A DNA stretch of 64,000 nucleotides from Paucidesulfovibrio longus DSM 6739 (lineage in GTDB: Bacteria > Desulfobacterota > Desulfovibrionia > Desulfovibrionales > Desulfovibrionaceae): assembly GCF_000420485.1 (NCBI RefSeq), contig NZ_ATVA01000012.1, positions 248,001 to 312,000 of the forward strand. Reading direction: 5' to 3'. Shown here piece by piece: positions 1 to 64,000 of the stretch. How positions within the stretch are numbered: the stretch's first letter is position 1; each line of letters opens with the position of its first letter. The position numbers and the translations under genes are program-made. The notes beneath the pieces were generated by a model. It saw nothing but the letters and a program-made list of their open reading frames with translations. It was not told the origin of the DNA and ran no database searches.

Positions 1-330
1 GATCGGAATGTTCAGCTCGCGCGCGCGGATCATTTCCGGATTGGTTTCCGGAATGGCCGTGGACTTGACGACCACGTCCGCGCCCTCGACGTTGTTCGCG
101 CCGTGGCCGATGAAGATGTTCGCGCCCAGGCGCTGGAGCCTGCGCACGGCAGTCCCGGCAGCGAGGTCCGAGCCGGTGACGTTGAAGCCCATGTTGATGA
201 GCACTTCGGCGATGCCGTTCATGCCGGAGCCGCCGATGCCGACCATGTGGATATGGTTGACCCGGCTGCGCATCATGTGCCGCGAGGGCGTCGGGGCCAG
301 ATTCACGTTGGGGCCTTGCGCCGCTGTCAT
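1..330 (-). CDS. murC: UDP-N-acetylmuramate--L-alanine ligase MurC (N-terminal part, cut by window edge)
   Basis: The first 110 residues are visible; the rest lies left of the window. MurC adds L-alanine to UDP-MurNAc in the cytoplasm, the first peptide step of lipid II synthesis. The Rossmann-like nucleotide-binding motif [14 protein letters not shown] sits at about residues 31-44, followed by the typical TGSD and [10 protein letters not shown] segments of the Mur ligase N-terminal domain. The ATG overlaps the murG stop by 4 bp (ATGA), which supports this start and translational coupling. An alternative in-frame start (MRSRVNHIH) lies about 20 residues downstream. The ATP-binding and C-terminal domains cannot be judged here. 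The identification is secure from motif and operon position. Confidence 0.93.
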
Positions 331-1433
331 GCCTGCCTTCCTTTATTCTTGGCGGCCAGCCGTTCGAGACGGTCCACGATCCCGGCGGCCGCGTCCGGTC
401 TGGCGAAGCCGCGCGCGGCCTCGGACATCCGGTCGAGTTTTTCTTCGTCGTTGAAAAGGCCCACGGCCGTGCCCGCAAGCGTGCCGCCGCTGAGGCCGTC
501 CTGGGGCAGCACCCTGGCCGCGCCCGCCCGTTCCATGGCCTGGGCGTTGCGGGTCTGGTGGTCGTGCGTGGCGTGCGGAAAGGGCACGAACACGCAGGCG
601 CGTCCGGCCGCGGCGGCCTCGAAGACCGTGCTCGCGCCGGAACGGCAAAAGACCAATCCCGCTTCCGCGTAGGCGGAGGCCATGTCCTCTATGAATCCGC
701 AGACCCGGAAGCGCGGGCCGTCCGGATCGAATCCGGCGGCGACGTAGGCCGCGCGCACGCGCTCCAGGTCCGAAGGCCCGGTCTGGTGCAGAACGGAAAC
801 GTCCGCATCGCCGAGGGCGGGCAGGGCCTCGATCACGGCGTCGTTGATGGCCCGCGCTCCCTGGCTTCCGCCGAGCACGAGCAGGGTCCGGCTGCGGACC
901 CTTGGCCTGCGGCCCACGGCCGCGATGTCCGCCCGCACGGGATTGCCCGTGACCACGCAGCGGTCCGCCGGGAACCATTCCCGGCTTTCCTCGAAGGAAA
1001 GATACATCTCGTCCGCGAAGCGGCGCAGGGTCCGGTTGGCTGCGCCGGGCACGGAGTTCTGCTCGTGGATGGCGGCGGGGATGCCGGTCAGCCCGGCGGC
1101 CAGCACGGGGCAGAAGCCCGCGTATCCGCCGAAGCCGAGCACGGCTTCCGGCTTGGTCCTGCGCAGCAGGGCCAGGGATTTGACCACTGCTCCGGCCAGC
1201 CAGAACGGGGCGGCCAGCTTGCGCAGGCCCGTGCCGAGCACCCCGCGCGCGGGCAGGCGCACGAACTCCAGCCCGGCCTTGCGCGCCAGCGCGCCCTCCG
1301 GCCCGCTCCCGCCCGCGAAGAGCACGCGGCAGTCCGCATTGCGCTCGCGGACCTCGGCGGCAACGGCCAGAGCCGGGAAGATGTGGCCTCCCGTGCCGCC
1401 CGTGGTCACGATCAGGGACTTCAGCGCGCTCAT
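327..1433 (-). CDS. murG: UDP-GlcNAc:undecaprenyl-PP-MurNAc-pentapeptide GlcNAc transferase MurG
   Basis: The protein has 368 residues. It is a peripheral inner-membrane glycosyltransferase (GT28) that converts lipid I to lipid II. The N-terminal glycine-rich loop [14 protein letters not shown] and the motif [13 protein letters not shown] are visible, followed by [12 protein letters not shown]. The C-terminal UDP-GlcNAc-binding half carries [10 protein letters not shown] and [17 protein letters not shown], all hallmarks of MurG. The start codon overlaps the ftsW stop (ATGA) and its own stop overlaps the murC start, so it lies within an unbroken translationally coupled series. Length is normal for the family. 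Nothing unusual was seen. Confidence 0.97.
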
Positions 1434-2551
1434 GCCATGCCCCTCCGCGAGAGGTTCAGGAGCACGCCCACGCACATGAAGGAGACGATCAGGCTGGAGC
1501 CGCCGTAGCTCATGAAGGGCATGGGCACGCCCTTGGGCGGCACCGTGCCGAGCACCACGGCGAGGTTGAAGAGAAAGCCCAGGGTGATGATCAGGATCAT
1601 GCCGAAGGCGGTGAAGCGGTCCTGGAGGTCTTCCTGGAGCAGGGCGATGCGCAGGCCCCGGAAGATGATGAAGCCCACGAGCAGGAAGATCATGGACATG
1701 CCCAGAAATCCGAGTTCCTCGCCGACCACGGCCATGATGAAGTCGTTGTGCGCTTCCGGCAGGAAGAAGAGCTTCTGCTTGCCCGCGCCCAGGCCGACGC
1801 CCGTGAGCTTGCCGGAACCGAAGGCGTAGAGGGACTGCACGAGCTGGTAGCCCTCGGCCCGCGCGACCTTGAAGGGGTCCAGGAACGCGGTCCAGCGCTT
1901 GTAGCGGTAGGGCTCCTGCATGATCAGCAGCCAGCCGCCCCAGGCCATGAAGGTGAAGGAGCCGAGCAGATAGGTCAGCCGGGTGCCGCCCACGAGGCAC
2001 ATGAAGAAGAGGATCGAGGCCAGGAAGGCGGCCCCGCCGAAGTCGGGCTGCGCCAGGAGCAGGATGCAGAGCATGCCCGTGACCAGGAACGGGGGCAGCA
2101 TGCCCACGCTCAGGGTGCGGACTTTTTCCTGCTTGCGGGCGAAGAAATAGGCCAGATAGAGCACCAGCGCGAACTTGGCGAACTCCAGGGGCTGGATGTT
2201 GGCCACGCCCAGGCTCATCCAGCGCTTGGCCCCGCCCGCCTTGATGCCCAGGGGGGTGAAGGCGCAAAGCCCCAGCAGGACCACGGCGACCACGAGCCAG
2301 AAATAGGTCAGGTCGTAGAAGACCACGCGCGGCAGACGGTAGCAGGCGTACATCAGGAACGTGCCCAGCAGGAAGAAGAGGGCCTGCTTCTTGAAGAAGA
2401 AGTATTTGTCCCCGAAAAAGCGCTCGGCCATGATTCCGCTGGAGGAGAGGACCATGATCAGGCCGATGCCGGCCAGGAGCAGCACGGCGATGAGCAGCCA
2501 GTAGTCGGTGGGAGGGAGCTGCCTGCTTCCCGCAAGGCGTACGTTCTTCAT
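1430..2551 (-). CDS. ftsW: Septal peptidoglycan polymerase FtsW (SEDS family)
   Basis: The protein has 373 residues and is strongly hydrophobic, with about ten predicted transmembrane helices. FtsW is the SEDS glycosyltransferase that polymerises lipid II at the septum with the class B penicillin-binding protein encoded further upstream. The end, GGSSLIVSFMCVGVLLNLSRR, is typical of FtsW/RodA, as are the central AGKQKLFFLPEAHNDFI segment and GEELGFLG. Position between murD and murG favours FtsW over RodA. The start MKNVRLAGS is set by a 4-bp overlap with the murD stop. The start is preceded by GGAGGAGCTGGC inside murD, which can serve as ribosome binding site. Confidence 0.95.
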   Translation of the reverse strand: MKNVRLAGSRQLPPTDYWLLIAVLLLAGIGLIMVLSSSGIMAERFFGDKYFFFKKQALFFLLGTFLMYACYRLPRVVFYDLTYFWLVVAVVLLGLCAFTPLGIKAGGAKRWMSLGVANIQPLEFAKFALVLYLAYFFARKQEKVRTLSVGMLPPFLVTGMLCILLLAQPDFGGAAFLASILFFMCLVGGTRLTYLLGSFTFMAWGGWLLIMQEPYRYKRWTAFLDPFKVARAEGYQLVQSLYAFGSGKLTGVGLGAGKQKLFFLPEAHNDFIMAVVGEELGFLGMSMIFLLVGFIIFRGLRIALLQEDLQDRFTAFGMILIITLGFLFNLAVVLGTVPPKGVPMPFMSYGGSSLIVSFMCVGVLLNLSRRGMA

Positions 2552-3864
2552 GCCAGCTCCTCCGCGATGCGCTTGAAGTGGTCGCCGCGCTCGCCGTAGC
2601 TCTTGTAGCTGTCGAAGCTGGCCGTGGCCGGGGAGAGCAGGATCACGTCGCCGGAGCGGGCGCAGGAGAACAAGCGCTTCACGGCTTTTTCCAGATCCGC
2701 TTCCCAGAAGGTGTCGAACTCGTCCGCGAGGGCGGGCTCGAAAATCTCGCGCGCCGCGCCGAAAAGCCCGACCTGGACCACGCGGCCGCGCATGGCCGGG
2801 ACCAGCTCGCGGGCGACGTCCCCGCCCTTGAACACGCCGCCGAGCAGAAGCCGCACCGGGCGGTCGAAGCTGCGCAGGGCCGCGGAAACCGCGTCCAGGG
2901 TCGTTGCCTTGGAGTCGTCCACGAAGAGCACGCCGTCCACCTCGGCCACGGGCTGCTGGCGGTGGGGCAGGGGGAAGAATTCGCGGATGGCCTCGGCGGC
3001 CTGCGCGCGGGTGACGCCGAGCTGTTTCACGGCCAGCCAGGCCGCGGCGATGTTGGCGCGGTTGTGCGCTCCCGGCAGGTGCGGGGCTTCGAAATTCGAG
3101 GATTCGGCGTCGTCCGGGCCGAACCAGAGCTTGCGGGCCTGGGTGAAGTCGCGGCACTCCAGCTCCCCGCGCATGGAAGCGGGCAGAATGGCCGCGCCGC
3201 TTTCGTCCATGCGGGCGAAGAGGTTCAGCTTGGCCGAAAGATATTCCTCAAGGTCTTCATGGTAGTCGAGGTGGTTGGGCGCGAAATTGAGCAGCACGCC
3301 CACCTGGGGCTTGAAAAGATGCACGTTCTGCAACTGGAAGCTGGAAACCTCGAGCACGATCACGTCGGCGCGTCCGCCGCCGAGCAGGTGCTCGCAAAGC
3401 GGGGTGCCGATGTTGCCGCCCACGAAGACGCTGCGGCCGGAGCGGCGCAGAATCTCCCCGATGAGCGTGGTGGTCGTGGTCTTGCCGTTGGTCCCTGTCA
3501 CGGCCAGGATCGGGCTGTTGGTGAACCAGGAGGCCAGCTCCAGCTCGCCCACGATCTTGCGCGGGGGCACGTCCGCGAGCACGTCGGCCATGCGCCGCAC
3601 GGGCACGCCGGGGCTGAGGACCACGATCTCGGCGTCCGCGAACTGGGAGCGGCTGTGCGGGCCGAGCTCCAGGCGCACGTTTTCGCCGAGTTCCCGGACC
3701 AGCGTCGGATCCAGCGTCTCGTTGGTGTCCGCCAGAAGAACGTTCGCGCCGATGGCCGCGAGCAGCGCGGAGGCGGAGCGGCCGGAGCGGCCCGCGCCCA
3801 CGACCACGGCCTTGCGTCCCCGGAGCAGTTCGCGATCGCGGATGTCTTCGAGCAAACGATCCAT
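2548..3864 (-). CDS. murD: UDP-N-acetylmuramoylalanine--D-glutamate ligase MurD
   Basis: The protein has 438 residues. It is the cytoplasmic ligase adding D-glutamate to UDP-MurNAc-L-Ala. The N-terminal domain has VVVGAGRSGRSASALL. The ATP-binding P-loop GTNGKTTTT lies at about residues 124-132. It is followed by GGNIGTPL, EVSSFQL, LNFAPNHLDYH and a C-terminal HRQQ / DDSKAT segment, all diagnostic of MurD rather than the other Mur ligases. Start MDRLLEDIRD follows the mraY stop by 5 bp. Length is normal. Confidence 0.97.
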   Translation of the reverse strand: MDRLLEDIRDRELLRGRKAVVVGAGRSGRSASALLAAIGANVLLADTNETLDPTLVRELGENVRLELGPHSRSQFADAEIVVLSPGVPVRRMADVLADVPPRKIVGELELASWFTNSPILAVTGTNGKTTTTTLIGEILRRSGRSVFVGGNIGTPLCEHLLGGGRADVIVLEVSSFQLQNVHLFKPQVGVLLNFAPNHLDYHEDLEEYLSAKLNLFARMDESGAAILPASMRGELECRDFTQARKLWFGPDDAESSNFEAPHLPGAHNRANIAAAWLAVKQLGVTRAQAAEAIREFFPLPHRQQPVAEVDGVLFVDDSKATTLDAVSAALRSFDRPVRLLLGGVFKGGDVARELVPAMRGRVVQVGLFGAAREIFEPALADEFDTFWEADLEKAVKRLFSCARSGDVILLSPATASFDSYKSYGERGDHFKRIAEELA

Positions 3865-3869
3865 TCGTC

Positions 3870-4946
3870 TTACCTCAGCTTCAGCGTGGAAAGCGCCACG
3901 AGCGCCAGGAGTATCGACAGAATCCAGAACCGGATGATGATCTTGGATTCCGGGATGCCCTTGAGTTCGAAATGATGGTGCAGCGGAGCCATGCGGAAGA
4001 TGCGCTTGCCTCCGGAGAACCGGAAGTAGCCCACCTGGAGGATGACCGAGACGGTCTCGAACACGAACACGCCGCCCACGATGACCAGCAGCAGCTCCTG
4101 CTTGGCCAGCACGGCCAGGAAGCCGAGCGCGCCGCCCAGGCTCAGGGAGCCCACGTCGCCCATGAAGACCTGGGCCGGGTAGGCGTTGTACCAGAGGAAG
4201 CCGAGGCCCGCGCCCACGAGCGCGCCGCAGAAGACCGTCACTTCGCCCGCACCGGGCACGGGAAGCACGTTCAGGTAGCCCGCCATGCTGGCATGGCCCG
4301 CCACGTAGATGAACAGCGCGAAGCAGGCCGCGTTGACGATGAACGGCCCGATGGCCAGCCCGTCCAGACCGTCCGTGAGGTTCACGGCGTTGGACGTGCC
4401 CACGAGCACGAACACGGCCATGGGCAGGTAGAACCAGCCCAGGTCCGGGTGGAGATTCTTGAAGAAGGGCACGGCCAGGGTGGTGGTATAGTCGGGCATG
4501 GAGAGCAGCCCGGCCACGGCGAGCATGGCCACGAGCATCTGGCCGCTGAACTTGGCCTTGGCCGAAAGCCCCAGGTTCCTGCGCTTGACGACCTTGATGT
4601 AGTCGTCGGCGAAGCCCACCGCGCCGAAGCCCATGTAGACGAAAAGCGTCAGCCAGAGATGGACGTTGGTCAGGTCGCCCCAGAGCAGGGTGCTGATCAT
4701 CACGGACATGCCGATGATCAGCCCGCCCATGGTCGGGGTGCCTTCCTTGCACTGGTGCGCGGGGCCGTCCTCGCGGATGTACTGGCCGCATTTGACCCGC
4801 TTCAGCCAGCGGATCATGCGCGGGCCGAAGAGGATGGAGATGACCAGGGCGGTGAGCAGCGCGTAGATCGACCGGAACGTGATGTACCGGAAGACGTTGA
4901 AGACCGTGATGGTGTCCGAGAGCGGGTAGAGCAGATGGTAGATCAT
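3870..4946 (-). CDS. mraY: Phospho-N-acetylmuramoyl-pentapeptide transferase MraY
   Basis: The protein has 358 residues and about ten membrane helices. It is the inner-membrane enzyme that transfers phospho-MurNAc-pentapeptide to undecaprenyl phosphate, giving lipid I. Family signatures are clear: [12 protein letters not shown] (the DDxxK motif), [27 protein letters not shown] with the catalytic aspartate, and [12 protein letters not shown] with the HHH motif near the C-terminus. The start overlaps the murF stop by 4 bp. The N-terminus [11 protein letters not shown] matches the family. No oddities. Confidence 0.98.
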
Positions 4947-6346
4947 CGCCCGTCCTCCCCTGTGCTGTCGAGTTCGCGGCAGAGCGCCCCGGCGTAGTCC
5001 TCCATGCGGCAGGAGCGGGAGCCCTTGAAGAGCACCACGGCATTGCTCAGGCCGAGCTGACGCCAGCGGCGGAGCAGGTTTTCGGGGGAGGCGACGGGTT
5101 CGACCGCGCTGCCGTTTTCGCCGTAGCCGCGGGCCACGTCCAGGGCGTGCTCGCCGTGGAAGAAGACGGCGGCCGGGTCCATGGCGCGCAGATGCCGCCC
5201 CAGGCCGACATGCTCTTCCGCCGCGCCGGAGCCGAGTTCCTTCATGTCGCCGAGGACCAGCACCAGCGGGCGGCAGCCGCCGCCGGAGACGGCCATTTCG
5301 CGGGCGGTTGCCACGGCGCCGCGCATGGACAGCGGATTGGCGTTGTAGGTGTCGTCGATGATGGTCACGCCGCCCCGGTGGGAACAGGCGAAACGCTGCG
5401 CCGGGGGACGGGCCTCGGCCAGTCCCAGGAGCAGGGACTCCTTCGAAAGGCCCAGCAGGTGGGCGGAAGCGGCCGTGGCTCCGATGTTCTCGGCGAAGTG
5501 CGCGCCGCAGAAGGGCAGGTCCGCCTCCAGCTCGAAGTCGGGCGTGCGCACGAGGTAGCGCCCTTGGCCGTCGGCCTGGACGCCCAGGAACGTGCAGAAA
5601 TACGGGAAATTTTCGTCCCTCGTGGAGTAGAGGGTCGCGTCCGGACGCAGCAACAGGGCCTGCTCGCGCAGGAGTTCATGGTCCGCGTTGATCACGGCGA
5701 GCCCGTCCGGGCGCAGGTGCCTGAGCAGCGAGGCCTTGGCGCGGGCCACGCCGCGCAGGTCGCCGAGACCCTCCAGGTGGGCCGGACCGATGTTGTGGAT
5801 CACCGCCATGTCCGGGGAGGCCACCGGGCCGAGTTCGTCCATGTCGTGCGCCCGGCTGATGCCCAGTTCCAGCACCCAGAGATCCGATTCCGGGTCCGCG
5901 CGGAAAATGGACAGGGGCAGTCCGATCTGGTTGTTCAGGTTGCCCGCGTTGCGGCTGACCCTGCATTCCCGCGAGGCCACGGTCGCGAGCATTTCCTTGA
6001 CCGTGGTCTTGCCCGCCGAGCCGGTCACGGCCACGACCCTGGCCTTGGCCTGGTCGCGGCAGGCGCGGGCCAGCAGGCCCATGCCGCGCACGGTGTCGCG
6101 GACCATGAGCACGGGCACGGGCAGATCGAGCATGCGCGAGGCCAGGACGGCGGCGGCTCCGCTGCGAACGGCGCTCTCGGCGAACTCGTGCCCGTCGAAG
6201 CGCTCGCCCTCGATGCAGACGAAGAGGTCGCCGCGCTCCACGGCGCGGCTGTCCGTGCAGACGTTGCCGAAGGTCACGTCGTTTTCAGGGGCGGTATCCG
6301 CTCCGCCGAGGAGAATGCGCTCCGCAGCGCGCAGGGTCAGATTCAA
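4943..6346 (-). CDS. murF: UDP-N-acetylmuramoyl-tripeptide--D-alanyl-D-alanine ligase MurF
   Basis: The protein has 467 residues. It completes the UDP-MurNAc-pentapeptide by adding D-Ala-D-Ala. The N-terminal segment [17 protein letters not shown] is shared with MurE/MurF. The ATP site is [13 protein letters not shown] at about 107-119, where SAGKT in place of TNGKT favours Mur[24 protein letters not shown] and LGDMKELG are further MurF marks. The start overlaps the murE stop by 4 bp and the stop overlaps the mraY start by 4 bp. Confidence 0.97.
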
Positions 6347-7803
6347 CCGAGAACCTCCCGCAGGGCGCGGCCGACGGCTTCCACATCCGAGAAGGGAAGC
6401 TTCTCGTCGCCGATCTGCTGGTAATTTTCATGTCCCTTTCCGGCCACCAGGAGCACGTCGCCGGGCTCCATCAGCCCCACGGCGCGGACGATGGCGGCGT
6501 AGCGGTCCGGCTCCTCGATGGACAGGCGGCAGTCCGCCAGTCCGGGCCGCGCATCCGTAATGATGTCGAGGGGATCTTCGTGACGGGGGTTGTCCGATGT
6601 CAGTACGCCCACGTCGGCGTATTTCGCCACGGCCTCGGCCATGAGCGGGCGCTTGGTCTTGTCGCGGTTGCCGCCGCAGCCGAACAGGGTCAGCAGCCGA
6701 CCCCGCGTCAGCTCGCGCAGGGCGCCGAGCACGTTGACGAGGGCGTCCGGGGTGTGGGCGTAGTCCACGAAGATGTCCAGGCCGTGTTCGTTGGGCACGC
6801 GCTCCAGGCGGCCCGGAACCCCGGCGAAATCCTCCAGCTTGCGCAGGTCGCGCTGGCTGAGGCCCAGGCAGAGGCCCACGGCCTGGGCCGCGAGCAGATT
6901 CTGGGCGTTGTGGCGTCCGATCAGCGGAGAGCTCATTTCCCAGGTCGAGCCCTGGTGGTGCATGCGCAGCGTGAGCCCGGCCGAGGACGAGGTCAGGATT
7001 TCCCCGCGCAGGGCGTTGCAGCCTTCGGGAGCTTCGCTCAGGCCGTAGGAAAGGGCCTGGGGCGCTTCGGCCAGAAGGCGGCGGCCATAGGGATCGTCGT
7101 GGTTGAGCACCCAGGTCTTGTCCGTCTTGGGCCGCGCGCGGAACAGCTCGGCCTTGGCGTTGAAATAGCTTTCCATGTCGCCGTGGTAGTCGAGGTGATC
7201 CTGGGTCACGTTGGTGAGCACGGCCACGTCGAAGTGCAGCCCGGCCACGCGGCGCTGCTCGATGGCGTGGGACGACGCCTCCATGACCACGGCGTCCACG
7301 TCGCTGCGGGCCATGTTGCTGATCAGTTCGTGCAGCGTCCAGCAATCCGGCGTGGTCAGGGTCGCGTCCAGGGAGAATCCGGGCCAGCGGTAGGCCACGG
7401 TGCCCATGAGTCCGGCCTTCAGGCCCACGGCGGCCAGCAGATGCTCGATGATGAAGGCCGTGGTGGTCTTGCCGTTGGTGCCGGTGATGGCCACGAGCTT
7501 GAGGTGCTGGCCGTCCGCGTGGAAATGGGCGCGGGCCAGCTCGCCCAGGGCTTCGGCCGCGTCGGGCCGGACCAGCAGGGCGGCGTCGAGTCCGCGCGTC
7601 CACTGCCCGTCGCGCTGGGTGACGATGTATTTCGCTCCGCGTTCCAGGGCCGCGCGGATGAAGTCCGTTCCGTCGACCTTGCTGCCGGGCAGCGCCACAA
7701 AGACTTCGCCGGGCAGAACCTTGCGCGAGTCCGTGCGGACGCGCAGTCCCCTGGCCACGGCTTCGAGCAGCTCGGACCAGGCCGCTTCTTGGGGTGTGGA
7801 CAT
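6343..7803 (-). CDS. murE: UDP-MurNAc-L-Ala-D-Glu:meso-diaminopimelate ligase MurE
   Basis: The protein has 486 residues. It adds the third amino acid of the stem peptide. The P-loop GTNGKTTT is at about residues 108-115 and the carbamylated-lysine region FNAKAELF near 215-222. The substrate-selecting motif is DNPR (about 404-407), which in this family marks meso-diaminopimelate rather than lysine specificity, so a Gram-negative type peptidoglycan is expected. Start chosen at MSTPQEAAW, preceded by an AAGGCGCAAGAAG stretch; an in-frame ATG 15 codons upstream lacks a good ribosome binding site. The gap to ftsI upstream is only 19 bp. Confidence 0.96.
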   Translation of the reverse strand: MSTPQEAAWSELLEAVARGLRVRTDSRKVLPGEVFVALPGSKVDGTDFIRAALERGAKYIVTQRDGQWTRGLDAALLVRPDAAEALGELARAHFHADGQHLKLVAITGTNGKTTTAFIIEHLLAAVGLKAGLMGTVAYRWPGFSLDATLTTPDCWTLHELISNMARSDVDAVVMEASSHAIEQRRVAGLHFDVAVLTNVTQDHLDYHGDMESYFNAKAELFRARPKTDKTWVLNHDDPYGRRLLAEAPQALSYGLSEAPEGCNALRGEILTSSSAGLTLRMHHQGSTWEMSSPLIGRHNAQNLLAAQAVGLCLGLSQRDLRKLEDFAGVPGRLERVPNEHGLDIFVDYAHTPDALVNVLGALRELTRGRLLTLFGCGGNRDKTKRPLMAEAVAKYADVGVLTSDNPRHEDPLDIITDARPGLADCRLSIEEPDRYAAIVRAVGLMEPGDVLLVAGKGHENYQQIGDEKLPFSDVEAVGRALREVLG

Positions 7804-7822
7804 GTTCTTCTTGCGCCTTTCG

Positions 7823-9811
7823 TTATGAGAGCCAGAGAATAAAAACATCCTGCCCCCCTTCCTTTTCCTGCTGCGGCCATTTCTGGCCCGCGCGGGGTTC
7901 CTGTCCGGTCACGGTCATGCCCTGGCCCTTGAGCACGGGAACGATGCCGCCGCGGGCCAGGATTTCCATGGCGCGGCGAAGGGGCATGCCGGTGACGTTC
8001 GGGGCCGCGCCGCCGACAAAGGCGGCGGTCGGCTCGGGGCCGGGATCCAGGTGGCCCGTGCCCGCGGCCTGCTGGGCCATGGCCGCCTCGGCCACGGCCT
8101 CGCCTTCGGAATCCGGCTCGAAGGCGGCCTCGTTGGGGTCGGGCAGCTTTCCGTAGTAGGCCAGGGTGCGCATGGCCACCTCGCGGACCACGGGTGCGGC
8201 GACCTTGCCGCCCGCGTTGACCGGGCCGGGCTCGTCCACCATGACCACGATGAGCAGTTCCGGATCTTCGCCCGGAATCATGCCCACGAAGGAGGAAAGA
8301 TACTTGTCGCCGTAGCCGCCCTGGGTTTCGGCCTGCTGGGCGGTGCCGGTCTTGCCGGCCATGGTGATGCCGGGAATCCTGGCGAAGCGTCCCGTGCCGT
8401 CCTCCTGGACCACTTCGCGCATCATGCCGAGAACGAGCTTGGCCGAGGATTCGCTGAAGATGCGGCGGGGCGGCGCGTAGTCGGGATCCTGGGGATCGAG
8501 CACGAGCCGCAGGGGCCGCAGCACGCCCTTGTTGCCGATGGTCAAAAAGCCCTGGGCCAGTTGCAGGACCGTGACGCCGATGCCCTGTCCGAACGAGGCC
8601 GCGGCCAGGTCGAACTCGTTCCATTCCTGCACGGGCCGGAGGATGCCGGGCGATTCGGCGGGCAGGTTCAGAGCCGTTTGTTCGCCGAAGCCGAGCCTGC
8701 GCAGGTAGTCGTAGTAGTTCTGGGCCCCCAGGGCCTCGCCGATCTTGGCCGCGCCGATGTTGGACGAATAGCGCAGCACCTTGTTCACGGGCAGCCACTT
8801 GTAGCTGTGGTGGTCGCGGATGACGTGGGGGCCGACCTTGTAGCGTCCGTTCTCGCAGTCAATGAGCTTGTCCGGCGTGATCACGCCCTGGTCCAGGGCC
8901 GCGGCGAAGAGCAGCGGCTTCATGGTCGAGCCGGGCTCCGGCGCGTCCATGGCCGCGCGGTTGCGCCGGTCGTGCGCCGTGGAGCTTCGGTAGGCGTTGG
9001 GATTGAAAAAAGGATAGTTGGCAATGGCCAGGATCTCGCCGGTGGGAATGTCGACCACCAGGGCCACGCCGCCCTTGGCCTCGTATTTTTCCACGGTGTC
9101 GGCCAGGGCCTGCTCTGTCACGTCCTGGATGTGGGTGTCAATGGTCAGGCGCAGATCCTGGCCGTCGATGTCCACTTCGCGTCCCTGGGCGTCGAGGTAG
9201 AGCCTGCGGCCGGAGGCGTCCCGCAGCTTGACCTGCTCGGCCTTGCCCCCGGCGAGCCGGGTTTCGTAGGAGCGCTCCAGCCCTTCCAGTCCCTTGCCGT
9301 CGATGTTCACGAAGCCGAGAAGCTGCCCGGCCAGCCTGCCCTGGGGGTAGAGCCGGACGTGCTCGCTGGTGAGGTAGACGCCGGGAAGGTCTTCGCGGTC
9401 GAGGGCCGCGGCCTCGCGGTCCATGACCTGCCGCTTGACCCAGACGAAGTTCTTGCGCGAGGCGAGATCCTTGTCCACCTCGGCGCGGGGCATGTGCAGC
9501 AGGTCGGAGAGGGCCTTGGCCGTGGCGGCGCGGTCCTGAATCTCCAGGGGCCGGAGGTAGACGGACTTGGCTTCCACGCTGGTGGCGAGCAGTTCGCCGT
9601 CGCGGGCCAGGATGCGTCCGCGCCGTCCGCGCTCGAATTCGGTGGAGAGGGTCTGCTTGGCGGCGAGGCGTTCGAGCTGGGGGCCCTGGTAGAGCTGAAT
9701 CCACCCGGTCCTGACCCAGAGCGCGGCCCAGACGAGAGCGAACAGCACACCCGCCAGAACCAGCTTGGTGCTGCTGGGGCCGGGTCGCTTGTGCGTTCTC
9801 TTCGCTCTCAT
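7823..9811 (-). CDS. ftsI: Septal penicillin-binding protein, class B transpeptidase with C-terminal PASTA domain (FtsI/PBP3-like)
   Basis: The protein has 662 residues. A basic N-terminus is followed by one membrane helix (about 16-34), a pedestal domain and a periplasmic transpeptidase domain that cross-links septal peptidoglycan. Active-site motifs are all present: STMK (Ser295-Lys298), SSN (349-351) and KTGT (487-490). The last 60 residues (NVTGMPLRRAMEILARGG onward) look like a PASTA domain, which typical E. coli FtsI lacks but many other bacteria have (Spo VD/PBP2x-like layout). Start MRAKRTHKR follows AAGGAAGC. It lies between ftsL and murE, its classic place in the dcw cluster. Confidence 0.94.
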   Translation of the reverse strand: MRAKRTHKRPGPSSTKLVLAGVLFALVWAALWVRTGWIQLYQGPQLERLAAKQTLSTEFERGRRGRILARDGELLATSVEAKSVYLRPLEIQDRAATAKALSDLLHMPRAEVDKDLASRKNFVWVKRQVMDREAAALDREDLPGVYLTSEHVRLYPQGRLAGQLLGFVNIDGKGLEGLERSYETRLAGGKAEQVKLRDASGRRLYLDAQGREVDIDGQDLRLTIDTHIQDVTEQALADTVEKYEAKGGVALVVDIPTGEILAIANYPFFNPNAYRSSTAHDRRNRAAMDAPEPGSTMKPLLFAAALDQGVITPDKLIDCENGRYKVGPHVIRDHHSYKWLPVNKVLRYSSNIGAAKIGEALGAQNYYDYLRRLGFGEQTALNLPAESPGILRPVQEWNEFDLAAASFGQGIGVTVLQLAQGFLTIGNKGVLRPLRLVLDPQDPDYAPPRRIFSESSAKLVLGMMREVVQEDGTGRFARIPGITMAGKTGTAQQAETQGGYGDKYLSSFVGMIPGEDPELLIVVMVDEPGPVNAGGKVAAPVVREVAMRTLAYYGKLPDPNEAAFEPDSEGEAVAEAAMAQQAAGTGHLDPGPEPTAAFVGGAAPNVTGMPLRRAMEILARGGIVPVLKGQGMTVTGQEPRAGQKWPQQEKEGGQDVFILWLS

Positions 9812-9842
9812 GCCTTGCTTCCTTTGCGGTTGCCTCCCCGAA

Positions 9843-10166
9843 TCATTCCGCCGGGAGGGGCAGCCTGCGGATCTGTCCGGGTTCGGCCGGGCCGAGCCCA
9901 TGTTTCAGCGCCAGTTCCTTGAGCTGGAACGGGGAGAGCAGGTTGTCGCGCTCCACTTCCAGCTTGGCCACGTGCTTCGAAATCTTTTCTATGTCGTTCT
10001 CCGCCTGCTCGATGCCGTAGGCCAGGTCGGTGCGCTCGATGTTCAGCCAGACCGATGCCAGCCGGAACCCCAGGGCCGCGAGCACCAGCGCCACGAGCAT
10101 CCAGGTGGCGACGCTTTTTCCCGCGTCGCCCGCGGCGGTTCCGGGCGCGGCCTGTCCCATGCTCAT
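9843..10166 (-). CDS. ftsL: FtsL-like small bitopic division protein
   Basis: The protein has 107 residues with a single membrane helix (about 22-40) followed by a heptad-rich periplasmic segment (IEQAENDIEKISKHVAKLEVERDNLL) that should form a coiled coil. This topology and its place between rsmH and the septal penicillin-binding protein identify it as FtsL, which bridges FtsB and FtsQ and activates FtsWI. Sequence conservation of FtsL is low, so the call rests on topology and context. The ATG overlaps the rsmH stop (ATGA); a second in-frame ATG lies two codons later. About 31 bp separate it from ftsI. Confidence 0.82.
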   Translation of the reverse strand: MSMGQAAPGTAAGDAGKSVATWMLVALVLAALGFRLASVWLNIERTDLAYGIEQAENDIEKISKHVAKLEVERDNLLSPFQLKELALKHGLGPAEPGQIRRLPLPAE

Positions 10167-11146
10167 GCCGAGCCTCCCGGAGCCAGGCGCTCGGCCACGC
10201 GCAGCTTGGCGCTTCGGCTGCGCGGGTTGCACTCGGCTTCCTGCTCGGTGGGGCCGAGGGGCTTTTTCGTCAATATCCTCAGCGTGGGCTTGCGTTCGCA
10301 GGTGCAAAGGGGCTGCCTCGGCGGGCAGATGCACCCCTTGGCGGCCCTGAGAAACGCGCGCTTCACGGCCCTGTCTTCCAACGAGTGGAAGGAAATGACG
10401 CACACCCTGCCGCCGGGATTGAGACGGTCCGCGATGTGGTCCAAAAACATGTCCAGTTCCTCCAGCTCCTTGTTCACGGCGATGCGCAGCGCCTGGAAGG
10501 TGCGGGTCGCCGGGTGGGTCCGCGACTTGGCCCGCCACTTGGCGGGGTAGGCGTTCTCCACGATGCGGGCCAGCTGGAGCGTGTCGTCGATCTCGGCCTC
10601 GTCCCTGGCCTGGAGAATGGCCTTGACGATGCGCCCGGCCTGCGGTTCCTCCCCGTAGAGCAGCAAAATCCGCTTCAGGTCGGAGTAGGAGCCCTTGTTC
10701 ACCAGTGTCCGGGCCGGGGCCAGTCCGCTCGCGGGGTCCATGCGCATGTCCAGCGGCCCGGATTCCTTGAAGCTGAAACCGCGCTCCGGGTGATCCAGCT
10801 GGAGCGAGGAAACGCCCAGGTCGAGCACGGCTCCGTCCACCCCTTCCCAGCCCGCGGCGTCGAGGGCGTCCTCGAAGCGGCTGAAGGGCAGATGGTAGAG
10901 CTGGGCGCGTTCGCCGTGCGCCGCGAGCCGCTTTTCAGCAAGGTCCAGCGCTTCTTCGTCCCTGTCCAGGCCGAGCAGCTGCGCATCCTTGCCCGCGGCG
11001 TCCAGGATGGCCTTGGAGTGGCCGCCCATGCCCAGGGTGCCGTCGAGGTAGCGGCCGCCTGGCCTGGGGCGCAGCCACTCGATCGTCTCCTGTAAAAGAA
11101 CCGAGGTGTGTACCTGGGATGGGTCGGTGGATTCGCAATCGTGCAT
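10163..11146 (-). CDS. rsmH: 16S rRNA (cytosine(1402)-N4)-methyltransferase RsmH
   Basis: The protein has 327 residues. It methylates N4 of C1402 in the decoding centre of 16S rRNA using S-adenosylmethionine. Visible family marks are HTSVLLQE at the N-terminus, YLDGTLGMGGHS (SAM motif I), LGLDRDEEAL, VLDLGVSSLQLD, ERGFSF and the C-terminal GGRVCVISFHSLEDRAVK. It is the second gene of the dcw operon, 9 bp after mraZ. Length is normal. Confidence 0.97.
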   Translation of the reverse strand: MHDCESTDPSQVHTSVLLQETIEWLRPRPGGRYLDGTLGMGGHSKAILDAAGKDAQLLGLDRDEEALDLAEKRLAAHGERAQLYHLPFSRFEDALDAAGWEGVDGAVLDLGVSSLQLDHPERGFSFKESGPLDMRMDPASGLAPARTLVNKGSYSDLKRILLLYGEEPQAGRIVKAILQARDEAEIDDTLQLARIVENAYPAKWRAKSRTHPATRTFQALRIAVNKELEELDMFLDHIADRLNPGGRVCVISFHSLEDRAVKRAFLRAAKGCICPPRQPLCTCERKPTLRILTKKPLGPTEQEAECNPRSRSAKLRVAERLAPGGSA

Positions 11147-11155
11147 GGTCGCCGC

Positions 11156-11602
11156 CTAGAACGGGAGGTTGACGCCGTTTTCGGCCATTTCCCCGGACAC
11201 GTCGAAATCCATGGAGAGCAGTTCCTCGTGTTCGGGAGCGGACCAGATTTCGAAGCGATGCCCGGAACCCATGACCACGACTTCCTTGTCCAGCCGTCCG
11301 CTCTTGCGCAGATGCGCGGGAATGGGCAGCCGGCCCTGGCCGTCCAGGGTCACCTCGACGTATCCGGAGAAGAGGATGCGCTTCATGAGCTGGAATTCCC
11401 GGCTGGGGCTCTTGACCTTTTCCAGCTCGCTTTCCGTGGCGCTCCACTGCTCCGGGGTCATGCCGATGACGTGCTTGTCGAAGAGCGTGAGCACCACGGA
11501 GCCTTCCGCCTTGTCCTTCAGGAGCAGGTCCTTGAAGTCCGGCGGGAGGATCAGACGCCCTTTGGCGTCCAGATTGCGATGCGCGTGCCCTCGAAATTTC
11601 AT
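11156..11602 (-). CDS. mraZ: Transcriptional regulator MraZ
   Basis: The protein has 148 residues with two tandem AbrB/SpoVT-type DNA-binding repeats: one around KGRLILPPDFKDLL (residues 14-28) and a second around QGRLPIPAHLRKSG. MraZ forms a ring-shaped oligomer that binds short direct repeats upstream of its own gene and usually represses the dcw operon. Here the target-like repeats are visible just upstream (see the operator entry), which supports autoregulation. It is the first gene of the cluster. Start MKFRGHAHRNLD is typical. Confidence 0.96.
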   Translation of the reverse strand: MKFRGHAHRNLDAKGRLILPPDFKDLLLKDKAEGSVVLTLFDKHVIGMTPEQWSATESELEKVKSPSREFQLMKRILFSGYVEVTLDGQGRLPIPAHLRKSGRLDKEVVVMGSGHRFEIWSAPEHEELLSMDFDVSGEMAENGVNLPF

Positions 11603-11610
11603 GCTTTGGT

Positions 11611-11657
11611 TCCCACGTCCGTTCCGGGTGATCCCACTTGTCCCCTCATTTTCCCAC
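11611..11657 (-). promoter_or_regulatory. MraZ-type operator: phased GTGGGA-like direct repeats upstream of mraZ
   Basis: On the minus strand, GTGGGA (11652-11657), GAGGGG (11642-11647) and GTGGGA (11632-11637) recur at exactly 10-bp steps, with a further GTGGGA at 11611-11616 next to the mraZ start. Published MraZ targets are TGGG-type repeats separated by 5 nt, that is a 10-bp period, so this is a good match to the family rule. A TGTAAT -10-like hexamer lies at 11661-11666, placing the repeats over the probable transcription start. No good -35 was found at the right distance from it. Autorepression is inferred. Confidence 0.72.
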
Positions 11658-11894
11658 TTAATTACACCCTTTCACCACCCCGTGCCCCTTTTAGGCGACA
11701 TTGTCAACAGGAAAAAGGTTTTCACCTTTCCGGAAAATGAGAATATACCTTGCTTGCGGGAGTTTTCGCGGCCGGGTCCGAGAGAGTTCCGCGCGCCTGC
11801 CCATAAATAATGGTCAGTCATTCCGAGGCACCGTAGAAATGAAGGAAAGAAACGACCAACGCCGCCCGCGAGGGCGGAGGAGGACGAGAACGAC

Positions 11895-13316
11895 ATGCGC
11901 ACGAAAATCATCGCCACACTGGGACCGGCCACGGACACTCTTGAATCGATCCGAGGCCTGGTTCGTGCCGGGGCACGCATTTTCCGGTTGAACTTTTCCC
12001 ACGGCGGACGCGAGGGGTTCGAGAAGCTCGTGGCCATCATCCGGAGCCTGGAAAAGGAAACCGGCGAGACGCTGGCCATTCTCCAGGATCTCTCCGGACC
12101 GAAGATCCGCACCTGCGACATCGGCCTCGGCACGCTGGAGGTGACCAAGGGCGCGGAGATCCTGCTCGGCGCGCCCGGCCAGGAGGAAGGCCGCGAGGAA
12201 ATGGTCATCTGCCTGGACCAGCCCGACATCCTGCGCAGCCTCAGGCCCGGCGAGGTCGTGGCCCTTTCCGACGGCATGCTCCGGTTCACGGTCACGGAGC
12301 GCATCGGCGACCTGCTCGTGCGCATGGTCGCGGTGAACGCGGGCATCGCCCCGCCGCGCAAGGGCATCTCCTTTCCCGGCAAGTCCATCAGCCTGGAGGC
12401 CGTCACGGCCAAGGACCGGGCGGACCTGGACGTGGGCCTGGATCTCGGCGTGGACATGGTCGCCATCAGCTACGTGCAGAAGGCCGAGGACGTGGCCCGG
12501 CTCAAGTCGCTGATGCGCGAGAAGGGCAGGGTGCTGCCCATCGTGGCCAAGCTGGAGCGGCCCCAGGCCATCCAGAATCTGGACCGCATCATCGAGGAGT
12601 CGGACGGGGTCATGGTGGCCCGCGGCGACCTCGGCCTGGAGTGCGACCTGCCCACGCTGCCCGCATTGCAGAAGCGGATCATCCGCGCTTGCAACCGTGC
12701 CGGAAAACCCGTTATAGTCGCAACCCAGATGCTTTTATCCATGGTTTCCAGCCCGATGCCCACGCGCGCGGAGACCACGGACGTGGCCAACGCCATTCTG
12801 GACGGGGCGGACTGCATCATGCTTTCCGAGGAGACGGCCATAGGCCGCTACCCTTCGGAAACCGTGAGCTACATGGGCGAGATCGCCATCCAGGCCGAGG
12901 CCTTTCATTTCGAGGACACGTCGGCGCGTCCCGTGGCCCCGGACTACGAGGACCAGCCGGGCAAGTTCCTGGCCTACGCGGCCTGCCTGCTCGCGGACAA
13001 GACCCGCTCCAGGGCCATCGTCTGCCACAGCAGGACCGGCTCCACGGCGCGGATTCTCTCGGCATGCAGACCGCGCCAGCCGATCTACGCCCTGAGCGGC
13101 GACGATCGGACGCGACATTTCACGCAGCTCTCCTGGGGCGTGATCCCGGCCGTGCCGCCGGAGGACGAGAGCAATCACCAGGAGCGCTGCGAGCGGTTCA
13201 TCCGGGAGCACGCCGCGTTTCTTGAAGGCGACTCCGTGATCCTCACGGCCGGGCAGCCGACCAACAAGCGGCAGCTCGAAACCCAGACCAACGTGGTCAA
13301 GGTATACGAGAAATAG
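11895..13316 (+). CDS. pyk: Pyruvate kinase
   Basis: The protein has 473 residues. It converts phosphoenolpyruvate and ADP to pyruvate and ATP in the cytoplasm. The N-terminus MRTKIIATLGPA, the LNFSHG motif, QDLSGPKIR, the active-site segment PIVAKLERPQAI with its catalytic lysine, MVARGDLGLE and QMLLSMVSSPMPTRAE are pyruvate kinase signatures. A C-terminal allosteric-type domain follows (residues about 340-473). It is transcribed away from mraZ; 292 bp separate the two starts. The next gene starts one base after its stop, so they are probably co-transcribed. Confidence 0.96.
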   Translation: MRTKIIATLGPATDTLESIRGLVRAGARIFRLNFSHGGREGFEKLVAIIRSLEKETGETLAILQDLSGPKIRTCDIGLGTLEVTKGAEILLGAPGQEEGREEMVICLDQPDILRSLRPGEVVALSDGMLRFTVTERIGDLLVRMVAVNAGIAPPRKGISFPGKSISLEAVTAKDRADLDVGLDLGVDMVAISYVQKAEDVARLKSLMREKGRVLPIVAKLERPQAIQNLDRIIEESDGVMVARGDLGLECDLPTLPALQKRIIRACNRAGKPVIVATQMLLSMVSSPMPTRAETTDVANAILDGADCIMLSEETAIGRYPSETVSYMGEIAIQAEAFHFEDTSARPVAPDYEDQPGKFLAYAACLLADKTRSRAIVCHSRTGSTARILSACRPRQPIYALSGDDRTRHFTQLSWGVIPAVPPEDESNHQERCERFIREHAAFLEGDSVILTAGQPTNKRQLETQTNVVKVYEK

Positions 13317-13317
13317 C

Positions 13318-14331
13318 ATGGCCAAGCCGAAAAGCGACGTTCCCGACGGGCTGAACGAGGAATACTACCAGGTCAATCAGGACATCCTCGGCAGCTTCAA
13401 CAAGTTCCGCCCGCCCCTGGACCTCTTCCGGCTCAAGGAGGACGTTGTCCGCCTGCTCCCTTATTACAAGGTGGGCGGCCGGCTGACCACGCAGCAGGCA
13501 GAGGAGCTGCCCGAGCTGACCAAGCAGGGCCTGATCTTCGTCTCGCGCAAGGACCACGCGGTCTACGTCAAGCACATCAGCTATCAGCTCGACCTCGTGC
13601 TCATCGACAAGAACCTGCACGAGCGGGAGATCGCGGACATCTTCACCCAGGCCCTGACCCGGCGCATGGAGGAGTTTCTGGACCAGCCGGTCAAGCCGGT
13701 CTTCGAGAAGCTCTACGCCGACCTGATGGTGCTTACCGAGTACCTCATCTTCGACATCCACCGCGTGCGCGCGCTGCTGCGGCGTCTGCACAAGGAACAT
13801 TCCCTGGCCAAGCACAGCTTCAACTGCGGAGTGGCCGGGCTCGCGCTCTACGGCTTCATCAATTCGAACAACTTCGAGGAGGGCGGGGTCAAGCGCACCT
13901 TCTTCGACCGCCTGACCCTGGGCCTGTTCCTGCACGACATGGGCATGAGCAAGGTGCCCAAGTTCATCCTGGACAAGGACAAGCCGCTGACCACGGACGA
14001 GCGCAACAAGATTCTCCAGCATCCCATGCACGGGGTGGAGATGCTCGCCAAGCTGGACATCAAGCATCCGGAACTGGAGCAGTGCGTTCTGGAACATCAC
14101 GAACGGCTCACGGGTTCCGGATATCCGCAGAAGAAGAACGCGGACAACATCACCCAGATCGGGCGCATCTGCGGCCTGGTGGATTCCTGGTGCGCCATGA
14201 CCACCAAGCGCGTCTACGCCGAAGCCATGGAGCCCATGGCGGCCCTGCGCGCGCTCATGGAAGATTCCGGCTACGACCGCCAGCTGGGCCAGCAGATGCA
14301 GCTCATGCTCGTGGAACGCATGAAGCACTAG
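13318..14331 (+). CDS. HD-GYP-like signalling protein with altered metal-site motif
   Basis: The protein has 337 residues and no membrane helix. The C-terminal half (about 150-335) is an HD-GYP domain: HDMGM (206-210), QHPMHG (234-239), EHHERLTGSGYP (259-270) and VDSWCAMTT. HD-GYP domains normally hydrolyse cyclic di-GMP. Here the lysine of the usual HDxGK is methionine, and the residues after GYP differ from the common pattern, so activity is uncertain while HD, HH and GYP remain. The N-terminal 140 residues are unrecognised. It begins one base after pyk, an unusual partner, and is followed by a strong terminator. Confidence 0.8.
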   Translation: MAKPKSDVPDGLNEEYYQVNQDILGSFNKFRPPLDLFRLKEDVVRLLPYYKVGGRLTTQQAEELPELTKQGLIFVSRKDHAVYVKHISYQLDLVLIDKNLHEREIADIFTQALTRRMEEFLDQPVKPVFEKLYADLMVLTEYLIFDIHRVRALLRRLHKEHSLAKHSFNCGVAGLALYGFINSNNFEEGGVKRTFFDRLTLGLFLHDMGMSKVPKFILDKDKPLTTDERNKILQHPMHGVEMLAKLDIKHPELEQCVLEHHERLTGSGYPQKKNADNITQIGRICGLVDSWCAMTTKRVYAEAMEPMAALRALMEDSGYDRQLGQQMQLMLVERMKH

Positions 14332-14358
14332 CCGCCGCGGCCAGGCCGAAGCAAATGA

Positions 14359-14399
14359 CCGCCCGCGCACCCGGAAGGATGCGCGGGCGGTTCGCTTTT
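14359..14399 (+). terminator. Rho-independent terminator after the pyk-HD-GYP unit
   Basis: An 11-bp perfect GC-rich stem (14359-14369 with 14380-14390) with a 10-nt loop is followed by TTCGCTTTT. It lies 27 bp after the HD-GYP stop and just before the end of the convergent gene at 14420, so it closes the plus-strand unit. Confidence 0.85.
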
Positions 14400-14419
14400 G
14401 CCCGGAGCGGGGGAACGCC

Positions 14420-14773
14420 TCAGGGCATGCACGATTCGGGCGGAACCTCGATTTCCATGTCAAAACCGTGTCCCATGCCCGCATCGACCTTTACCCGCCA
14501 CACGCCGGGCCGGTCCGGCAGGAACGCGAATCTTCCCCGGGCGTCGGTGCGTCCGTTCTGGAATTCCGTGTCCCCGCCGCCCGGAGCGTAGATCAGCACC
14601 TGGGCGAAGCTCGCGGTCGTGCCGTCGGAAAAGGCCGTTTCGATCACCGTGGCCGTCTGCTCGTAGTGAATCCTGCGGATGCCGTGCGCCGAGGCCAGGG
14701 CCGCATGGCCCAGTCCGAGAAGGAGCAGCGCCGCGAGCACCCCCAGCGCGGTTTTCCGAACCTCTCGCGTCAT
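14420..14773 (-). CDS. Small secreted protein, NikL-like / carboxypeptidase-regulatory-like fold
   Basis: The protein has 117 residues with a signal peptide (hydrophobic stretch about 9-24, cleavage near ALASAHG). The mature part (about 35-115) has the look of a single beta-sandwich: TATVIETAFSDGTTASFAQV, TDARGRFAFLPDRPGVW, then VKVDAGMG. The G-x-F-x-F-xP turn is typical of carboxypeptidase-regulatory-like and NikL-type domains. The mature N-terminus begins with a histidine (HGIRRIHYE). It starts immediately after the stop of the DUF4198 gene (0 bp), so the two products very likely act together in the periplasm. A role in metal handling is inferred from the partner and the upstream sites only. 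Confidence 0.68.
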   Translation of the reverse strand: MTREVRKTALGVLAALLLLGLGHAALASAHGIRRIHYEQTATVIETAFSDGTTASFAQVLIYAPGGGDTEFQNGRTDARGRFAFLPDRPGVWRVKVDAGMGHGFDMEIEVPPESCMP

Positions 14774-15556
14774 TTAGCGCACCTCGAAGACCAGCACGGC
14801 GCGCATGGCGATGCCGTCGTAGTCCGCGGTGGGCTTGTCGATCTTGTGCTGGATGCGGACCATCCAGACTCCGGGCGCCGTGATCTTGACCTTGGCCGTG
14901 CCGTCGTCGCCCGGTTCCGTGGAGTAGGCGAAGGTCATGGTTTCCAGGGAAAAGCCGTCGTAGGTGGCCAGAACGTTTTCCGGCGCAAAGGGCTTGCCGT
15001 CGTAGAGGAACTTGAAGCCGATCTCGTCGCCCACGCGCGCCGCGGTCGGGTCGGACAGGGGCACGATTTCGAGCTTCTGGCCGAGCACGCGGCTCCAGCC
15101 GTCGTCGCCCTTGCCCACGGTGATCAGGGTCTTGGCGAATTTCTCATAGAGATTGCTGGAAATGACGCCCTTCTGGCCCTTTTTGGAGCCTTCCACCCAG
15201 CCCGCGGTGGTCTGGGTCCAGACGATGCCCTCGCGGTCGCCCGCCAGGATGGCCGTGCCCTCGCGCGTCGGGGCGAACTGGCCGTCCAGGGTCAGCAGGG
15301 CCGGGTTGGGAGCCACGCTCAGCGGAGCGGACTTCTTGCCTTCCACCAACGACAGCTTGACGTGGTCCACGGGCTCGACTTCCTCGGAAATCATCATCAC
15401 GTGGGACGAAACCACGGAGAAGGGCACGGTTTCGCCTTTTTTCACGGTGAGCTTGACCGGCTTGAGCAGGAATTCGTGGGCCTGCGCCGGAACCGCCAGG
15501 GCCAGGACGGCCAGGGCGAGCAGGAGCGGCAGGAACGTGCGCGGATACGATTTCAT
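14774..15556 (-). CDS. DUF4198 periplasmic protein (NikK-like)
   Basis: The protein has 260 residues with a clear signal peptide (about 8-26, cleavage after AQA). The mature protein starts HEFLLKP, the usual beginning of DUF4198 proteins, in which the N-terminal histidine is thought to bind metal. The C-terminal part (GEIGFKFLYDGKP region to ITAPGVWMVRIQHKIDK) matches the family's repeated beta domain. DUF4198 includes NikK, found with nickel/cobalt ECF-type transporters in sulfate reducers; no such transporter is next to this pair. The ribosome binding site GGAGGT is strong. A NikR-like double half-site overlaps its promoter. Nickel association is inferred. Confidence 0.8.
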   Translation of the reverse strand: MKSYPRTFLPLLLALAVLALAVPAQAHEFLLKPVKLTVKKGETVPFSVVSSHVMMISEEVEPVDHVKLSLVEGKKSAPLSVAPNPALLTLDGQFAPTREGTAILAGDREGIVWTQTTAGWVEGSKKGQKGVISSNLYEKFAKTLITVGKGDDGWSRVLGQKLEIVPLSDPTAARVGDEIGFKFLYDGKPFAPENVLATYDGFSLETMTFAYSTEPGDDGTAKVKITAPGVWMVRIQHKIDKPTADYDGIAMRAVLVFEVR

Positions 15557-15572
15557 GGTTTACCTCCGTTTT

Positions 15573-15630
15573 GTGTTATCAAGATGATTTTTGTGTTACG
15601 AAAGCTAGAAGCGTTTCGAGATCGTGTCAA
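15573..15630 (-). promoter_or_regulatory. Promoter of the DUF4198 pair with NikR-like half-sites
   Basis: On the minus strand TTGACA (15625-15630) and TAGCTT (15602-15607) are separated by 17 bp, a good sigma-70 promoter. Directly downstream, at the expected start of transcription, lie GTAACAC (15593-15599) and ATAACAC (15573-15579), 20 bp apart (13-bp gap). The heptamer is the half-site I recall for NikR in deltaproteobacteria, with a 13-14 bp gap, but here the two copies are in direct rather than inverted order. Overlap with the start site suggests repression. Confidence 0.6.
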
Positions 15631-15773
15631 TAAAAAATAAAAAGTGCTACCCATGCAGTAGGAAATGGACGCTCCGCCGAAAGAGGCGCGCAGGACGCAA
15701 TAGCCGGACCGCTCCCATTCCGCGCATTCCGGGCAGGGCTTGACGAAACCGGTCTCCGCACGCATGGAAGGGC

Positions 15774-16583
15774 ATGTGCGCAAACCAACCAACGCTCCGG
15801 CGCTGTGCCCGTGTCCTGTGGCTTTTGCCGCTTTTGCTCCTGCTCGCCTCTCCGGCGCTCGCCGGGTTGAAGCGGACCTACCCATACGGCCCCGGCGAAA
15901 AGTTCACCTATGAAATCTATTGGACCGTGGTCTACGCGGGCCAGGCCACGCTGGAAATCATGCCGGACACCGAGATCCAGGGGGTGCCCGCGCGCCACTT
16001 TCACGCCGAGGCGCGCACGTCGGACTTCATCGATTCCTTCTACAAGGTGCGCGACACCATCGATTCCTGGACGGACATGGCCGTGGACCGCACGCTCAGG
16101 TTCGAGCAGCGCCAGCGCGAGGGCGACTACGAGAAGGACACCCTGCTCAGCTTCGACTGGCAGGGCATGACCCTGGAAAATCGCGGCATCCAGGGCTTTA
16201 AGAACACCCTGGACCTGCCCGGCGACGTGCTCGATTCCCTGTCCGTGCTCTTCCATTTCCGCACGCACGGACTCTTTCAGGACCGGGTCATCAGCGGACT
16301 GGTCACGGACGGGCGCAAGATCGTGCCCGGCTCCGGCCGGGTGGTGGGGCGCGAAACCATAGAAACGCCCTTCGGCGACCTGGATTGCTTCCGGGTCGAG
16401 CCGGACACCAGGGACATCGGCGGGGTCTTCAAGAAAAGCGACGACGCCCGCATCGAGATGTGGTTCACGGCGGACGAGCGGCGCATTCCCGTGCGCATCC
16501 GCAGCCAGGTGGCGGTGGGGCATTTTTCGCTGGAGCTGGTGGACGTGCGGGGAGTGCCCGGTTTTGGGCAAGGCGGGAAATAA
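15774..16583 (+). CDS. DUF3108 family exported protein
   Basis: The protein has 269 residues with a signal peptide (hydrophobic 14-29, cleavage near ALAG). The mature protein fits the DUF3108 family: YPYGPGEKFTYEIYW near the start, then DTIDSWTDMAVDRTLRFEQ, VLSVLF-like hydrophobic strands and EMWFTADERRIPVRIRSQV near the end. The function of DUF3108 proteins is not established; they are thought to be periplasmic beta-rich proteins. A purine run (GGAAGGG) abuts the ATG more closely than usual, so the start is somewhat uncertain. It faces the small gene 16605-16910 tail to tail. Confidence 0.75.
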   Translation: MCANQPTLRRCARVLWLLPLLLLLASPALAGLKRTYPYGPGEKFTYEIYWTVVYAGQATLEIMPDTEIQGVPARHFHAEARTSDFIDSFYKVRDTIDSWTDMAVDRTLRFEQRQREGDYEKDTLLSFDWQGMTLENRGIQGFKNTLDLPGDVLDSLSVLFHFRTHGLFQDRVISGLVTDGRKIVPGSGRVVGRETIETPFGDLDCFRVEPDTRDIGGVFKKSDDARIEMWFTADERRIPVRIRSQVAVGHFSLELVDVRGVPGFGQGGK

Positions 16584-16604
16584 CGGGCGGAGCTGCCCGA
16601 CGAA

Positions 16605-16910
16605 TCAGATTTTCTTCAGGCTTCGGGACTGCTCAGGGTCGCCGTCGCCGAGCTGGTAGAGGCGCAGCTTGGTGGAGCGCGGAAATTCGCGTTTCAGCAG
16701 CGTCTTCAGCAGACGGCGCAATCCCTTGGCGTCGGACTCGTGCCGCTCGCGCACGAATCCGTCCTCCAGGATCTCGAACGCGTCCGGCCCCACGCGCCGC
16801 AGGAGCAGCGAGCGGTCGCGCTTGTAGCTGCGCAGGTCCAGACAGTGGCCCACGGGCAGCTTGTCCAGGCGGCGCAGGGTATCCTCAAGGGCGGTGGCCT
16901 TGTCGATCAT
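16605..16910 (-). CDS. Small conserved-looking cytoplasmic protein, function unknown
   Basis: The protein has 101 residues, is basic and has no signal peptide or membrane helix. Sequence runs MIDKATALEDTLRRLDKLP, then a beta-rich middle (LLLRRVGPDAFEILEDGFV) and a basic helical end (LRRLLKTLLKREFPRS). I do not recognise the family. Codon use and GC-rich third positions are like those of neighbouring genes, which supports a real gene. No clear ribosome binding site precedes the ATG, so the start could be further upstream. It is transcribed divergently from rlmD with about 190 bp between. Confidence 0.55.
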   Translation of the reverse strand: MIDKATALEDTLRRLDKLPVGHCLDLRSYKRDRSLLLRRVGPDAFEILEDGFVRERHESDAKGLRRLLKTLLKREFPRSTKLRLYQLGDGDPEQSRSLKKI

Positions 16911-17099
16911 GCGGAAAGAGGCTAAGGAATCCGGCCCGGTCGTGTCAATGCGCCGGAGACGCGCGGGGCCTGCGTCGGCGGTTCCCGCGCCCGCGTTTCG
17001 AATTCCCAGCACAACGTCATAACCGCGGCGCGCCCGGAATCGGCCCTTATCATCCGAAAAGGGTTTCCCCGGCACGCCGCAAGGCATACACTGCGAATC

Positions 17100-18461
17100 A
17101 TGCAAAAAGATCAAATCATCGAATGTCTCGTCGAGTCCCTGGCCTACGGCGGCCGGGGCGTGGCCCGCGTGGACGGCCGCGTCGTCTTTGTGGAGGGCGC
17201 CGTCCCCGGCCAGAAGGTCCGCGCGCGCCTGACCAAGGTCAAGAAGCGGTTCGCCGAGGCCGTTCTCGTGGACCAGGTCAGCCCCTCGCCCGAGGCTGCC
17301 GAGCCGTTCTGCCGCCACTTCGGCGAGTGCGGCGGCTGCCTGTTTCAGAACCTGGCCTACGAGGCGCAGCTGCGCGAAAAAGGCACGCAGGTCGAGGAGA
17401 CCATGCGCCGCATCGGCGGAGTGGAGTTCGCCGAGGTGCTGCCCCCGGTGGGCTCGCCCCGGACGCGCGCCTACCGCAACAAGATGGAGTTCGCCTTCGA
17501 AGGCGTGGGCGCGGGGCTGGCCCTGGGCCTGCGCGTGCGCGGGGGCAAGCGCGTTGTGGACGTGCCCGCCTGCGGGCTCATGTCGGACAAGGCCATCGAA
17601 GTGGTGCGCGAGGCCGGGGAATTCTGCCGCGAGAGCGGCGCGCCTTCCTGGTCGCCCAAGAACCGCAAGGGCTTCTGGCGGCATCTCGTGGTGCGCCAGA
17701 GCCGGACGGACGAGCGCATCCTGGTCCACCTGATCACCTCGCTGGAAAAGGAACACTACGAAGCGGCCGCCGCCCTGGGCGAATACCTCGTGGCCGAAGT
17801 GGGGGTGGACGGCTTCGCCCATTCCACGCGCAAGAGCGCCCAGGAGCTGGCCTTCGGCGAACGGCGCATCCTGACTCTCGGCCTGGAGCGGCTCACCGAA
17901 CGCATCAAGGCCGGGGACCGCGAACTGCGCTTCAACATTTCCGCGGACGCCTTTTTCCAGCCCAATACGGACACCGCCGAGATCCTCTACGCCGCGGCCC
18001 TCGATTTCGCCGATCTCCAGGGAGGAGAGCGCGTGCTCGACCTCTACTGCGGGGCGGGCGGCTTCGGGCTGGCCCTGGCCGGCAAGGCCGAAAGCGTCCT
18101 GGGCCTGGAGATGGTCGAGGCCGCCGTGCTCGACGCGCGCAGGAACGCCGAGGCCAACGGCCTGACCAATTGCGAATTCAAGGTCGTGGACCTGGACGGC
18201 GGACCGGAGCAGCCGGTCCGGCTGCCCAAGGCCGAGGTGGTGGTCTGCGATCCGCCGCGCGGCGGCATGTCCGTGCCCCTGGTGGAGGCGCTGAAGCGGA
18301 TGGCCCCGGAGCGCATCGTGGCCGTGAGCTGCGACCCGCCCGCCCTGGCGCGTGACATCGCCCTGCTGGGCTACGAGCCCGTGCGCCTGCTCGCCGTGGA
18401 CCAGTTCCCGCATACCGCGCATGTGGAATGCGTGGCCCTGCTGAAACGGGCGGAGGCGTAG
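17100..18461 (+). CDS. rlmD: 23S rRNA (uracil-5-)-methyltransferase, RlmD/RumA family
   Basis: The protein has 453 residues. An N-terminal TRAM domain (about 1-58) is followed by an iron-sulfur region with CRHFGECGGC (Cys71, 77, 80) plus a cysteine in VPACGLM, the 4Fe-4S ligand set of RlmD. The SAM-dependent methyltransferase domain has QPNTDTAEIL, LDLYCGAGGFGLALA and CDPPRGG, and the catalytic SCDPPALARD near the C-terminus followed by HVECVALL. The family methylates uridine C5 in 23S rRNA, or in tRNA for relatives, so the exact target (U1939, U747 or other) is not settled by sequence alone. Confidence 0.9.
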   Translation: MQKDQIIECLVESLAYGGRGVARVDGRVVFVEGAVPGQKVRARLTKVKKRFAEAVLVDQVSPSPEAAEPFCRHFGECGGCLFQNLAYEAQLREKGTQVEETMRRIGGVEFAEVLPPVGSPRTRAYRNKMEFAFEGVGAGLALGLRVRGGKRVVDVPACGLMSDKAIEVVREAGEFCRESGAPSWSPKNRKGFWRHLVVRQSRTDERILVHLITSLEKEHYEAAAALGEYLVAEVGVDGFAHSTRKSAQELAFGERRILTLGLERLTERIKAGDRELRFNISADAFFQPNTDTAEILYAAALDFADLQGGERVLDLYCGAGGFGLALAGKAESVLGLEMVEAAVLDARRNAEANGLTNCEFKVVDLDGGPEQPVRLPKAEVVVCDPPRGGMSVPLVEALKRMAPERIVAVSCDPPALARDIALLGYEPVRLLAVDQFPHTAHVECVALLKRAEA

Positions 18462-18555
18462 GAGCGACGCGCATCCGGAAAAAAAAGCTGCTCTCGGCGC
18501 GGGAGTGTGGTAGGGTAGGGTAACTGCTCTTTCCATACATCTGCGGGAGGGTGAC

Positions 18556-19407
18556 ATGCGAAAAAGGAGCGCAGCGCCGTATAGTGGCTGGAAAACGTTG
18601 CAGAGGCGCCTCGTCCGGACGGCATGGCGAAGTCTGGCGGCTTCGCTGATGGTCCTTGCCGTGGCCGCGGCCAGCCTGAACCCGGTGCCCGCCGGAGCCG
18701 GGCAATCCCTGTCCGTGGCCACGGACTACTGGCCGCCGTTCCGCATCCGGGGGCCAGAGGGTCTCGGCGGAATCGACGTCGACCTCATGAACGTTCTCTC
18801 GAAGCGCCTGGGCATCGAGATGAAATTCGAAATCATGCCCTGGGCACGCTGCCTCGTGAACATGGAAGGCGGCAGTGTGGACCTCATGACCGGGCTGGCA
18901 AGGACTCCGGAACGCGAGGTCTACGTCCGCTATGCGAAAGAACCCTATTATATGTGCGCGCCGGCATTCTACCGGCTCGCGGACGCAAAGGACGGCGAGG
19001 TCGGCACCTACGGCGACCTGCGCGGTCTGCGCATCGGCTTTACTCGCGGTTCGGCATATTTCGACCCGTTCGATTCGGACGAGGGCCTGAGTAAGGTCAT
19101 GGTGGCCCAGGAACAGATGCTCATCGACATGCTCCTCGAAGAGCACATCGACGTGTTCGTCGGCACGGACTGCCAAGTGGACTACCACCTTCGGCAGCTT
19201 GGGCTTCTCAGCCGCATCGTCAAGACCAAATATCATCCGGATGAGCGCATCAAGCTGTACCTGGGCGTTTCCAGGCGTTCTCCCAATGTGGCGCTTTTCG
19301 ACGCCCTGGAGCGGGAATTGCGGCGCATGGTTGATGACGGCACCGTGGACAGGATCGTGAGCGGGTATGTCGGGGCGGGGGCGTCGCGGGAAGCGGCGGC
19401 CAATTGA
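18556..19407 (+). CDS. Solute-binding protein family 3 (amino-acid-binding-like), no permease nearby
   Basis: The protein has 283 residues with a long basic N-region and signal peptide (about 26-48). The mature part has the SBP_bac_3 layout: LSVATDYWPPFRI, GGIDVDLMNVLSKRLGIEMKFEIMPWARCL, SVDLMTGLARTPERE, LRGLRIGFTRGSAYF and a C-terminal VSRRSPNVALFDALERELRRM. Such proteins bind amino acids or related small molecules in the periplasm. No ABC permease or ATPase gene adjoins, so the protein may work with a distant transporter or in sensing. GGAGG precedes the ATG. It is followed by a strong bidirectional terminator. Confidence 0.82.
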   Translation: MRKRSAAPYSGWKTLQRRLVRTAWRSLAASLMVLAVAAASLNPVPAGAGQSLSVATDYWPPFRIRGPEGLGGIDVDLMNVLSKRLGIEMKFEIMPWARCLVNMEGGSVDLMTGLARTPEREVYVRYAKEPYYMCAPAFYRLADAKDGEVGTYGDLRGLRIGFTRGSAYFDPFDSDEGLSKVMVAQEQMLIDMLLEEHIDVFVGTDCQVDYHLRQLGLLSRIVKTKYHPDERIKLYLGVSRRSPNVALFDALERELRRMVDDGTVDRIVSGYVGAGASREAAAN

Positions 19408-19431
19408 TCCCGCCTAGACCGCAACGGAAAT

Positions 19432-19468
19432 AAAAAAGGCCCGGAACGCATTGCGCTCCGGGCCTTTT
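19432..19468. terminator. Bidirectional terminator between the binding-protein gene and uspA
   Basis: An 8-bp GC stem (19438-19445 with 19457-19464), extended by an A run on the left and a T run on the right, gives U-tracts in both directions. It serves the plus-strand gene ending at 19407 and the minus-strand gene ending at 19484. Confidence 0.88.
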
Positions 19469-19483
19469 CTTGTTGTCCGGCGG

Positions 19484-19933
19484 CTACTTGTCGCTGGGCA
19501 GACGGTGCTTGAGCCGGATGGCCAGCACGGGGCAGCGGGCGATGTGCAGCAGGATGTGCGCGGTGCTGCCGAGGATCATGCCCACGATGTTCGAGCGCCC
19601 GCGCGAGCCGATGATGATGATGTCGGCTTCCTCGCGCTCCGCCGCGTCGGCGATGGCCTGGGCTGCGGGGCCGTCCAGGAGCAGGCTTTCGTGCTCGACC
19701 TCGTTCTTGACCATCAGTTCCTGATACCACGCCTGGATGTGTTTCGCCCTGCGGCGCATCTCCTTCATGGTGTACTGGTGCGCGGGGTCTTCGGTGACGA
19801 TGGTCTGGCCGCGATACGTGGAGACGATCACGACCTTGGAGCCGAACGCCTTGGCCAGGTCCACGGCGTATCGCGCGGCGTGCTTGGAGTGTTCGGAGCC
19901 GTCGGCGCCGAGCATGATCTTCTTCATGGCCAT
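19484..19933 (-). CDS. Universal stress protein, UspA family
   Basis: The protein has 149 residues with the UspA fold. KKIMLGADGSEHSKHAARYAV forms the N-terminal strand and loop, and the ATP-binding signature G-2x-G-9x-G(S/T) appears as GSRGRSNIVGMILGSTA near residues 110-126, so it should be a nucleotide-binding member. The ending VLAIRLKHR fits the family. It is a single gene with AGGAGGACC ahead of the start. Expression under stress or growth arrest is known for the family but not shown here. Confidence 0.92.
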   Translation of the reverse strand: MAMKKIMLGADGSEHSKHAARYAVDLAKAFGSKVVIVSTYRGQTIVTEDPAHQYTMKEMRRRAKHIQAWYQELMVKNEVEHESLLLDGPAAQAIADAAEREEADIIIIGSRGRSNIVGMILGSTAHILLHIARCPVLAIRLKHRLPSDK

Positions 19934-20103
19934 GCGGTGGTCCTCCTGGAGCTTGGGATGGAATCGGTTTTTCGTTCTGAACTTATTTAGTTTTTTTTTG
20001 CGTAAAAGGCAACGGTGCCGTTGCGGAACGCGCGAGCCGTCCCGTGTCGCGGCTTGAGCTTGACGCCGGGGCCATGTAGAGACGGAGCAACAGGGAGAGA
20101 CGC

Positions 20104-21369
20104 ATGAACCGCCCCACGATACGCAAGGGACTTTTGGATCTCGTTTTTTCCGGCGCCTACATGAAGCGCTGGAACGACAAGCTGCGGCCGCTGCAATTGG
20201 TGGAAGTGGACAAGCAGTCGCACAAGATGATCGTGGCCTGGCTGCTCTTCACGCTCAACAGCCGGGGATTGGACGACGGCGCGCGGCTGGCCCTGGGCGA
20301 GCAGGTGGTCGAGGGCGGCATGTACGACTACCTCTTCCGGCTGGTGATCACGGACATCAAGCCCCCGGTGTTCTATCAGATCAAGGCCAATCCGGAGCAC
20401 TACGAAAAGCTCTCCGGCTGGGTGCTCAAGACGCTGCGCCCGCTGCTCGCGCCCATGGGCGAGGAGTTCAACCGCCGCATGTCCGAATGGCTCGCCGTGC
20501 CGGAAGACTCGACCCTGGCCCGGCGCATCCTCACCTCGGCCCACCTTTATGCCAGCTATTCCGAATTCAAGCTCATCAAGGGGCTGAACCCGTCCGGCTA
20601 CGACATGGACGAGATCGAGCGCAGCTTTCTGGACCGCCTGGAGGCGTTGCAGGACGTGGTCGGCGTGTCCGAGCTGCTCGCGGGCCTGCGCGACGAGGCC
20701 GACGCCGGGGCCATGGCCCGTCTGGCCGCGCTTTGCGGCCACCTGCGCTTCCAGCAGCGCTGGTCCCAGACGCCGCGCGTGCCCGAAACCACGGTGCTCG
20801 GCCATGTTTTTCTGGTGGCGGCCTACGCCTGGCTCTTCAGCCTGGAGATCGGGGCCTGCCGCGCCCGCAGGCAGAACAATTTCTTCGCGGGCCTGTTTCA
20901 CGACCTGCCGGAGCTGCTCACGCGGGACATCATTTCCCCGGTGAAGAAATCCGCGCCGGAAATAGCGGGGCTGATCCACGAATACGAGGACAAGGAGCTG
21001 GAGCGGCAGGTATTGCAGCCGCTGCGCAGCGGCGGCTACGAGGACATCGCGGCCCGGCTCGAATATTATCTCGGCAAGGAGATCGGCTCCGAATTCGCGG
21101 CCTGCGTGATGCGCGGGGGCAAGGTCCAGAAGGTCGGCAGCGAGGAGCTTTCGCGCCGCTTCAACGCGGACGGCTTCGACCCCAAGGACGGCGAGCTGCT
21201 CAAGATGTGCGACAGCGTGGCCGCGTTCATCGAGGCCTACGCCGCCATCAAGAACGGCATCAGCGCGGACCAGCTGCACCAGGCGGTCTGGCGTCTGCGC
21301 GGGCTCTACAGCGAGACCTCGGAGATCGCCGGGGTCCAGGTGGGCGCGCTCCTGGCCGACTTCGACTGA
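20104..21369 (+). CDS. HD-domain phosphohydrolase
   Basis: The protein has 421 residues and no membrane segments. The second half carries an HD-type metal site: ETTVLGHVFLVA (His234), FHDLPELLTRD (His266, Asp267, Glu270) and a later MCDSVAAFIEAY aspartate. The pattern resembles YfbR-like nucleotidase and HD_3 domains. The N-terminal half (VDKQSHKMIVAWLLF, VITDIKPPVF) has a weaker resemblance to the same fold, so it may be a divergent tandem copy. The substrate is unknown. It is convergent with the channel-like gene, with 14 bp between stops. Confidence 0.72.
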   Translation: MNRPTIRKGLLDLVFSGAYMKRWNDKLRPLQLVEVDKQSHKMIVAWLLFTLNSRGLDDGARLALGEQVVEGGMYDYLFRLVITDIKPPVFYQIKANPEHYEKLSGWVLKTLRPLLAPMGEEFNRRMSEWLAVPEDSTLARRILTSAHLYASYSEFKLIKGLNPSGYDMDEIERSFLDRLEALQDVVGVSELLAGLRDEADAGAMARLAALCGHLRFQQRWSQTPRVPETTVLGHVFLVAAYAWLFSLEIGACRARRQNNFFAGLFHDLPELLTRDIISPVKKSAPEIAGLIHEYEDKELERQVLQPLRSGGYEDIAARLEYYLGKEIGSEFAACVMRGGKVQKVGSEELSRRFNADGFDPKDGELLKMCDSVAAFIEAYAAIKNGISADQLHQAVWRLRGLYSETSEIAGVQVGALLADFD

Positions 21370-21383
21370 GCCGGGCGGCCCGG

Positions 21384-22184
21384 CTACTCCTGGCGGTCGC
21401 GCTCGTGGGAGAGCGAGTTCAGGAACAGGCCCACCAGGACCAGCCCCAGGATGGCTTCGGCCGAAACGAGGCAGCGCGTGGTGTTGTTGATGGGCACGAT
21501 GTCGCCGTATCCCAGGGTCGTGATGGACACCGCCGAAAGGTAGAACATCCGCCAGAAGACGTTTTCGTTGTCCGAGGGGAAGCCGCGCGCCGAGTCCAGC
21601 AGGGTGCGGATGTCGCGGTGCAGGGCCGAAGGCACGGGCAGTATGGCCGCGTCCCCGCCGGGGTAGGCCGCGTCGCCCGGGAAGATGGCCGAGGCGGGCA
21701 CGGGCCAAGGCTCCCCGCCCTGCGGCACGGCCAGGTAATAGTGCACGGTCTTGCCCTGCACGTCCTTCTTCAGTCCGTAGACGTCCGTGAGCAGCACGCC
21801 CACGGGCCGGGTTTCCGCCGTGTTGCGCAGCTCGTCCACCACGGGCAGGAGCAGCCGCAGGCTGAGCCCCTCGTCGTCCGGCTCCACGCTGGTCACGAGA
21901 ATCCCTTCCGGGTCCACGGCCTTGCCTGCCCGGCGGGCCATTTTGTCCTCGGAGGCGAAGCCCGCGGAGCGGGCGATGGAGTCGTGCACGCCCGCGGCGA
22001 TGCGCTGGCGCAGGTCGTGCCAGGACTGTTCGTGGCGCACCGTGGTGTGGTAGAAGCCGTCGCTGTGCAGGGTGAATATGCCCGCGAACACGGGAATCAG
22101 GGCCAGGAAGCAAATCGCCCAGCCCAGGCTGGGCACCTTGGCCAGCAGATTGGAAATGGCCCGGCAGGTTTTTTTGATCATCAT
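21384..22184 (-). CDS. Two-TM potassium-channel-like protein with a large extracytoplasmic domain
   Basis: The protein has 266 residues. Helix 1 is at about 18-38 and helix 2 at about 237-256. Just before helix 2 is the K+ channel selectivity filter TTLGYGD (about 212-218) with the preceding pore helix (FWRMFYLSAVSI). Between helix 1 and the pore lie roughly 165 residues, predicted outside the membrane, far more than the 20-40 of a normal two-TM channel. No cytoplasmic RCK/TrkA_N domain follows; the protein ends about ten residues after helix 2. Start MMIKK follows AAAGGATACG. Channel activity and the sensing role of the insert are inferred. Confidence 0.75.
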   Translation of the reverse strand: MMIKKTCRAISNLLAKVPSLGWAICFLALIPVFAGIFTLHSDGFYHTTVRHEQSWHDLRQRIAAGVHDSIARSAGFASEDKMARRAGKAVDPEGILVTSVEPDDEGLSLRLLLPVVDELRNTAETRPVGVLLTDVYGLKKDVQGKTVHYYLAVPQGGEPWPVPASAIFPGDAAYPGGDAAILPVPSALHRDIRTLLDSARGFPSDNENVFWRMFYLSAVSITTLGYGDIVPINNTTRCLVSAEAILGLVLVGLFLNSLSHERDRQE

Positions 22185-22373
22185 CGTATCCTTTGTCCGG
22201 CCTGTCCGAAGTGGGAGGGCGGCCAGGAGCGGGGCGAATGTTTCACGAAAGCCGGGAGTGCGCAAGCGTCGTGAGAGGCGCGCGCGCCGTGGCTTCCGCA
22301 GGGCGTCGCCGAATGCGGAGGCGGGCTTCGGCGGGCGTCCCGGCCTGCCGGGCAACCGGAGGAGGCATCGAGC

Positions 22374-23189
22374 ATGAAACGGATCTGCGCCGCGCTGCTG
22401 GTGCTGCTTGGAGTCGCGGGATGCGCCGCCGGGGGCCACCGCTGGGCCGCTCGCATGGACGCGGATCCGGCCTGGGCGCGCATCGGCGTCGCGGCCCCGC
22501 TTCCCGTTGCGGGATGGCTGCGCGGCAGCGCAAGGCAGCTGCACGTCTACATCGAAGGGGACGGCGCGGCCTATGCCACCTCTTCCAGTCCTTCCCTGGA
22601 TCCCACGCCCGGAGTCCCGGCGGCCCTGCTTCTCGCCCTGGCAGATCCCGCTCCTGCCGTGGCCTATCTGGGCCGCCCGTGCCAATACGTCTGCGCCGGG
22701 GAGTGCGAGCCGGGCTGGTGGACGGTCCGGCGTTTCGCTCCGCAAGCGATCCAGGCCCAGGACGCCCTGCTGACCCTGGCCATGGAGACGTCCGGGGCCG
22801 AGCGCGCGGTGCTGTTCGGCTATTCCGGGGGCGGGGCCGTGGCGGCGCTGCTCTCGGCGGAGCGTTCCGACGTGGCCGGGCTGGTCACGGTCGCCGGGAA
22901 CCTGGACCACGCCCTCTGGACCCGTCTGCACGGGGTGACTGCGCTGAGCGGGTCGCTGAACGCTCTGGACGCGGCTCCGCGCCTGGGAAATGTTCCGCAG
23001 CGGCATTTCGTGGGAGAGCGGGACGCCGTGGTCCCGGAAGCCGTGGCCCGCAGTTTCTGCCGCGCCCTGCCGCAGGGGACGGATGTCCGAATCGTGGTCG
23101 TGCCGGGGCTGGATCATGACGGCTCGGCCTGGGCCGTACGCTGGCCGGAACTGCTGCGGGAGCTTGCCTTGCCGAAAAGCGGCAGGTGA
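22374..23189 (+). CDS. Lipoprotein with alpha/beta-hydrolase fold
   Basis: The protein has 271 residues. A lipobox LGVAGC puts the lipidated cysteine at residue 17. The remainder has a complete hydrolase triad pattern: nucleophile elbow GYSGGG (about 149-154), an acid in VGERDAVVP, and a histidine in GLDHDG near the end. LHVYIEGDG is a typical strand before the oxyanion region. A periplasmic or outer-membrane-anchored esterase or lipase is likely; the substrate is unknown. It stands alone, and the terminator at 23251-23281 follows. Confidence 0.78.
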   Translation: MKRICAALLVLLGVAGCAAGGHRWAARMDADPAWARIGVAAPLPVAGWLRGSARQLHVYIEGDGAAYATSSSPSLDPTPGVPAALLLALADPAPAVAYLGRPCQYVCAGECEPGWWTVRRFAPQAIQAQDALLTLAMETSGAERAVLFGYSGGGAVAALLSAERSDVAGLVTVAGNLDHALWTRLHGVTALSGSLNALDAAPRLGNVPQRHFVGERDAVVPEAVARSFCRALPQGTDVRIVVVPGLDHDGSAWAVRWPELLRELALPKSGR

Positions 23190-23250
23190 ATGCGAACCCG
23201 ACTCCCGGCGGCCTTTGCGTTCCCGGTTTGCCGCGAAGCGGAAAAAGCAG

Positions 23251-23281
23251 CGGGGGACGCCTTCGCTTCAGGCGTCCCCCG
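23251..23281. terminator. Strong hairpin between convergent genes
   Basis: An 11-bp perfect stem (23251-23261 with 23271-23281) and 9-nt loop sit between the stops of the plus-strand hydrolase lipoprotein and the minus-strand outer-membrane protein. An A-rich stretch to its left gives a partial U-tract for the minus strand. Confidence 0.75.
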
Positions 23282-23321
23282 TTGGTTTCGGCTGCTTGGC
23301 CGAGAAGTTTCGGTCGCAGCG

Positions 23322-24413
23322 CTACCAGATGCGCCAGTTCAGGCCCACGGTGGCGGTGAGGTCGGGCACGGTATAGTCGGAACAGCCAAAGGCGTAGCCC
23401 AGGCTGGTGGTGGCGCTCAGGCGTTCCGTGAGCTGCCAGCTCGCGCCGACGCCCATGTCCCCCCAGTTCTGGTCCAGGGGCGAGCCCTTGCGGTGGAACG
23501 AGGCGATGCCGGTGGTGCTGCCGGTCAGGGACGAGGATTCATCCTCGAAGCGATGGTTCCAGGCCAGCCAGGCCCAGGTGTCCGCGCCGTCGAAAAGGTT
23601 CCAGTCCGCCTGGAGGCCCAGACGGGTGAGATTGCTCTGGTCGTCGCGGGAGTCGAAGCTGGCCAGGGTGGGGCCTTCGGATTCCGAATAGCCGTCCATG
23701 TGCACGCTCTGCCAGAGATATTCGGCAAAGGGCGTCAGGGAGACGTCGTCCGTGACGGCCGTGGTCCACTGCACGCGGCCGGACAGCCCGAAGACTTCCG
23801 CATCCGTGGTGCCGGTGGAGGTGCGCTCGACTCCGGTCTGCAGATAGCCGCGCTCCAGGCGCAGGTCCACGGTCTGCCACAGGGCGTTGACGCTGAATTC
23901 GAACCCGGTGCCCGCGGGGCTGTAGACGGCGAACACGCCCGGTCCGAAGGCGTCGATCTGCTGGGAGCCCGTGTAATTGGTTTCCAGGTCGCGGGAGTTG
24001 GCGAACAGGCCGCCGCCGAATCGCCATTCGTCCCCGGTATCCCAGGTCAGGCCGATTCCGCCGTTCAGGCCGGAATCCTTCCCGTCGAATTCGATGTTCC
24101 CCGCCAGGGAGCCTATGAACCAGGCGTCCAGTCGGCCCGTGTTCTCGTCGCCTGCGGCGAGTCCGGTTTCTGCGCCGGAAGCCTCGGCGACGCTGGTCGG
24201 GCTGAAGTGCGTGCCTTGGCCGCTGCTGACTCCGCCGAGCCAGCCCATGGAGGTCAGGCCGAGGCTGGAAACGCTGCTGCCCATGGGGTCGTCCACGCTG
24301 ACAGGGGGAGCGTCGGCCAGGGCCGGGGTCGCAAGCAGGATTGCCGCGCAGGCGAGGGCGCAAAGGCAGCTGGACAGGACGGGAAAGCCGGGAAAACGTG
24401 TCGTCGTGCGCAT
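23322..24413 (-). CDS. Autotransporter beta-domain-like outer-membrane protein
   Basis: The protein has 363 residues with a signal peptide (about 16-33, cleavage at ALADA). The remainder is rich in alternating beta strands (GGIGLTWDTGDEWRFGGGLF, VDLRLERGYLQTGV, LTPFAEYLWQSV, TRLGLQADWNLF) and ends in an aromatic residue (LNWRIW), as expected for a 12-strand beta-barrel inserted by the BAM machinery. There is little passenger region, so it may be a stand-alone barrel rather than a classical autotransporter. The function is unknown. Its leader region contains an AT-rich stretch. Confidence 0.72.
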   Translation of the reverse strand: MRTTTRFPGFPVLSSCLCALACAAILLATPALADAPPVSVDDPMGSSVSSLGLTSMGWLGGVSSGQGTHFSPTSVAEASGAETGLAAGDENTGRLDAWFIGSLAGNIEFDGKDSGLNGGIGLTWDTGDEWRFGGGLFANSRDLETNYTGSQQIDAFGPGVFAVYSPAGTGFEFSVNALWQTVDLRLERGYLQTGVERTSTGTTDAEVFGLSGRVQWTTAVTDDVSLTPFAEYLWQSVHMDGYSESEGPTLASFDSRDDQSNLTRLGLQADWNLFDGADTWAWLAWNHRFEDESSSLTGSTTGIASFHRKGSPLDQNWGDMGVGASWQLTERLSATTSLGYAFGCSDYTVPDLTATVGLNWRIW

Positions 24414-24551
24414 GGAAAGCTCCGTGTGTCAGGGCGCGCTGGCGCGATGCGAAAATCTGGGTTCAGCAAGAACAGCGTCGGCGAGAAGATTGCAATGCAA
24501 CTGCTTCAGTCCGTTGCTCTTGATAAAATAAAATGTTTCATCAGTCCATAC

Positions 24552-24573
24552 CATGTCATGGGAATTCGACATG
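24552..24573. repeat. Inverted repeat in the 325-bp gap between two divergent genes
   Basis: The stretch 24414-24738 holds no gene that I can support. It is AT-richer than its flanks (for example around 24518-24540 and 24650) and probably carries the promoters of the divergent outer-membrane protein and acetyltransferase genes. The clearest structure is CATGTC (24552-24557) with GACATG (24568-24573), a 6-bp inverted repeat with a 10-bp gap, a size suited to a dimeric regulator. Confidence 0.4.
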
Positions 24574-24738
24574 AAATCCGAGGGTTGAAATATGGCGAAG
24601 AGGAAGATGCGCGGGTGCTGACAGGACAGAAGCGTTGCGGCGCGGCGATGGGGAAAATATAAGCGGCTTGTCCGCGATATGCGGCGGCGAGGCTGCGGAA
24701 AAAGCGCGGCGGGCCGCGCACGACAGAAAGGAGACTGG

Positions 24739-25239
24739 ATGAGCGTATTGATACGGCGGGTGCGAGAGGGCGACTGGCGAGGCTGCTGCGCTGTGGAGGC
24801 GGCCTGTTTTCCTCCGGACGAGGCTGCGGAGCCGGATTCGGTGGCCGAGCGCATCAGGGTTTTCCCGCAGGGATTCTACGTGGCCGAGGACATTTCCGGG
24901 ACGGATTCCGTAATCGCGGGCATGATCAACAGCGGGGCCACGAGCAGGAACGACATCACGGACGAGGCCTTCAAGAAGCTGGTGGGCCACGACCCGGACG
25001 GGAGGAACATGGTGGTCTTTTCCCTGTCGGTGCGGCCCGAATGGCAGGGGCAGGGCATTGCCCGGCAGCTCATGGAGCGCTTCGTCCTGGAATCCCGCAC
25101 CCAGGGCAAGGCGTGCGTCCTGCTGCTCTGCAAGGACTTTCATATCGGCTTCTATGAGAAGCTCGGATTCGCGCACTGCGGGCTTTCGGCCTCCACGCAC
25201 GGCGGCGCGGCCTGGCACGAAATGCGGATGCGGCTCTAG
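24739..25239 (+). CDS. GNAT family N-acetyltransferase
   Basis: The protein has 166 residues with the GNAT fold. The acetyl-CoA-binding motif A is VRPEWQGQGIARQLME (about 99-114), preceded by VVFSLS (strand 4) and followed by VLLLCKDFHIGFYEKLGFAHCG (motif B region). The start MSVLIRRVREGDW is preceded by AAAGGAG, favouring it over an upstream in-frame ATG. The N-terminal ACFPPDEA segment resembles arylalkylamine-type (AANAT-like) GNATs. The substrate is unknown. Confidence 0.85.
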   Translation: MSVLIRRVREGDWRGCCAVEAACFPPDEAAEPDSVAERIRVFPQGFYVAEDISGTDSVIAGMINSGATSRNDITDEAFKKLVGHDPDGRNMVVFSLSVRPEWQGQGIARQLMERFVLESRTQGKACVLLLCKDFHIGFYEKLGFAHCGLSASTHGGAAWHEMRMRL

Positions 25240-25305
25240 GGGCGGAGGCGAGAGCGCGCGCCCGGCATGATCCGCAAGGACGCCGAGCGCGGAGCGCCCG
25301 TTGCC

Positions 25306-25719
25306 TCAGAGCGTGTCTTCGTCGCTGTACACGTTGCAGATGCAGCAGAGAAAGGTTCCCGGTTCCGTTGCGCTCATGTTGCGCATGCCGTGCGGTTCGC
25401 GGGCCGAGGTATAGACCCAGTCTCCCTGGCGGCAGACGCGCGATTCCACGGGCTCGCCTGTTTCCGGATCGTAGGCGTAGCACTCGAACTCGCCGGATTC
25501 GATAAACATGGTCTGGAGATAGAAATGGTCGTGCGCAGGGATGACGCCGCCCGGCTCCACCGTGAAGTGCCGCAGGCCGTATTCGGGCTGGCCTTCCGCG
25601 TCCCTGCCCGCTTTGGAGAGCCAGCGGACGGTCACGCCCTTGACCTCGCGGCGCTGTCCCTTGAAGCTCGTTTCCTTGACCTGGATGCCTTGGACCTCTT
25701 TGACATTTTTAGCGATCAT
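25306..25719 (-). CDS. Cupin-domain protein
   Basis: The protein has 137 residues and one conserved-barrel cupin domain. Motif 1 is HDHFYLQTMFIESGEFECY (His63, His65 and a glutamate) and motif 2 is GDWVYTSAREPHGMRN (His110), which gives a full metal-binding set. Small single-domain cupins may be dioxygenases, isomerases or sensors; nothing in the context settles the role. A CxxCxxC-free but cysteine-containing end (FLCCICNVYSDED) is notable, with three cysteines in four residues. It is a single gene. Confidence 0.78.
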   Translation of the reverse strand: MIAKNVKEVQGIQVKETSFKGQRREVKGVTVRWLSKAGRDAEGQPEYGLRHFTVEPGGVIPAHDHFYLQTMFIESGEFECYAYDPETGEPVESRVCRQGDWVYTSAREPHGMRNMSATEPGTFLCCICNVYSDEDTL

Positions 25720-25932
25720 GCTTCCTGCCTTTGGGGTTGCTACGTGATTGTTTCACATCCCCTAGCATGATCGCCCGCAGGGCAAAACCCGCTACGAACG
25801 GGGAGGCTCCCGCCGGAAGCCTCCGGCCTGCCGGACCCACGGCGCGTGCCGGTTCCTGCGGGATTGCGGAGATGTGAAAAGATTCAGGAGGATGCGGATG
25901 CGAGGCCGAGGGAAAAGTCGTCTGGACCTGTT

Positions 25933-25986
25933 CGTACCAACGGCCAATGAAGCGAAAATACTTCATTGGCCGTGGCTGTCGGTACG
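25933..25986. repeat. Two-level inverted repeat downstream of tRNA-Pro
   Basis: An inner perfect 12-bp repeat (25941-25952 with 25961-25972, 8-nt loop) is enclosed by a second one, CGTACC (25933-25938) with GGTACG (25981-25986). It lies 5 bp beyond the tRNA 3' end. It could act as tRNA terminator on the minus strand, but there is no T-run after the stem, so another role is possible. Confidence 0.6.
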
Positions 25987-25990
25987 ATCA

Positions 25991-26067
25991 TGGTCGGGGC
26001 GGAGGGATTTGAACCCCCGGCATCCTGCTCCCAAAGCAGGCGCGCTACCGGTCTGCGCCACGCCCCG
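25991..26067 (-). tRNA. tRNA-Pro, anticodon TGG
   Basis: The 77-nt cloverleaf reads on the minus strand. The acceptor stem is CGGGGCG paired with CGCCCCG, with discriminator A and an encoded CCA end (25991-25993). The anticodon arm CCTGC-TTTGGGA-GCAGG shows anticodon TGG, and the T arm has GGTTCAAATCC. The D arm (GCGCAGACCGGTAGCGC) is normal. The encoded CCA fits bacterial practice. Decodes proline CCN codons, mainly CCA/CCG. Confidence 0.96.
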
Positions 26068-26166
26068 ACGCGGACGCTACTGATACGGAAAATGCCGGGC
26101 CTTGGCAACCGTGGCCTTGGCTTGTCGCCTGCGCGCCTGTCCGCGCTGTCCGCCTGCCTGCGTCGA

Positions 26167-27180
26167 TCATTTCCAGACGCCGGGGACCGCGACGCCGCAT
26201 CTGCCGCACTTGCCGTCCTGCACGTCGTTTCGCGCGACGCCGAACCCGACCCGCTCCAGCAGCCGCGCCCCGCAGTCCCGGCAGTAGGTGTTGTCCGCAT
26301 CGTGACCGGGCACGTTGCCGATGTAGACGAAGCGCAGCCCGGCGTCCTTTCCGGCCTGGAGCGCCGTTTCCAGCGTGGCCACGGGCGTGGGCGGCGTGGT
26401 GGCCATGCGGAATTGCGGGTGGAAGCGCGAAACGTGCCAGGGCGTGTCCCTGCCCAGCTCCTGGCCGATGAAGTCCGCGATCCGGCCCAGCTCCTCGGGC
26501 GAGTCGTTCCAGCCGGGGATGACCAGGGTCGTTATCTCCAGCCACCAGCCCATTCCCCGCATGGTCTTGAGGTTTTCCAGCACGGGCGCCAGGCGCGCGC
26601 CGCAGAGTTCCTTGTAGAACTTGTCGGTGAAGGCCTTGAGGTCGATGTTGGCGGCCTGGATCAGCGGGCCGAGCTGCTCCAGACAGGCCGGGCTTTGGAA
26701 GCCGTTGGAGACGAGGATGTTCTTGAGGCCCGCCTTTTGGGCCTCGGCCGCGGTGTCGCGCATGAACTCGAAGAAGACCGTGGGCTCGGAGTAGGTATAG
26801 GAGATGGAGCGCGCCTGGTTGCGCAGCGCGGCCGTGACCAGCTCCTCCGGCGAGGCGGAGCGTCCAGGCACGCCGCCGCCGTTGCGCGGCGTCTGGGAGA
26901 GGGTTTCGTTCTGGCAAAAGGCGCAGGAAAAGTTGCAGCCCGCCGTGCCGAAGGAAAAGGTCTGCGATCCCGGAAGGAAATGATAAAGCGGTTTCTTCTC
27001 TACGGGGTCGAGGTTCAGGGCCGCGACTTTGCCGTAGACCAGGGAATGGAGCACGCCTCCCCGGTTTTCGCGCACCCCGCAGAGTCCGGTCTCCCCGTCG
27101 GGAATGACGCAATATTGACGGCACAGACGGCAGTGGACCCTGTTTTCGCTGATGGGCTCCCAGAGTTCGGCTCGGCGCAT
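26167..27180 (-). CDS. amrS: AmmeMemoRadiSam system radical SAM enzyme (AmrS)
   Basis: The protein has 337 residues. The radical SAM cluster motif is CNFSCAFC (Cys82, 86, 89). The N-terminal region with CRLCRQYC and TGLCGVR and the following SFSFGTAG-like lead-in are typical of the AmrS/PflA-like group, as are YTYSEPTVFFEFM, VSNGF and NIDLKAF. A C-terminal pair CRDCG / CGRCG suggests a zinc ribbon or second site. AmrS usually occurs with AmmeMemo (AmrA/AmrB) genes, which are not next to it here. The chemical reaction is not established. Start follows AGGTGGAAC. Confidence 0.85.
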   Translation of the reverse strand: MRRAELWEPISENRVHCRLCRQYCVIPDGETGLCGVRENRGGVLHSLVYGKVAALNLDPVEKKPLYHFLPGSQTFSFGTAGCNFSCAFCQNETLSQTPRNGGGVPGRSASPEELVTAALRNQARSISYTYSEPTVFFEFMRDTAAEAQKAGLKNILVSNGFQSPACLEQLGPLIQAANIDLKAFTDKFYKELCGARLAPVLENLKTMRGMGWWLEITTLVIPGWNDSPEELGRIADFIGQELGRDTPWHVSRFHPQFRMATTPPTPVATLETALQAGKDAGLRFVYIGNVPGHDADNTYCRDCGARLLERVGFGVARNDVQDGKCGRCGVAVPGVWK

Positions 27181-27279
27181 GTTCCACCTCCCTGTTTTCC
27201 GCTTTTACGGCAAGCGCGGGAAAAAGGGAACCATGGCCTTGTCCGTTCCGGCTGCTTCGCCATGTTCCGTATCAGGGCG

Positions 27280-27669
27280 CTACTCGTTGGGCGTGCTGGT
27301 CGTGGTGGTGGTCGTGGTCGAGTTGGTTTCCCCCCCGGAGGTGACGCTCGTGCTGCTCTGGGTGGTGGTGTTGGTTTTTCCGCCGGAGGGCCAGTCCACG
27401 TTCGGGTCCACGGTGATGACGATCTTGTCGTACCAGTCCACGGGCTCCTTGGGATCGGCGGGCTGGTAGCCCCAGACCTCGTTTTCGTTCTGGTCCGTGC
27501 CGAAATAGCTGCGGCCCTCGCTCTTGCGGGTGCCCCAGGTGTCGTCCTGGCGGTTCTTGGCGGTGTCCCTGTTGGGGAATTTGTTCTGGCTGTGCGCCAG
27601 ACCGGCGGAAAGCAAAAAAGCGGCCACCATTGCGAATGCCGCTGCAAGCATGGCGAATCTGGAACGCAT
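27280..27669 (-). CDS. Small exported protein with threonine-rich tail, unknown function
   Basis: The protein has 129 residues. A signal peptide (about 5-26, cleavage near AHSQN) precedes a polar mature protein without cysteines. The C-terminal 35 residues are almost only Thr, Ser, Asn and Gly (TNTTTQSSTSVTSGG, then TTTTTTTSTPNE), low-complexity and likely disordered. The middle holds WYDKIVITVDPNVDWPSGG. I do not recognise the family. It is divergent from the binding-protein gene at 27822. Confidence 0.6.
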   Translation of the reverse strand: MRSRFAMLAAAFAMVAAFLLSAGLAHSQNKFPNRDTAKNRQDDTWGTRKSEGRSYFGTDQNENEVWGYQPADPKEPVDWYDKIVITVDPNVDWPSGGKTNTTTQSSTSVTSGGETNSTTTTTTTSTPNE

Positions 27670-27821
27670 GATTACCCCTTTGCCCGGCAGAGGGCGCGAA
27701 TTTCATTTGACTGCATGGATGCAAGCGCCGGACCGAAAAACACGCCCGCTTGGGAGGAATTATGGACAGAAAGAGATGGGGGTGCTAGCCTCGCTCTGGA
27801 ATCCACCGTGCCGGGAGGTAT

Positions 27822-28937
27822 ATGCGATATACTAGGGCCGTCGTCGCAATACTCGTCTTTTTCATGGGCGCACTCGCTTCCTGCCAGGGAAGCGATCCCC
27901 TGCTGATTGGGTATGTCGGACCTTTGACCGGCAAATATTCGGACCTTGGCGTTCAGGGGCGAAACGGCGTGCGGCTGGCGATCGAGCACGTCAACGAGGC
28001 GGGCGGATTGCGCGGCAGGCCCGTGCGCCTGCTCGCGGTGAACGACTTCAGCACTTCGAACGGGACGCTGGAGGCTTTTCGCTCCCTCGCGTCCCAGGGA
28101 GTCCGGGCTGCGGTCGGCCCCATGACGAGCGGACAGGCCGTGGCCGCCTGGCCGGTCATGCAGGACTTCGACGGGCTGATCATCTCCCCCACGGTGGCGA
28201 CTCCCAGCCTGAGCGGGCGCAGGGATTTCTTTTTCCGGGTCATTTCCACCAACGTGGACTGGGGCGAGGCCCTGGCCGACTATGCCGCAAACGTGTTGCG
28301 GCTGCGTTCCATCGTCTCCGTCGGCGACAAGAACAACGCCGAATATGTGAAGACCTTCATTGAGGCTTTCGAGCGCCGCTTCACCCAGCTGGGCGGAAAA
28401 ATCGCCGCGCAGATTTTTTTCCGGACCGGGGATCGCGACGATTGGAAGCCGCTTCTGGACACCCTGGATACGTATTCGCCGGACGGACTGCTCCTGGTGA
28501 CATCGGCGCGCGATGCGGCGGACATCGCCCGGAAGGTCGCCGTGCGCCGTTCTCCCATCCAGTTGCTCGGGCCGACCTGGCCCGCAAGCCGGGATCTGCT
28601 TTTCTTCGGAGGTCCGGCCGTGGAGAACGCGGTCTTCGCCACCGGGTTCGTGGACCACTCGGATTATCCGCCCCTGGTGAAGTTTCAGCGGGACTATCAG
28701 GCGCGCTACGGCTACAATCCCAGCTTCGCCGCGGCCTACGGCTACGAGGCGGCGACGATTCTGCTGCGGGGTTTGGAAGTGGGTGCGGATTCACCCGACT
28801 CGTTCCGCGATTTCCTCTCGCGGACAGGGGAGTTCGAAGGCGTCTACGGCAAGCTGCGTTTCGACGAATATGGGGATGTGGTTCGCAGCACCCGGATCAT
28901 CCGCGTTGAAAACGGCGAGTTCGTGAACCAGCAGTAG
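27822..28937 (+). CDS. Periplasmic-binding lipoprotein, branched-chain amino acid type (Peripla_BP_6)
   Basis: The protein has 371 residues. A lipobox (MGALASC) gives a lipidated cysteine at about residue 21. Mature sequence follows the LivJ/Peripla_BP_6 pattern: LLIGYVGPLTGKYSDLGVQGRNGVRLAIEHVNEAGGLRG-type N-lobe, ALIGP-like VGPMTSGQA, SPTVATPSLSGR, SVGDKNNAEYVKTFIEAF and a late FAAAYGYEAATILLRGL helix. No LivHMGF transporter genes are near. Instead a hybrid histidine kinase starts right after its stop, so it most likely feeds ligand information to the kinase. GGGAGG precedes the ATG. The ligand is unknown. Confidence 0.82.
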   Translation: MRYTRAVVAILVFFMGALASCQGSDPLLIGYVGPLTGKYSDLGVQGRNGVRLAIEHVNEAGGLRGRPVRLLAVNDFSTSNGTLEAFRSLASQGVRAAVGPMTSGQAVAAWPVMQDFDGLIISPTVATPSLSGRRDFFFRVISTNVDWGEALADYAANVLRLRSIVSVGDKNNAEYVKTFIEAFERRFTQLGGKIAAQIFFRTGDRDDWKPLLDTLDTYSPDGLLLVTSARDAADIARKVAVRRSPIQLLGPTWPASRDLLFFGGPAVENAVFATGFVDHSDYPPLVKFQRDYQARYGYNPSFAAAYGYEAATILLRGLEVGADSPDSFRDFLSRTGEFEGVYGKLRFDEYGDVVRSTRIIRVENGEFVNQQ

Positions 28938-31529
28938 GTGTCCATGCCCTTGCCTTCCTTCAAGGATATCGTCCGAAGCAAATTCCTGATCTGGATCGTG
29001 CTCCCCGGTGCGCTGAGCATTCTGGCGGCGGGAGCCGTCGTGGCCTATGAACTGCTGTCCGATTTTCGGACCACGAGCCGACTGCTCTCCGGGGCCGTGT
29101 CCCGGGTCGTGGAAGACTACGTGGACGACAGTCTGCGCCACCTGCGCATTTTCAGCGAAAGAAGCAACGACAGTGATGCGGACAAGCTTCGGACCCAGCT
29201 CAAGGATCTGTTCGAACTGTATCCGCACTTCGACCGCCTGCTCTGGCTGGACTCCGAAAGCCGCGCCCTGGCCATCTATCCGCCGGGCGGCGAAGGGCTT
29301 GCCTATCCGCAGCTGATGTCTGAACTCGACGGCGAAGGCGATCTGCTTTCCCGGCCACGTTCCTCGGCCCACAGCGGCAAGGTGGTGGTCTACATGGCCC
29401 ACCGCCGGAACGGAGGCGCGACGCTGGTCGCCGAGCTGGACCTGGGAGCCTTGCGCATGCACCTGCTCCGACTCGCGCCCGAAGGGTACCGGATCATGCT
29501 CGCCGACAAAAACGGCAACCTGCTCGTGCATCCGGAGAAATTCCTGGTGGAGGAGCAGGAGAACGTCGGGCAGTTGAACATTTTCCCCGGTTCCGGCTCT
29601 TCGGGCATATTGGAGTCGTTTTTCACCGAAGGCGAAACCCTGCACGTGGGCATTTCCAGAAGGGTGGGCGAGCATGGGCTGGTCCTCGTCGTTTCCCGGC
29701 CCCTCGCCGCCCTGGTCCTGCCGGCGCTGCGGACCATGGGACTGCTCCTGGCCGTGCTCTGCCTGCTCGCTTCGCTGGTTTTTCTGCGCTTCCAGGCGGC
29801 GCTGGATCGGATGCTGTTGCGGCCTCTCGACTCGTTCGTGGAAAACATCCGGGCAGCGGCGCGCGGCAACTACCGGGAATCCCTGGAGCGGATTTCCAGC
29901 TTCGCGGAACTGGACGCCGTGGAAGGCGAGTTCGCCGGGATGATCGAGGAGATTCGCAAACGCGAGCAGGCCCTTGTCGAGAGCACGAGCAGGCATAGGG
30001 CCATGTTCGAGGAAAGCGCCGCCGTCCAGCTGCTCATCGACGCGACCACGGGGCAGGTTCTGGACGCCAACCAGGCTGCGGTCGAGTTCTACGGCCATCC
30101 CCGCGAGAAGCTCATCGGTCTGCATCGCCAGTTCGTTTCCGCGCAGCCGACTGCGGAAGTGCTCCGGAATGTCGAGATCATGCGCGAGGGAAAGAGGAAC
30201 CTGATCCGCACCCGGCACAAGCTCGCCAGCGGCGAGGTCCGCGACGTGGAGGTCTTCGGCAGCGCGCTGCACCTGCAGGGCGAAGAGGCGATTTTCCTCA
30301 TCGTCCAGGACGTGACCGAACGCACGCGCATGGAACGCGAGATCGTGCGGGCCAAGGAGGAGGCGGAGCAGGCCAACAGCGCCAAGACCCTCTTCCTGGC
30401 GAACATGAGCCACGAGCTGCGCACCCCGCTTTCGGGCGTGATCGGCATGTCGCGGCTGCTGCTGGACACCCCGCTCTCCGGCGAACAGTCCTCCCTCGTG
30501 AAGATGTCTCTTGATTCCGCCGAGCATCTCCTGGGCATCGTGACCCAGCTTCTGGAGCTTTCCAGCCTTTTCTCCGGAAAGGTCAAGCTGCGGCCGGAAG
30601 TGTTCGACGTGCGCGCGGGCTTGACCACGGCCCGGAGCATGGTCGCCGTGCTCGCGGGCAAGAAGGGCGTGCTCTGCGAGCAGAACATCGAGCCGGACGT
30701 GCCCGTCGCCATCCGCGCAGACCTGGGCAAGCTGCGGCAGGTGCTCATCAATCTCGTGAACAACGCGGTCAAGTTCACGGAACGGGGCGTGGTCATGGTC
30801 GATGTGCGCCGTTTGCCCGCCAAGGGCGGCGGGGCGCGGCCCATGCTGGAATTCACGGTTACGGACACGGGCATGGGCATCCCGGAGGACAAGCTGGAAA
30901 CCATCTTCGAGAGCTTCGTGCTCGGCGAGGACGTGCTGACCAAGCGCTACGGCGGCACGGGGCTCGGACTGGCCATCAGCAAGCAGCTCGTGGAACTCAT
31001 GGGCGGCACGATCCAGGTTTCGAGCGTTCTCGGCGAGGGCAGCCGCTTCGTCTTCACCGTGCCCTACGAACCCGCCGTGCTGGACGAGCCGCAGGACCGC
31101 GCCGATGCCGAGCCCGAGCCCGCAAGCGAAGCGCCGAACGTCCGGCTGCGGGTGCTGGTGGCCGAGGACGAACGCACCAACCGCCTGCTGGCCGAGCGGC
31201 TGCTGCAAAAGGCCGGGCACGAGGTCCGCGCCGTGGAGAACGGCGAGCAGGTGCTTGCCGCGCTTCGGGAGGAATCCTTCGACGCGGTGCTCATGGATAT
31301 TCAGATGCCGGTGATGAACGGTCTGGAGGCCACGCGGCGCATACGCTCCGGAGCAACGGAGGGGATTCGGGCGGACATCCCCATCGTGGCCCTGACCGCC
31401 TATTCCCGCAGCGGGGACAGGGAGGAGTTCATGGCCCAGGGCATGGACGACTACCTGAGCAAGCCGCTGGAGGCGAACCGGCTGGCCGCCGTGCTGAACG
31501 AGATCGCCTCCCGGCTCGGCAAGGCTTGA
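28938..31529 (+). CDS. Membrane-bound hybrid histidine kinase (extracytoplasmic sensor, HAMP, PAS, HisKA, HATPase, REC)
   Basis: The protein has 863 residues. TM1 at about 16-37, a 220-residue extracytoplasmic sensor (double Cache-like), TM2 at about 262-284, HAMP-like linker to 345, PAS domain about 348-465, a phospho-acceptor helix FLANMSHELRTPLSG (His492), ATP-binding boxes NLVNNA, DTGMGIPE and GGTGLGL, then a receiver domain (VLVAEDE, Asp787 in LMDIQMP, KPL lysine). All catalytic residues are present. The GTG start abuts the stop of the binding-protein gene with no gap; an ATG two codons on is possible. No cognate transcription factor lies nearby. Confidence 0.9.
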   Translation: MSMPLPSFKDIVRSKFLIWIVLPGALSILAAGAVVAYELLSDFRTTSRLLSGAVSRVVEDYVDDSLRHLRIFSERSNDSDADKLRTQLKDLFELYPHFDRLLWLDSESRALAIYPPGGEGLAYPQLMSELDGEGDLLSRPRSSAHSGKVVVYMAHRRNGGATLVAELDLGALRMHLLRLAPEGYRIMLADKNGNLLVHPEKFLVEEQENVGQLNIFPGSGSSGILESFFTEGETLHVGISRRVGEHGLVLVVSRPLAALVLPALRTMGLLLAVLCLLASLVFLRFQAALDRMLLRPLDSFVENIRAAARGNYRESLERISSFAELDAVEGEFAGMIEEIRKREQALVESTSRHRAMFEESAAVQLLIDATTGQVLDANQAAVEFYGHPREKLIGLHRQFVSAQPTAEVLRNVEIMREGKRNLIRTRHKLASGEVRDVEVFGSALHLQGEEAIFLIVQDVTERTRMEREIVRAKEEAEQANSAKTLFLANMSHELRTPLSGVIGMSRLLLDTPLSGEQSSLVKMSLDSAEHLLGIVTQLLELSSLFSGKVKLRPEVFDVRAGLTTARSMVAVLAGKKGVLCEQNIEPDVPVAIRADLGKLRQVLINLVNNAVKFTERGVVMVDVRRLPAKGGGARPMLEFTVTDTGMGIPEDKLETIFESFVLGEDVLTKRYGGTGLGLAISKQLVELMGGTIQVSSVLGEGSRFVFTVPYEPAVLDEPQDRADAEPEPASEAPNVRLRVLVAEDERTNRLLAERLLQKAGHEVRAVENGEQVLAALREESFDAVLMDIQMPVMNGLEATRRIRSGATEGIRADIPIVALTAYSRSGDREEFMAQGMDDYLSKPLEANRLAAVLNEIASRLGKA

Positions 31530-31588
31530 ACTCCAGGCCCAACCCGCCTATCATCCGGCCTTCCGACAACCCCCAAGGAGCACAAGAC

Positions 31589-32638
31589 ATGAGCGATGCC
31601 AAGGGACGCGCCGACGCCTACAAGGCAGCGGGCGTGGACATCGAAGCAGGAAACGCCTTCATCGGGCGCATCAAGGATATGGTCAAGTCAACCTTCACCC
31701 CCGGAGTGGTCACGGAAATCGGCGGCTTCGGCGGCCTGTTCCGGCCGGACCTCGCGGGCATGGCCGAGCCGCTGCTCGTGTCCGGCACGGACGGCGTGGG
31801 CACCAAGCTCAAGCTCGCCTTCCAGTTCGACAGACACGATACCGTGGGCATCGACCTCGTGGCCATGAGCGTCAACGACGTGCTCGTGCAGGGCGCCGCC
31901 CCGTTGTTCTTTCTTGATTATTTCGCCACGGGCAAGCTGACCCAGGGCGTCCCCGAAGCCGTCATTTCCGGCGTGGCCGAAGGCTGCCGCCAGTCCGCCT
32001 GCGCGCTGCTCGGCGGAGAGACCGCCGAGATGCCCGGCTTCTACCCGGACGGCGAATACGATCTTTCGGGCTTTTGCGTGGGCATCGTGGACCGGCCGAA
32101 GCTGGTGGACGGCAAGAGCGTGCGCCCCGGCGACGCCATTGTCGGCCTGGCCTCCTCCGGCGTGCATTCCAACGGCTATTCCCTGGTGCGCAAGCTCTTC
32201 GACCAGTCCGGGCTGAAGCCTTCCGACCCCTTCCCCGGCGGGACCAAGAGCGTGGCCGAGACGTTGCTGGAGCCGACGCGCATCTACGTCAAGCCCGTGC
32301 TCGATCTGCTGGAGCACGCCGAGGTGCGCGGCATGGTCCACGTCACGGGGGGCGGATTCTACGACAACATTCCCCGCGTCCTGCCGGACGGCGTTGCCGC
32401 GAAGATCAGCTTCGGAAGCTGGGAAATACTGTCTGTGTTCCGCTGGCTGCGTGAGCAGGGCGGGCTCTCCTGGCCGGAGATGCTCCAGATCTTCAACTGC
32501 TCCGTGGGCTACATCGCCATCACCCCCGAGCCGGAAAAGGCCATCGAGGTCTTGGCCGGGCACGGCGTGACCGCGTCGGTCATCGGCGAGATTGTGGAGC
32601 GCGAAGGCCGCGAGGAGCAGGTCGAGATCGTGTTCTAG
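31589..32638 (+). CDS. purM: Phosphoribosylformylglycinamidine cyclo-ligase (AIR synthase)
   Basis: The protein has 349 residues. It makes aminoimidazole ribonucleotide in purine synthesis. The segment DAYKAAGVDIEAGNAFI at the start, SGTDGVGTKLKLAF, DLVAMSVNDVLVQGA, LDYFATGKL, ALLGGETAEMPGFY and HVTGGGFYDNIPRVLP are the classic PurM marks. The start at MSDAKGR follows AAGGAG with 6-nt spacing; an in-frame ATG 21 codons upstream overlaps the kinase end and lacks a site. It is 59 bp after the kinase gene and is closed by a terminator. Confidence 0.96.
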   Translation: MSDAKGRADAYKAAGVDIEAGNAFIGRIKDMVKSTFTPGVVTEIGGFGGLFRPDLAGMAEPLLVSGTDGVGTKLKLAFQFDRHDTVGIDLVAMSVNDVLVQGAAPLFFLDYFATGKLTQGVPEAVISGVAEGCRQSACALLGGETAEMPGFYPDGEYDLSGFCVGIVDRPKLVDGKSVRPGDAIVGLASSGVHSNGYSLVRKLFDQSGLKPSDPFPGGTKSVAETLLEPTRIYVKPVLDLLEHAEVRGMVHVTGGGFYDNIPRVLPDGVAAKISFGSWEILSVFRWLREQGGLSWPEMLQIFNCSVGYIAITPEPEKAIEVLAGHGVTASVIGEIVEREGREEQVEIVF

Positions 32639-32674
32639 GCGCGGAGCGGATTCATTCCCGCTTCAGGAAAGCCG

Positions 32675-32709
32675 AAAGGGCGCGCACCGCAATGGTGCGC
32701 GCCCTTTTT
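32675..32709 (+). terminator. Rho-independent terminator after purM
   Basis: A 14-bp perfect stem (32675-32688 with 32694-32707), 5-nt loop and T-run (to 32709). It also lies just before the end of the convergent radical SAM gene, whose transcript would also read a U-tract-poor copy of it. Confidence 0.88.
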
Positions 32710-32732
32710 CGTCTCGTGGTGCAACGCCCGGA

Positions 32733-33998
32733 TCATTCTCCAAGGTACGGATTGAAATATCCGAACTTGAGCCAGTCGTGCGCCTTGCGCAGCCGCTTGC
32801 GGAAGTTGATCAGGCCCATGGCCGGGCCGGGGGAATACGGGCCGAGCAGGTCCAGGGCGAGCTGCGGGTCCAGGTTCAGGTTGCGGAGCTGGATGAAGTC
32901 CAGGCGCGTTTCGTCCACGAGCGCGGAAAGGGCTTCGAGTTCCTCCTCGGTGTCGTTCAGGCCGGGGAAGAAAAGATAGTTCAGGGAAACGAACAGCCCG
33001 TTCTTCTTGGCTTCCCGGATGCACTGGAGCACGTCCTCGAAGGCGTAGCCGTTGGGCCGGTAGTAGGCTTCGTAGGGCTTTTTGCGCACCGCGTTCAGGC
33101 TGACGCGGATGGAATTCACGCCCGCCTCGGCCAGGGGGCGCATGGCGTCGGGCAGGGAGGCGTTGGTGTTCACGTTCACCGTGCCGGTTCCGCCGCGTTC
33201 GCGGAAGGTGCGCGTGGCCTCGGCCAGGAGCTTCCAATTGGTCAGGGGTTCGCCCTCGCAGCCCTGGCCGAAGGAAAAGACCGGGCGTTTTTCGCGCGTG
33301 CCGTGGTGGAGCATGACCTCCACGATTTCGTCCACCGTGGGGGTGAAGGCGATGCGGTTCTGGGGCGAGGGGAAACCGGAGTCCTCCGGCTGGAGGGAAA
33401 TGCAGCCCACGCAGCGGGCGTTGCACGTTTTGGACGTGGGCAGCGGGCACTCGAAGCGGCCCAGGGAAAGGTTCTTGGCCGCGGGGCAGCCGTAGTTCAG
33501 GGCGCAGCTCGCCAGGTGGCGCATGAGCCGGTTTTCCGGGAAGCGCTTGAGCAGGTTGTGCGCTCCGGCGCGGATGCGCTCCGGGTCGATGCCGGAAAAG
33601 ATCTGGCGCTTGTCCTCGTCCACCTGCTTGGCGCAGACCCAGAACTTGTCCTCGGCGAAGCCGATGGCCGCATAGGAGAGCAGCGGCAGGGCGGGGGCGT
33701 CCGGATCCTGGGCATAGGCGGCCACGCCCGTGACCGTGTGCGCCGGGCTGGCGAACGCCGCCACGGCGAGATCCTCCATGACCTCGATCTCGCCGGTTTC
33801 GTCGTCGAAGCCCACGGCGTGCCGTCCCGGCAGGAGGAAGAACTCGCTCTCCGGCGGCAGGGGCATGATCTCGTCGGGCCGGGGCAGGGTCAGCTCGCCT
33901 CCCCGGCGGCAAAGCATCAGGAGATCGGGGTGGTCGTAGATATTGCCGTCTTTGTCCGCCACCAGCAGGTGCGGACGGGGTTTTTCGCGTTTCGCCAT
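32733..33998 (-). CDS. Radical SAM protein with additional conserved-looking cysteines
   Basis: The protein has 421 residues. The radical SAM motif CNARCVGC (Cys192, 196, 199) is followed by FSFGQGCEGEPL, a typical substrate/SAM region, NVNTNASL and RVSLNA. Upstream of the motif, Cys165, Cys171 and Cys184 occur close together and may hold a second cluster. The N-terminal 130 residues (LLVADKDGNIYDHPDL, ESEFFLLPGRHAVGFD) are a separate beta-rich part seen in some Desulfovibrio-type radical SAM proteins. The reaction is unknown. Start MAKREKPRP; upstream in-frame ATG codons extend into GC-rich non-coding DNA. Confidence 0.78.
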   Translation of the reverse strand: MAKREKPRPHLLVADKDGNIYDHPDLLMLCRRGGELTLPRPDEIMPLPPESEFFLLPGRHAVGFDDETGEIEVMEDLAVAAFASPAHTVTGVAAYAQDPDAPALPLLSYAAIGFAEDKFWVCAKQVDEDKRQIFSGIDPERIRAGAHNLLKRFPENRLMRHLASCALNYGCPAAKNLSLGRFECPLPTSKTCNARCVGCISLQPEDSGFPSPQNRIAFTPTVDEIVEVMLHHGTREKRPVFSFGQGCEGEPLTNWKLLAEATRTFRERGGTGTVNVNTNASLPDAMRPLAEAGVNSIRVSLNAVRKKPYEAYYRPNGYAFEDVLQCIREAKKNGLFVSLNYLFFPGLNDTEEELEALSALVDETRLDFIQLRNLNLDPQLALDLLGPYSPGPAMGLINFRKRLRKAHDWLKFGYFNPYLGE

Positions 33999-34128
33999 GC
34001 GCGGACCATAGTGGATGGGGCGCGGGACGGCAAGAGGGGAAGGGGGACGGTCGGCCAGGGAGGATCGGACGCCGGGCAGCAAGGAAGGAGCGGGGGCCGG
34101 GCGAAGCCTGGCCGGGCCGGGGGCAATG

Positions 34129-34160
34129 AAAAAGGCCGATGCGCATGCGCATCGGCCTTT
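34129..34160 (-). terminator. Terminator of the rplM-rpsI operon, perfect 30-nt palindrome
   Basis: Positions 34131-34160 are fully self-complementary, which gives a long stem with a minimal loop. On the minus strand it is followed by a run of five T (34129-34133 overlapping the foot of the stem). It lies 28 bp past the rpsI stop. Confidence 0.87.
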
Positions 34161-34188
34161 CGAACAACCTTGCGTGGCCGCGAGCGGC

Positions 34189-34587
34189 TTAACGCTTGGA
34201 GTACTGGTACTTGGCGCGGGCGCCGGGCTGACCGTACTTCTTGCGTTCCTTGGTGCGGGCGTCGCGGGTGAGCAGGCCGGCGCGCTTCAGGGCCGGGCGC
34301 AGCTCGGGATCCATCTTCTCCAGGGCGCGGGCGATGCCGTGACGGACGGCCTGGGCCTGTCCGGACATGCCGCCGCCGGCGCAGGTGACTTTGATGTCGA
34401 CCTTGTCCAGCAGACGCACGAGCTTCAGGGGCTGCTCAATGATCATCTGCAGGGCCTTGCGCGGGAAATACTCGCTCACGGGCTTGTTGTTCACAAGGAT
34501 CTGTCCGCTGCCCGCCGGGTAGAGGCGGGTTCTGGCGACGGATTCCTTACGTCTGCCGGTGCCGTAGCTAAAATCGCTCATGGTCAT
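34189..34587 (-). CDS. rpsI: 30S ribosomal protein uS9
   Basis: The protein has 132 residues. The pattern [19 protein letters not shown], the middle [19 protein letters not shown] and the C-terminal tail [17 protein letters not shown] are uS9 signatures; the basic tail reaches the decoding centre. A second ATG lies two codons downstream (MSDFSYG) and may be the true start. It is the second gene of the standard rplM-rpsI operon, 9 bp after rplM. Confidence 0.97.
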
Positions 34588-34596
34588 CCACCTGCG

Positions 34597-35025
34597 TTAA
34601 AAATCGAGAGTTTTGGGCTGCTGGGCCTGATGCGGATGCTCGGGACCGGCGTAGACCTTCAGCTTCTTGAGCTGCTGCCGACCGAGACGGGTCTTGGGAA
34701 GCATGCCGCGAACGGCCTTGAGCAGGACGTTTTCAGGCTTTCTTTCCAACATTTCAGCCAGGGTCTTGGTCTTCAGTCCGCCGGGAAAGCCGGAGTGCTT
34801 GTAGTAGCGCTTCTGCTCCATCTTGCGGCCGGTGACCTTGACCTTCTCGGCATTGACCACAACCACGAAGTCGCCGTTGTCCATGTGGTTGGCGAATTCG
34901 GGCTTATGTTTGCCAAGCAGACGACGGGTGATCTCGGTGGCGAGGCGACCGAGGATCTTGTCCGTGGCGTCGACCACGATCCAGTCGTTACTGATATCTG
35001 CAGGAGTCGGGGTGTATGTCTTCAT
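34597..35025 (-). CDS. rplM: 50S ribosomal protein uL13
   Basis: The protein has 142 residues. Start [20 protein letters not shown], then [34 protein letters not shown] and [21 protein letters not shown] define uL13. It is the first gene of the operon, preceded by GAAGGAG and a clear promoter. Length is normal. Confidence 0.97.
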
Positions 35026-35060
35026 TGCTTAAAGCTCCTTCTCGTGAAACCGGAAGGGGA

Positions 35061-35089
35061 TACTTACGGGCTTTCATGTCCGCTGTCAA
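35061..35089 (-). promoter_or_regulatory. Sigma-70-type promoter of rplM-rpsI
   Basis: On the minus strand TTGACA (35084-35089) and TAAGTA (35061-35066) are 17 bp apart. The predicted start leaves a leader of about 30 nt with GAAGGAG before the rplM ATG. The -35 is a perfect consensus, fitting a highly expressed operon. Confidence 0.75.
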
Positions 35090-35303
35090 GCGTGGCCACG
35101 TAAAAACTCCCCGGTTGGGTCATTATATATATGGAGCAGGCAGGAGACGGGGACTCCTGCGCGCGCCGGAGGCACTGATGCCATTATCCGGGGAAAATGT
35201 CACGCGGAACCGAACATGAAAACGAAATCAGTCCGGCCCGCTCCCCTCCGAAAAGGGTCCGGGGAAAAAATAACAGCCGGATCGGGAGGGAATTCGGGAA
35301 CGG

Positions 35304-35377
35304 CCAGGCCCGCCGGGAAGCCCGGCGAACCCTGGCTCGTGGCCTGAGCATCGATAGGCGAGGCGGTGTACCTATCG
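35304..35377 (+). promoter_or_regulatory. Structured leader region upstream of cytochrome c553 (two strong hairpins)
   Basis: The 446-bp gap between rplM and the cytochrome gene has no full-size gene. Two hairpins face the cytochrome: a long one built from CCAGG (35304-35308), CGCCGGG (35311-35317), CCCGGCG (35321-35327) and CCTGG (35331-35335), and a second one with CGATAGG (35352-35358) and CCTATCG (35371-35377). Neither is followed by a T-run, so they are not simple terminators. A regulatory leader is inferred. A weaker repeat (GCAGGAG with CTCCTGC) lies at 35140-35160. Confidence 0.45.
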
Positions 35378-35401
35378 GCATTGTGAATAGGGGGTAGAAG
35401 G

Positions 35402-35542
35402 ATGAAAAAGAAATCAGGACTTGTCTGCAAAGGCAAGTTTCTGTTATCCCTGGTCCTAATAGGAGGATTTTATGAAACGTATCCTTATCGTGCTTTCGTT
35501 GGCTGTGTTTTTGGGAGCCGGCATGGCGGCCTTTGCCGCTGA
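35402..35542 (+). CDS. Possible 46-codon leader ORF overlapping the start of the cytochrome c553 gene
   Basis: This short reading frame starts MKKKSGLVCKGKF and continues LLSLVLIGGF, then runs out of frame through the first 24 codons of cytochrome c553. GAAGG precedes its ATG. The basic-hydrophobic start resembles a signal sequence but the rest (YPYRAFVGCVFGSRHGG) does not resemble a protein product. It may be a translated leader that couples to the cytochrome, or chance. No independent support exists. Confidence 0.25.
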   Translation: MKKKSGLVCKGKFLLSLVLIGGFYETYPYRAFVGCVFGSRHGGLCR

Positions 35543-35771
35543 CGGCGAGACCCTGTACACCCGCTGCAAGGGCTGCCACGGCGCGGACGGCTCCAAGCCT
35601 CAGGACGGAATGGTCATCAAGGGCAAGAGTTCCGAGGAACTGGAAAAGGCCATGCTCGGCTACAAGGCCGGCACCTTCGGCGGGGAAAAGAAGGCCATCA
35701 TGGTCTCCCAGATGAGCCGCCTTTCCGATGCGGACATCAAGACCCTGGCCGACTACATGGCCGGATTCTAG
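35472..35771 (+). CDS. Cytochrome c553-like monoheme class I cytochrome c
   Basis: The protein has 99 residues, about 80 after the signal peptide (cleavage near AAFAAD). It has one heme-binding CKGCH and a distal methionine near SQMSRLSD, as in Desulfovibrio cytochrome c553. ADYMAGF ends the last helix. AGGAGG precedes the ATG. It heads the oxygen-reductase operon and is the likely electron donor to subunit II, as I recall for D. vulgaris. The protein is periplasmic. Confidence 0.92.
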   Translation: MKRILIVLSLAVFLGAGMAAFAADGETLYTRCKGCHGADGSKPQDGMVIKGKSSEELEKAMLGYKAGTFGGEKKAIMVSQMSRLSDADIKTLADYMAGF

Positions 35772-35775
35772 AATC

Positions 35776-36819
35776 GTGTACGGAAACGGAAAAGCGGCGG
35801 TTGCGGCGTTTGTCGCAGCCGCCGCGCTGACACTCGCAGCGTTCGCCGGGGGCTCTCCCGCCCTGGCGCAGGACACCGCTCCGGCCATGGAGCGGCACGA
35901 GGGCATGGAGTCCGGTCACGCCGCCGCGCCCGGATCTTCCGAATCCCCCGGAACCATGGACATGGGGCAGACGTCGGCCGCCGACGGGCACGGCGAAGTG
36001 GCCGCTCCCGGCACGGATGCGCAGCCTCAAGGCATGGAAGCGCACGAAGGCATGGACGGGCACGAGAGCATGCCCGAGATGGACGGGCAGATGCCCGCCC
36101 ACGTGCACCCGACCGAATCGCCAGCGGATGTGGGCGTGACCGAGCACCTCGGCGAATTTCTGCCCGAGGGCATCCTCTTCACGGACAGCCACGGCAACCA
36201 GGTGGATCTGCGCCACGTCATCGACAAGCCCACCATCATCGCGCCCGTGTATTTCAATTGTCCCACGGTCTGCAACCTGCTGCAAAGCTCGCTGGCCCGC
36301 TCCCTGCCGCAGGTCGGCCTGAAGCCCGGCACGGAGTATCAGGTGCTCTCCGTCAGCTTCGACGAGCTGGACACGCCGGAAATCGCCGCGCGCAAGAAGA
36401 AGCAGTACATGGCCGCCATGCAGGGCAATTTCCCGGACCAGGCCTGGCGGTTCCTCGTGGGCGACATGCAGAACATCCGCGCCTTCACCGACGCCATCGG
36501 CTTCGGATTCCGGCGGCTGGACCGCGATTTCGCCCATCCCGTGATCCTGGTGGCTGTCTCGCCCCAGGGCCGCATCGTGCGCTACCTCTACGGCAACGCC
36601 TTCATGCCCTTCGACCTGGCCATGGCCGCGACGGAAGCCGCCGAGGGCAAGGTGGGCCTTTCCGTGAAGCGCGTGCTCTCCTTCTGCTTCTCCTACGACC
36701 CCGAAGGCAGGCAATACACCTTCAACATCATGCGCGTGGCCGGCAGCGCCGTGCTCATAGGGCTGGGCATCCTGGCGCTGGCCCTGTTCTTCGGCGGCAA
36801 GAAGCGGAAGCGAAACTAG
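35776..36819 (+). CDS. Sco1/SenC-type copper chaperone with His/Met-rich insert and C-terminal membrane anchor
   Basis: The protein has 347 residues. A signal peptide (cleavage near ALAQ) is followed by about 80 residues rich in His and Met (for example HEGMDGHESMPEMDGQM, roughly residues 38-112), a likely copper-binding stretch. The thioredoxin-like Sco domain has CPTVC (Cys162, Cys166) and a copper-ligand histidine in DFAHPV (His254). A membrane helix lies at about 323-340 with a basic end, so it is anchored at its C-terminus. The GTG start lies 4 bp past the cytochrome stop. It should deliver copper to CuA of subunit II. Confidence 0.88.
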   Translation: MYGNGKAAVAAFVAAAALTLAAFAGGSPALAQDTAPAMERHEGMESGHAAAPGSSESPGTMDMGQTSAADGHGEVAAPGTDAQPQGMEAHEGMDGHESMPEMDGQMPAHVHPTESPADVGVTEHLGEFLPEGILFTDSHGNQVDLRHVIDKPTIIAPVYFNCPTVCNLLQSSLARSLPQVGLKPGTEYQVLSVSFDELDTPEIAARKKKQYMAAMQGNFPDQAWRFLVGDMQNIRAFTDAIGFGFRRLDRDFAHPVILVAVSPQGRIVRYLYGNAFMPFDLAMAATEAAEGKVGLSVKRVLSFCFSYDPEGRQYTFNIMRVAGSAVLIGLGILALALFFGGKKRKRN

Positions 36820-36851
36820 AACCGGACAAGCGGATTTTTTCGGAGAACGCG

Positions 36852-38516
36852 ATGACCCAGGCAACCACGTCCTTTCTCGACCCGCCCGCCGGAGCCGGAT
36901 TCGCCGGCCGGGTGGCCGCGTGGATCTTCTCCACGGACCATAAGCGCATCGGACTGCTCTATTTCTACTGCATCGCGGCCATGTTCGCGGTGGGAGTCGT
37001 GCTCGGCCTGCTCATCCGCCTGGAGCTGATCGCTCCGGGCGCGACCATCATGGGCCAGCAGACCTACAACGCCGTATTCACGCTGCACGGCGTGGTCATG
37101 ATCTTCATGGTCGTGATCCCCAGCATTCCCGCCTCCCTGGGCAACATCTTCATGCCCATACAGATCGGCGCGGAAGACGTCGCCTTTCCCCGGCTGAACC
37201 TTTTCTCCTGGTGGCTCTACATCGCCGGGGCAGCCCTGGCCGTGATGTCGCTCTTCACCGGAGACGGGCCGCCGGACACGGGCTGGACGTTCTACGTGCC
37301 CTTTTCCCAGGTCACGACCACCAACGTGAACCTCGCGGTGCTGGCCGTGTTCATTCTCGGCTTCTCCTCAATTCTCACGGGCCTGAACTTCATCATCACC
37401 ATCCATCGGCTGCGGGCCGAGGGCATGACCTGGGGACGGCTGACCCTGTTCGTCTGGTCGCTCTACGCCACGGCCTGGATTCAGCTCCTGGCCACTCCCG
37501 TGCTGGGCATCACGGCCCTGCTCATCGTGGCCGAGCGCTTCCTGGGCATGGGCCTGTTCGACCCGGCGCGCGGCGGCGACCCGATCCTCTACCAGCACCT
37601 TTTCTGGATCTATTCGCATCCGGCGGTCTACATCATGATCCTTCCGGCCATGGGCGCGATTTCCGACATCCTGCCCGTGTTCTGCCGCAAGCACATCTTC
37701 GGCTACAACGCCATCGCCTTCTCCAGCCTGGGCATCGCCATGGCGGGCTCCCTGGTCTGGGCGCACCACATGTTCACCTCCGGCATGAGCGACACCGCCG
37801 TGATGGTCTTTTCGCTGCTGACCTTCATCGTGGCCATCCCCTCGGCGGTGAAGGTCTTCAACTGGGTGGCGACCATGTACAAGGGCTCCATCGCCCCGGA
37901 GCCGCCGCTCTGGTACGCCATGGCCTTCATCGTGCTCTTTTCCATGGGCGGGCTCACGGGCCTCGTGCTCGGCTCGGCCGGAACGGACATCCACGTGCAC
38001 GACACCTATTTCGTGGTCGCGCATTTCCATTACGTCATCTTCGGCGGCACGGGCTTCGGCATGTTCGCGGCCCTGCACTACTGGCTGCCCAAGGTCTACG
38101 GCAGGATGTACAACAAGTTCTGGGCCAACGTGGCCTGCTTCATCCTTTTCGCGGGCTTCCATCTGCTCTATTTCCCCATGTTCCTGCTCGGCCTGAACGG
38201 CATGCCGCGCCGCTACTACGACTACCTGCCGCAGTACACGGACCTGCACGTGCTCTCCACCGTGGGTTCCTGGATCGTGGCCGTGGGCCTGGTCCTCATG
38301 GTCGCGAACCTCGTGGCGGGGATGCGCAAGGGCCGCCGCGTCGGCGACAACCCCTGGGGCGGAGCGTCCCTGGAGTGGACGATTCCCTCGCCGCCGCCCA
38401 CGGAGAACTTCCTCGAGGAACCCGTGGTCACGCACGGACCCTACGACTACGAGGGCATCGAGCCGGAAGAGGCGAGCATGCGCGCGCCCGTCGCGCCGGG
38501 GGAGGGCAGGCCATGA
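36852..38516 (+). CDS. Heme-copper oxygen reductase subunit I (A2-like)
   Basis: The protein has 554 residues and about 12 membrane helices. Heme and copper ligands are visible: His79 in FTLHG, His256 and Tyr260 of YSHPAVY, HH at 305-306 (WAHHMFTSG), and His391/His393 in VVAHFHYV. In place of the HPEVY glutamate of classic A1 oxidases there is YSHPAVY, the Tyr-Ser pattern of A2-type (caa3-like) enzymes. GGAG precedes the ATG. It catalyses oxygen reduction to water with proton pumping. The final 40 residues are cytoplasmic and charged. Confidence 0.95.
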   Translation: MTQATTSFLDPPAGAGFAGRVAAWIFSTDHKRIGLLYFYCIAAMFAVGVVLGLLIRLELIAPGATIMGQQTYNAVFTLHGVVMIFMVVIPSIPASLGNIFMPIQIGAEDVAFPRLNLFSWWLYIAGAALAVMSLFTGDGPPDTGWTFYVPFSQVTTTNVNLAVLAVFILGFSSILTGLNFIITIHRLRAEGMTWGRLTLFVWSLYATAWIQLLATPVLGITALLIVAERFLGMGLFDPARGGDPILYQHLFWIYSHPAVYIMILPAMGAISDILPVFCRKHIFGYNAIAFSSLGIAMAGSLVWAHHMFTSGMSDTAVMVFSLLTFIVAIPSAVKVFNWVATMYKGSIAPEPPLWYAMAFIVLFSMGGLTGLVLGSAGTDIHVHDTYFVVAHFHYVIFGGTGFGMFAALHYWLPKVYGRMYNKFWANVACFILFAGFHLLYFPMFLLGLNGMPRRYYDYLPQYTDLHVLSTVGSWIVAVGLVLMVANLVAGMRKGRRVGDNPWGGASLEWTIPSPPPTENFLEEPVVTHGPYDYEGIEPEEASMRAPVAPGEGRP

Positions 38517-39109
38517 ACGCGCCGCACAAGGATCCGGTCGGCGCCCGCATGGGCATGTGGCTCTTCCTGTTCACGGAGCTGCTGCTCTTCGGCGGGCTCT
38601 TCGTGCTCTATTCGGCCTACCTGCACCGCTACCCGCTGGAGTTTCACCATGCGGCCAAGGAGCTTTCCCGCGTGTTCGGCACGGCCAACACCGCCGTGCT
38701 GCTGATCTCCAGCTTCTGCGTGGCCGCGTCGGTCTCGGCGCTGCGATACGGCAAAGTCGTGCTCGCGCGGCGGCTGATATTGCTGACCATGGCCCTGGCC
38801 CTGGTCTTCCTGGTGAACAAGTTCTTCGAGTGGAGCATCAAATTCGAGCATGGCCTCTATCCGGGCGGGCACGAACTGGCCGAACGCGAACTGGGGCAGC
38901 AGGTCTTTTTCGCGCTCTATTTCGCCATGACCGGGCTGCACGGCCTGCATGTGGTCATCGGCATGAGCGTGCTCGGCTGGGTCTACAGCCTCACGGGCAA
39001 GAAGATCCTGCCGGGCGAGCCCGTGGCCCTGGAAAACGCCGGGCTCTACTGGCATCTCGTGGACCTGATCTGGATTTATCTCTTCCCGCTCTTCTATCTC
39101 GTGACCTAG
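38513..39109 (+). CDS. Heme-copper oxygen reductase subunit III
   Basis: The protein has 198 residues with five membrane helices. GMWLFLFTELLLFGGLF at the start, the middle FFALYFAMTGLHGLHVVIG and YWHLVDLIWIYLFPLFYL at the end are the signatures of the five-helix subunit III of bacterial caa3/bo3-type enzymes. The ATG overlaps the subunit I stop by 4 bp. Its role is structural, supporting stability and proton uptake of subunit I. Confidence 0.94.
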   Translation: MNAPHKDPVGARMGMWLFLFTELLLFGGLFVLYSAYLHRYPLEFHHAAKELSRVFGTANTAVLLISSFCVAASVSALRYGKVVLARRLILLTMALALVFLVNKFFEWSIKFEHGLYPGGHELAERELGQQVFFALYFAMTGLHGLHVVIGMSVLGWVYSLTGKKILPGEPVALENAGLYWHLVDLIWIYLFPLFYLVT

Positions 39110-39181
39110 GGGACGGACGAGGGCGGAACCATCGGGAACCACGACCGCACGCGGGAAAGCCCCGCGGCAGGGAGCAAGAAC

Positions 39182-39466
39182 ATGCATACATCCGACGAGC
39201 ATATCTCCAGCTACAAGGCCCTGGCGCTGGTTCTGGCCGCGCTTCTGGTCCTGACCGGGCTTACGGTCTGGATCTCCGGCATCAATTTCGGATTTCTCAA
39301 CGTGGTGGTGGCCATGACCATCGCCAGCACCAAGGCCGCGCTCGTGGTCTTTTTCTTCATGCATCTCAAGTACGAGGCGTTCGGTCTGAAGATGATGGTG
39401 CTTGCCGCCTTCGTGGTCCTGGCCATCTTCATGGGCTTCACCTTCTTCGACGTGGCGTACAGGTAG
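39182..39466 (+). CDS. Heme-copper oxygen reductase subunit IV (small membrane subunit)
   Basis: The protein has 94 residues and three membrane helices. HISSYKALALVLAALLVLTGLT and the middle TIASTKAALVVFFFMHLKYE match the small COX4-type (prokaryotic) subunit. It follows subunit III by 72 bp and precedes subunit II by 6 bp. Small subunits like this stabilise the complex. Confidence 0.88.
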   Translation: MHTSDEHISSYKALALVLAALLVLTGLTVWISGINFGFLNVVVAMTIASTKAALVVFFFMHLKYEAFGLKMMVLAAFVVLAIFMGFTFFDVAYR

Positions 39467-39472
39467 GCGAAC

Positions 39473-40693
39473 ATGTATCCACAGGTAATCAACGCGGTTC
39501 AGCAGGTCGACCAGGCCTTCATGATCATTTTCGGCATTTCCATCGTCCTGCTCGTGGGCATCGTCGGGGCCATGCTCTGGTTCGTCTGGCGCTACCAGCG
39601 GAAAAAGCACCCGCAGGCGGCGGACATCAAGGGCAACGGGCTGCTGGAAGCGGTCTGGTTCGTGCTGCCCACGTTCATCGTCCTGGGCATGTTCTACTTC
39701 GGCTGGACCAGCTATGAGGCGCTGCGCTCGGTCCCGGCGGACGCCATGCAGGTGGAGGTCACGGGCCGGATGTGGTCCTGGGCCTTCGAATATCCCAACG
39801 GCAAGCGTTCCGCCGAGCTGGTCGTGCCCGTGGGCCAGGCCGTGAAGCTGGAGATGACCTCCACGGACGTGATCCACAGCTTCTACGTGCCAGCGTTCCG
39901 CATCAAGGTGGACACCGTGCCGGGCATGATGACCTACGCCTGGTTCCGGCCTGAGGAAGAAGGCGAATTCGACATCCTCTGCGCGGAATATTGCGGGCTG
40001 AAGCACGCGAACATGCTTTCCGTGGTCCGCTCCGTGTCCCACGACGAGTTCGAGAAGTGGTATGCGGGCGCGGCCCCAGCAGCCGCCCAGGGCGGTCCCG
40101 ATCCCGTGGCCGTGTTCGAGGGACAGGGCTGCACGGGCTGCCACAGCCTGGACGGCTCCGATCAGGTCGGCCCCACCCTGAAGAACATCTGGCACCGCGA
40201 GGTGGAGGTCGTGGAAGCGGACGGCAAGAAGCGGCAGATGGTGGCGGACGAAGCCTATCTGCGGCGAGCCATCCTGGAGCCGGGTGCCGAGGTGGTCGAG
40301 GGCTACGACGACATCATGCCGTCCTATGAAGGACAGGTTTCCGACGACGAGCTGCGTGCCATGCTCAATTGGATGAAGGGCGCTGCCGCTCCGGCCCCGC
40401 CGCGCGGCAGGGACGTCGCCGAGAACGAAGGCTGCCTCTCCTGCCACTCCACGGACGGCACCGTCATCGCCGGGCCGAGCTTCAAGGGGCTGGCCGGGAG
40501 CGACGTGGACGTGCTCGAAGACGGAAAGGAGAAGCAGATCAAGGCGGACGCGGAATATCTCAAGGAATCCATCGTCAAGCCGGAAGAGATGATCCGCAAA
40601 GGCTTCGATCCCATGATGCCCGCCTACGACTACCTGGACCCCAAGGACGTGGACGCCCTGGTGGAATACATCGAAAGCCTGGGGAGCGAATAG
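39473..40693 (+). CDS. Heme-copper oxygen reductase subunit II with CuA and two fused c-type heme domains
   Basis: The protein has 406 residues. Two N-terminal helices (about 16-40 and 60-80) are followed by the CuA cupredoxin domain: His135 in STDVIHSFYVP, then CAEYCGLKHANM with Cys170, Cys174, His178 and Met181. Two class I cytochrome c domains follow with CTGCH (220-224) and CLSCH (321-325). The segments after each heme (VEVVEADGKKRQM and VDVLEDGKEKQI) align, so the domains arose by tandem duplication. Electrons should pass from cytochrome c553 through both hemes to CuA. There is no cleavable signal sequence. Confidence 0.95.
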   Translation: MYPQVINAVQQVDQAFMIIFGISIVLLVGIVGAMLWFVWRYQRKKHPQAADIKGNGLLEAVWFVLPTFIVLGMFYFGWTSYEALRSVPADAMQVEVTGRMWSWAFEYPNGKRSAELVVPVGQAVKLEMTSTDVIHSFYVPAFRIKVDTVPGMMTYAWFRPEEEGEFDILCAEYCGLKHANMLSVVRSVSHDEFEKWYAGAAPAAAQGGPDPVAVFEGQGCTGCHSLDGSDQVGPTLKNIWHREVEVVEADGKKRQMVADEAYLRRAILEPGAEVVEGYDDIMPSYEGQVSDDELRAMLNWMKGAAAPAPPRGRDVAENEGCLSCHSTDGTVIAGPSFKGLAGSDVDVLEDGKEKQIKADAEYLKESIVKPEEMIRKGFDPMMPAYDYLDPKDVDALVEYIESLGSE

Positions 40694-41562
40694 TGGCTTT
40701 CGGGGTTCTCTCGGCTGCGGGGCAATTGCTGCGGCCCCGCATCGGGATCATGGCCGGGCTTTCCACGGGCATCGGCGCGCTCCTGGCCAAGGCGGACGCG
40801 CCCACGGCCATGGCCGCCGCAGGCGCGGGCTTTCTGCTCTGCGCGGCCTGCTCCGTGCTCAACCAGGTCCAGGAGCGCCGCATCGATGCGCGCATGGCCC
40901 GCACCGCTTCCCGCCCCCTGGCCTCTGGCGCGCTGGCGCCCGGATGGGGCCTGGCCCTGGGCTTCGCGCTTCTGGCCCTGGCCGTGTGGGTTTCCTTCCG
41001 CATGGGCGGGCTTGCCGCAGCCCTGGTGCCCCTGCTGACGGCGCTGCTCTACAACGGGCTGTACACGCCGCTGAAGCGCGTCTCGCCCCATGCCGTGCTG
41101 CTGGGGGCCGTGCCGGGCGCGCTGCCTCCCGTGTTCGGCTGGCTGCTGGCGAACGGCCCGATCCATCCGGCCCGGTCGCCGAGCATCTGGGCGCTCTTCG
41201 CGGTCTATTACCTCTGGCAGGCTCCCCATTTCTGGACGCTGGCCGAGCGCCGACGCGACGACTACGCCCGCGCCGGGCTGGCCGTGGCCCCCCTGGCGCT
41301 GCGGCCGGGGCGCTACCCGCTCGTGCACGCCTTCTGGACGGCCGCCTTCCTGCTGGGCCTGGCGGCCAGCGCCGTGCTGGGGGTGGTGGAAAGCGGACCG
41401 TTGCGCTATGCTCTGCTCGCGCTGGCCTTGATTTCCGGGCTGGCCGCCGTGGCCGATGTCTTGCCGGGAGCGCGGCGGAGCGGCGCACCGGGAGGTTTTC
41501 GGCTCGCGGACGCGGCCATGCTCGCCTTTCTGGGCCTGATCTGCCTCGACGCCCTGCACTGA
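40693..41562 (+). CDS. ctaB: Heme O synthase (protoheme IX farnesyltransferase, UbiA family)
   Basis: The protein has 289 residues with seven to nine membrane helices. The prenyl-diphosphate-binding motif begins NQVQERRIDARMARTASRPL; the first aspartate of the common NxxxD is replaced by Glu, while the second (ID) and the MxRTxxRPL tail are normal. YNGLYTPLKR, AVLLGAVPGALPP and YYLWQAPHFW are heme O synthase marks. The GTG start overlaps the subunit II stop by one base. No heme A synthase gene is in the window, which fits an o-type heme in the active site. Confidence 0.9.
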   Translation: MAFGVLSAAGQLLRPRIGIMAGLSTGIGALLAKADAPTAMAAAGAGFLLCAACSVLNQVQERRIDARMARTASRPLASGALAPGWGLALGFALLALAVWVSFRMGGLAAALVPLLTALLYNGLYTPLKRVSPHAVLLGAVPGALPPVFGWLLANGPIHPARSPSIWALFAVYYLWQAPHFWTLAERRRDDYARAGLAVAPLALRPGRYPLVHAFWTAAFLLGLAASAVLGVVESGPLRYALLALALISGLAAVADVLPGARRSGAPGGFRLADAAMLAFLGLICLDALH

Positions 41563-41607
41563 TACGACGGACTAGAAAACACCAAGATCGCCAGGGGGCA
41601 CGAATCC

Positions 41608-42030
41608 ATGCTCTGGATACATCCCGTCATACAGCTCTTGGGAATACTCTTCGCGATCCTGGCCCTGCGTCTGGGCTGGAAGCGATACTGCGCCGTGCAC
41701 CTGGGCCGCAAGTGCATGTTTCCCTGGAAAGAACACGTCCAGTGGGGCCAGCTTGCCGAAGGCTTCTGGCTCGGCGGGCTCACCCTCGGCATCTGGGCCG
41801 CGCGCTGGACCTGGCGCGGCTACGGCGTCACGGGCGCGCATTTCTGGCTCGGCCTCGCCATGGGCGCGTTGATCCTCTTTTCCTTCATTTCCGGCACGGT
41901 CATGGACAAGGTCAAGAAGAAGCGTACCACCCTGCCCAGGCTGCACGGCTTTGCGGGCTTCACGCTCATGGCCCTGGCCCTGGCGGAACTCGTCACCGGC
42001 TCGCTCGTGCTTGCCCGGCTGTTTTTCTGA
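41608..42030 (+). CDS. DUF4079-like membrane protein, last gene of the oxidase operon
   Basis: The protein has 140 residues and four predicted helices with histidines near the membrane ends (IHPVIQLLGILFAILAL, HFWLGLAMGALILFSF, LHGFAGFTLMALALAEL). This resembles DUF4079/cytochrome b561-like small proteins. It begins 45 bp after ctaB, preceded by a G-rich site, and is followed by the operon's terminator-like palindrome. A part in oxidase assembly or electron transfer is inferred from position alone. Confidence 0.7.
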   Translation: MLWIHPVIQLLGILFAILALRLGWKRYCAVHLGRKCMFPWKEHVQWGQLAEGFWLGGLTLGIWAARWTWRGYGVTGAHFWLGLAMGALILFSFISGTVMDKVKKKRTTLPRLHGFAGFTLMALALAELVTGSLVLARLFF

Positions 42031-42044
42031 GCGAATCAATCGGT

Positions 42045-42072
42045 GGGAACCCTTTCTGCAGAAAGGGTTCCC
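42045..42072. terminator. Perfect 28-nt palindrome after the oxidase operon
   Basis: Positions 42045-42072 are completely self-complementary (centre CTGCAG). It lies 15 bp past the DUF4079 stop and is followed by a C-rich tract rather than T. It can act as transcription stop or mRNA 3' stabiliser, and has the look of a dispersed palindromic element. Confidence 0.65.
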
Positions 42073-42104
42073 CCGTACCCCCCTCCCAAAGACCGTTCGT
42101 CGGC

Positions 42105-42327
42105 GAAGCGCCTTGCGGCGCTTCCGCGGGTGTCCTTCGCACTGGAACCAGCTGCGCAGCCAGTGGAGAAAACGCTCTCGTGATTGGCAGGATCAAAAAC
42201 GAACACGCGCTGGGAAGGATCAGCGCAAACGAATCTGACCTGGGGAGCCCCTTACGCGCCGAAGCGCGGATGCGCAGCATCGAGCTTCGGCGCAGAAAGG
42301 GAGTCCAGAGGGCCGCGGGCCCTCTGG
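42105..42327. repeat. Palindrome-rich non-coding block between the oxidase operon and alaS
   Basis: The 395-bp gap 42031-42425 holds no supportable gene. Besides the flanking palindrome and terminator it contains GAAGCGCC (42105-42112) with GGCGCTTC (42117-42124), GCGCCGAAGC (42256-42265) with GCTTCGGCGC (42284-42293), and CCAGAGGGCC (42305-42314) with GGCCCTCTGG (42318-42327). Such clusters of strong hairpins look like repeated extragenic palindromes. Confidence 0.55.
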
Positions 42328-42368
42328 CCGCCGGAGGCCTGCCTTTTCTTCCCGATCCCGGCCACGCA

Positions 42369-42402
42369 AAAGCGCCCTGATCCGTGCGGACCAGGGCGCT
42401 TT
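42369..42402 (-). terminator. Terminator of alaS
   Basis: An 11-bp perfect stem (42369-42379 with 42392-42402) with a 12-nt loop, followed on the minus strand by TTTTGCGTGG. It lies 23 bp past the alaS stop. Confidence 0.8.
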
Positions 42403-42425
42403 GCATTGCGATGTTCGGCTTGGGC

Positions 42426-45083
42426 CTAACCCGCGGCCACGATCTGCCTGACTTTTTCCAGGGCAGCGGGGATGCCGTCGGGGTTGGTGCCGCCGGCCTG
42501 GGCCATGTCGGGCCGTCCGCCTCCGCCTCCGCCCACTTCCGCAGCGGCCTGCTTGACGATGTCGCCCGCCTTGAAGCGTCCGACGAGATCCTTGGTCACG
42601 GCCACGATCAGGGAGACCTTGCCGTCCTCCTGCCTGGCGGCCAGGGCCAGCACGCCGGAATCGACCTTGGAGCGCAGGGCGTCCATCTGCTCGCGCATGA
42701 TCTTGGGATTGGGCGCTTCGATTTCCGCGGCCAGCACCTTGACGCCGTTGACCTCGGCGAGGTCGGCCAGGAGGTCGCGGCCCGCGCCGGAGGCGAGCTT
42801 GGCCTGGAGGCGTTCCATTTCCTTGTTCGCGGCCTTGACCTCGGCCTGGAGCGCCTGGATGCGCTCGGCGATGGAGCCGGAGCCGGACTTGAGCAGGCTG
42901 GCGGCGTCGCGGCAGGCGCTGCGCTCGTCCTGTAGGTGGTTCAGGGCGTTCCAGCCCGTGGCGGCCTCGATGCGGCGGATGCCCGCGGCCACGCCGGACT
43001 CGGAAAGGATCACGAAGGGTCCGGTCTGGCCGGTGTAGGAGAGGTGCGTGCCGCCGCAGAGTTCCATGGACACGCCCGGAACCTGGACGACGCGGACCTC
43101 GTCGCCGTATTTCTCGCCGAAGAGCGCGGTGGCGCCTTTCTTCACGGCGTCCTCGTTGCTCATGACCTCGGTGTGGACCTTCTCGTTGGCGAGGATGGCG
43201 CGGTTGACCTCGTCCTCGACCTTGCGGATCTCTTCGGGGCTCATGGCGCTGATGTGCGTGAAGTCGAAGCGCAGCCTGTCCGGGGCCACGAGGGAGCCGG
43301 ACTGGTTGACGTGGGCGCCGAGCACGTTGCGCAGGGCCGCGTGCAGCAGGTGCGTGGCGGTGTGGTTGCGCTGGGTGGCCATGCGGGCGTCCTTGTCCAC
43401 GCGGAGCTTGATGTCCTTGCGGTCTTCGACGACGCCTTCGACCACGGTGATCTTGTGGACGGTCAGTTCCGGGGAGGGCTTGACCGTGTCGAGCACTTCG
43501 GCTTTGCCCGTCAGGGATTCGGCCTTGCCCGCATCGCCGACCTGTCCGCCGGATTCGCCGTAGAAGGGGGTCTCCACGGTGACGAGCCAGCCGTTTTCCC
43601 CGGCGGAGAGCTTTTCCACGCGCTCGCCCTGCTCGCTGAGCAACGCCTTGACGCGGGTTTCCTCGGTGAGGCTGTCGTAGCCGGTGAACTTCGAGCTGAC
43701 GCTCTTTTCCAGCAGGGAGTGGAAGAGGGTGGCCACGTCCTTTTCGCCGGAGCCTTTCCAGGCTTTCTTGGCGCGGACCTTCTGTTCCTTCATGCAGGCG
43801 TTGTACGCGGGCTCGTCAACGGTAAGGCTCTGCTTCTCGGCCACGTCGTTGACGATGTCGATGGGGAATCCGTAGGTGTCGTAAAGCTTGAAGGCGGCCT
43901 CGCCGGAAATGACGCTTCCGCCCGCCTGCTTCACGGCGGCCATTTCGTCTTCGAGCATGGCCAGGCCCTTGTCCAGGGTCTGGGAGAAGCGCTCCTCTTC
44001 CTCGCGCACGACCTTTTCCATGAAATCCCTGGTCTTGACGACTTCCGGGAAGGCGTGGCCCATTTCGTCCACAACCTTTCCGGCGGTCTTCCAGAGGAAG
44101 GCTCCCTGGAGGCCGATGAGCCTGCCGAAACGGTAGGCGCGGCGGATCAGCCTACGCAGGACGTAGCCGCGCCCCTCGTTGGAGGGCATGACCTGGTCCG
44201 GGATGAGAAAGGCGATGGCCCGGCTGTGGTCGGCGATGACCTGGAGGGCGGTGTCGGTTTCGTGGTCCTCGCGGTACTTCTTTCCCGCGAGCGCGGCCGC
44301 GTAGTCGATGATCGGGGTGAAGAGGTCGGATTCGTAGTTGGACTGCACGCCCTGGCAGACCGCGGCGATGCGCTCCAGGCCCATGCCCGTGTCGATGGAG
44401 GGGCGGGGCAGGTTGGTGCGGGTGCCGTCCTCGGCCTGGTCGTACTGCATGAACACGAGGTTCCAGATTTCGAGGAAGCGGTCGCAGTCGCACTGGCCGA
44501 TGCCACAGTTGGGGCCGCAGCACATCTCCTCGCCCTGGTCGATGTGCACCTCGGAGCAGGGGCCGCAGGGACCGGTGTCGCCCATGGACCAGAAGTTGTC
44601 CTTTTCGCCGAGGCGGTAGATGCGCTCGGGCTCCACGCCCGCGACCTTCTGCCAGAGCTTTCCGGCCTCGTCATCGTCCTTGTAGATGGTGATGTAGAGC
44701 TTGTCCTTGGGCAGCTTGAGCTCGTCGGTGAGGAACTGCCAGCAGAAACGGATGGCGTCCTCCTTGAAATAGTCGCCGAAGGAGAAGTTGCCGAGCATCT
44801 CGAAGAAGGTGTGGTGGCGCGCGGTGCGGCCCACGTTTTCGAGGTCGTTGTGCTTGCCGCCCACGCGCAGACACTTCTGGGAGGAAGTGGCGCGCTTGTA
44901 GTCGCGCTTCTCCTGGCCGAGGAAGGTCTTCTTGAACTGGACCATGCCCGCGTTGGTGAAGAGCAGGGACGGGTCGTCCTTGGGCACGAGGGAGGAGGAG
45001 TGGACCCGGGTGTGGGCGTTCTTCTCGAAGAATTCGAGGAAGCGTTTTCGGATTTCAGCGGCGTTCATATCTTGTTGCTCCAA
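42426..45083 (-). CDS. alaS: Alanyl-tRNA synthetase
   Basis: The protein has 885 residues, normal for the family. Class II catalytic core (about 1-250) with [16 protein letters not shown] at the start, [30 protein letters not shown] and [10 protein letters not shown]. The editing domain has [11 protein letters not shown] and the zinc-ligand CGGTHL. The C-terminal C-Ala domain includes [14 protein letters not shown]. It charges tRNA-Ala and clears mischarged serine. An ATG start in [13 protein letters not shown]; a second ATG ([10 protein letters not shown]) five codons later is equally plausible. It is 72 bp downstream of recA. Confidence 0.98.
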
Positions 45084-45155
45084 AAAAATGGCAGAGTCGA
45101 AAAGGCGCGGCCGCGTGGGGTGCGACCGCGTCCTGTCGTCGGGTTCTTGGTTCGG

Positions 45156-46235
45156 TTATTCGTCGAAGTCGCCCGGGAGGTCCGCCTCGGGCTCGTCCGG
45201 GGAGCCTTTGGGCAGCGGCAGGCCGTTGATGCCCAGGTGCTCCACGAGCTTGTCGCGGATCTGTGCGGCGAGATCGGGATTTTCCTGCAGGTACTGGCGC
45301 ACGTTCTCCTTGCCCTGGCCGAGGCGCTCGCTGCCGAAGGCGAACCAGGCGCCGGACTTGTCCACGATGCCCGCTTCCACGCCCATGTCGAGCAGCTCGC
45401 CCTCGTGGGAGATGCCCGTGCCGTAGAGCACGTCGAAGAGGGCCTCGCGGAAGGGCGGGGCGACCTTGTTCTTGACGACCTTGACCCGGGCGCGGATGCC
45501 GAAGACCTCGTCCTTGTCCTTGAGGGTCTGGATGCGGCGGATGTCCATGCGCACCGAGGCGTAGAACTTGAGGGCGTTGCCGCCGGAGGTGGTCTCGGGG
45601 TTGCCGTAGCCGGTCATGCCGATCTTCATGCGGATCTGGTTGATGAAGAGCACGACCGTGCGGGACTTGTGGATGGTGCCGGTGAGCTTGCGCAGCGCGT
45701 GGGACATCAGCCGCGCCTGGCCGCCCACCTGGGTCTCGCCCATGTTGCCTTCGAGCTCGCTCTGGGGGATCAGGGCGGCCACGGAGTCGATGACCACAAC
45801 GTCCACGGCGCCGGAGCGCACGAGCAGGTCCGCGATTTCGAGCGCCTGTTCGCCATAGTCCGGCTGGGAGATGAGCAGCTCGTCGGTCTTCACGCCGAGG
45901 CGCTTGGCGTAATTGATGTCCAGGGCGTGCTCGGCGTCCACGAAGGCTGCGGTTCCGCCCAGCTTCTGGGCCTCGGCGATGAGGTGCAGGGCGAGAGTGG
46001 TTTTGCCCGAGGATTCCGGGCCGTAGATTTCCGAGACGCGTCCGCGCGGGATGCCGCCAACGCCCAGGGCCATGTCCAGGGCGATGGAGCCCGTAGGGAT
46101 GACCGGGATGGCCTGGTGCGCGGCTTCGTCCATGCGCATGATCGACCCTTTGCCGAACTTGCGCTCAATGGTGGTTATGGCGGTTCCCAGGGCTTCCTTG
46201 CGGAGCTCTTCGGGATTCGGTTTCTTGGCGGCCAT
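45156..46235 (-). CDS. recA: Recombinase RecA
   Basis: The protein has 359 residues. The Walker A motif GPESSGKT is at about residues 72-79, and the DNA-binding loops include [22 protein letters not shown]-type L1 (written here as [16 protein letters not shown]) and [18 protein letters not shown]-like L2 start. It catalyses strand exchange and drives LexA-type repressor cleavage. Start [13 protein letters not shown] follows GGAGGAG; an upstream in-frame ATG is less well placed. The acidic C-terminal tail ([13 protein letters not shown]) is typical. No clear LexA box was found upstream. Confidence 0.98.
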
Positions 46236-46309
46236 GCCTCTCCTCCGAAGTACGTTCAATTGGTGGGCAGACGAGGGATAGCAGATCGGAGGGCCAGCGG
46301 CAACTGCCC

Positions 46310-46338
46310 GCTGCGGTCCCGCTTCGGGACGCCGCAGC
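46310..46338 (-). promoter_or_regulatory. Strong hairpin in the recA leader
   Basis: GCTGCGG (46310-46316) pairs with CCGCAGC (46332-46338), enclosing TCCCG-CTT-CGGGA (46317-46329), a 12-bp stem with a 2-nt bulge, some 75 bp upstream of the recA ATG. No T-run follows on either strand. It may affect recA transcript stability or be unrelated. Confidence 0.35.
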
Positions 46339-46470
46339 CGGTTCCCAGGTTCCGCTCGACAAATCGTCCCGCTCTATGTATAGGATTGCCGGATTGCACT
46401 CGATCGGCTCCCAACCCGCAGGAACCGGGGGCGCACCCCAGCGCTTCCGACCGTGGAAGGAAACCTTGTC

Positions 46471-47748
46471 GTGATCCGCAGAATTTCCGTTCGCGATCTC
46501 AAACCGGGCATGCTCGTGGCGGGTGTCCCGAACCATGCGCTCCTGGACGCCCAGCGCGTCTACGCGGTGGAGGGCTACGTGCGCTCCGCCGAGGAGGTTC
46601 TGGAGATCGTGCGCCAGGGCTTCCGCGAGGTCTTCGTGGACCTGCGTTCGGCCCTTTCGGACCGCAGTCGGGACCCTTCGGGGAGCCGCTGGGCCGGCCT
46701 GCCCGAGGAGGTCGAGCAGGAACTGGGGCGGTTGAGTGCGTCCCGTCCCCACGAAGCGGCGCATGCCTTCGCCGACCCCGACGGGGAGCGCCTGCGCCTT
46801 GATCTGGCCCGGGCCCGGGAACTCTATGAGGACAACCTGCGGCTGGCGCGCAGACTTTTCGCCGAGGCGGCCCAGGGCCGGACCCTGTCCCTGGCCGAGG
46901 CGCGGCAGGGCCTGGAGCGGACTCTGGAGGAACTGACCGCGGATCCGGCGGCCACGCTCTGGGCCGCTCGGCTCGCCGAGAACCGCGCCCGGCTGCATAT
47001 CCACTCCGTGAATGTCTCCCTCATTTCCATGGCCTTTGCCCTGCACCTCGGCCTGGATCGCGAGGACGCGCTGCGGATCGGTCTCGCCGGGTTGTTGCAC
47101 GACCTGGGCCAGACGCGGCTGCCTCTGGAGCTGACCACCCGGCGGGGCAGGCTTTCCGCAGCGGAGCAGGCGCTCTTCGACCGCCATGCGCACGACGGGG
47201 AAGTCATCCTGCGGCGGCAGGGCGGGGTGCCCGAGGGGATAATCCGCGCCGTGGCCGAGCACCACGAACGCCACGACGGCAAGGGGCGACCCGCTGGGCT
47301 TTCCGGCGCTGCCCGCTGTCCGCAGGGCCGCATTCTGGCGCTGGCCGATCAGTTCGATCTGCTTTCCCGGCCCGGGTACGATCCCCGTTCCGATTCCCCG
47401 TCCCGGGCCATGACCCTGCTCTTCGCCGAGCGCGGCGCAGCGCACGAGCCCGGAGACGTGGAGCGCTTCGTGCGCTTCATGGGCGTCTATCCCCTGGGGT
47501 CCCTGGTGCGCCTCTCGGATGGGCGCACCGCCATGGTCTGGCGGCACGACCCCGAGAATCCCCTGGCCCCGCTGGTGAACGTGGTTCTGGACGCGCAGGC
47601 CCGTCCCATGGAGACCGCCTGCGTGAACCTCGCCCTCGACAGGGGACGGCGTGGAGACGCGGGGCTGCATATCGCGGCGGAGCTGCGCCCGGAGGCGGTG
47701 GCCGATCCGCGCGCCCTGGCGCCGCTCCCGGCGTCCGAGGCCGTCTAG
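46471..47748 (+). CDS. HD-GYP domain protein with N-terminal DUF3391-like domain, altered motifs
   Basis: The protein has 425 residues from the GTG chosen because MIRRISVRDLKPGMLV matches the usual beginning of DUF3391 domains and GGAAGG lies 10 nt upstream; a GTG six codons earlier is possible. The HD-GYP domain (about 165-330) shows HDLGQ (210-214, Gln for the usual Lys), RHAHDGE, AEHHERHDGKGRP (HHE 264-266; GRP in place of GYP) and ALADQFD. Cyclic di-GMP hydrolysis is therefore uncertain. It is divergent from recA and 89 bp from the PP-loop gene. Confidence 0.8.
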   Translation: MIRRISVRDLKPGMLVAGVPNHALLDAQRVYAVEGYVRSAEEVLEIVRQGFREVFVDLRSALSDRSRDPSGSRWAGLPEEVEQELGRLSASRPHEAAHAFADPDGERLRLDLARARELYEDNLRLARRLFAEAAQGRTLSLAEARQGLERTLEELTADPAATLWAARLAENRARLHIHSVNVSLISMAFALHLGLDREDALRIGLAGLLHDLGQTRLPLELTTRRGRLSAAEQALFDRHAHDGEVILRRQGGVPEGIIRAVAEHHERHDGKGRPAGLSGAARCPQGRILALADQFDLLSRPGYDPRSDSPSRAMTLLFAERGAAHEPGDVERFVRFMGVYPLGSLVRLSDGRTAMVWRHDPENPLAPLVNVVLDAQARPMETACVNLALDRGRRGDAGLHIAAELRPEAVADPRALAPLPASEAV

Positions 47749-47837
47749 TTCCCGGTCCGTTTCCCGCTTTTCGGCTCGGGGCGGGCCCATGGCGCGCCCT
47801 TGCGCTCCTGCTCGCGCTCACGTATGAGTGCCCGGCC

Positions 47838-48902
47838 ATGAACAAGCACTATGACGCCCTGGCCCTCTTCTCCGGAGGGCTGGATTCCGTTCTCGCCTGC
47901 AAGACCATTCAGGATCAGGGACTTTCGGTTCTCGGCCTGCACTTCATCTCGCCCTTCTTCGGCAAGCCGCATCTGCTGGAGCGTTGGAGCCGCGTCTACG
48001 GCGTGGAGATCGTGCCCGTGGACGTGTCGGAAAAATACGTGGAGATGCTCCGCGATCCGGCCAACGGCTACGGCAAGCAGGTCAACCCCTGCATCGACTG
48101 CAAGATCCTGATGCTCTCCCATGCGCGGACCCTGCTGCCCCAATACGGGGCGAAGTTCCTGATCTCCGGCGAGGTCGTGGGCCAGCGGCCCATGTCCCAG
48201 CGCCGGGACACCCTGAACCAGATCCGCAACACCGCGGAGGTCAAGGACGTGCTTCTGCGCCCGCTCTGCGCGCTGAAGCTTGAGCCGACCCCCGTGGAGG
48301 AGAGCGGCCTCGTGGACCGCGAGCGGCTGCTCGACATCGGAGGCCGGGGGCGCAAGCGCCAGCTGGAGCTCGCGCGCGGCAAGTACGGCTTCAAGGAGAT
48401 TCCCACCCCTGGCGGCGGCTGCCTGCTCACGGAGACGGAGTCCGCCGGACGCTTCTTCCAGGTGCTCAAGCACCATCCCGCGCCCGGGCTGTCCGACTTC
48501 CGCCTCTCCAATCAGGGCCGCCAGCTCTGGGCCGGGGACCACTGGCTGGCCGTGGGCCGCAACAAGGACGACAACGATCGGCTGCGCGAGCTGGCCGCGC
48601 CCGCGGACTACCTCTTCGACGTGGTCGGCTTTCCCGGGCCCGTGGGCCTGGGCCGACCCATGCCGGGCCGGGCCTGGAGCCCGGAGGCCGTGAGCGACGC
48701 GGCCGCCTTCGTGGCCTCCTATTCGCCCAAGGCCGTGGCCTCGGGCAGGCCGGTGCGCGTGGCCGCCATGCGCGGGCCGAACCGCCGCGAGATCGTGGTC
48801 GCGCCCTGCCGCGAGACCCCTCTGGGCTGGGCCGAGCCGGACACGGAAGGTCTCAAGGAATGGAAGGTCGAACGGGCCGGGCTCCGGAATCCATTGTCCT
48901 GA
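47838..48902 (+). CDS. PP-loop ATPase, tRNA thiolation-like (MnmA/ThiI-related)
   Basis: The protein has 354 residues. The PP-loop SGGLDS is at residues 12-17 and a cysteine motif NPCIDCK at about 82-88, as in MnmA-like tRNA sulfurtransferases where the cysteine pair activates sulfur. The C-terminal part after about 190 (GGGCLLTETESAGRFF, then GRQLWAGDHWLAVGRNKDDN) resembles the NFACT-R/DUF814-like or tRNA-binding ends found on some of these proteins. I infer a role in 2-thio or 4-thiouridine formation in tRNA. The start MNKHYDALALF is well placed but without a strong ribosome binding site. Confidence 0.75.
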   Translation: MNKHYDALALFSGGLDSVLACKTIQDQGLSVLGLHFISPFFGKPHLLERWSRVYGVEIVPVDVSEKYVEMLRDPANGYGKQVNPCIDCKILMLSHARTLLPQYGAKFLISGEVVGQRPMSQRRDTLNQIRNTAEVKDVLLRPLCALKLEPTPVEESGLVDRERLLDIGGRGRKRQLELARGKYGFKEIPTPGGGCLLTETESAGRFFQVLKHHPAPGLSDFRLSNQGRQLWAGDHWLAVGRNKDDNDRLRELAAPADYLFDVVGFPGPVGLGRPMPGRAWSPEAVSDAAAFVASYSPKAVASGRPVRVAAMRGPNRREIVVAPCRETPLGWAEPDTEGLKEWKVERAGLRNPLS

Positions 48903-48931
48903 CCCCCGACATCGGGCATACTTTCTCCACC

Positions 48932-49855
48932 ATGCTGCACGACATTTTCTTTTTCCTTGTGGCTGCGGGCCTGCTCTGGGTGGGCGCGAACTGGATCGTG
49001 AACTCGGCCTCGGCCATCGCGCGGACCTTCAAGGTCTCGGAGCTGGTCATCGGCCTGACCATCGTGGCCATGGGAACCTCCGCGCCCGAATTCCTGGTCA
49101 CGGCCACGGCCGCGTTCAAGGGCCTGGAGGACATCTCCCTCTCCAACGTGGTCGGCTCCAACATCTTCAATCTCGGCTTCATCCTCGGCCTCATGGCCAT
49201 GATCAAGCCGATCCGCACCAACCCGACCATTCTCTGGCGCGACGGCGGGCTGCTGCTCTTCACCACCGCGTTGATCCTGCTCCTGGCGCTGACGGGCAAC
49301 CTGGGCCATCTCGCCGGAATCGTCCTGCTTTCCATCCTGGCGGCGTATCTGCTCTATCTTTTCTTCCGGGGCAGCCCGCTCGTGGTGGAGGAGGAAGAGG
49401 AAATCCGCAAGGCCCGCTGGTGGGACTATCCGCTGCTCCTGGCCGGTTTCGCCGCGGTGTCCCTGGGCGGCGAGTTCATGGTCGAATCCGCGTCCAGCAT
49501 CGCCGTGTCCCTGGGCGTCAGCTCCTGGGTCATCGGCGTGACCATCGTGGCCGCGGGCACCTCCCTGCCGGAGCTGGTCACCTGCCTGGCCGCCTCGGCC
49601 AAGGGCCGCAACGACATGCTGCTCGGCAACCTGATCGGCTCGGATTTCTTCAACTTCGCCGGGGTGCTCGGGCTGACCTGCGTGCTGCGCCCGTTGAACG
49701 TCTCCCCCCACGCCCTGCCGGGGCTGATCGCCCTGGTGAGCATGGTCTTCCTCGTGCTGGTGCTGATCCGTACGGGCTGGCGCGTGAGCCGCTGGGAAGG
49801 CGCGCTGCTGGTGGGCATCAACCTGCTGCGCTGGGGCCTGGACTTCATGGGCTGA
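48932..49855 (+). CDS. Calcium/sodium antiporter, CaCA family (YrbG-like)
   Basis: The protein has 307 residues with ten predicted helices and the internal duplication of cation/Ca2+ exchangers. The alpha-1 repeat is GTSAPEFLVTATAA with GSNIFNLGFILGL, and alpha-2 is GTSLPELVTCLAAS with GSDFFNFAGVLGL, both with the key acidic residues. A central acidic loop (VVEEEEEIRKARW) separates the halves. It moves Ca2+ out in exchange for Na+ or H+. Start at MLHDIFFFLV; an in-frame upstream ATG overlaps the PP-loop gene. Confidence 0.92.
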   Translation: MLHDIFFFLVAAGLLWVGANWIVNSASAIARTFKVSELVIGLTIVAMGTSAPEFLVTATAAFKGLEDISLSNVVGSNIFNLGFILGLMAMIKPIRTNPTILWRDGGLLLFTTALILLLALTGNLGHLAGIVLLSILAAYLLYLFFRGSPLVVEEEEEIRKARWWDYPLLLAGFAAVSLGGEFMVESASSIAVSLGVSSWVIGVTIVAAGTSLPELVTCLAASAKGRNDMLLGNLIGSDFFNFAGVLGLTCVLRPLNVSPHALPGLIALVSMVFLVLVLIRTGWRVSRWEGALLVGINLLRWGLDFMG

Positions 49856-49867
49856 GCCGCGCCGCAC

Positions 49868-49914
49868 GGCAAAGAAAAAAGGGAGGGCCGTCCGGTCCTC
49901 CCTTTTTCTTTGCC
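49868..49914. terminator. Bidirectional terminator between the exchanger and yccF
   Basis: A near-perfect 18-bp stem (49868-49886 with 49897-49914) with A-rich left arm and T-rich right arm, able to stop transcription on both strands. It lies between convergent genes. Confidence 0.88.
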
Positions 49915-49928
49915 GAAAGAAGCGAAAT

Positions 49929-50375
49929 CTAGATCAGGTTCACGGGGCGTCCGAGCTTTTCCGAAAGCATGCGCGCTTCCCGCGTGGTCACCACGGTCTT
50001 GCCGATGGGCGCGAGGGCCACGCGGGCCAGCTTGAGGTGCTGCCAGGCAAAGGGGATGCCGATGATGGTCAGGGCCGTGGCAACGGCCGCGAAGACATGG
50101 CCGATCGCCAGCCAAAGCCCCGCGAAGAGGAACCAGACGATGTTGCCCGCGAGTCCGAGGTCGCCGGTGCCGATGTCTTCCCGCCCGGTCAGGTCGCGGC
50201 GCAGGACGATGGTCTTGCCGAAGGGCGCCAGGGAAAACTGGGCCAGGGTGAAGCACGAGCCTGCCCAGGGGATGCCGATGATGGTCAGGAACATGAGCAG
50301 CCCGGCCAGGAGCCAGCCCAGGGCCATAAACAGCCCGCCGAAGATGATCCAGATGAGGTTGCCCAGAAAATGCAT
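49929..50375 (-). CDS. yccF: YccF-domain inner-membrane protein
   Basis: The protein has 148 residues. Two copies of the YccF domain: FLTIIGIPWAGSCFTLAQFSLAPFGKTIV and ALTIIGIPFAWQHLKLARVALAPIGKTVV share the pattern TIIGIPxA...LAPxGK. About four helices. The function is not established for the family; in some proteins it adjoins membrane assembly genes. It begins with MHFLGNLIWIIFGG, with GGAGAAC ahead of the ATG. Confidence 0.9.
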   Translation of the reverse strand: MHFLGNLIWIIFGGLFMALGWLLAGLLMFLTIIGIPWAGSCFTLAQFSLAPFGKTIVLRRDLTGREDIGTGDLGLAGNIVWFLFAGLWLAIGHVFAAVATALTIIGIPFAWQHLKLARVALAPIGKTVVTTREARMLSEKLGRPVNLI

Positions 50376-50454
50376 GCGTTCTCCTTGTCGGGGGGTGCGA
50401 ATCCGATACGGGAAGATGTATCATGACAAGGGCTTCGTCAACCCGCCTGCCGTG

Positions 50455-50479
50455 AAAAAGCCCCGGCGGACCGGGGCTT
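50455..50479 (-). terminator. Terminator of the rubrerythrin gene
   Basis: A 9-bp perfect stem (50458-50466 with 50471-50479) with a 4-nt loop, followed on the minus strand by TTTTTCACG. It lies 26 bp past the gene's stop. Confidence 0.85.
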
Positions 50480-50505
50480 GCGAACGACTGTCACGAAGCG
50501 GAGGA

Positions 50506-51000
<495 letters not shown>

Positions 51001-51067
51001 GATCGCTCCTTGTATGTTTTGATGTTTGAATTTCGAAAGATGCGGACCTGTCCGTCCGACAGGAGGC

Positions 51068-51117
51068 ACTAAACAACATCTCGGTTTTCCTGTCAACAAA
51101 ATAGTAATCGTTCCTAT
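51068..51117 (-). promoter_or_regulatory. Promoter of rubrerythrin with PerR/Fur-like inverted repeat
   Basis: On the minus strand TTGACA (51091-51096) and TTTAGT (51068-51073) are 17 bp apart. Immediately upstream of the -35 lies an AT-rich imperfect palindrome (51101-51117, ATAG at one end, CTAT at the other, 12 of 17 positions symmetric), of the size and kind bound by Fur-family regulators such as PerR. Peroxide control is inferred. A further perfect repeat, GACTTAG (51157-51163) with CTAAGTC (51167-51173), lies in the same 354-bp gap, otherwise without recognisable gene. Confidence 0.5.
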
Positions 51118-51354
51118 TAAGTTTCTGCCGATTACTCTTGCCACGGGCAAATAAAGGACTTAGTTTCTAAGTCTGCGAAGTTTGACGATGGAACCACAAA
51201 AGCGCTCTCTCAGCTCTCCCTTATCATGGTTGAGCCTGCGGCGCACGGACTTCACGCCCAAGACGGACTCCCGGATGCGGAAAGCGGTTTTCCGCGCGTA
51301 GGGAGCGGGCCGGGTCCGAACACAGACGACACCCTTTCGAGGAGGAATACGACG

Positions 51355-52056
51355 ATGACGCAGTATGGCATGCCCACCAGCGCTTCCCGCCCGCGCGCGG
51401 AAGTGGTCAACGATTTCCTGCGCGGCGTTTACGCCTGGATGAGCGGCGGATTGCTGCTGACGGCAGGCGTTGCCTGGGCCACGGTGACCATCCAGCCGCT
51501 GTTCGCCTTCGCAGTCAATGCGATGATTTTCCTGATTCTCGCGGAACTCGGCCTGGTCTTCTTCCTGTCCATGCGCATCCGCCAGATGTCGCCGAGCACC
51601 GCCACCGGAGCGTTTTTGGGCTACAGCGCCCTGAACGGCCTGACCCTGGCCCCGATCCTGATGCTCTACACGCAGCAGTCCGTGGCCGCGACCTTCGTGG
51701 TCGCCGCGGGCATGTTCGGCGCCATGAGCCTCTACGGCCTGCTGACCAAGAAGGATCTGACCTCCTGGGGCAGCCTGCTGTTCATGGGCCTGATCGGAAT
51801 CATCCTGGCCTCGGTGGTGAACATCTTCATGCAGAGCGGCACCCTGGGCTTCGTGATTTCCGGCATCGGGGTGCTCATCTTCCTGGGCCTGACCGCCTAC
51901 GACACCCAGCGCCTCAAGGTCATGGGCGAGACCGCTCCGGCCGGCGACGTGGGAGCCCTGCGCAAGATGGCCATCATGGGCGCGCTCCAGCTCTACCTGG
52001 ACTTCATCAACCTCTTCCTGTTCCTGCTGCGCTTCATGGGCGTCAGCCGCGACTAA
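51355..52056 (+). CDS. Bax inhibitor-1 family membrane protein (YbhL/YccA-like)
   Basis: The protein has 233 residues and seven helices. VVNDFLRGVYAWMSGGLLLTAGVAW at the start, SALNGLTLAPILMLYTQQSVAATF in the middle and LTAYDTQRLK followed by GALQLYLDFINLFLFLLRFM near the end are marks of the BI-1/YbhL family, whose members are pH-sensitive calcium leak channels or protease partners. GAGGA precedes the ATG. A terminator follows. Confidence 0.92.
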   Translation: MTQYGMPTSASRPRAEVVNDFLRGVYAWMSGGLLLTAGVAWATVTIQPLFAFAVNAMIFLILAELGLVFFLSMRIRQMSPSTATGAFLGYSALNGLTLAPILMLYTQQSVAATFVVAAGMFGAMSLYGLLTKKDLTSWGSLLFMGLIGIILASVVNIFMQSGTLGFVISGIGVLIFLGLTAYDTQRLKVMGETAPAGDVGALRKMAIMGALQLYLDFINLFLFLLRFMGVSRD

Positions 52057-52083
52057 GGCCGAAGAGGCCGCACGCATTCACGA

Positions 52084-52106
52084 GGGGGCCTGCGGGCCCC
52101 CTTTTT
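52084..52106 (+). terminator. Terminator after the Bax-inhibitor-1 family gene
   Basis: A 7-bp perfect GC stem (52084-52090 with 52095-52101), 4-nt loop and a run of five T. It lies 27 bp past the gene. Confidence 0.88.
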
Positions 52107-52178
52107 CTTGCCGGACCGGCTTTGAAACAAGGAAAAGGTTTCCAGCGCCGCCGGGAGCGGATACAACCGAAGCAGCAT

Positions 52179-53339
52179 ATGAACATCGAACGCTACCAGG
52201 ATGCCCTCCATCCTTTGCTGGCCCCCTTGGGCGCGCTTTATTCCGGGGCCATGCGCCTGCGCCGCGCCGCCTACGCTTCCGGCCTGCTGCCGTCCTGGCG
52301 GGCGGCCGCGCCCACTGTGAGCGTGGGCAACATCGGCTGGGGCGGCACGGGCAAGACCCCCATCACGGACTGGCTTCTGGGCTGGGCCGAGCAGCGCGGG
52401 CTCGCGCCCCTGGTGCTCACGCGCGGCTACGGCGCGCGTCCCGCATCCTATCCCCACCTGGTCCGGCCCGGCCATCTCGCGGAGGAGGCCGGGGACGAGC
52501 CCCTGATGCTCTGCCGCCGCCATCCCGGCGCGGCCATCGTGGTCGATCCTGCCCGCAGCCGGGCGGGGCGCTGGGCCGAGGAAAGGCTCAAGCCCGGCGT
52601 GGTCATCCTGGACGACGGATTCCAGCACCTCGCGGTCCGGCGCGACGTCAACCTCGTCCTGCTCAAGCCCGCGGACCTGGGAGCGGGCTGGAACCGCGTC
52701 ATCCCCGCGGGAAGCTGGCGGGAGGGAGGCAGCGCGCTTGAGCAGGCCGACGCCTTCCTGATCAAGATTTCCGAGCGGAGCTTCGAAGCGCTGCTGCCCC
52801 GGCTGGAGCGCCGTCTGCGCCCGCTGGGCAGGCCCGTGTTCAGCTTCGAGATTGCGCCGCAGGGCCTCGTGCGCGTGCTGGACGGCGAGCAGCGTCCGAA
52901 TTTCAGCCAGCAGCCCTACCTGCTGGTCACGGGGGTGGGCGACCCGGCCCAGGTGGAGCGCACGGCGTCCCGCTACCTCGGCCACGGCCCCCGCGAACAT
53001 CTCATCTATCCGGACCACCACGCCTATACGCGCACGGACGTGAAGATCATCGAGCAGACCGCGGAAAAACGGCACTGCGCCCATGTGCTCTGCACGCCCA
53101 AGGACGCGGTCAAGCTGGGGCCCATGGCCCGGGACAACTTCTGGACCTTTGACCTGGACGTGCGCTTCGGCCCGGCGTGGCGCGGGCACGGCCTGGAGGG
53201 GGCGCGATTCGACGCCTGGTGGGAGGCCCGGTTCGAGAAGGTTCGGGCCGGGCTGGAAAAGCATCGGAAAACGCCCGACAACAGCGAAACAGCGCGCCAA
53301 GGCGCGGAAGAGAGCGAAAATTTTGGCAAAGAAAAATAA
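52179..53339 (+). CDS. lpxK: Tetraacyldisaccharide 4'-kinase LpxK
   Basis: The protein has 386 residues. It phosphorylates the lipid A precursor at the inner membrane. VSVGNIGWGGTGKTPIT holds the Walker A loop (about 53-60), then TRGYGAR, VDPARSRAG and the Walker B VVILDDGFQHLAVRRDVN. The end includes PKDAVKL and DLDVRFG. The presence of lpxK implies lipid A, hence an outer membrane with LPS. Start MNIERYQDALH; the ribosome binding site is weak. The last 17 bp overlap the start of rnr. Confidence 0.95.
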   Translation: MNIERYQDALHPLLAPLGALYSGAMRLRRAAYASGLLPSWRAAAPTVSVGNIGWGGTGKTPITDWLLGWAEQRGLAPLVLTRGYGARPASYPHLVRPGHLAEEAGDEPLMLCRRHPGAAIVVDPARSRAGRWAEERLKPGVVILDDGFQHLAVRRDVNLVLLKPADLGAGWNRVIPAGSWREGGSALEQADAFLIKISERSFEALLPRLERRLRPLGRPVFSFEIAPQGLVRVLDGEQRPNFSQQPYLLVTGVGDPAQVERTASRYLGHGPREHLIYPDHHAYTRTDVKIIEQTAEKRHCAHVLCTPKDAVKLGPMARDNFWTFDLDVRFGPAWRGHGLEGARFDAWWEARFEKVRAGLEKHRKTPDNSETARQGAEESENFGKEK

Positions 53340-55470
53340 GAACAAGAATCCGCAAGGACAGGTCGTGGACGAGAAGAGCGTTTTGGCGGTTTTCCGCCAG
53401 GGCGCGCGCCCCCTGACCCAGGCGGAGATTTCCCGCGCACTGCAACTCTACAAGCGGGACAGGCCCGTGCTGCGCGACGTGCTGCACGCGCTGCTGGAAA
53501 AGGGCAGGCTGATCAAGACGCGCGGCGCCTACGGCCTCGTGGACAAGATGCGCCTGATCACGGGGCGGCTGGACGTGAAGCGCTCCGGCGTGGGCTTCGT
53601 CATCCCGGAGGATTCGCGGCGCAAGGATCTCTTCGTCGCGGAGAAGGATCTGGGCGACGCCTGGGACGGGGACCGGGTCGTGGCCGCCGTGACCCGCGAG
53701 AACCGCACCAAGAACAACGAAGGCCGCATCGTGCGCGTGCTGGAGCGGGGGCGCAAGACCCTGACCGCGCGCGTCAGCAGGCATCTGGGCGGGGGAGCGT
53801 ACATCTGCCGCCCCACGGACCCGCTCCTGGGCTTCGGCCTGGCCATGAAGGCCAAGGTCAAGCTCAAGCCCGGCCAGATCGTGCTCGTGGTGCCCGGCGA
53901 GCGTGTGGAATCCCATCTCTGGGAGGCGGAATTCAAGGAAGTGCTCGGCCGCGAGGACGACCTCAGCGTGCAGGAGGCCCTGGTCAAGGCCACGCATCAG
54001 GTGCCCACGCATTTCCCGCCGGACGCCCTGGACGAGGCCGCGGCCCTGCCTGCCGCCCCGACCAGGCAGGACTTCGAGGGCCGGCGCGACCTGCGGAAGC
54101 TGGATTTCGTGACCATCGACGGAGCCACTGCCCGCGACTTCGACGACGCGATCTTCGTGGAAAGGCGCGGCAAGGGCTACCGCCTCTGGGTGGCCATCGC
54201 GGACGTGAGCCATTACGTCCGCCCCGGCTCGGCCCTGGACGCCGAAGCCTACGAGCGGGGCAACTCCTACTACTTCCCGCTTTCCGTGGAGCCCATGTTT
54301 CCGGAGAAGCTCTCCAACGGACTCTGCTCGCTGAACCCGGACGTGCCCCGGCTGGTCATGGCCGTGAGCATCGACTTCTCGGCGCGGGGCGAACCTGCCG
54401 AGGCCGAGTACTTTCCGGGCGTGATCCACAGCAAGGCCCGGCTGACATACGATCAGGTCAAGCTCGCCGTGCTCGACAAGCAGCCGGAGGAGCGGGAAAA
54501 GATCGCCCATGTCGTGCCCATGCTGGAGGTGGCCGAGGAACTGGCCCGGAAGATCAAATCCCGCCGCTCCGAACGCGGCAGCCTGGACTTCGACCTGCCC
54601 GAAGCGGACGTTCGCACGGACGAGCAGGGCCGCATCGTGGAATTGCGGGCGCGCGAGCGCCACTTCGCCCACCAGCTCATCGAGGAATTCATGGTCGCGG
54701 CCAACGAGGCTGTGGCCCGCTTCCTGGAGAGCGCCGGGCCAGGCTGCCTCTACCGCATCCACCCCCGCCCGGACGCGGAAAAGCTGGAACGGCTCGGCAA
54801 GATCCTGGTGCGCACGTCGCCCGAACTGAAGCTTCCCGCCCGTCCCGGCCCCAAGGATCTCCAGGCGCTGCTGGTCAAGGCCGAGGAAACGGACTGGAGC
54901 TTCCTGGTCAACCGGCTCCTGCTGCGCTCCATGATGCAGGCCCAGTATTCCCCGGAAAACGAGGGCCATTACGGACTGGCCTCGGAAAGCTACTGCCACT
55001 TCACCTCGCCCATCCGGCGCTATGCGGACCTCGTGGTGCACCGGCTGCTCAAGTCCGCCCTGGGCGACGGCAGACAGCCCGTGCCGAACCGCAAGCGCCT
55101 GCGCGACGCCGCGGACCAGGTCAACGCCCGCGAGCGGCGCAGCGTCAACGCCGAGCGGGAGATCAACCGCCGGGCTGCCGCGCTCTACCTGCGCGAGCAC
55201 GAAGGGGAGCTCTTCAAGGGCCTGATTTCGTCCGTGACGGACTACGGCTTCCGGGTGGAGCTGCTGGGCGGTCTGACCGAGGGAACGGTGCGGCTTTCCA
55301 CGCTCAACGACGACTATTACGCCTACTGGCGCGACCGGGAGATTCTGGTGGGCGAGCGCACGGGACGGATGTTCCGTCTGGGACAGGAAGTGGAAGTGGT
55401 CCTGGAGGAGGTCCGGCTGGACATCCTCGAAGTGGATCTCAGGCTTTCCGGGAACGCCGCGAAGCGATGA
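53323..55470 (+). CDS. rnr: Ribonuclease R, TTG start, overlapping lpxK
   Basis: The protein has 715 residues from the TTG chosen because it begins the basic LAKKNKNKN stretch usual for the family here and GGAAGAGAG lies just upstream, inside lpxK. Next, winged-helix domain (about 20-75), cold-shock domains, RNB catalytic domain with DGATARDFDDAIF (Mg-binding aspartates) and GLASESYCHFTSPIRRYADLVVHR, and a C-terminal S1 domain (GLISSVTDYGFRVELLGG). A processive 3'-to-5' exoribonuclease able to degrade structured RNA. Its end overlaps the convergent cheV end by 32 bp. Confidence 0.94.
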   Translation: MAKKNKNKNPQGQVVDEKSVLAVFRQGARPLTQAEISRALQLYKRDRPVLRDVLHALLEKGRLIKTRGAYGLVDKMRLITGRLDVKRSGVGFVIPEDSRRKDLFVAEKDLGDAWDGDRVVAAVTRENRTKNNEGRIVRVLERGRKTLTARVSRHLGGGAYICRPTDPLLGFGLAMKAKVKLKPGQIVLVVPGERVESHLWEAEFKEVLGREDDLSVQEALVKATHQVPTHFPPDALDEAAALPAAPTRQDFEGRRDLRKLDFVTIDGATARDFDDAIFVERRGKGYRLWVAIADVSHYVRPGSALDAEAYERGNSYYFPLSVEPMFPEKLSNGLCSLNPDVPRLVMAVSIDFSARGEPAEAEYFPGVIHSKARLTYDQVKLAVLDKQPEEREKIAHVVPMLEVAEELARKIKSRRSERGSLDFDLPEADVRTDEQGRIVELRARERHFAHQLIEEFMVAANEAVARFLESAGPGCLYRIHPRPDAEKLERLGKILVRTSPELKLPARPGPKDLQALLVKAEETDWSFLVNRLLLRSMMQAQYSPENEGHYGLASESYCHFTSPIRRYADLVVHRLLKSALGDGRQPVPNRKRLRDAADQVNARERRSVNAEREINRRAAALYLREHEGELFKGLISSVTDYGFRVELLGGLTEGTVRLSTLNDDYYAYWRDREILVGERTGRMFRLGQEVEVVLEEVRLDILEVDLRLSGNAAKR

Positions 55471-56407
55471 GCCCCAGGGCCACCTCGGCCAGCCTGCCGA
55501 TCTCCGGCTTGGCGATCTGCTCGTCCGCGCCCACGCTGTCGCCCTTGTGGCGCAGCTTGTCCGTGATCAGGGAGGAGAACAGCACCACGGGCACGTCCCG
55601 CAGGTAGGCGTCCTCCTTGATGCGGCGGCAGAGGGTGTGGCCGTCCATGGAGGGCATCTCGATGTCCGAAACCACCACGTCGAACCAATCGGAAACGGTC
55701 TGCCCCTGGCTCAGGCCGCGGGCCTTGGCCGCGAGCAGCGTGTCCCAGGCTTCGCGCCCGTTGTGCGTGGCCGTGACCTCGAATCCCGCCTTGCTCAGAA
55801 CCGTGACCATGAGCTTGCGGATGGCGTCGGAGTCGTCCGCCACCAGGGCCTTGTAGCATTCCTCGTGCAGGGCCAATTCTTCGAGTGCATCCTCTTCCAC
55901 GCGCATGGCCGTTGCCGGACTCAGTTCGGCAACGATCTTTTCCATGTCCAGGATGAGCATGAGATGGTCGGGCTGGCGCACCACGCCGGTGATGTTCTCC
56001 GAGGAGAAATGCGCCACATGCTCGCCCGGAGGTTCGATTTCCTTCCAGGAGATGCGGTGGATGCGCGTCACGCCGGAAACGAGAAACGCGGTCTGGACGT
56101 TGTTGAATTCGGCCACGATGACGCGGGGTTCCGCATCCTCGACGCGGTCCATGCCCAGAAGCAGCGCCAAGTCCACAAGAGGGATGATGTGATTGCGCAG
56201 GTCGAATGCGCCGAGCACGCAGTCATGCGGCTGGTCGGGCATGGGCGAGATCTTGGGCGTGCGGATGATCTCCAGCACCTTGGCGACATTGACCCCGTAG
56301 TGGCCCCGGTAGGGCTGCTCGGTGTCGGGGAAGCGTTCGTCTATGTAGAATTCAACGAGTTCAAGCTCGTTGGTGCCTGCTTCGAGGAGAATGCTGCTTT
56401 GCGACAT
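55439..56407 (-). CDS. cheV: Chemotaxis coupling protein CheV (CheW-REC)
   Basis: The protein has 322 residues. The N-terminal CheW domain (about 10-170) has ELVEFYIDE, GVNVAKVLEI and LGAFDLRNHIIPLVDLALLLGM; the C-terminal receiver domain (about 185-315) has VADDSD, the phospho-aspartate in VVVSDIEMPSMDG and KPEIG near the end. CheV couples chemoreceptors to CheA and its phosphorylation tunes adaptation. No other che genes adjoin. The 3' ends of cheV and rnr overlap tail to tail. The ribosome binding site is weak. Confidence 0.94.
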   Translation of the reverse strand: MSQSSILLEAGTNELELVEFYIDERFPDTEQPYRGHYGVNVAKVLEIIRTPKISPMPDQPHDCVLGAFDLRNHIIPLVDLALLLGMDRVEDAEPRVIVAEFNNVQTAFLVSGVTRIHRISWKEIEPPGEHVAHFSSENITGVVRQPDHLMLILDMEKIVAELSPATAMRVEEDALEELALHEECYKALVADDSDAIRKLMVTVLSKAGFEVTATHNGREAWDTLLAAKARGLSQGQTVSDWFDVVVSDIEMPSMDGHTLCRRIKEDAYLRDVPVVLFSSLITDKLRHKGDSVGADEQIAKPEIGRLAEVALGLIASRRSRKA

Positions 56408-56469
56408 GCGACATTCATAGGAGGGGGCTCCGGCGAGGTCAAGAAAAAGGAAAAAGTGCACGCCGATGG

Positions 56470-56498
56470 TTGACACGCTTGTTTCGTTCGTATATACA
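56470..56498 (+). promoter_or_regulatory. Near-consensus promoter of the S24 repressor gene
   Basis: TTGACA (56470-56475) and TATACA (56493-56498) are exactly 17 bp apart. The start should lie about 25 bp before the TTG codon. A small palindrome GTATATAC overlaps the -10, a possible site for self-control. Confidence 0.72.
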
Positions 56499-56530
56499 TT
56501 CGGGCAGAAAGTCAACTTGGAGGCGGAATC

Positions 56531-57187
56531 TTGCAGGCAAAGGCGTTTTCGGAATTCTTTGAACGGGTCAAGAGCCAGACCGCGCTGAAAAGCCAGTCGG
56601 ATCTTGCCCGCGAGCTTGGAGTGGGGCGCGCTGCCGTGTCCCTGGCCAAGAAAAAGGACATGATTCCGGCTCGCTGGATTCTGGATATCGCCTCGCGCTA
56701 CGGACTTGACCCCGCCTGGCTGGAAACCGGAAAGGGACGGCCGCGCCGCGAACCGGAACCGATTTCGGCCGAGGACGATTTCGAGCGCATTCCCAAGGTC
56801 CGGGCGCGGCTCTGCGCCGGAGCCGGCTCCTTCGAGACCGAGGGGCGTGTGGAAGGGTACTATGCCTTCCGCTCGGACTGGGTGCGGCGCAAGGGCGACC
56901 CCAAGCGCATGGTGCTCATGCAGGTCGTCGGCAACAGCATGGAGCCGGAGCTTCAGGACGGAGACATGGTCCTCATCGACGAATCCAAGACCGACGTGTA
57001 CGCGGGCGGCATCTACGCCGTGGGCGTGGAGGACACGGTCCTCGTCAAGCGCATCGAAAAACTGCCCGGCCAGCTCGTGCTGCACAGCGACAATACCGAT
57101 TACAGCCCGGTGCGCCTTTCCGGCGACGAGCTGATGAACGTGCGCATCATCGGCAAGGTGCTTTGGATTTCCAGGGAATACAACTAG
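56531..57187 (+). CDS. CI/LexA-like transcriptional repressor (helix-turn-helix plus S24 peptidase domain)
   Basis: The protein has 218 residues. An N-terminal helix-turn-helix (SQSDLARELGVGRAAVSLAKK, about 21-41) is followed by a linker and an S24 domain: a possible Ala-Gly cleavage site in LCAGAGSF (96-97), the catalytic serine in GNSMEPEL (Ser136) and the lysine in LVKRIE (Lys173). RecA-stimulated self-cleavage on DNA damage is typical of this group. The TTG start is supported by GGAGG upstream. No phage gene is near, so it is a domesticated or free-standing regulator. Confidence 0.85.
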   Translation: MQAKAFSEFFERVKSQTALKSQSDLARELGVGRAAVSLAKKKDMIPARWILDIASRYGLDPAWLETGKGRPRREPEPISAEDDFERIPKVRARLCAGAGSFETEGRVEGYYAFRSDWVRRKGDPKRMVLMQVVGNSMEPELQDGDMVLIDESKTDVYAGGIYAVGVEDTVLVKRIEKLPGQLVLHSDNTDYSPVRLSGDELMNVRIIGKVLWISREYN

Positions 57188-57311
57188 ATCCGGTCCCTTT
57201 TTTTTGACGACAATGTTTAGTTTAGACCAACATAAGTATACGAAAAGAAACACCGCCGCCTCGATCCGTTCGCATCCGGGATACGGGACGGCCCAGACAA
57301 GGAGCAATGCA

Positions 57312-57479
57312 ATGCAGCAGCGTTACTGCCAGTGCGGCGCGGCGTTCATGGTGGCCTATCTTCCCGGCGGCGCAGCGTCGCTGCGGGCCTTGATCCTGGC
57401 TTCCAGCAAGCAAGGCATTCTGAGCGTGCATCGTTGCCCTTGCTGCGGCCAGCAGGTCGATATCAATTCTCTCCGGTAG
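57312..57479 (+). CDS. 55-residue zinc-ribbon-like protein
   Basis: The protein begins MQQRYCQCGAAFMVAYLPGG and ends RCPCCGQQVDINSLR. Two CxC/CxxC pairs (Cys6, Cys8 and Cys48, Cys50, Cys51) could bind one zinc. AAGGAG precedes the ATG by 7 nt; a longer in-frame form beginning at 57204 is less likely. Coding is supported by third-position GC preference. The role is unknown. It lies 124 bp past the repressor. Confidence 0.6.
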   Translation: MQQRYCQCGAAFMVAYLPGGAASLRALILASSKQGILSVHRCPCCGQQVDINSLR

Positions 57480-57539
57480 GCTTTCCCCGGCCTGCCTTCC
57501 CTCGGCCCGCGCAAGCGGGTGTCTCCGTTCCCTGGCTCT

Positions 57540-57572
57540 GCCGGGCCGCCATGCCCCTCAGGGCGGCCCGGC
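57540..57572. terminator. Hairpin after the zinc-ribbon gene
   Basis: An 11-bp perfect stem (57540-57550 with 57562-57572) and 11-nt loop about 60 bp past the gene. It is followed by TTCAGG, so the U-tract is poor and termination is uncertain. Confidence 0.5.
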
Positions 57573-58436
57573 TTCAGGAACGAACGCGCAAGGCTTCTTC
57601 GGGACCGCCCCCCCTGGCGTTTCGTCTTGAATTATTTAAGTGAAGGAAGCCGCGTATCCGCTTGAGTCGCGGCATCTCCGCATGCATTGACAAGTAGGCT
57701 TCCGGCCTCTCGGATTTGTTGCCCGGGTTCATGCCGAGGCTCACCGCAGAAGCTTTGCTTCCACTGTTTGCCTTTGCATTCTGCATTCTTGCACTCTTCC
57801 ATGTTTCTCATTTTCCATGCTCCGCTCTCTCTTTGGACCATGTTCCAATTCTTCCATTCTTTCGGCATTCCGCTCTTTCGCACGGCCCTGCGAGAGTTGT
57901 GCCGGGCTGCGACATCGTTTGAACGTTGTACGCGCTACGGCAAGTTTGCTTTCTGCCGCTCCTGCCTGGATACGGAAAGCGTCCGGGCTGCGTCTGGGAT
58001 TATGCAAAAAAAAATATTGCCGCAGTTCTCCTTTCGAGAACCATTCACGAACGCCGCGAAGTGTCCGACTTGGGAGGTGTCGTAGCGATTTATATGTGAT
58101 GCCGTAAGGTTGAAGGGGATCAAACATGCCGTGGAAAACCGAATACGACAGATTTATTTCGTAAAATGGGCGCATGACAATGAAAAAGCCCGGTTGACAG
58201 GGTATTCCATTCTGGATAATTGGGAGAAAGGCTACAATTTTTCTAGAAAAATTCCAAAAAGCGAGCTTGCGGCGCGGGTTTCCGAGGGGAATTTCGCTGC
58301 TCCAAACGGACTTTTGGGATGAAACGTGTAGAACAACTTGCGGAAATCGCATGCGATTGCACCGATCCGCCTTGGCGGTGAGCAATACGTGCGGTTTTGG
58401 GATCAAGCGCCAATCCATTGTTGGTTGGGGGGACGC
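57573..58436. other. 864-bp non-coding stretch of unusual composition upstream of the pilus cluster
   Basis: I found no supportable gene here. Between about 57750 and 57890 the minus strand is a low-complexity purine-rich run with many GGAA/GAATG/GGAAG units. Between about 57950 and 58300 the DNA is markedly AT-richer than the flanks, with an A9 run near 58005. TTGACA (58194-58199) and GATAAT (58215-58220) form a promoter-like pair with a short 15-bp spacing, pointing to the pilus genes. Confidence 0.5.
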
Positions 58437-60329
58437 GTGGCCAGGAAGAGCAGAGCGGATTCCACGGAAGCCCTGCTGGACGTCATCCGGGAGGACGGCG
58501 AGCAGCAGCTGAATTTCCGTGATTCCCGCGCTCCGGCCAGTACCGGCGCCGCGCTCCGATCCCGGCCCAGGAAGAGCAAGAGCAAGCCCCGTTCCACCGG
58601 AAGGCGCGCGCGGCTCTTCAACGTGGCCAGAAGCGCGGTCGTGGGCGTGGATATCGGGCTTGAGCGCGTCACCGTGGTCAAGATGACCGAAAGCCAGCCG
58701 CGCAGACTTCTCGACATCCAGACCGCCAATCTCGATTCCGGCACGGGCATCGACGCCCCGGAACTGCCGGAGGTGCTGCGCCAGCTGATGCGGCGCGTCT
58801 CCGGCTCGTCGGCCTTGATCTGGGTTCTCTACCGGGCGGCGGACGTGGATATCGGCACCGTGCAGGTTCCCCGCCTTACGGGCGGCAAGTTGTCCAACGC
58901 CGTCTACTGGCAGCTCCAGAAGGAGCGCAAGTTCAGTGACGAGGAATTCATTCTCGACTATCGAGTGCAGCGCCAGTTCAAGGACGGGGAGATTCCCAAG
59001 ACCGAAGTCCTGACCTGTCTGGCGCGTCGAAAGGACGTGGAGCGCCTCAAAAGCATTCTTGGCTCCGCAGGATTCCGTCCCGCGGGCGCCACGGTCATTC
59101 CCGCCGCCTTCCAGAACATCTACCGCACCGGATGGGCGCCTTCCGGTGACGGCCTTACCGCCAGCCTCCACGTCGGCGCGACCTTCTCCTGCATCACCAT
59201 CTACGACGGCCCGGACATCCGCTTCAGCCGGTCCATCAAGTTCGGCCTGGACTCCATGGCCGAGGAACTGGCCGAGAGCTACAACCAGGTCCACATCCCC
59301 GGTGCTTCGGAAATCGATTCCGGGCACATGGACGTGGCCACGGGGCGGCACGTCATCCTCGGCAAGCTGCTCGACCAGCCGCTGGACCGCGCCTCCCCCG
59401 GCGCGGAGCTGTCCGCGGCGCAGGTGTTCGAGGCCGTGAGCGATTCCCTGGAGCGCGTCGCCCGGCAGGCGGAGCGCACCCTGGGCTACTACGCCCAGAA
59501 CTACCAGCAGCGCTGCGAGCGGCTGCACCTCAGCGGACGCATCTTCGGCAGCAAGCTCGTCGCGGATTACATTTCCGGGGAACTCAGCCTGGAAATGAGC
59601 ATTTTCGATCCGCTGGGTCAGCTCGAGTTGCCGGGAAGCGCGGCCTTCAGCTCGCTCAGCGAGCGCATGGGCATGAACGAGGCCGTGGCCACGGCCCTTT
59701 CCGATCCGGAACAGAGCATCAACCTGATCCACAACTATCTCGCGCGCCAGCGGGACGTGATCAAGACCAGGGTCAGCAACGTTGCGAGCCTGCTGGTCAT
59801 CTTCCTGGCCATGGGCATGGCCGGGCTGTTCATCTGGGGCAAGGAGCGGGTCAAGGATCTGCAATCCGAGGCAACGTCGCTGCAAAGCCGCCTCGTGCAG
59901 GAGCAGGTGGTGGACGAGACGACCCTGGCGAGAAGCGTGGCCGAGGTCCAGGCCAGGCAGTCGCGGCTGCGGGCGATATCGCAACGCTACGAAGGGCTCG
60001 CCGTGCTGGCGGAACTGGAGCGGCTTACCCCGGAGAAGGTCCGCCTGCTGAAGCTGAGCATGGAGCTGGCGCGGACCGAACCCGCCGAAGCGGGCGGGGC
60101 AAAGCCCGCCAACGCGGCCCGGCCAGCGGAATCGCAGGTGAGGCTGGTGGTCGTCGAGGCGATCATCCTCGGCGACAAGGCGAATTTCGAGACGGACCTG
60201 ACCCGGTATTTGATCGGTTTGAAGTCGTCGCAGCTCTTCGGCGACGTGGTCGTGCAGGAGAGCACGGTCCAGGATTTCACCCCGGAGGGTGAAGTGTTTC
60301 ACGTGATTTTGCACCTTCAGCTGGCCTAG
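58437..60329 (+). CDS. PilM-PilN fusion of a type IV pilus/type II secretion-like inner-membrane platform (MshI/GspL-like)
   Basis: The protein has 630 residues from the GTG after GGGGGA. The first 65 are basic and probably disordered (RSRPRKSKSKPRSTGRRAR). Then comes an actin-like PilM fold (SAVVGVDIGLERVTVVKM, GGKLSNAVYWQLQKERKF). One membrane helix (about 446-466) is followed by a coiled coil and a PilN-like periplasmic end. PilM and PilN are separate in type IVa pili but fused in GspL and MshI. It should assemble with the next two products. Confidence 0.8.
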   Translation: MARKSRADSTEALLDVIREDGEQQLNFRDSRAPASTGAALRSRPRKSKSKPRSTGRRARLFNVARSAVVGVDIGLERVTVVKMTESQPRRLLDIQTANLDSGTGIDAPELPEVLRQLMRRVSGSSALIWVLYRAADVDIGTVQVPRLTGGKLSNAVYWQLQKERKFSDEEFILDYRVQRQFKDGEIPKTEVLTCLARRKDVERLKSILGSAGFRPAGATVIPAAFQNIYRTGWAPSGDGLTASLHVGATFSCITIYDGPDIRFSRSIKFGLDSMAEELAESYNQVHIPGASEIDSGHMDVATGRHVILGKLLDQPLDRASPGAELSAAQVFEAVSDSLERVARQAERTLGYYAQNYQQRCERLHLSGRIFGSKLVADYISGELSLEMSIFDPLGQLELPGSAAFSSLSERMGMNEAVATALSDPEQSINLIHNYLARQRDVIKTRVSNVASLLVIFLAMGMAGLFIWGKERVKDLQSEATSLQSRLVQEQVVDETTLARSVAEVQARQSRLRAISQRYEGLAVLAELERLTPEKVRLLKLSMELARTEPAEAGGAKPANAARPAESQVRLVVVEAIILGDKANFETDLTRYLIGLKSSQLFGDVVVQESTVQDFTPEGEVFHVILHLQLA

Positions 60330-60337
60330 GGGAATCC

Positions 60338-60880
60338 ATGGCGTCCTGGCAGGAAGAATACAAGATCGTCACGGCCAAGGTCGTGACGGCCCTCGTGGCC
60401 GCAGTGGTGGTCGCCTGGATTTTCCTGCTTCCTGTCTTCGAGCGCAACTACGGGCTGCACGAAAAGATACAGGAGCTGGAAGTCCAGATTCGCAGGCAGG
60501 CCGTGTTTCTTCCGGAGCAGATGAAGCTGGACGCGCTGCTCGGCAAGGAAATGGCCGAGGGCTTCGCCCTGCCGAAGCCGGAGCCGGTCAAGATCAGCGA
60601 GATCAACGTGCTTCCTCCGCGCTTTGTCCGCGTTGCCCTGGACGCCGGAATGGAGGTGCTGGACGTGGTCGTCAGTCCTGGATCGCTGCACGTGGGCGGC
60701 GGGCGCATCAAGATGCAGTGCGTCGTCTTCGGCGACATGGCCCGCTTCCAGAAGTTCTATCACGCCATGGGCGCGCTGCCCTACGTGGAGAGCGTGGACA
60801 AGGTCGAGATGCAGGCCGTTCCGGGCGGCATAGAATTTTTCGTCGAGTATTGGGTGCTCCTGGACGAGTCCCGGAGCTAG
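60338..60880 (+). CDS. PilO-like (MshJ/GspM-like) inner-membrane platform protein
   Basis: The protein has 180 residues. One membrane helix (about 13-32), a coiled coil (YGLHEKIQELEVQIRRQAVFLPEQM) and a periplasmic domain with a ferredoxin-like pattern (HVGGGRIKMQCVVFGDMARFQKFYHAM). This layout is that of PilO, which pairs with PilN. GGGGA precedes the ATG, 8 bp after the fusion gene. Confidence 0.78.
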   Translation: MASWQEEYKIVTAKVVTALVAAVVVAWIFLLPVFERNYGLHEKIQELEVQIRRQAVFLPEQMKLDALLGKEMAEGFALPKPEPVKISEINVLPPRFVRVALDAGMEVLDVVVSPGSLHVGGGRIKMQCVVFGDMARFQKFYHAMGALPYVESVDKVEMQAVPGGIEFFVEYWVLLDESRS

Positions 60881-60894
60881 GCGGTGGAGCGGAC

Positions 60895-61416
60895 ATGAAG
60901 AAAAGCGAAAAAATCCTTCTGGCCGTGCTGGCGGTGGTTCTGCTTTGGGCGGGGTACATCCTGCTGCTGGAGGACAAGCCCGACGCGGCCCCGCCCGCTG
61001 CCGAGCCGGAAACGTATCAGGCCGTGGTGGAGTCCCTCCGCGCGGGCCTGGACAAATCCATGCTCACCGACCTGGAAAAATACAGAATTTCACTTGCCGG
61101 ACATGAACTCGGCAACGGCCCGTTCTACACCTCCTCGGCCCAGTTCTACTTCGCCGGGGGGGAGGGCGATGCCGAGGGCGAGGGCCTCGTCTACAGCGGA
61201 TATCTTCAGGCCGGGGACAGGTCCTACGCGATCATCAACGGGGTCGAGTACGCGGTGGGCGACGAAATCGCAGTGGGCGGGTATCGCCTTTCGCAGATAT
61301 CGCAGGGCTACGTGGTCCTGGAACGTCGCGAGCCGTCCACCGGCCGGGTCTTCAAGCGACAGCTTCCCCTGGTCGACGACCAGGTGGAGGACGTAACTCT
61401 AAAGGCGGTCTATTGA
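60895..61416 (+). CDS. PilP-like (MshK/GspC-like) linker protein
   Basis: The protein has 173 residues. One N-terminal helix (about 7-24), a flexible linker and a C-terminal beta domain (GYLQAGDRSYAIINGVEYAVGDEIAVGGYRLSQI) of the PilP/GspC homology type, which contacts the secretin. There is no lipobox, unlike PilP, so it is anchored by the helix, more like MshK/GspC. It starts 14 bp after the PilO gene. Confidence 0.75.
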   Translation: MKKSEKILLAVLAVVLLWAGYILLLEDKPDAAPPAAEPETYQAVVESLRAGLDKSMLTDLEKYRISLAGHELGNGPFYTSSAQFYFAGGEGDAEGEGLVYSGYLQAGDRSYAIINGVEYAVGDEIAVGGYRLSQISQGYVVLERREPSTGRVFKRQLPLVDDQVEDVTLKAVY

Positions 61417-61417
61417 G

Positions 61418-63142
61418 ATGAGACCCTGCGCCAAGAATCTGCTTCTGCTGCTTTTCCTCTCGGCGCTCGTCGTCGGTTGCGCTTCCACCTCGGAAAAGGA
61501 CCGCACGGACGACGAACTGGAGAAGTGGCGGATCATGGCCGAACAGTCCCAGGGACATTCGCCTTCCGCGCGGGCCGAGGAGGTCGAGCGCATCGAGGAC
61601 ATGGTCATCGATGCGGACACCATTGATCCTGAAGTGAAAGCGGAACCCAAGGAGCTGCCCCAGTTCAAGATCACCCTGCGCATGCACAACGCGGACCTCA
61701 TCGCCGTGCTCCAGGCGCTCTCGCGCGCGGCCAAGCAGAGCATCGTGGTCAGCCCCAGCGTGCAGGGCGTGGTCAACATCAACATCGTCCAGACCCCCTG
61801 GTCCGAGGTCTTCCAGGGCGTGCTCAGCGCCAACCGCCTGACCTACGCCTGGGAGGGCGACATCCTCCGGGTCATGACCGCCGACGACATGAAGTTCGAC
61901 CTGGAGCTGGACCAGCTCCGCACCCAGCAGAAAACCGAGATTCTGGCCCAGAACCGGGCCGAGCCTCTGGTCACCAGCATCGTCAAGATCAAGTTCGCGG
62001 ACGCCTCCGCGCTCAAGGAGAGCCTGGCGCCTTTCCTGGCCAAGGACGCCGAGGGCAAGCCCCTGGGCTCCATCGAGGTGGACGTGCACACCAACTCCCT
62101 GATCGTGAACAGCATCCGTTCGGACATCGACCGGCTCGTGCGCATGATCACCCGGCTGGACGCTCCGCGCGCCCAGATCAAGCTCAAGGCCCACATCGTG
62201 GAAACCACCCAGGACACGGCCCGCGCCCTCGGCATCCAGTGGGGCGGTTCCTACCAGGGCAACGTCTACGACGGCTCCAACCTGTACATCTCCCCCGGCG
62301 GCACCACGGGCTCCACCACCAGCGCCTCCACCAACGAGGGACGGGCGGGAACCTACAATCCAACGCTGGGAACCTCTTCCAGCGGCAAGGGCGTCGGCAT
62401 CAACCTGACGCCGAGCGGATTCGACTCGGCGGGCACGGGCCTTTCCCTGGGGCTGGGCTTCGGCACCGTGGGTGAAAACCTGCTCGAGATGCAGCTCAAG
62501 GCCCTGGAACAGGACAACAAGCTGCGCATCATCTCCTCGCCGTCCATCACCACCATGGACAACCAGAAGGCCTACACGGAATCCGGCGAGCGCGTGCCCT
62601 ACGCCACCACCGAGACGAGCGGCGGCGTGGTCACCACCACGGTCAAGTTCGAGGAGGTGGTCCTGCGTCTGGAGATCACCCCGCACATCATCGACGACCA
62701 GTACATCAAGCTGAACATCCTGATCCAGAAGGACGAGGTGGACGAATCCCGCGATGTGGACGGCAACTACTTCATTCTCAAGAAGAAGACCGAGACCACG
62801 CTCATCGCCCGCGACGGCGAGACAGTGGTCATCTCCGGCCTGAGCAAGCAGCGCTCCTACCGCAACGAGAACGGCGTGCCCTACCTCAAGGATCTGCCGG
62901 GCGGCAACCGCCTCTTCGGCAGCGAGAGCAAGCAGGACACCATGGACGAGTTCATGATCTTCATCACCCCGGACGTGCTTTCCAAGTGGCGTCCGGGCGA
63001 GCGCCAGAAGACCCTGGACGAGATCGAGAAGGAGCTGGAAGAAAGGCGCAAGGCGGAAGCGGCGGCGCAGGAGGGCAAAGAGGCCGGAGGCACGGACACG
63101 CAGCAGGAGGCGGGCGCGCCCGCCGAAGGAGCCGGGCAATGA
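61418..63142 (+). CDS. Secretin lipoprotein (PilQ/MshL/GspD-like)
   Basis: The protein has 574 residues. A lipobox (ALVVGC, Cys21) is followed by an N-terminal domain (LPQFKITLRMHNADLIAVLQALSRAAKQSIVVSPSVQG), an N1-like domain and the secretin core, including the conserved end VPYLKDLPGGNRLFG and MIFITPDVL. A Gly/Ser/Thr-rich stretch (about 275-340) is in the position of a gate or loop. It forms the outer-membrane channel. The C-terminal 40 residues are charged and alanine-rich. It begins one base after the PilP gene. Confidence 0.92.
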   Translation: MRPCAKNLLLLLFLSALVVGCASTSEKDRTDDELEKWRIMAEQSQGHSPSARAEEVERIEDMVIDADTIDPEVKAEPKELPQFKITLRMHNADLIAVLQALSRAAKQSIVVSPSVQGVVNINIVQTPWSEVFQGVLSANRLTYAWEGDILRVMTADDMKFDLELDQLRTQQKTEILAQNRAEPLVTSIVKIKFADASALKESLAPFLAKDAEGKPLGSIEVDVHTNSLIVNSIRSDIDRLVRMITRLDAPRAQIKLKAHIVETTQDTARALGIQWGGSYQGNVYDGSNLYISPGGTTGSTTSASTNEGRAGTYNPTLGTSSSGKGVGINLTPSGFDSAGTGLSLGLGFGTVGENLLEMQLKALEQDNKLRIISSPSITTMDNQKAYTESGERVPYATTETSGGVVTTTVKFEEVVLRLEITPHIIDDQYIKLNILIQKDEVDESRDVDGNYFILKKKTETTLIARDGETVVISGLSKQRSYRNENGVPYLKDLPGGNRLFGSESKQDTMDEFMIFITPDVLSKWRPGERQKTLDEIEKELEERRKAEAAAQEGKEAGGTDTQQEAGAPAEGAGQ

Positions 63143-64000
63143 AGTATTTCGAGCGGCTCGGCCTGGTCCGGGAACCCTTTTCCAGTTCGCCGGATCCGGG
63201 CTTTCTGTTCTATTCCAGGCAGCACATCACCTGCCTTCAGGAGCTGGAGATCGCGGTGCGCCTGCGCCGCGGGCTGAACATGGTCATCGGCGACATCGGC
63301 ACGGGCAAGACCACGCTCTGCCGGCGCTTCGTGCGCAACCTGAGCCGGAACAAGTCCATTTCCGTGCACCTGCTGCTGGACCCCGGCTTTTCCTCGGCCC
63401 GCGCCTTTTTGCGCGTGCTCTGCACCCAGCTCTGCGGCGAGCTTCCGGACAGCCGCCTGAGCCTCTGGTCGCTGAAGGAGATGATCAAGAAGGCGCTGTT
63501 GCGCATGGGCATGCGCGAGGACAAGACCATCGTCCTGATCATCGACGAGGGCCAGAAGATGAGCCGCGAGTGCCTGGAAATCCTGCGCGAGCTGCTCAAC
63601 TACGAAACCAACGACGCCAAGCTGCTCCAGATCGTGATTTTCGGCCAGCGGGAGCTGGAACCCGTGGTCGCGGGAATGCCCAACTTCCTTGACCGCGTGA
63701 ATTTCTACCACAAGCTCAGCCCGCTGAGCTTCCGCGAGATGCGCTCCATGATCGAGTACCGCGTGGGCAAGGCCGTGGGCGAAGGCTGCTTCCCGCCTTC
63801 GCTCTTCAGCGGCCCGGCCCTCTGGACCATTCACCGGGCCACGGGCGGGTACCCGCGCAAGGTGGTGCGCCTTTGCCACAAGAGCCTGCTGCAGATGCTC
63901 ATCGCAGACAAGAGCGTGGTCACGCGGGGGACGGTCCGCCGCGTCCTGCGCGAGGAGGCGCAGCTTCGCCGTCCGTCGCGCTGGGGCTGGGTCGCGGCGG
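63139..64000 (+). CDS. ExeA/MshM-type AAA ATPase (cut by window edge)
   Basis: At least 287 residues are visible. The sequence starts MKYFERLGLVREPFSSSPDPGF, the usual start of ExeA/MshM proteins. Walker A is GDIGTGKTTL (51-60), Walker B is VLIIDEGQ (about 132-139), with an arginine-rich sensor region (FYHKLSPLSFREM, TGGYPRKVVRL). ExeA helps place the secretin through peptidoglycan; MshM belongs to MSHA pilus clusters. Its ATG overlaps the secretin stop by 4 bp. The C-terminal part, often a peptidoglycan-binding domain, is outside the window. Confidence 0.9.
   Translation, partial: MKYFERLGLVREPFSSSPDPGFLFYSRQHITCLQELEIAVRLRRGLNMVIGDIGTGKTTLCRRFVRNLSRNKSISVHLLLDPGFSSARAFLRVLCTQLCGELPDSRLSLWSLKEMIKKALLRMGMREDKTIVLIIDEGQKMSRECLEILRELLNYETNDAKLLQIVIFGQRELEPVVAGMPNFLDRVNFYHKLSPLSFREMRSMIEYRVGKAVGEGCFPPSLFSGPALWTIHRATGGYPRKVVRLCHKSLLQMLIADKSVVTRGTVRRVLREEAQLRRPSRWGWVAA

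Follow-up and report, generated by a model that had tools for sequence, protein, structure and literature searches.

A putative NikR operator of direct-repeat half-sites upstream of a stand-alone nikK/nikL-like gene pair in Paucidesulfovibrio longus

The two-gene unit and its promoter region

The window analysed here comprises 64,000 nucleotides of Paucidesulfovibrio longus DSM 6739 (contig NZ_ATVA01000012.1, positions 248,001 to 312,000). On its reverse strand lie two adjoining ORFs encoding NikK and a small NikL-like protein (Table 1). The gap between the nikK stop and the nikL-like start is 0 bp, which bears out an initial sequence-only reading of the region as a unit of two exported proteins; export of both is predicted by eye. 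A terminator-like hairpin follows the unit. Since shuffled sequences averaged 1.8 such hairpins against the single one found, this match alone is not significant. The flanking genes, for an HD-domain protein and a DUF3108 protein, are not evidently related to metals. The DUF3108 gene (window 15774-16583) is divergently oriented and shares its 217-bp intergenic region with the putative operators described below.

Table 1. Features of the nikK/nikL-like locus in window coordinates
Feature	Position	Strand	Remarks
nikK, exported DUF4198 protein, 260 aa	14774..15556	(-)	DUF4198 profile match and predicted fold
nikL-like gene, exported 117-aa protein	14420..14773	(-)	partial NF058648 match, N-terminal half of NikL only
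Terminator-like hairpin 3' of nikL-like gene	14358..14391	(-)	15 pairs, 12 G-C
Sigma-70-like promoter TTGACA-N17-TAGCTT	15602..15630	(-)	read by eye
NikR-type half-site GTGTTAT	15573..15579		direct repeat of the 15593 site, 20 bp away
NikR-type half-site GTGTTAC (gene strand GTAACAC)	15593..15599		scored putative half-site
Third half-site GTGCTAC	15644..15650		score 8.5; 51 bp from the 15593 half-site
Fourth half-site GTGTCAA, weak	15624..15630		score 4.1; overlaps the -35 hexamer

The promoter proposed in the sequence-only reading can indeed be read by eye, whereas a sigma-70 scan at its own thresholds listed no promoter in 14300-15780. The two NikR-type heptamers 13 bp apart that had been noted at the same place are present as well. 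However, they do not show the inverted or everted order published for deltaproteobacterial sites: the forward strand reads GTGTTAT-N13-GTGTTAC, a direct repeat within a 10-nt sequence that recurs exactly at a distance of 20 bp. The pattern RTRNYAY-N13-RTRNYAY occurs once in the 64-kb window, compared to a mean of 0.04 in shuffled sequences (one occurrence in 4 of 100 shuffles). In core sequence and in the distance of its half-sites, which is 20-21 bp in NikR operators, this dyad corresponds to such an operator and is a putative operator judged by sequence. With two further half-sites at 15624 and 15644, which had escaped the first reading, the promoter probably carries four. The role of the weak 15624 box is uncertain because it coincides with the -35 hexamer TTGACA.

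The NikK and NikL-like proteins

NikK matched the DUF4198 profile with 138.3 bits (cut-off 34), in agreement with its earlier identification. Signal peptides and cleavage sites of both proteins were judged by eye and by the AxA motif only. For NikK, the predicted signal peptide ends with VPAQA and the mature protein would start with HEF, making His27 the first mature residue. His27 and His52 (mature 1 and 26) were invariant in 23 sequences and likewise in 28 sequences. The NikL-like protein would start with HGI after a predicted signal peptide ending in ALASA. Hence, a mature N-terminal His is predicted for both proteins and not, as first read, for the DUF4198 protein only. Window NikK orthologues with an E value of 2e-27 or better were found in 23 of 99 family genomes, the own genome included.

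An AlphaFold2 model of NikK built from 28 sequences had a mean pLDDT of 91.7. Its best fold match was Zcp (Z 25-26 over 215-222 residues), and Ni-bound IsDUF4198 (PDB 9gcb) was matched with Z 22.1, model residues 27-260 aligning with chain residues 1-213. After these, the next chain reached only Z 5.9. NikK thus possesses the DUF4198 domain and the fold of its family and, given the predicted cleavage site, an N-terminal His together with a second conserved His. In IsDUF4198 the nickel ligands are the N-terminal His and His18, with a Kd of 18 nM (PMC12537917). Both proteins are alike in fold and in the mature N-terminal His (predicted here), but share about 20% identity, and His52 is a candidate counterpart of His18, the profile alignments ending short of the N-terminus and the structural comparison giving alignment ranges only. 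The nearest fold, Zcp (PDB 9mhi to 9mhn), has been solved with Zn, Cu and Co, and the title of a mutant structure names H29, H31 and H142; a paper on these structures was not found in our literature search.

The second protein matched NF058648 (NikL), a nickel/cobalt ECF family, with 50.1 bits at profile positions 3-93 of 180. It is called NikL-like because the coverage is partial and the score lies below the cut-off of 100; a full-length match above the cut-off, as expected of NikL, was not obtained for the window protein. In its position directly adjoining nikK the gene agrees with nikL. A simple search found NikL downstream of nikK in 35 of the 42 non-redundant orthologue loci. A C-terminal hydrophobic segment, recognized by eye, was present in 33 of these 35 relatives and missing only in the window protein and in the copy of a congener (G013). 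Such an anchorless NikL offers a natural test of the role of the membrane segment.

The dispersed nickel system

The search for nikR suggested by the sequence-only reading yielded one NikR_C match in the own genome, a NikR with 220.8 bits (cut-off 105 for NF003381). Its proposal that a distant nickel transporter might be served also found support. The genome encodes one CbiM/NikM (279.1 bits, cut-off 173), which lies together with a nikL at G000:C12:374386 and some 111 kb from nikKL, and a cbiQ/cbiO pair is found on another contig (L055 5431-7586, G000:C16). The window nikK therefore does not share an operon with nikM, nikQ and nikO. In the nikM region NikL is encoded in two pieces by neighbouring genes (L035 6690-7340, G000:C12), which match NF058648 positions 2-97 and 118-180, each below the cut-off. 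The cbiO-type ATPase has a His-rich tail, and the cbiQ/cbiO pair adjoins an HDIG-domain gene and oppD/oppF-like ATPase genes.

Of the 42 genomes from which the non-redundant promoters were taken, 37 gave a NikR match (the own genome, 21 of 22 and 15 of 19). Since NikR is encoded by 84 of the 99 family genomes, this co-occurrence is weak and non-discriminating evidence. NikM was present in all 34 genomes searched among the 41 besides the own, and in the own genome.

The missing anchor of the NikL proteins of the window and of G013, as well as the separate positions of nikKL, nikM and the nikQO-like genes, would also fit a pair that is regulated by nickel but independent of an importer and acts as a free periplasmic store or scavenger. 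Orphan NikK and NikL are known from organisms without NikMQO (PMC2667541). We consider this role unlikely. NikM was present in all 34 genomes searched, the own nikM carries a dyad (see below), and NikL is likewise divided at the nikM locus, its membrane half being a separate gene there, so that the missing anchor need not mean independence.

Dyads upstream of nikK orthologues

Conservation of the heptamers was assessed in 200 bp upstream of 42 non-redundant nikK orthologues, which remained from 50 after removal of 8 near-duplicates. Pairs of half-sites with at most two mismatches to GTAACAC/GTGTTAC were counted in any orientation. Dyads at 20 bp were found in 19 of the 42 promoters and at 20-21 bp in 20, compared to a mean of 1.55 and a maximum of 5 for 51 other spacings between 8 and 60 bp and a mean of 0.04 in shuffled sequences. 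The heptamers first noted in the window are thus conserved upstream of orthologues, albeit in less than half of the set: 22 promoters, many of them from NikR-bearing genomes, had no good dyad, and several of these keep one half-site.

The dyads at 20 bp were direct in 13 cases, everted in 3 and inverted in 3; direct pairs at other spacings averaged 0.57 (maximum 3). As ties are labelled by the first template, this assignment can favour direct repeats (e.g. L078). If the three central bases were ignored, 23 of 42 promoters had a pair at 20 bp (other spacings: mean 4.04, maximum 9). The half-site centres were of the form RnY in 64 of 76 cases at 20-21 bp versus 235 of 428 at other spacings. Because RnY centres concentrate at 20-21 bp, the symmetric word GTRNYAC describes the half-site best. 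Ribbon-helix-helix dimers have two-fold symmetry themselves, and half-site orientation therefore need not matter. The nikK promoter in L067 (Desulfocapsaceae; gene start at 3983) combines two perfect 20-bp dyads, one inverted and one everted.

Dyads at hydA, nikM and elsewhere in the genome

A second, independent set comprised 21 promoters of the [FeFe]-hydrogenase gene hydA; 9 of 30 loci were left out as the gene start was not found by motif search. A dyad at 20 bp was present in 11 of the 21 promoters, with a mean of 0.45 for other spacings, the largest count among which was 4, at 51 bp. Eight of the dyads were direct, 2 inverted and 1 everted, making the direct order the commonest in both sets. 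The hydAB dyad of the own genome is direct as well. The 2004 listing of NikR sites includes among hydAB genes only that of D. desulfuricans (PMC545781).

Upstream of the own nikM the dyad GTGTTAC-N13-TTGACAC is inverted with one weak half. Over-threshold dyads within 1500 nt were found at 8 of 31 nikM loci, the own included, 7 at 20 bp and 1 at 21 bp; this set was left out of the main counts because operons may begin farther away. In some of the genomes that have just one NikR match, the orders at nikK and nikM differ, namely inverted and direct in G001 and in G035, and direct and everted in G051, where the everted nikM site is weak and below threshold. An everted dyad (4734-4760) is also located about 107 bp upstream of the small-subunit gene of a [NiFe]-hydrogenase operon (L054 4867-7580, G000:C11).

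In the 149 kb examined in total, 5 over-threshold dyads were counted (window, nikM, hydAB, [NiFe]-hydrogenase and a TonB-dependent receptor gene), while 13 control spacings gave 3 altogether. This count is descriptive only because the loci were partly chosen for carrying such sites. The genome scan for nikM, nikR and the heptamer pair suggested at the outset located both genes, but the pair itself was not enriched: a strict scan found no match in the own genome, and a relaxed one found 13 places versus 25 for the reversed control. The pattern alone therefore cannot call sites. The loci of nikR (L036) and of cbiQ/cbiO (L055) were free of over-threshold dyads. A second DUF4198 gene (C13) was set aside, its 11-kb locus L037 containing no over-threshold dyad. 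At Rfam gathering score no riboswitch was detected in L035, L037, L053 and L055, where the sole match was an SRP RNA.

That the pair serves zinc, iron or cobalt under another regulator owning the heptamers appears very improbable from these data. The fold similarity to Zcp, which was solved with Zn, Cu or Co, would suit such a role, and DUF4198 genes are known from a list for a zur mutant and from PepSY/DUF2271 clusters that respond to iron (PMC4176598, PMC11870441, PMC8238504). One genome listed as 99% complete, G026, has half-site dyads in front of both nikK and nikM (L022, L142) and yet no NikR match, and two fragmentary genomes likewise have half-sites without a NikR match. In contrast, the same dyad precedes the own nikM and 11 of 21 hydA promoters, its spacing and core equal those of an established NikR dyad (PMC5385501), and NikL belongs to a nickel/cobalt family. 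PepSY and DUF2271 were not matched in the 4 window proteins scanned.

Indications of a double operator

The window half-sites at 15573, 15593, 15624 and 15644 form an array with distances of 20, 31 and 20 bp. The same 20-31-20 array was found at the own hydAB (L053 7063-7140, gene 7193-8440, G000:C17), with half-sites at 7063, 7083, 7114 and 7134. At both promoters the start-proximal dyad is the stronger one. Among 63 promoters, 7 had half-site pairs at 51 bp and 6 had them at 31 bp, compared to a mean of 0.39 for spacings of 22-99 bp except 50-52. The half-site score matrix was built from the sites of the nikK set with L005 and L006 left out; in this spacing test the nikK set is therefore not independent of the matrix, in contrast to the hydA set. 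The same matrix underlies the threshold counts at the nikM loci and in the 149 kb. Local shuffling, evaluated at a threshold chosen post hoc, produced a second dyad at a distance of exactly 51 bp with a frequency of about 5e-5 for the window and in 0 of 20000 shuffles for hydAB.

Alternatively, only one dyad may be real, the upstream half-sites resulting from chance and the -35 box and the array being non-functional. The low score of the 15624 box and its coincidence with TTGACA agree with this, as does the restriction of 51-bp pairs to 7 of 63 promoters. Against it stand the identical array in the same genome, the excess of 51-bp and 31-bp pairs over the control mean and, with the reservation on its threshold, the rarity of such a second dyad in shuffles. 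A single dyad is thus a serious alternative, though in our judgement the less probable one.

Comparison with known systems

The combination found here is of an already known kind. For Desulfovibrio vulgaris, nikK/nikL standing alone under NikR were predicted as early as 2004 (PMC545781), and orphan NikK/NikL have been described (PMC2667541). The sequence-only reading had correctly seen the pair standing apart from the NikMNQO genes with which its families are known to occur, but with the D. vulgaris gene a nikK that stands alone behind a NikR site was already on record. D. vulgaris (PMC545781) and the window have in common that nikK/nikL are separate from nikMQO and that NikR-type heptamers with a 13-bp spacer lie upstream of nikK. 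Deltaproteobacterial NikR sites were described as inverted or 'reversed', the site preceding the only nikK of D. vulgaris being an example of the latter (PMC545781). That site is everted and single (GTgACAC-N13-GTGTaAC), whereas the window has a direct repeat, probably doubled. The NikK and NikL families of the NikKMLQO nickel ECF transporter (PMC2667541), as well as NikM and CbiQ/CbiO-type genes, also occur in the own genome. In contrast to that transporter, the own genes are dispersed, and the window NikL-like protein represents only the N-terminal half below the family cut-off.

The NikR consensus known from footprints in H. pylori is a pentamer dyad, compared with TRWYA, 20 nt from centre to centre, and is read as being bound by one tetramer over two helical turns (PMC5385501). 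The window dyad resembles it in that the cores are 15 nt apart and the centres 20 bp, with TRNYA as the core of GTRNYAC. Differences are the strong conservation of the flanking G and C here and the possible presence of two dyads 51 bp apart. A literature search that reached few subscription papers gave no description of a direct-repeat, orientation-free and sometimes doubled operator, or of an anchorless NikL.

Proposed role and regulation

Our results support the reading of the pair as nickel-related. Of the two outcomes that the sequence-only reading had named as speaking against nickel control, a genome devoid of nikR and orthologues devoid of upstream heptamers, neither was obtained. We regard it as likely that nikK-nikL is a stand-alone unit of a dispersed nickel-uptake regulon under putative NikR control, supplying a separately encoded NikM and NikQO-like transporter. 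With sufficient nickel, Ni-NikR would bind the symmetric half-sites 20 bp apart at the nikKL promoter and repress it, one tetramer sitting near +1 and a second probably 51 bp upstream over the -35 region. The likely NikR sites imply that the cell probably makes the pair under nickel shortage. NikK and the anchorless NikL would then be produced and exported, both presenting a mature N-terminal His, and NikK may hold Ni2+ by His1 and the second conserved His. The two proteins would finally hand nickel to the transporter.

It further seems rather probable, though with less confidence, that NikR of this family reads an orientation-free code consisting of GTRNYAC half-sites at a 20-bp step in direct, inverted or everted order, and that some promoters (nikKL, hydAB) carry two dyads that lie 51 bp apart, one for each of two tetramers. 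As direct repeats are the commonest, predictions based on palindromes would miss many sites, including a widespread control of [FeFe]-hydrogenase. An orphan DUF4198/NikL-like pair would be tied to nickel, and a simple rule would apply to NikR operators missed by palindrome searches. If so, the NikR regulon of the family, comprising nickel import, the choice between [FeFe]- and [NiFe]-hydrogenase and an outer-membrane receptor, could be redrawn from sequence.

Nickel perhaps first enters via the TonB-dependent receptor whose gene (L053 10004-12034, G000:C17) also carries a dyad and which is a candidate nickel receptor by this sequence feature. Its dyad (9659-9685) is inverted and lies about 320-345 bp upstream. 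Beyond the receptor gene, TonB/ExbB/ExbD-like genes are encoded on the opposite strand.
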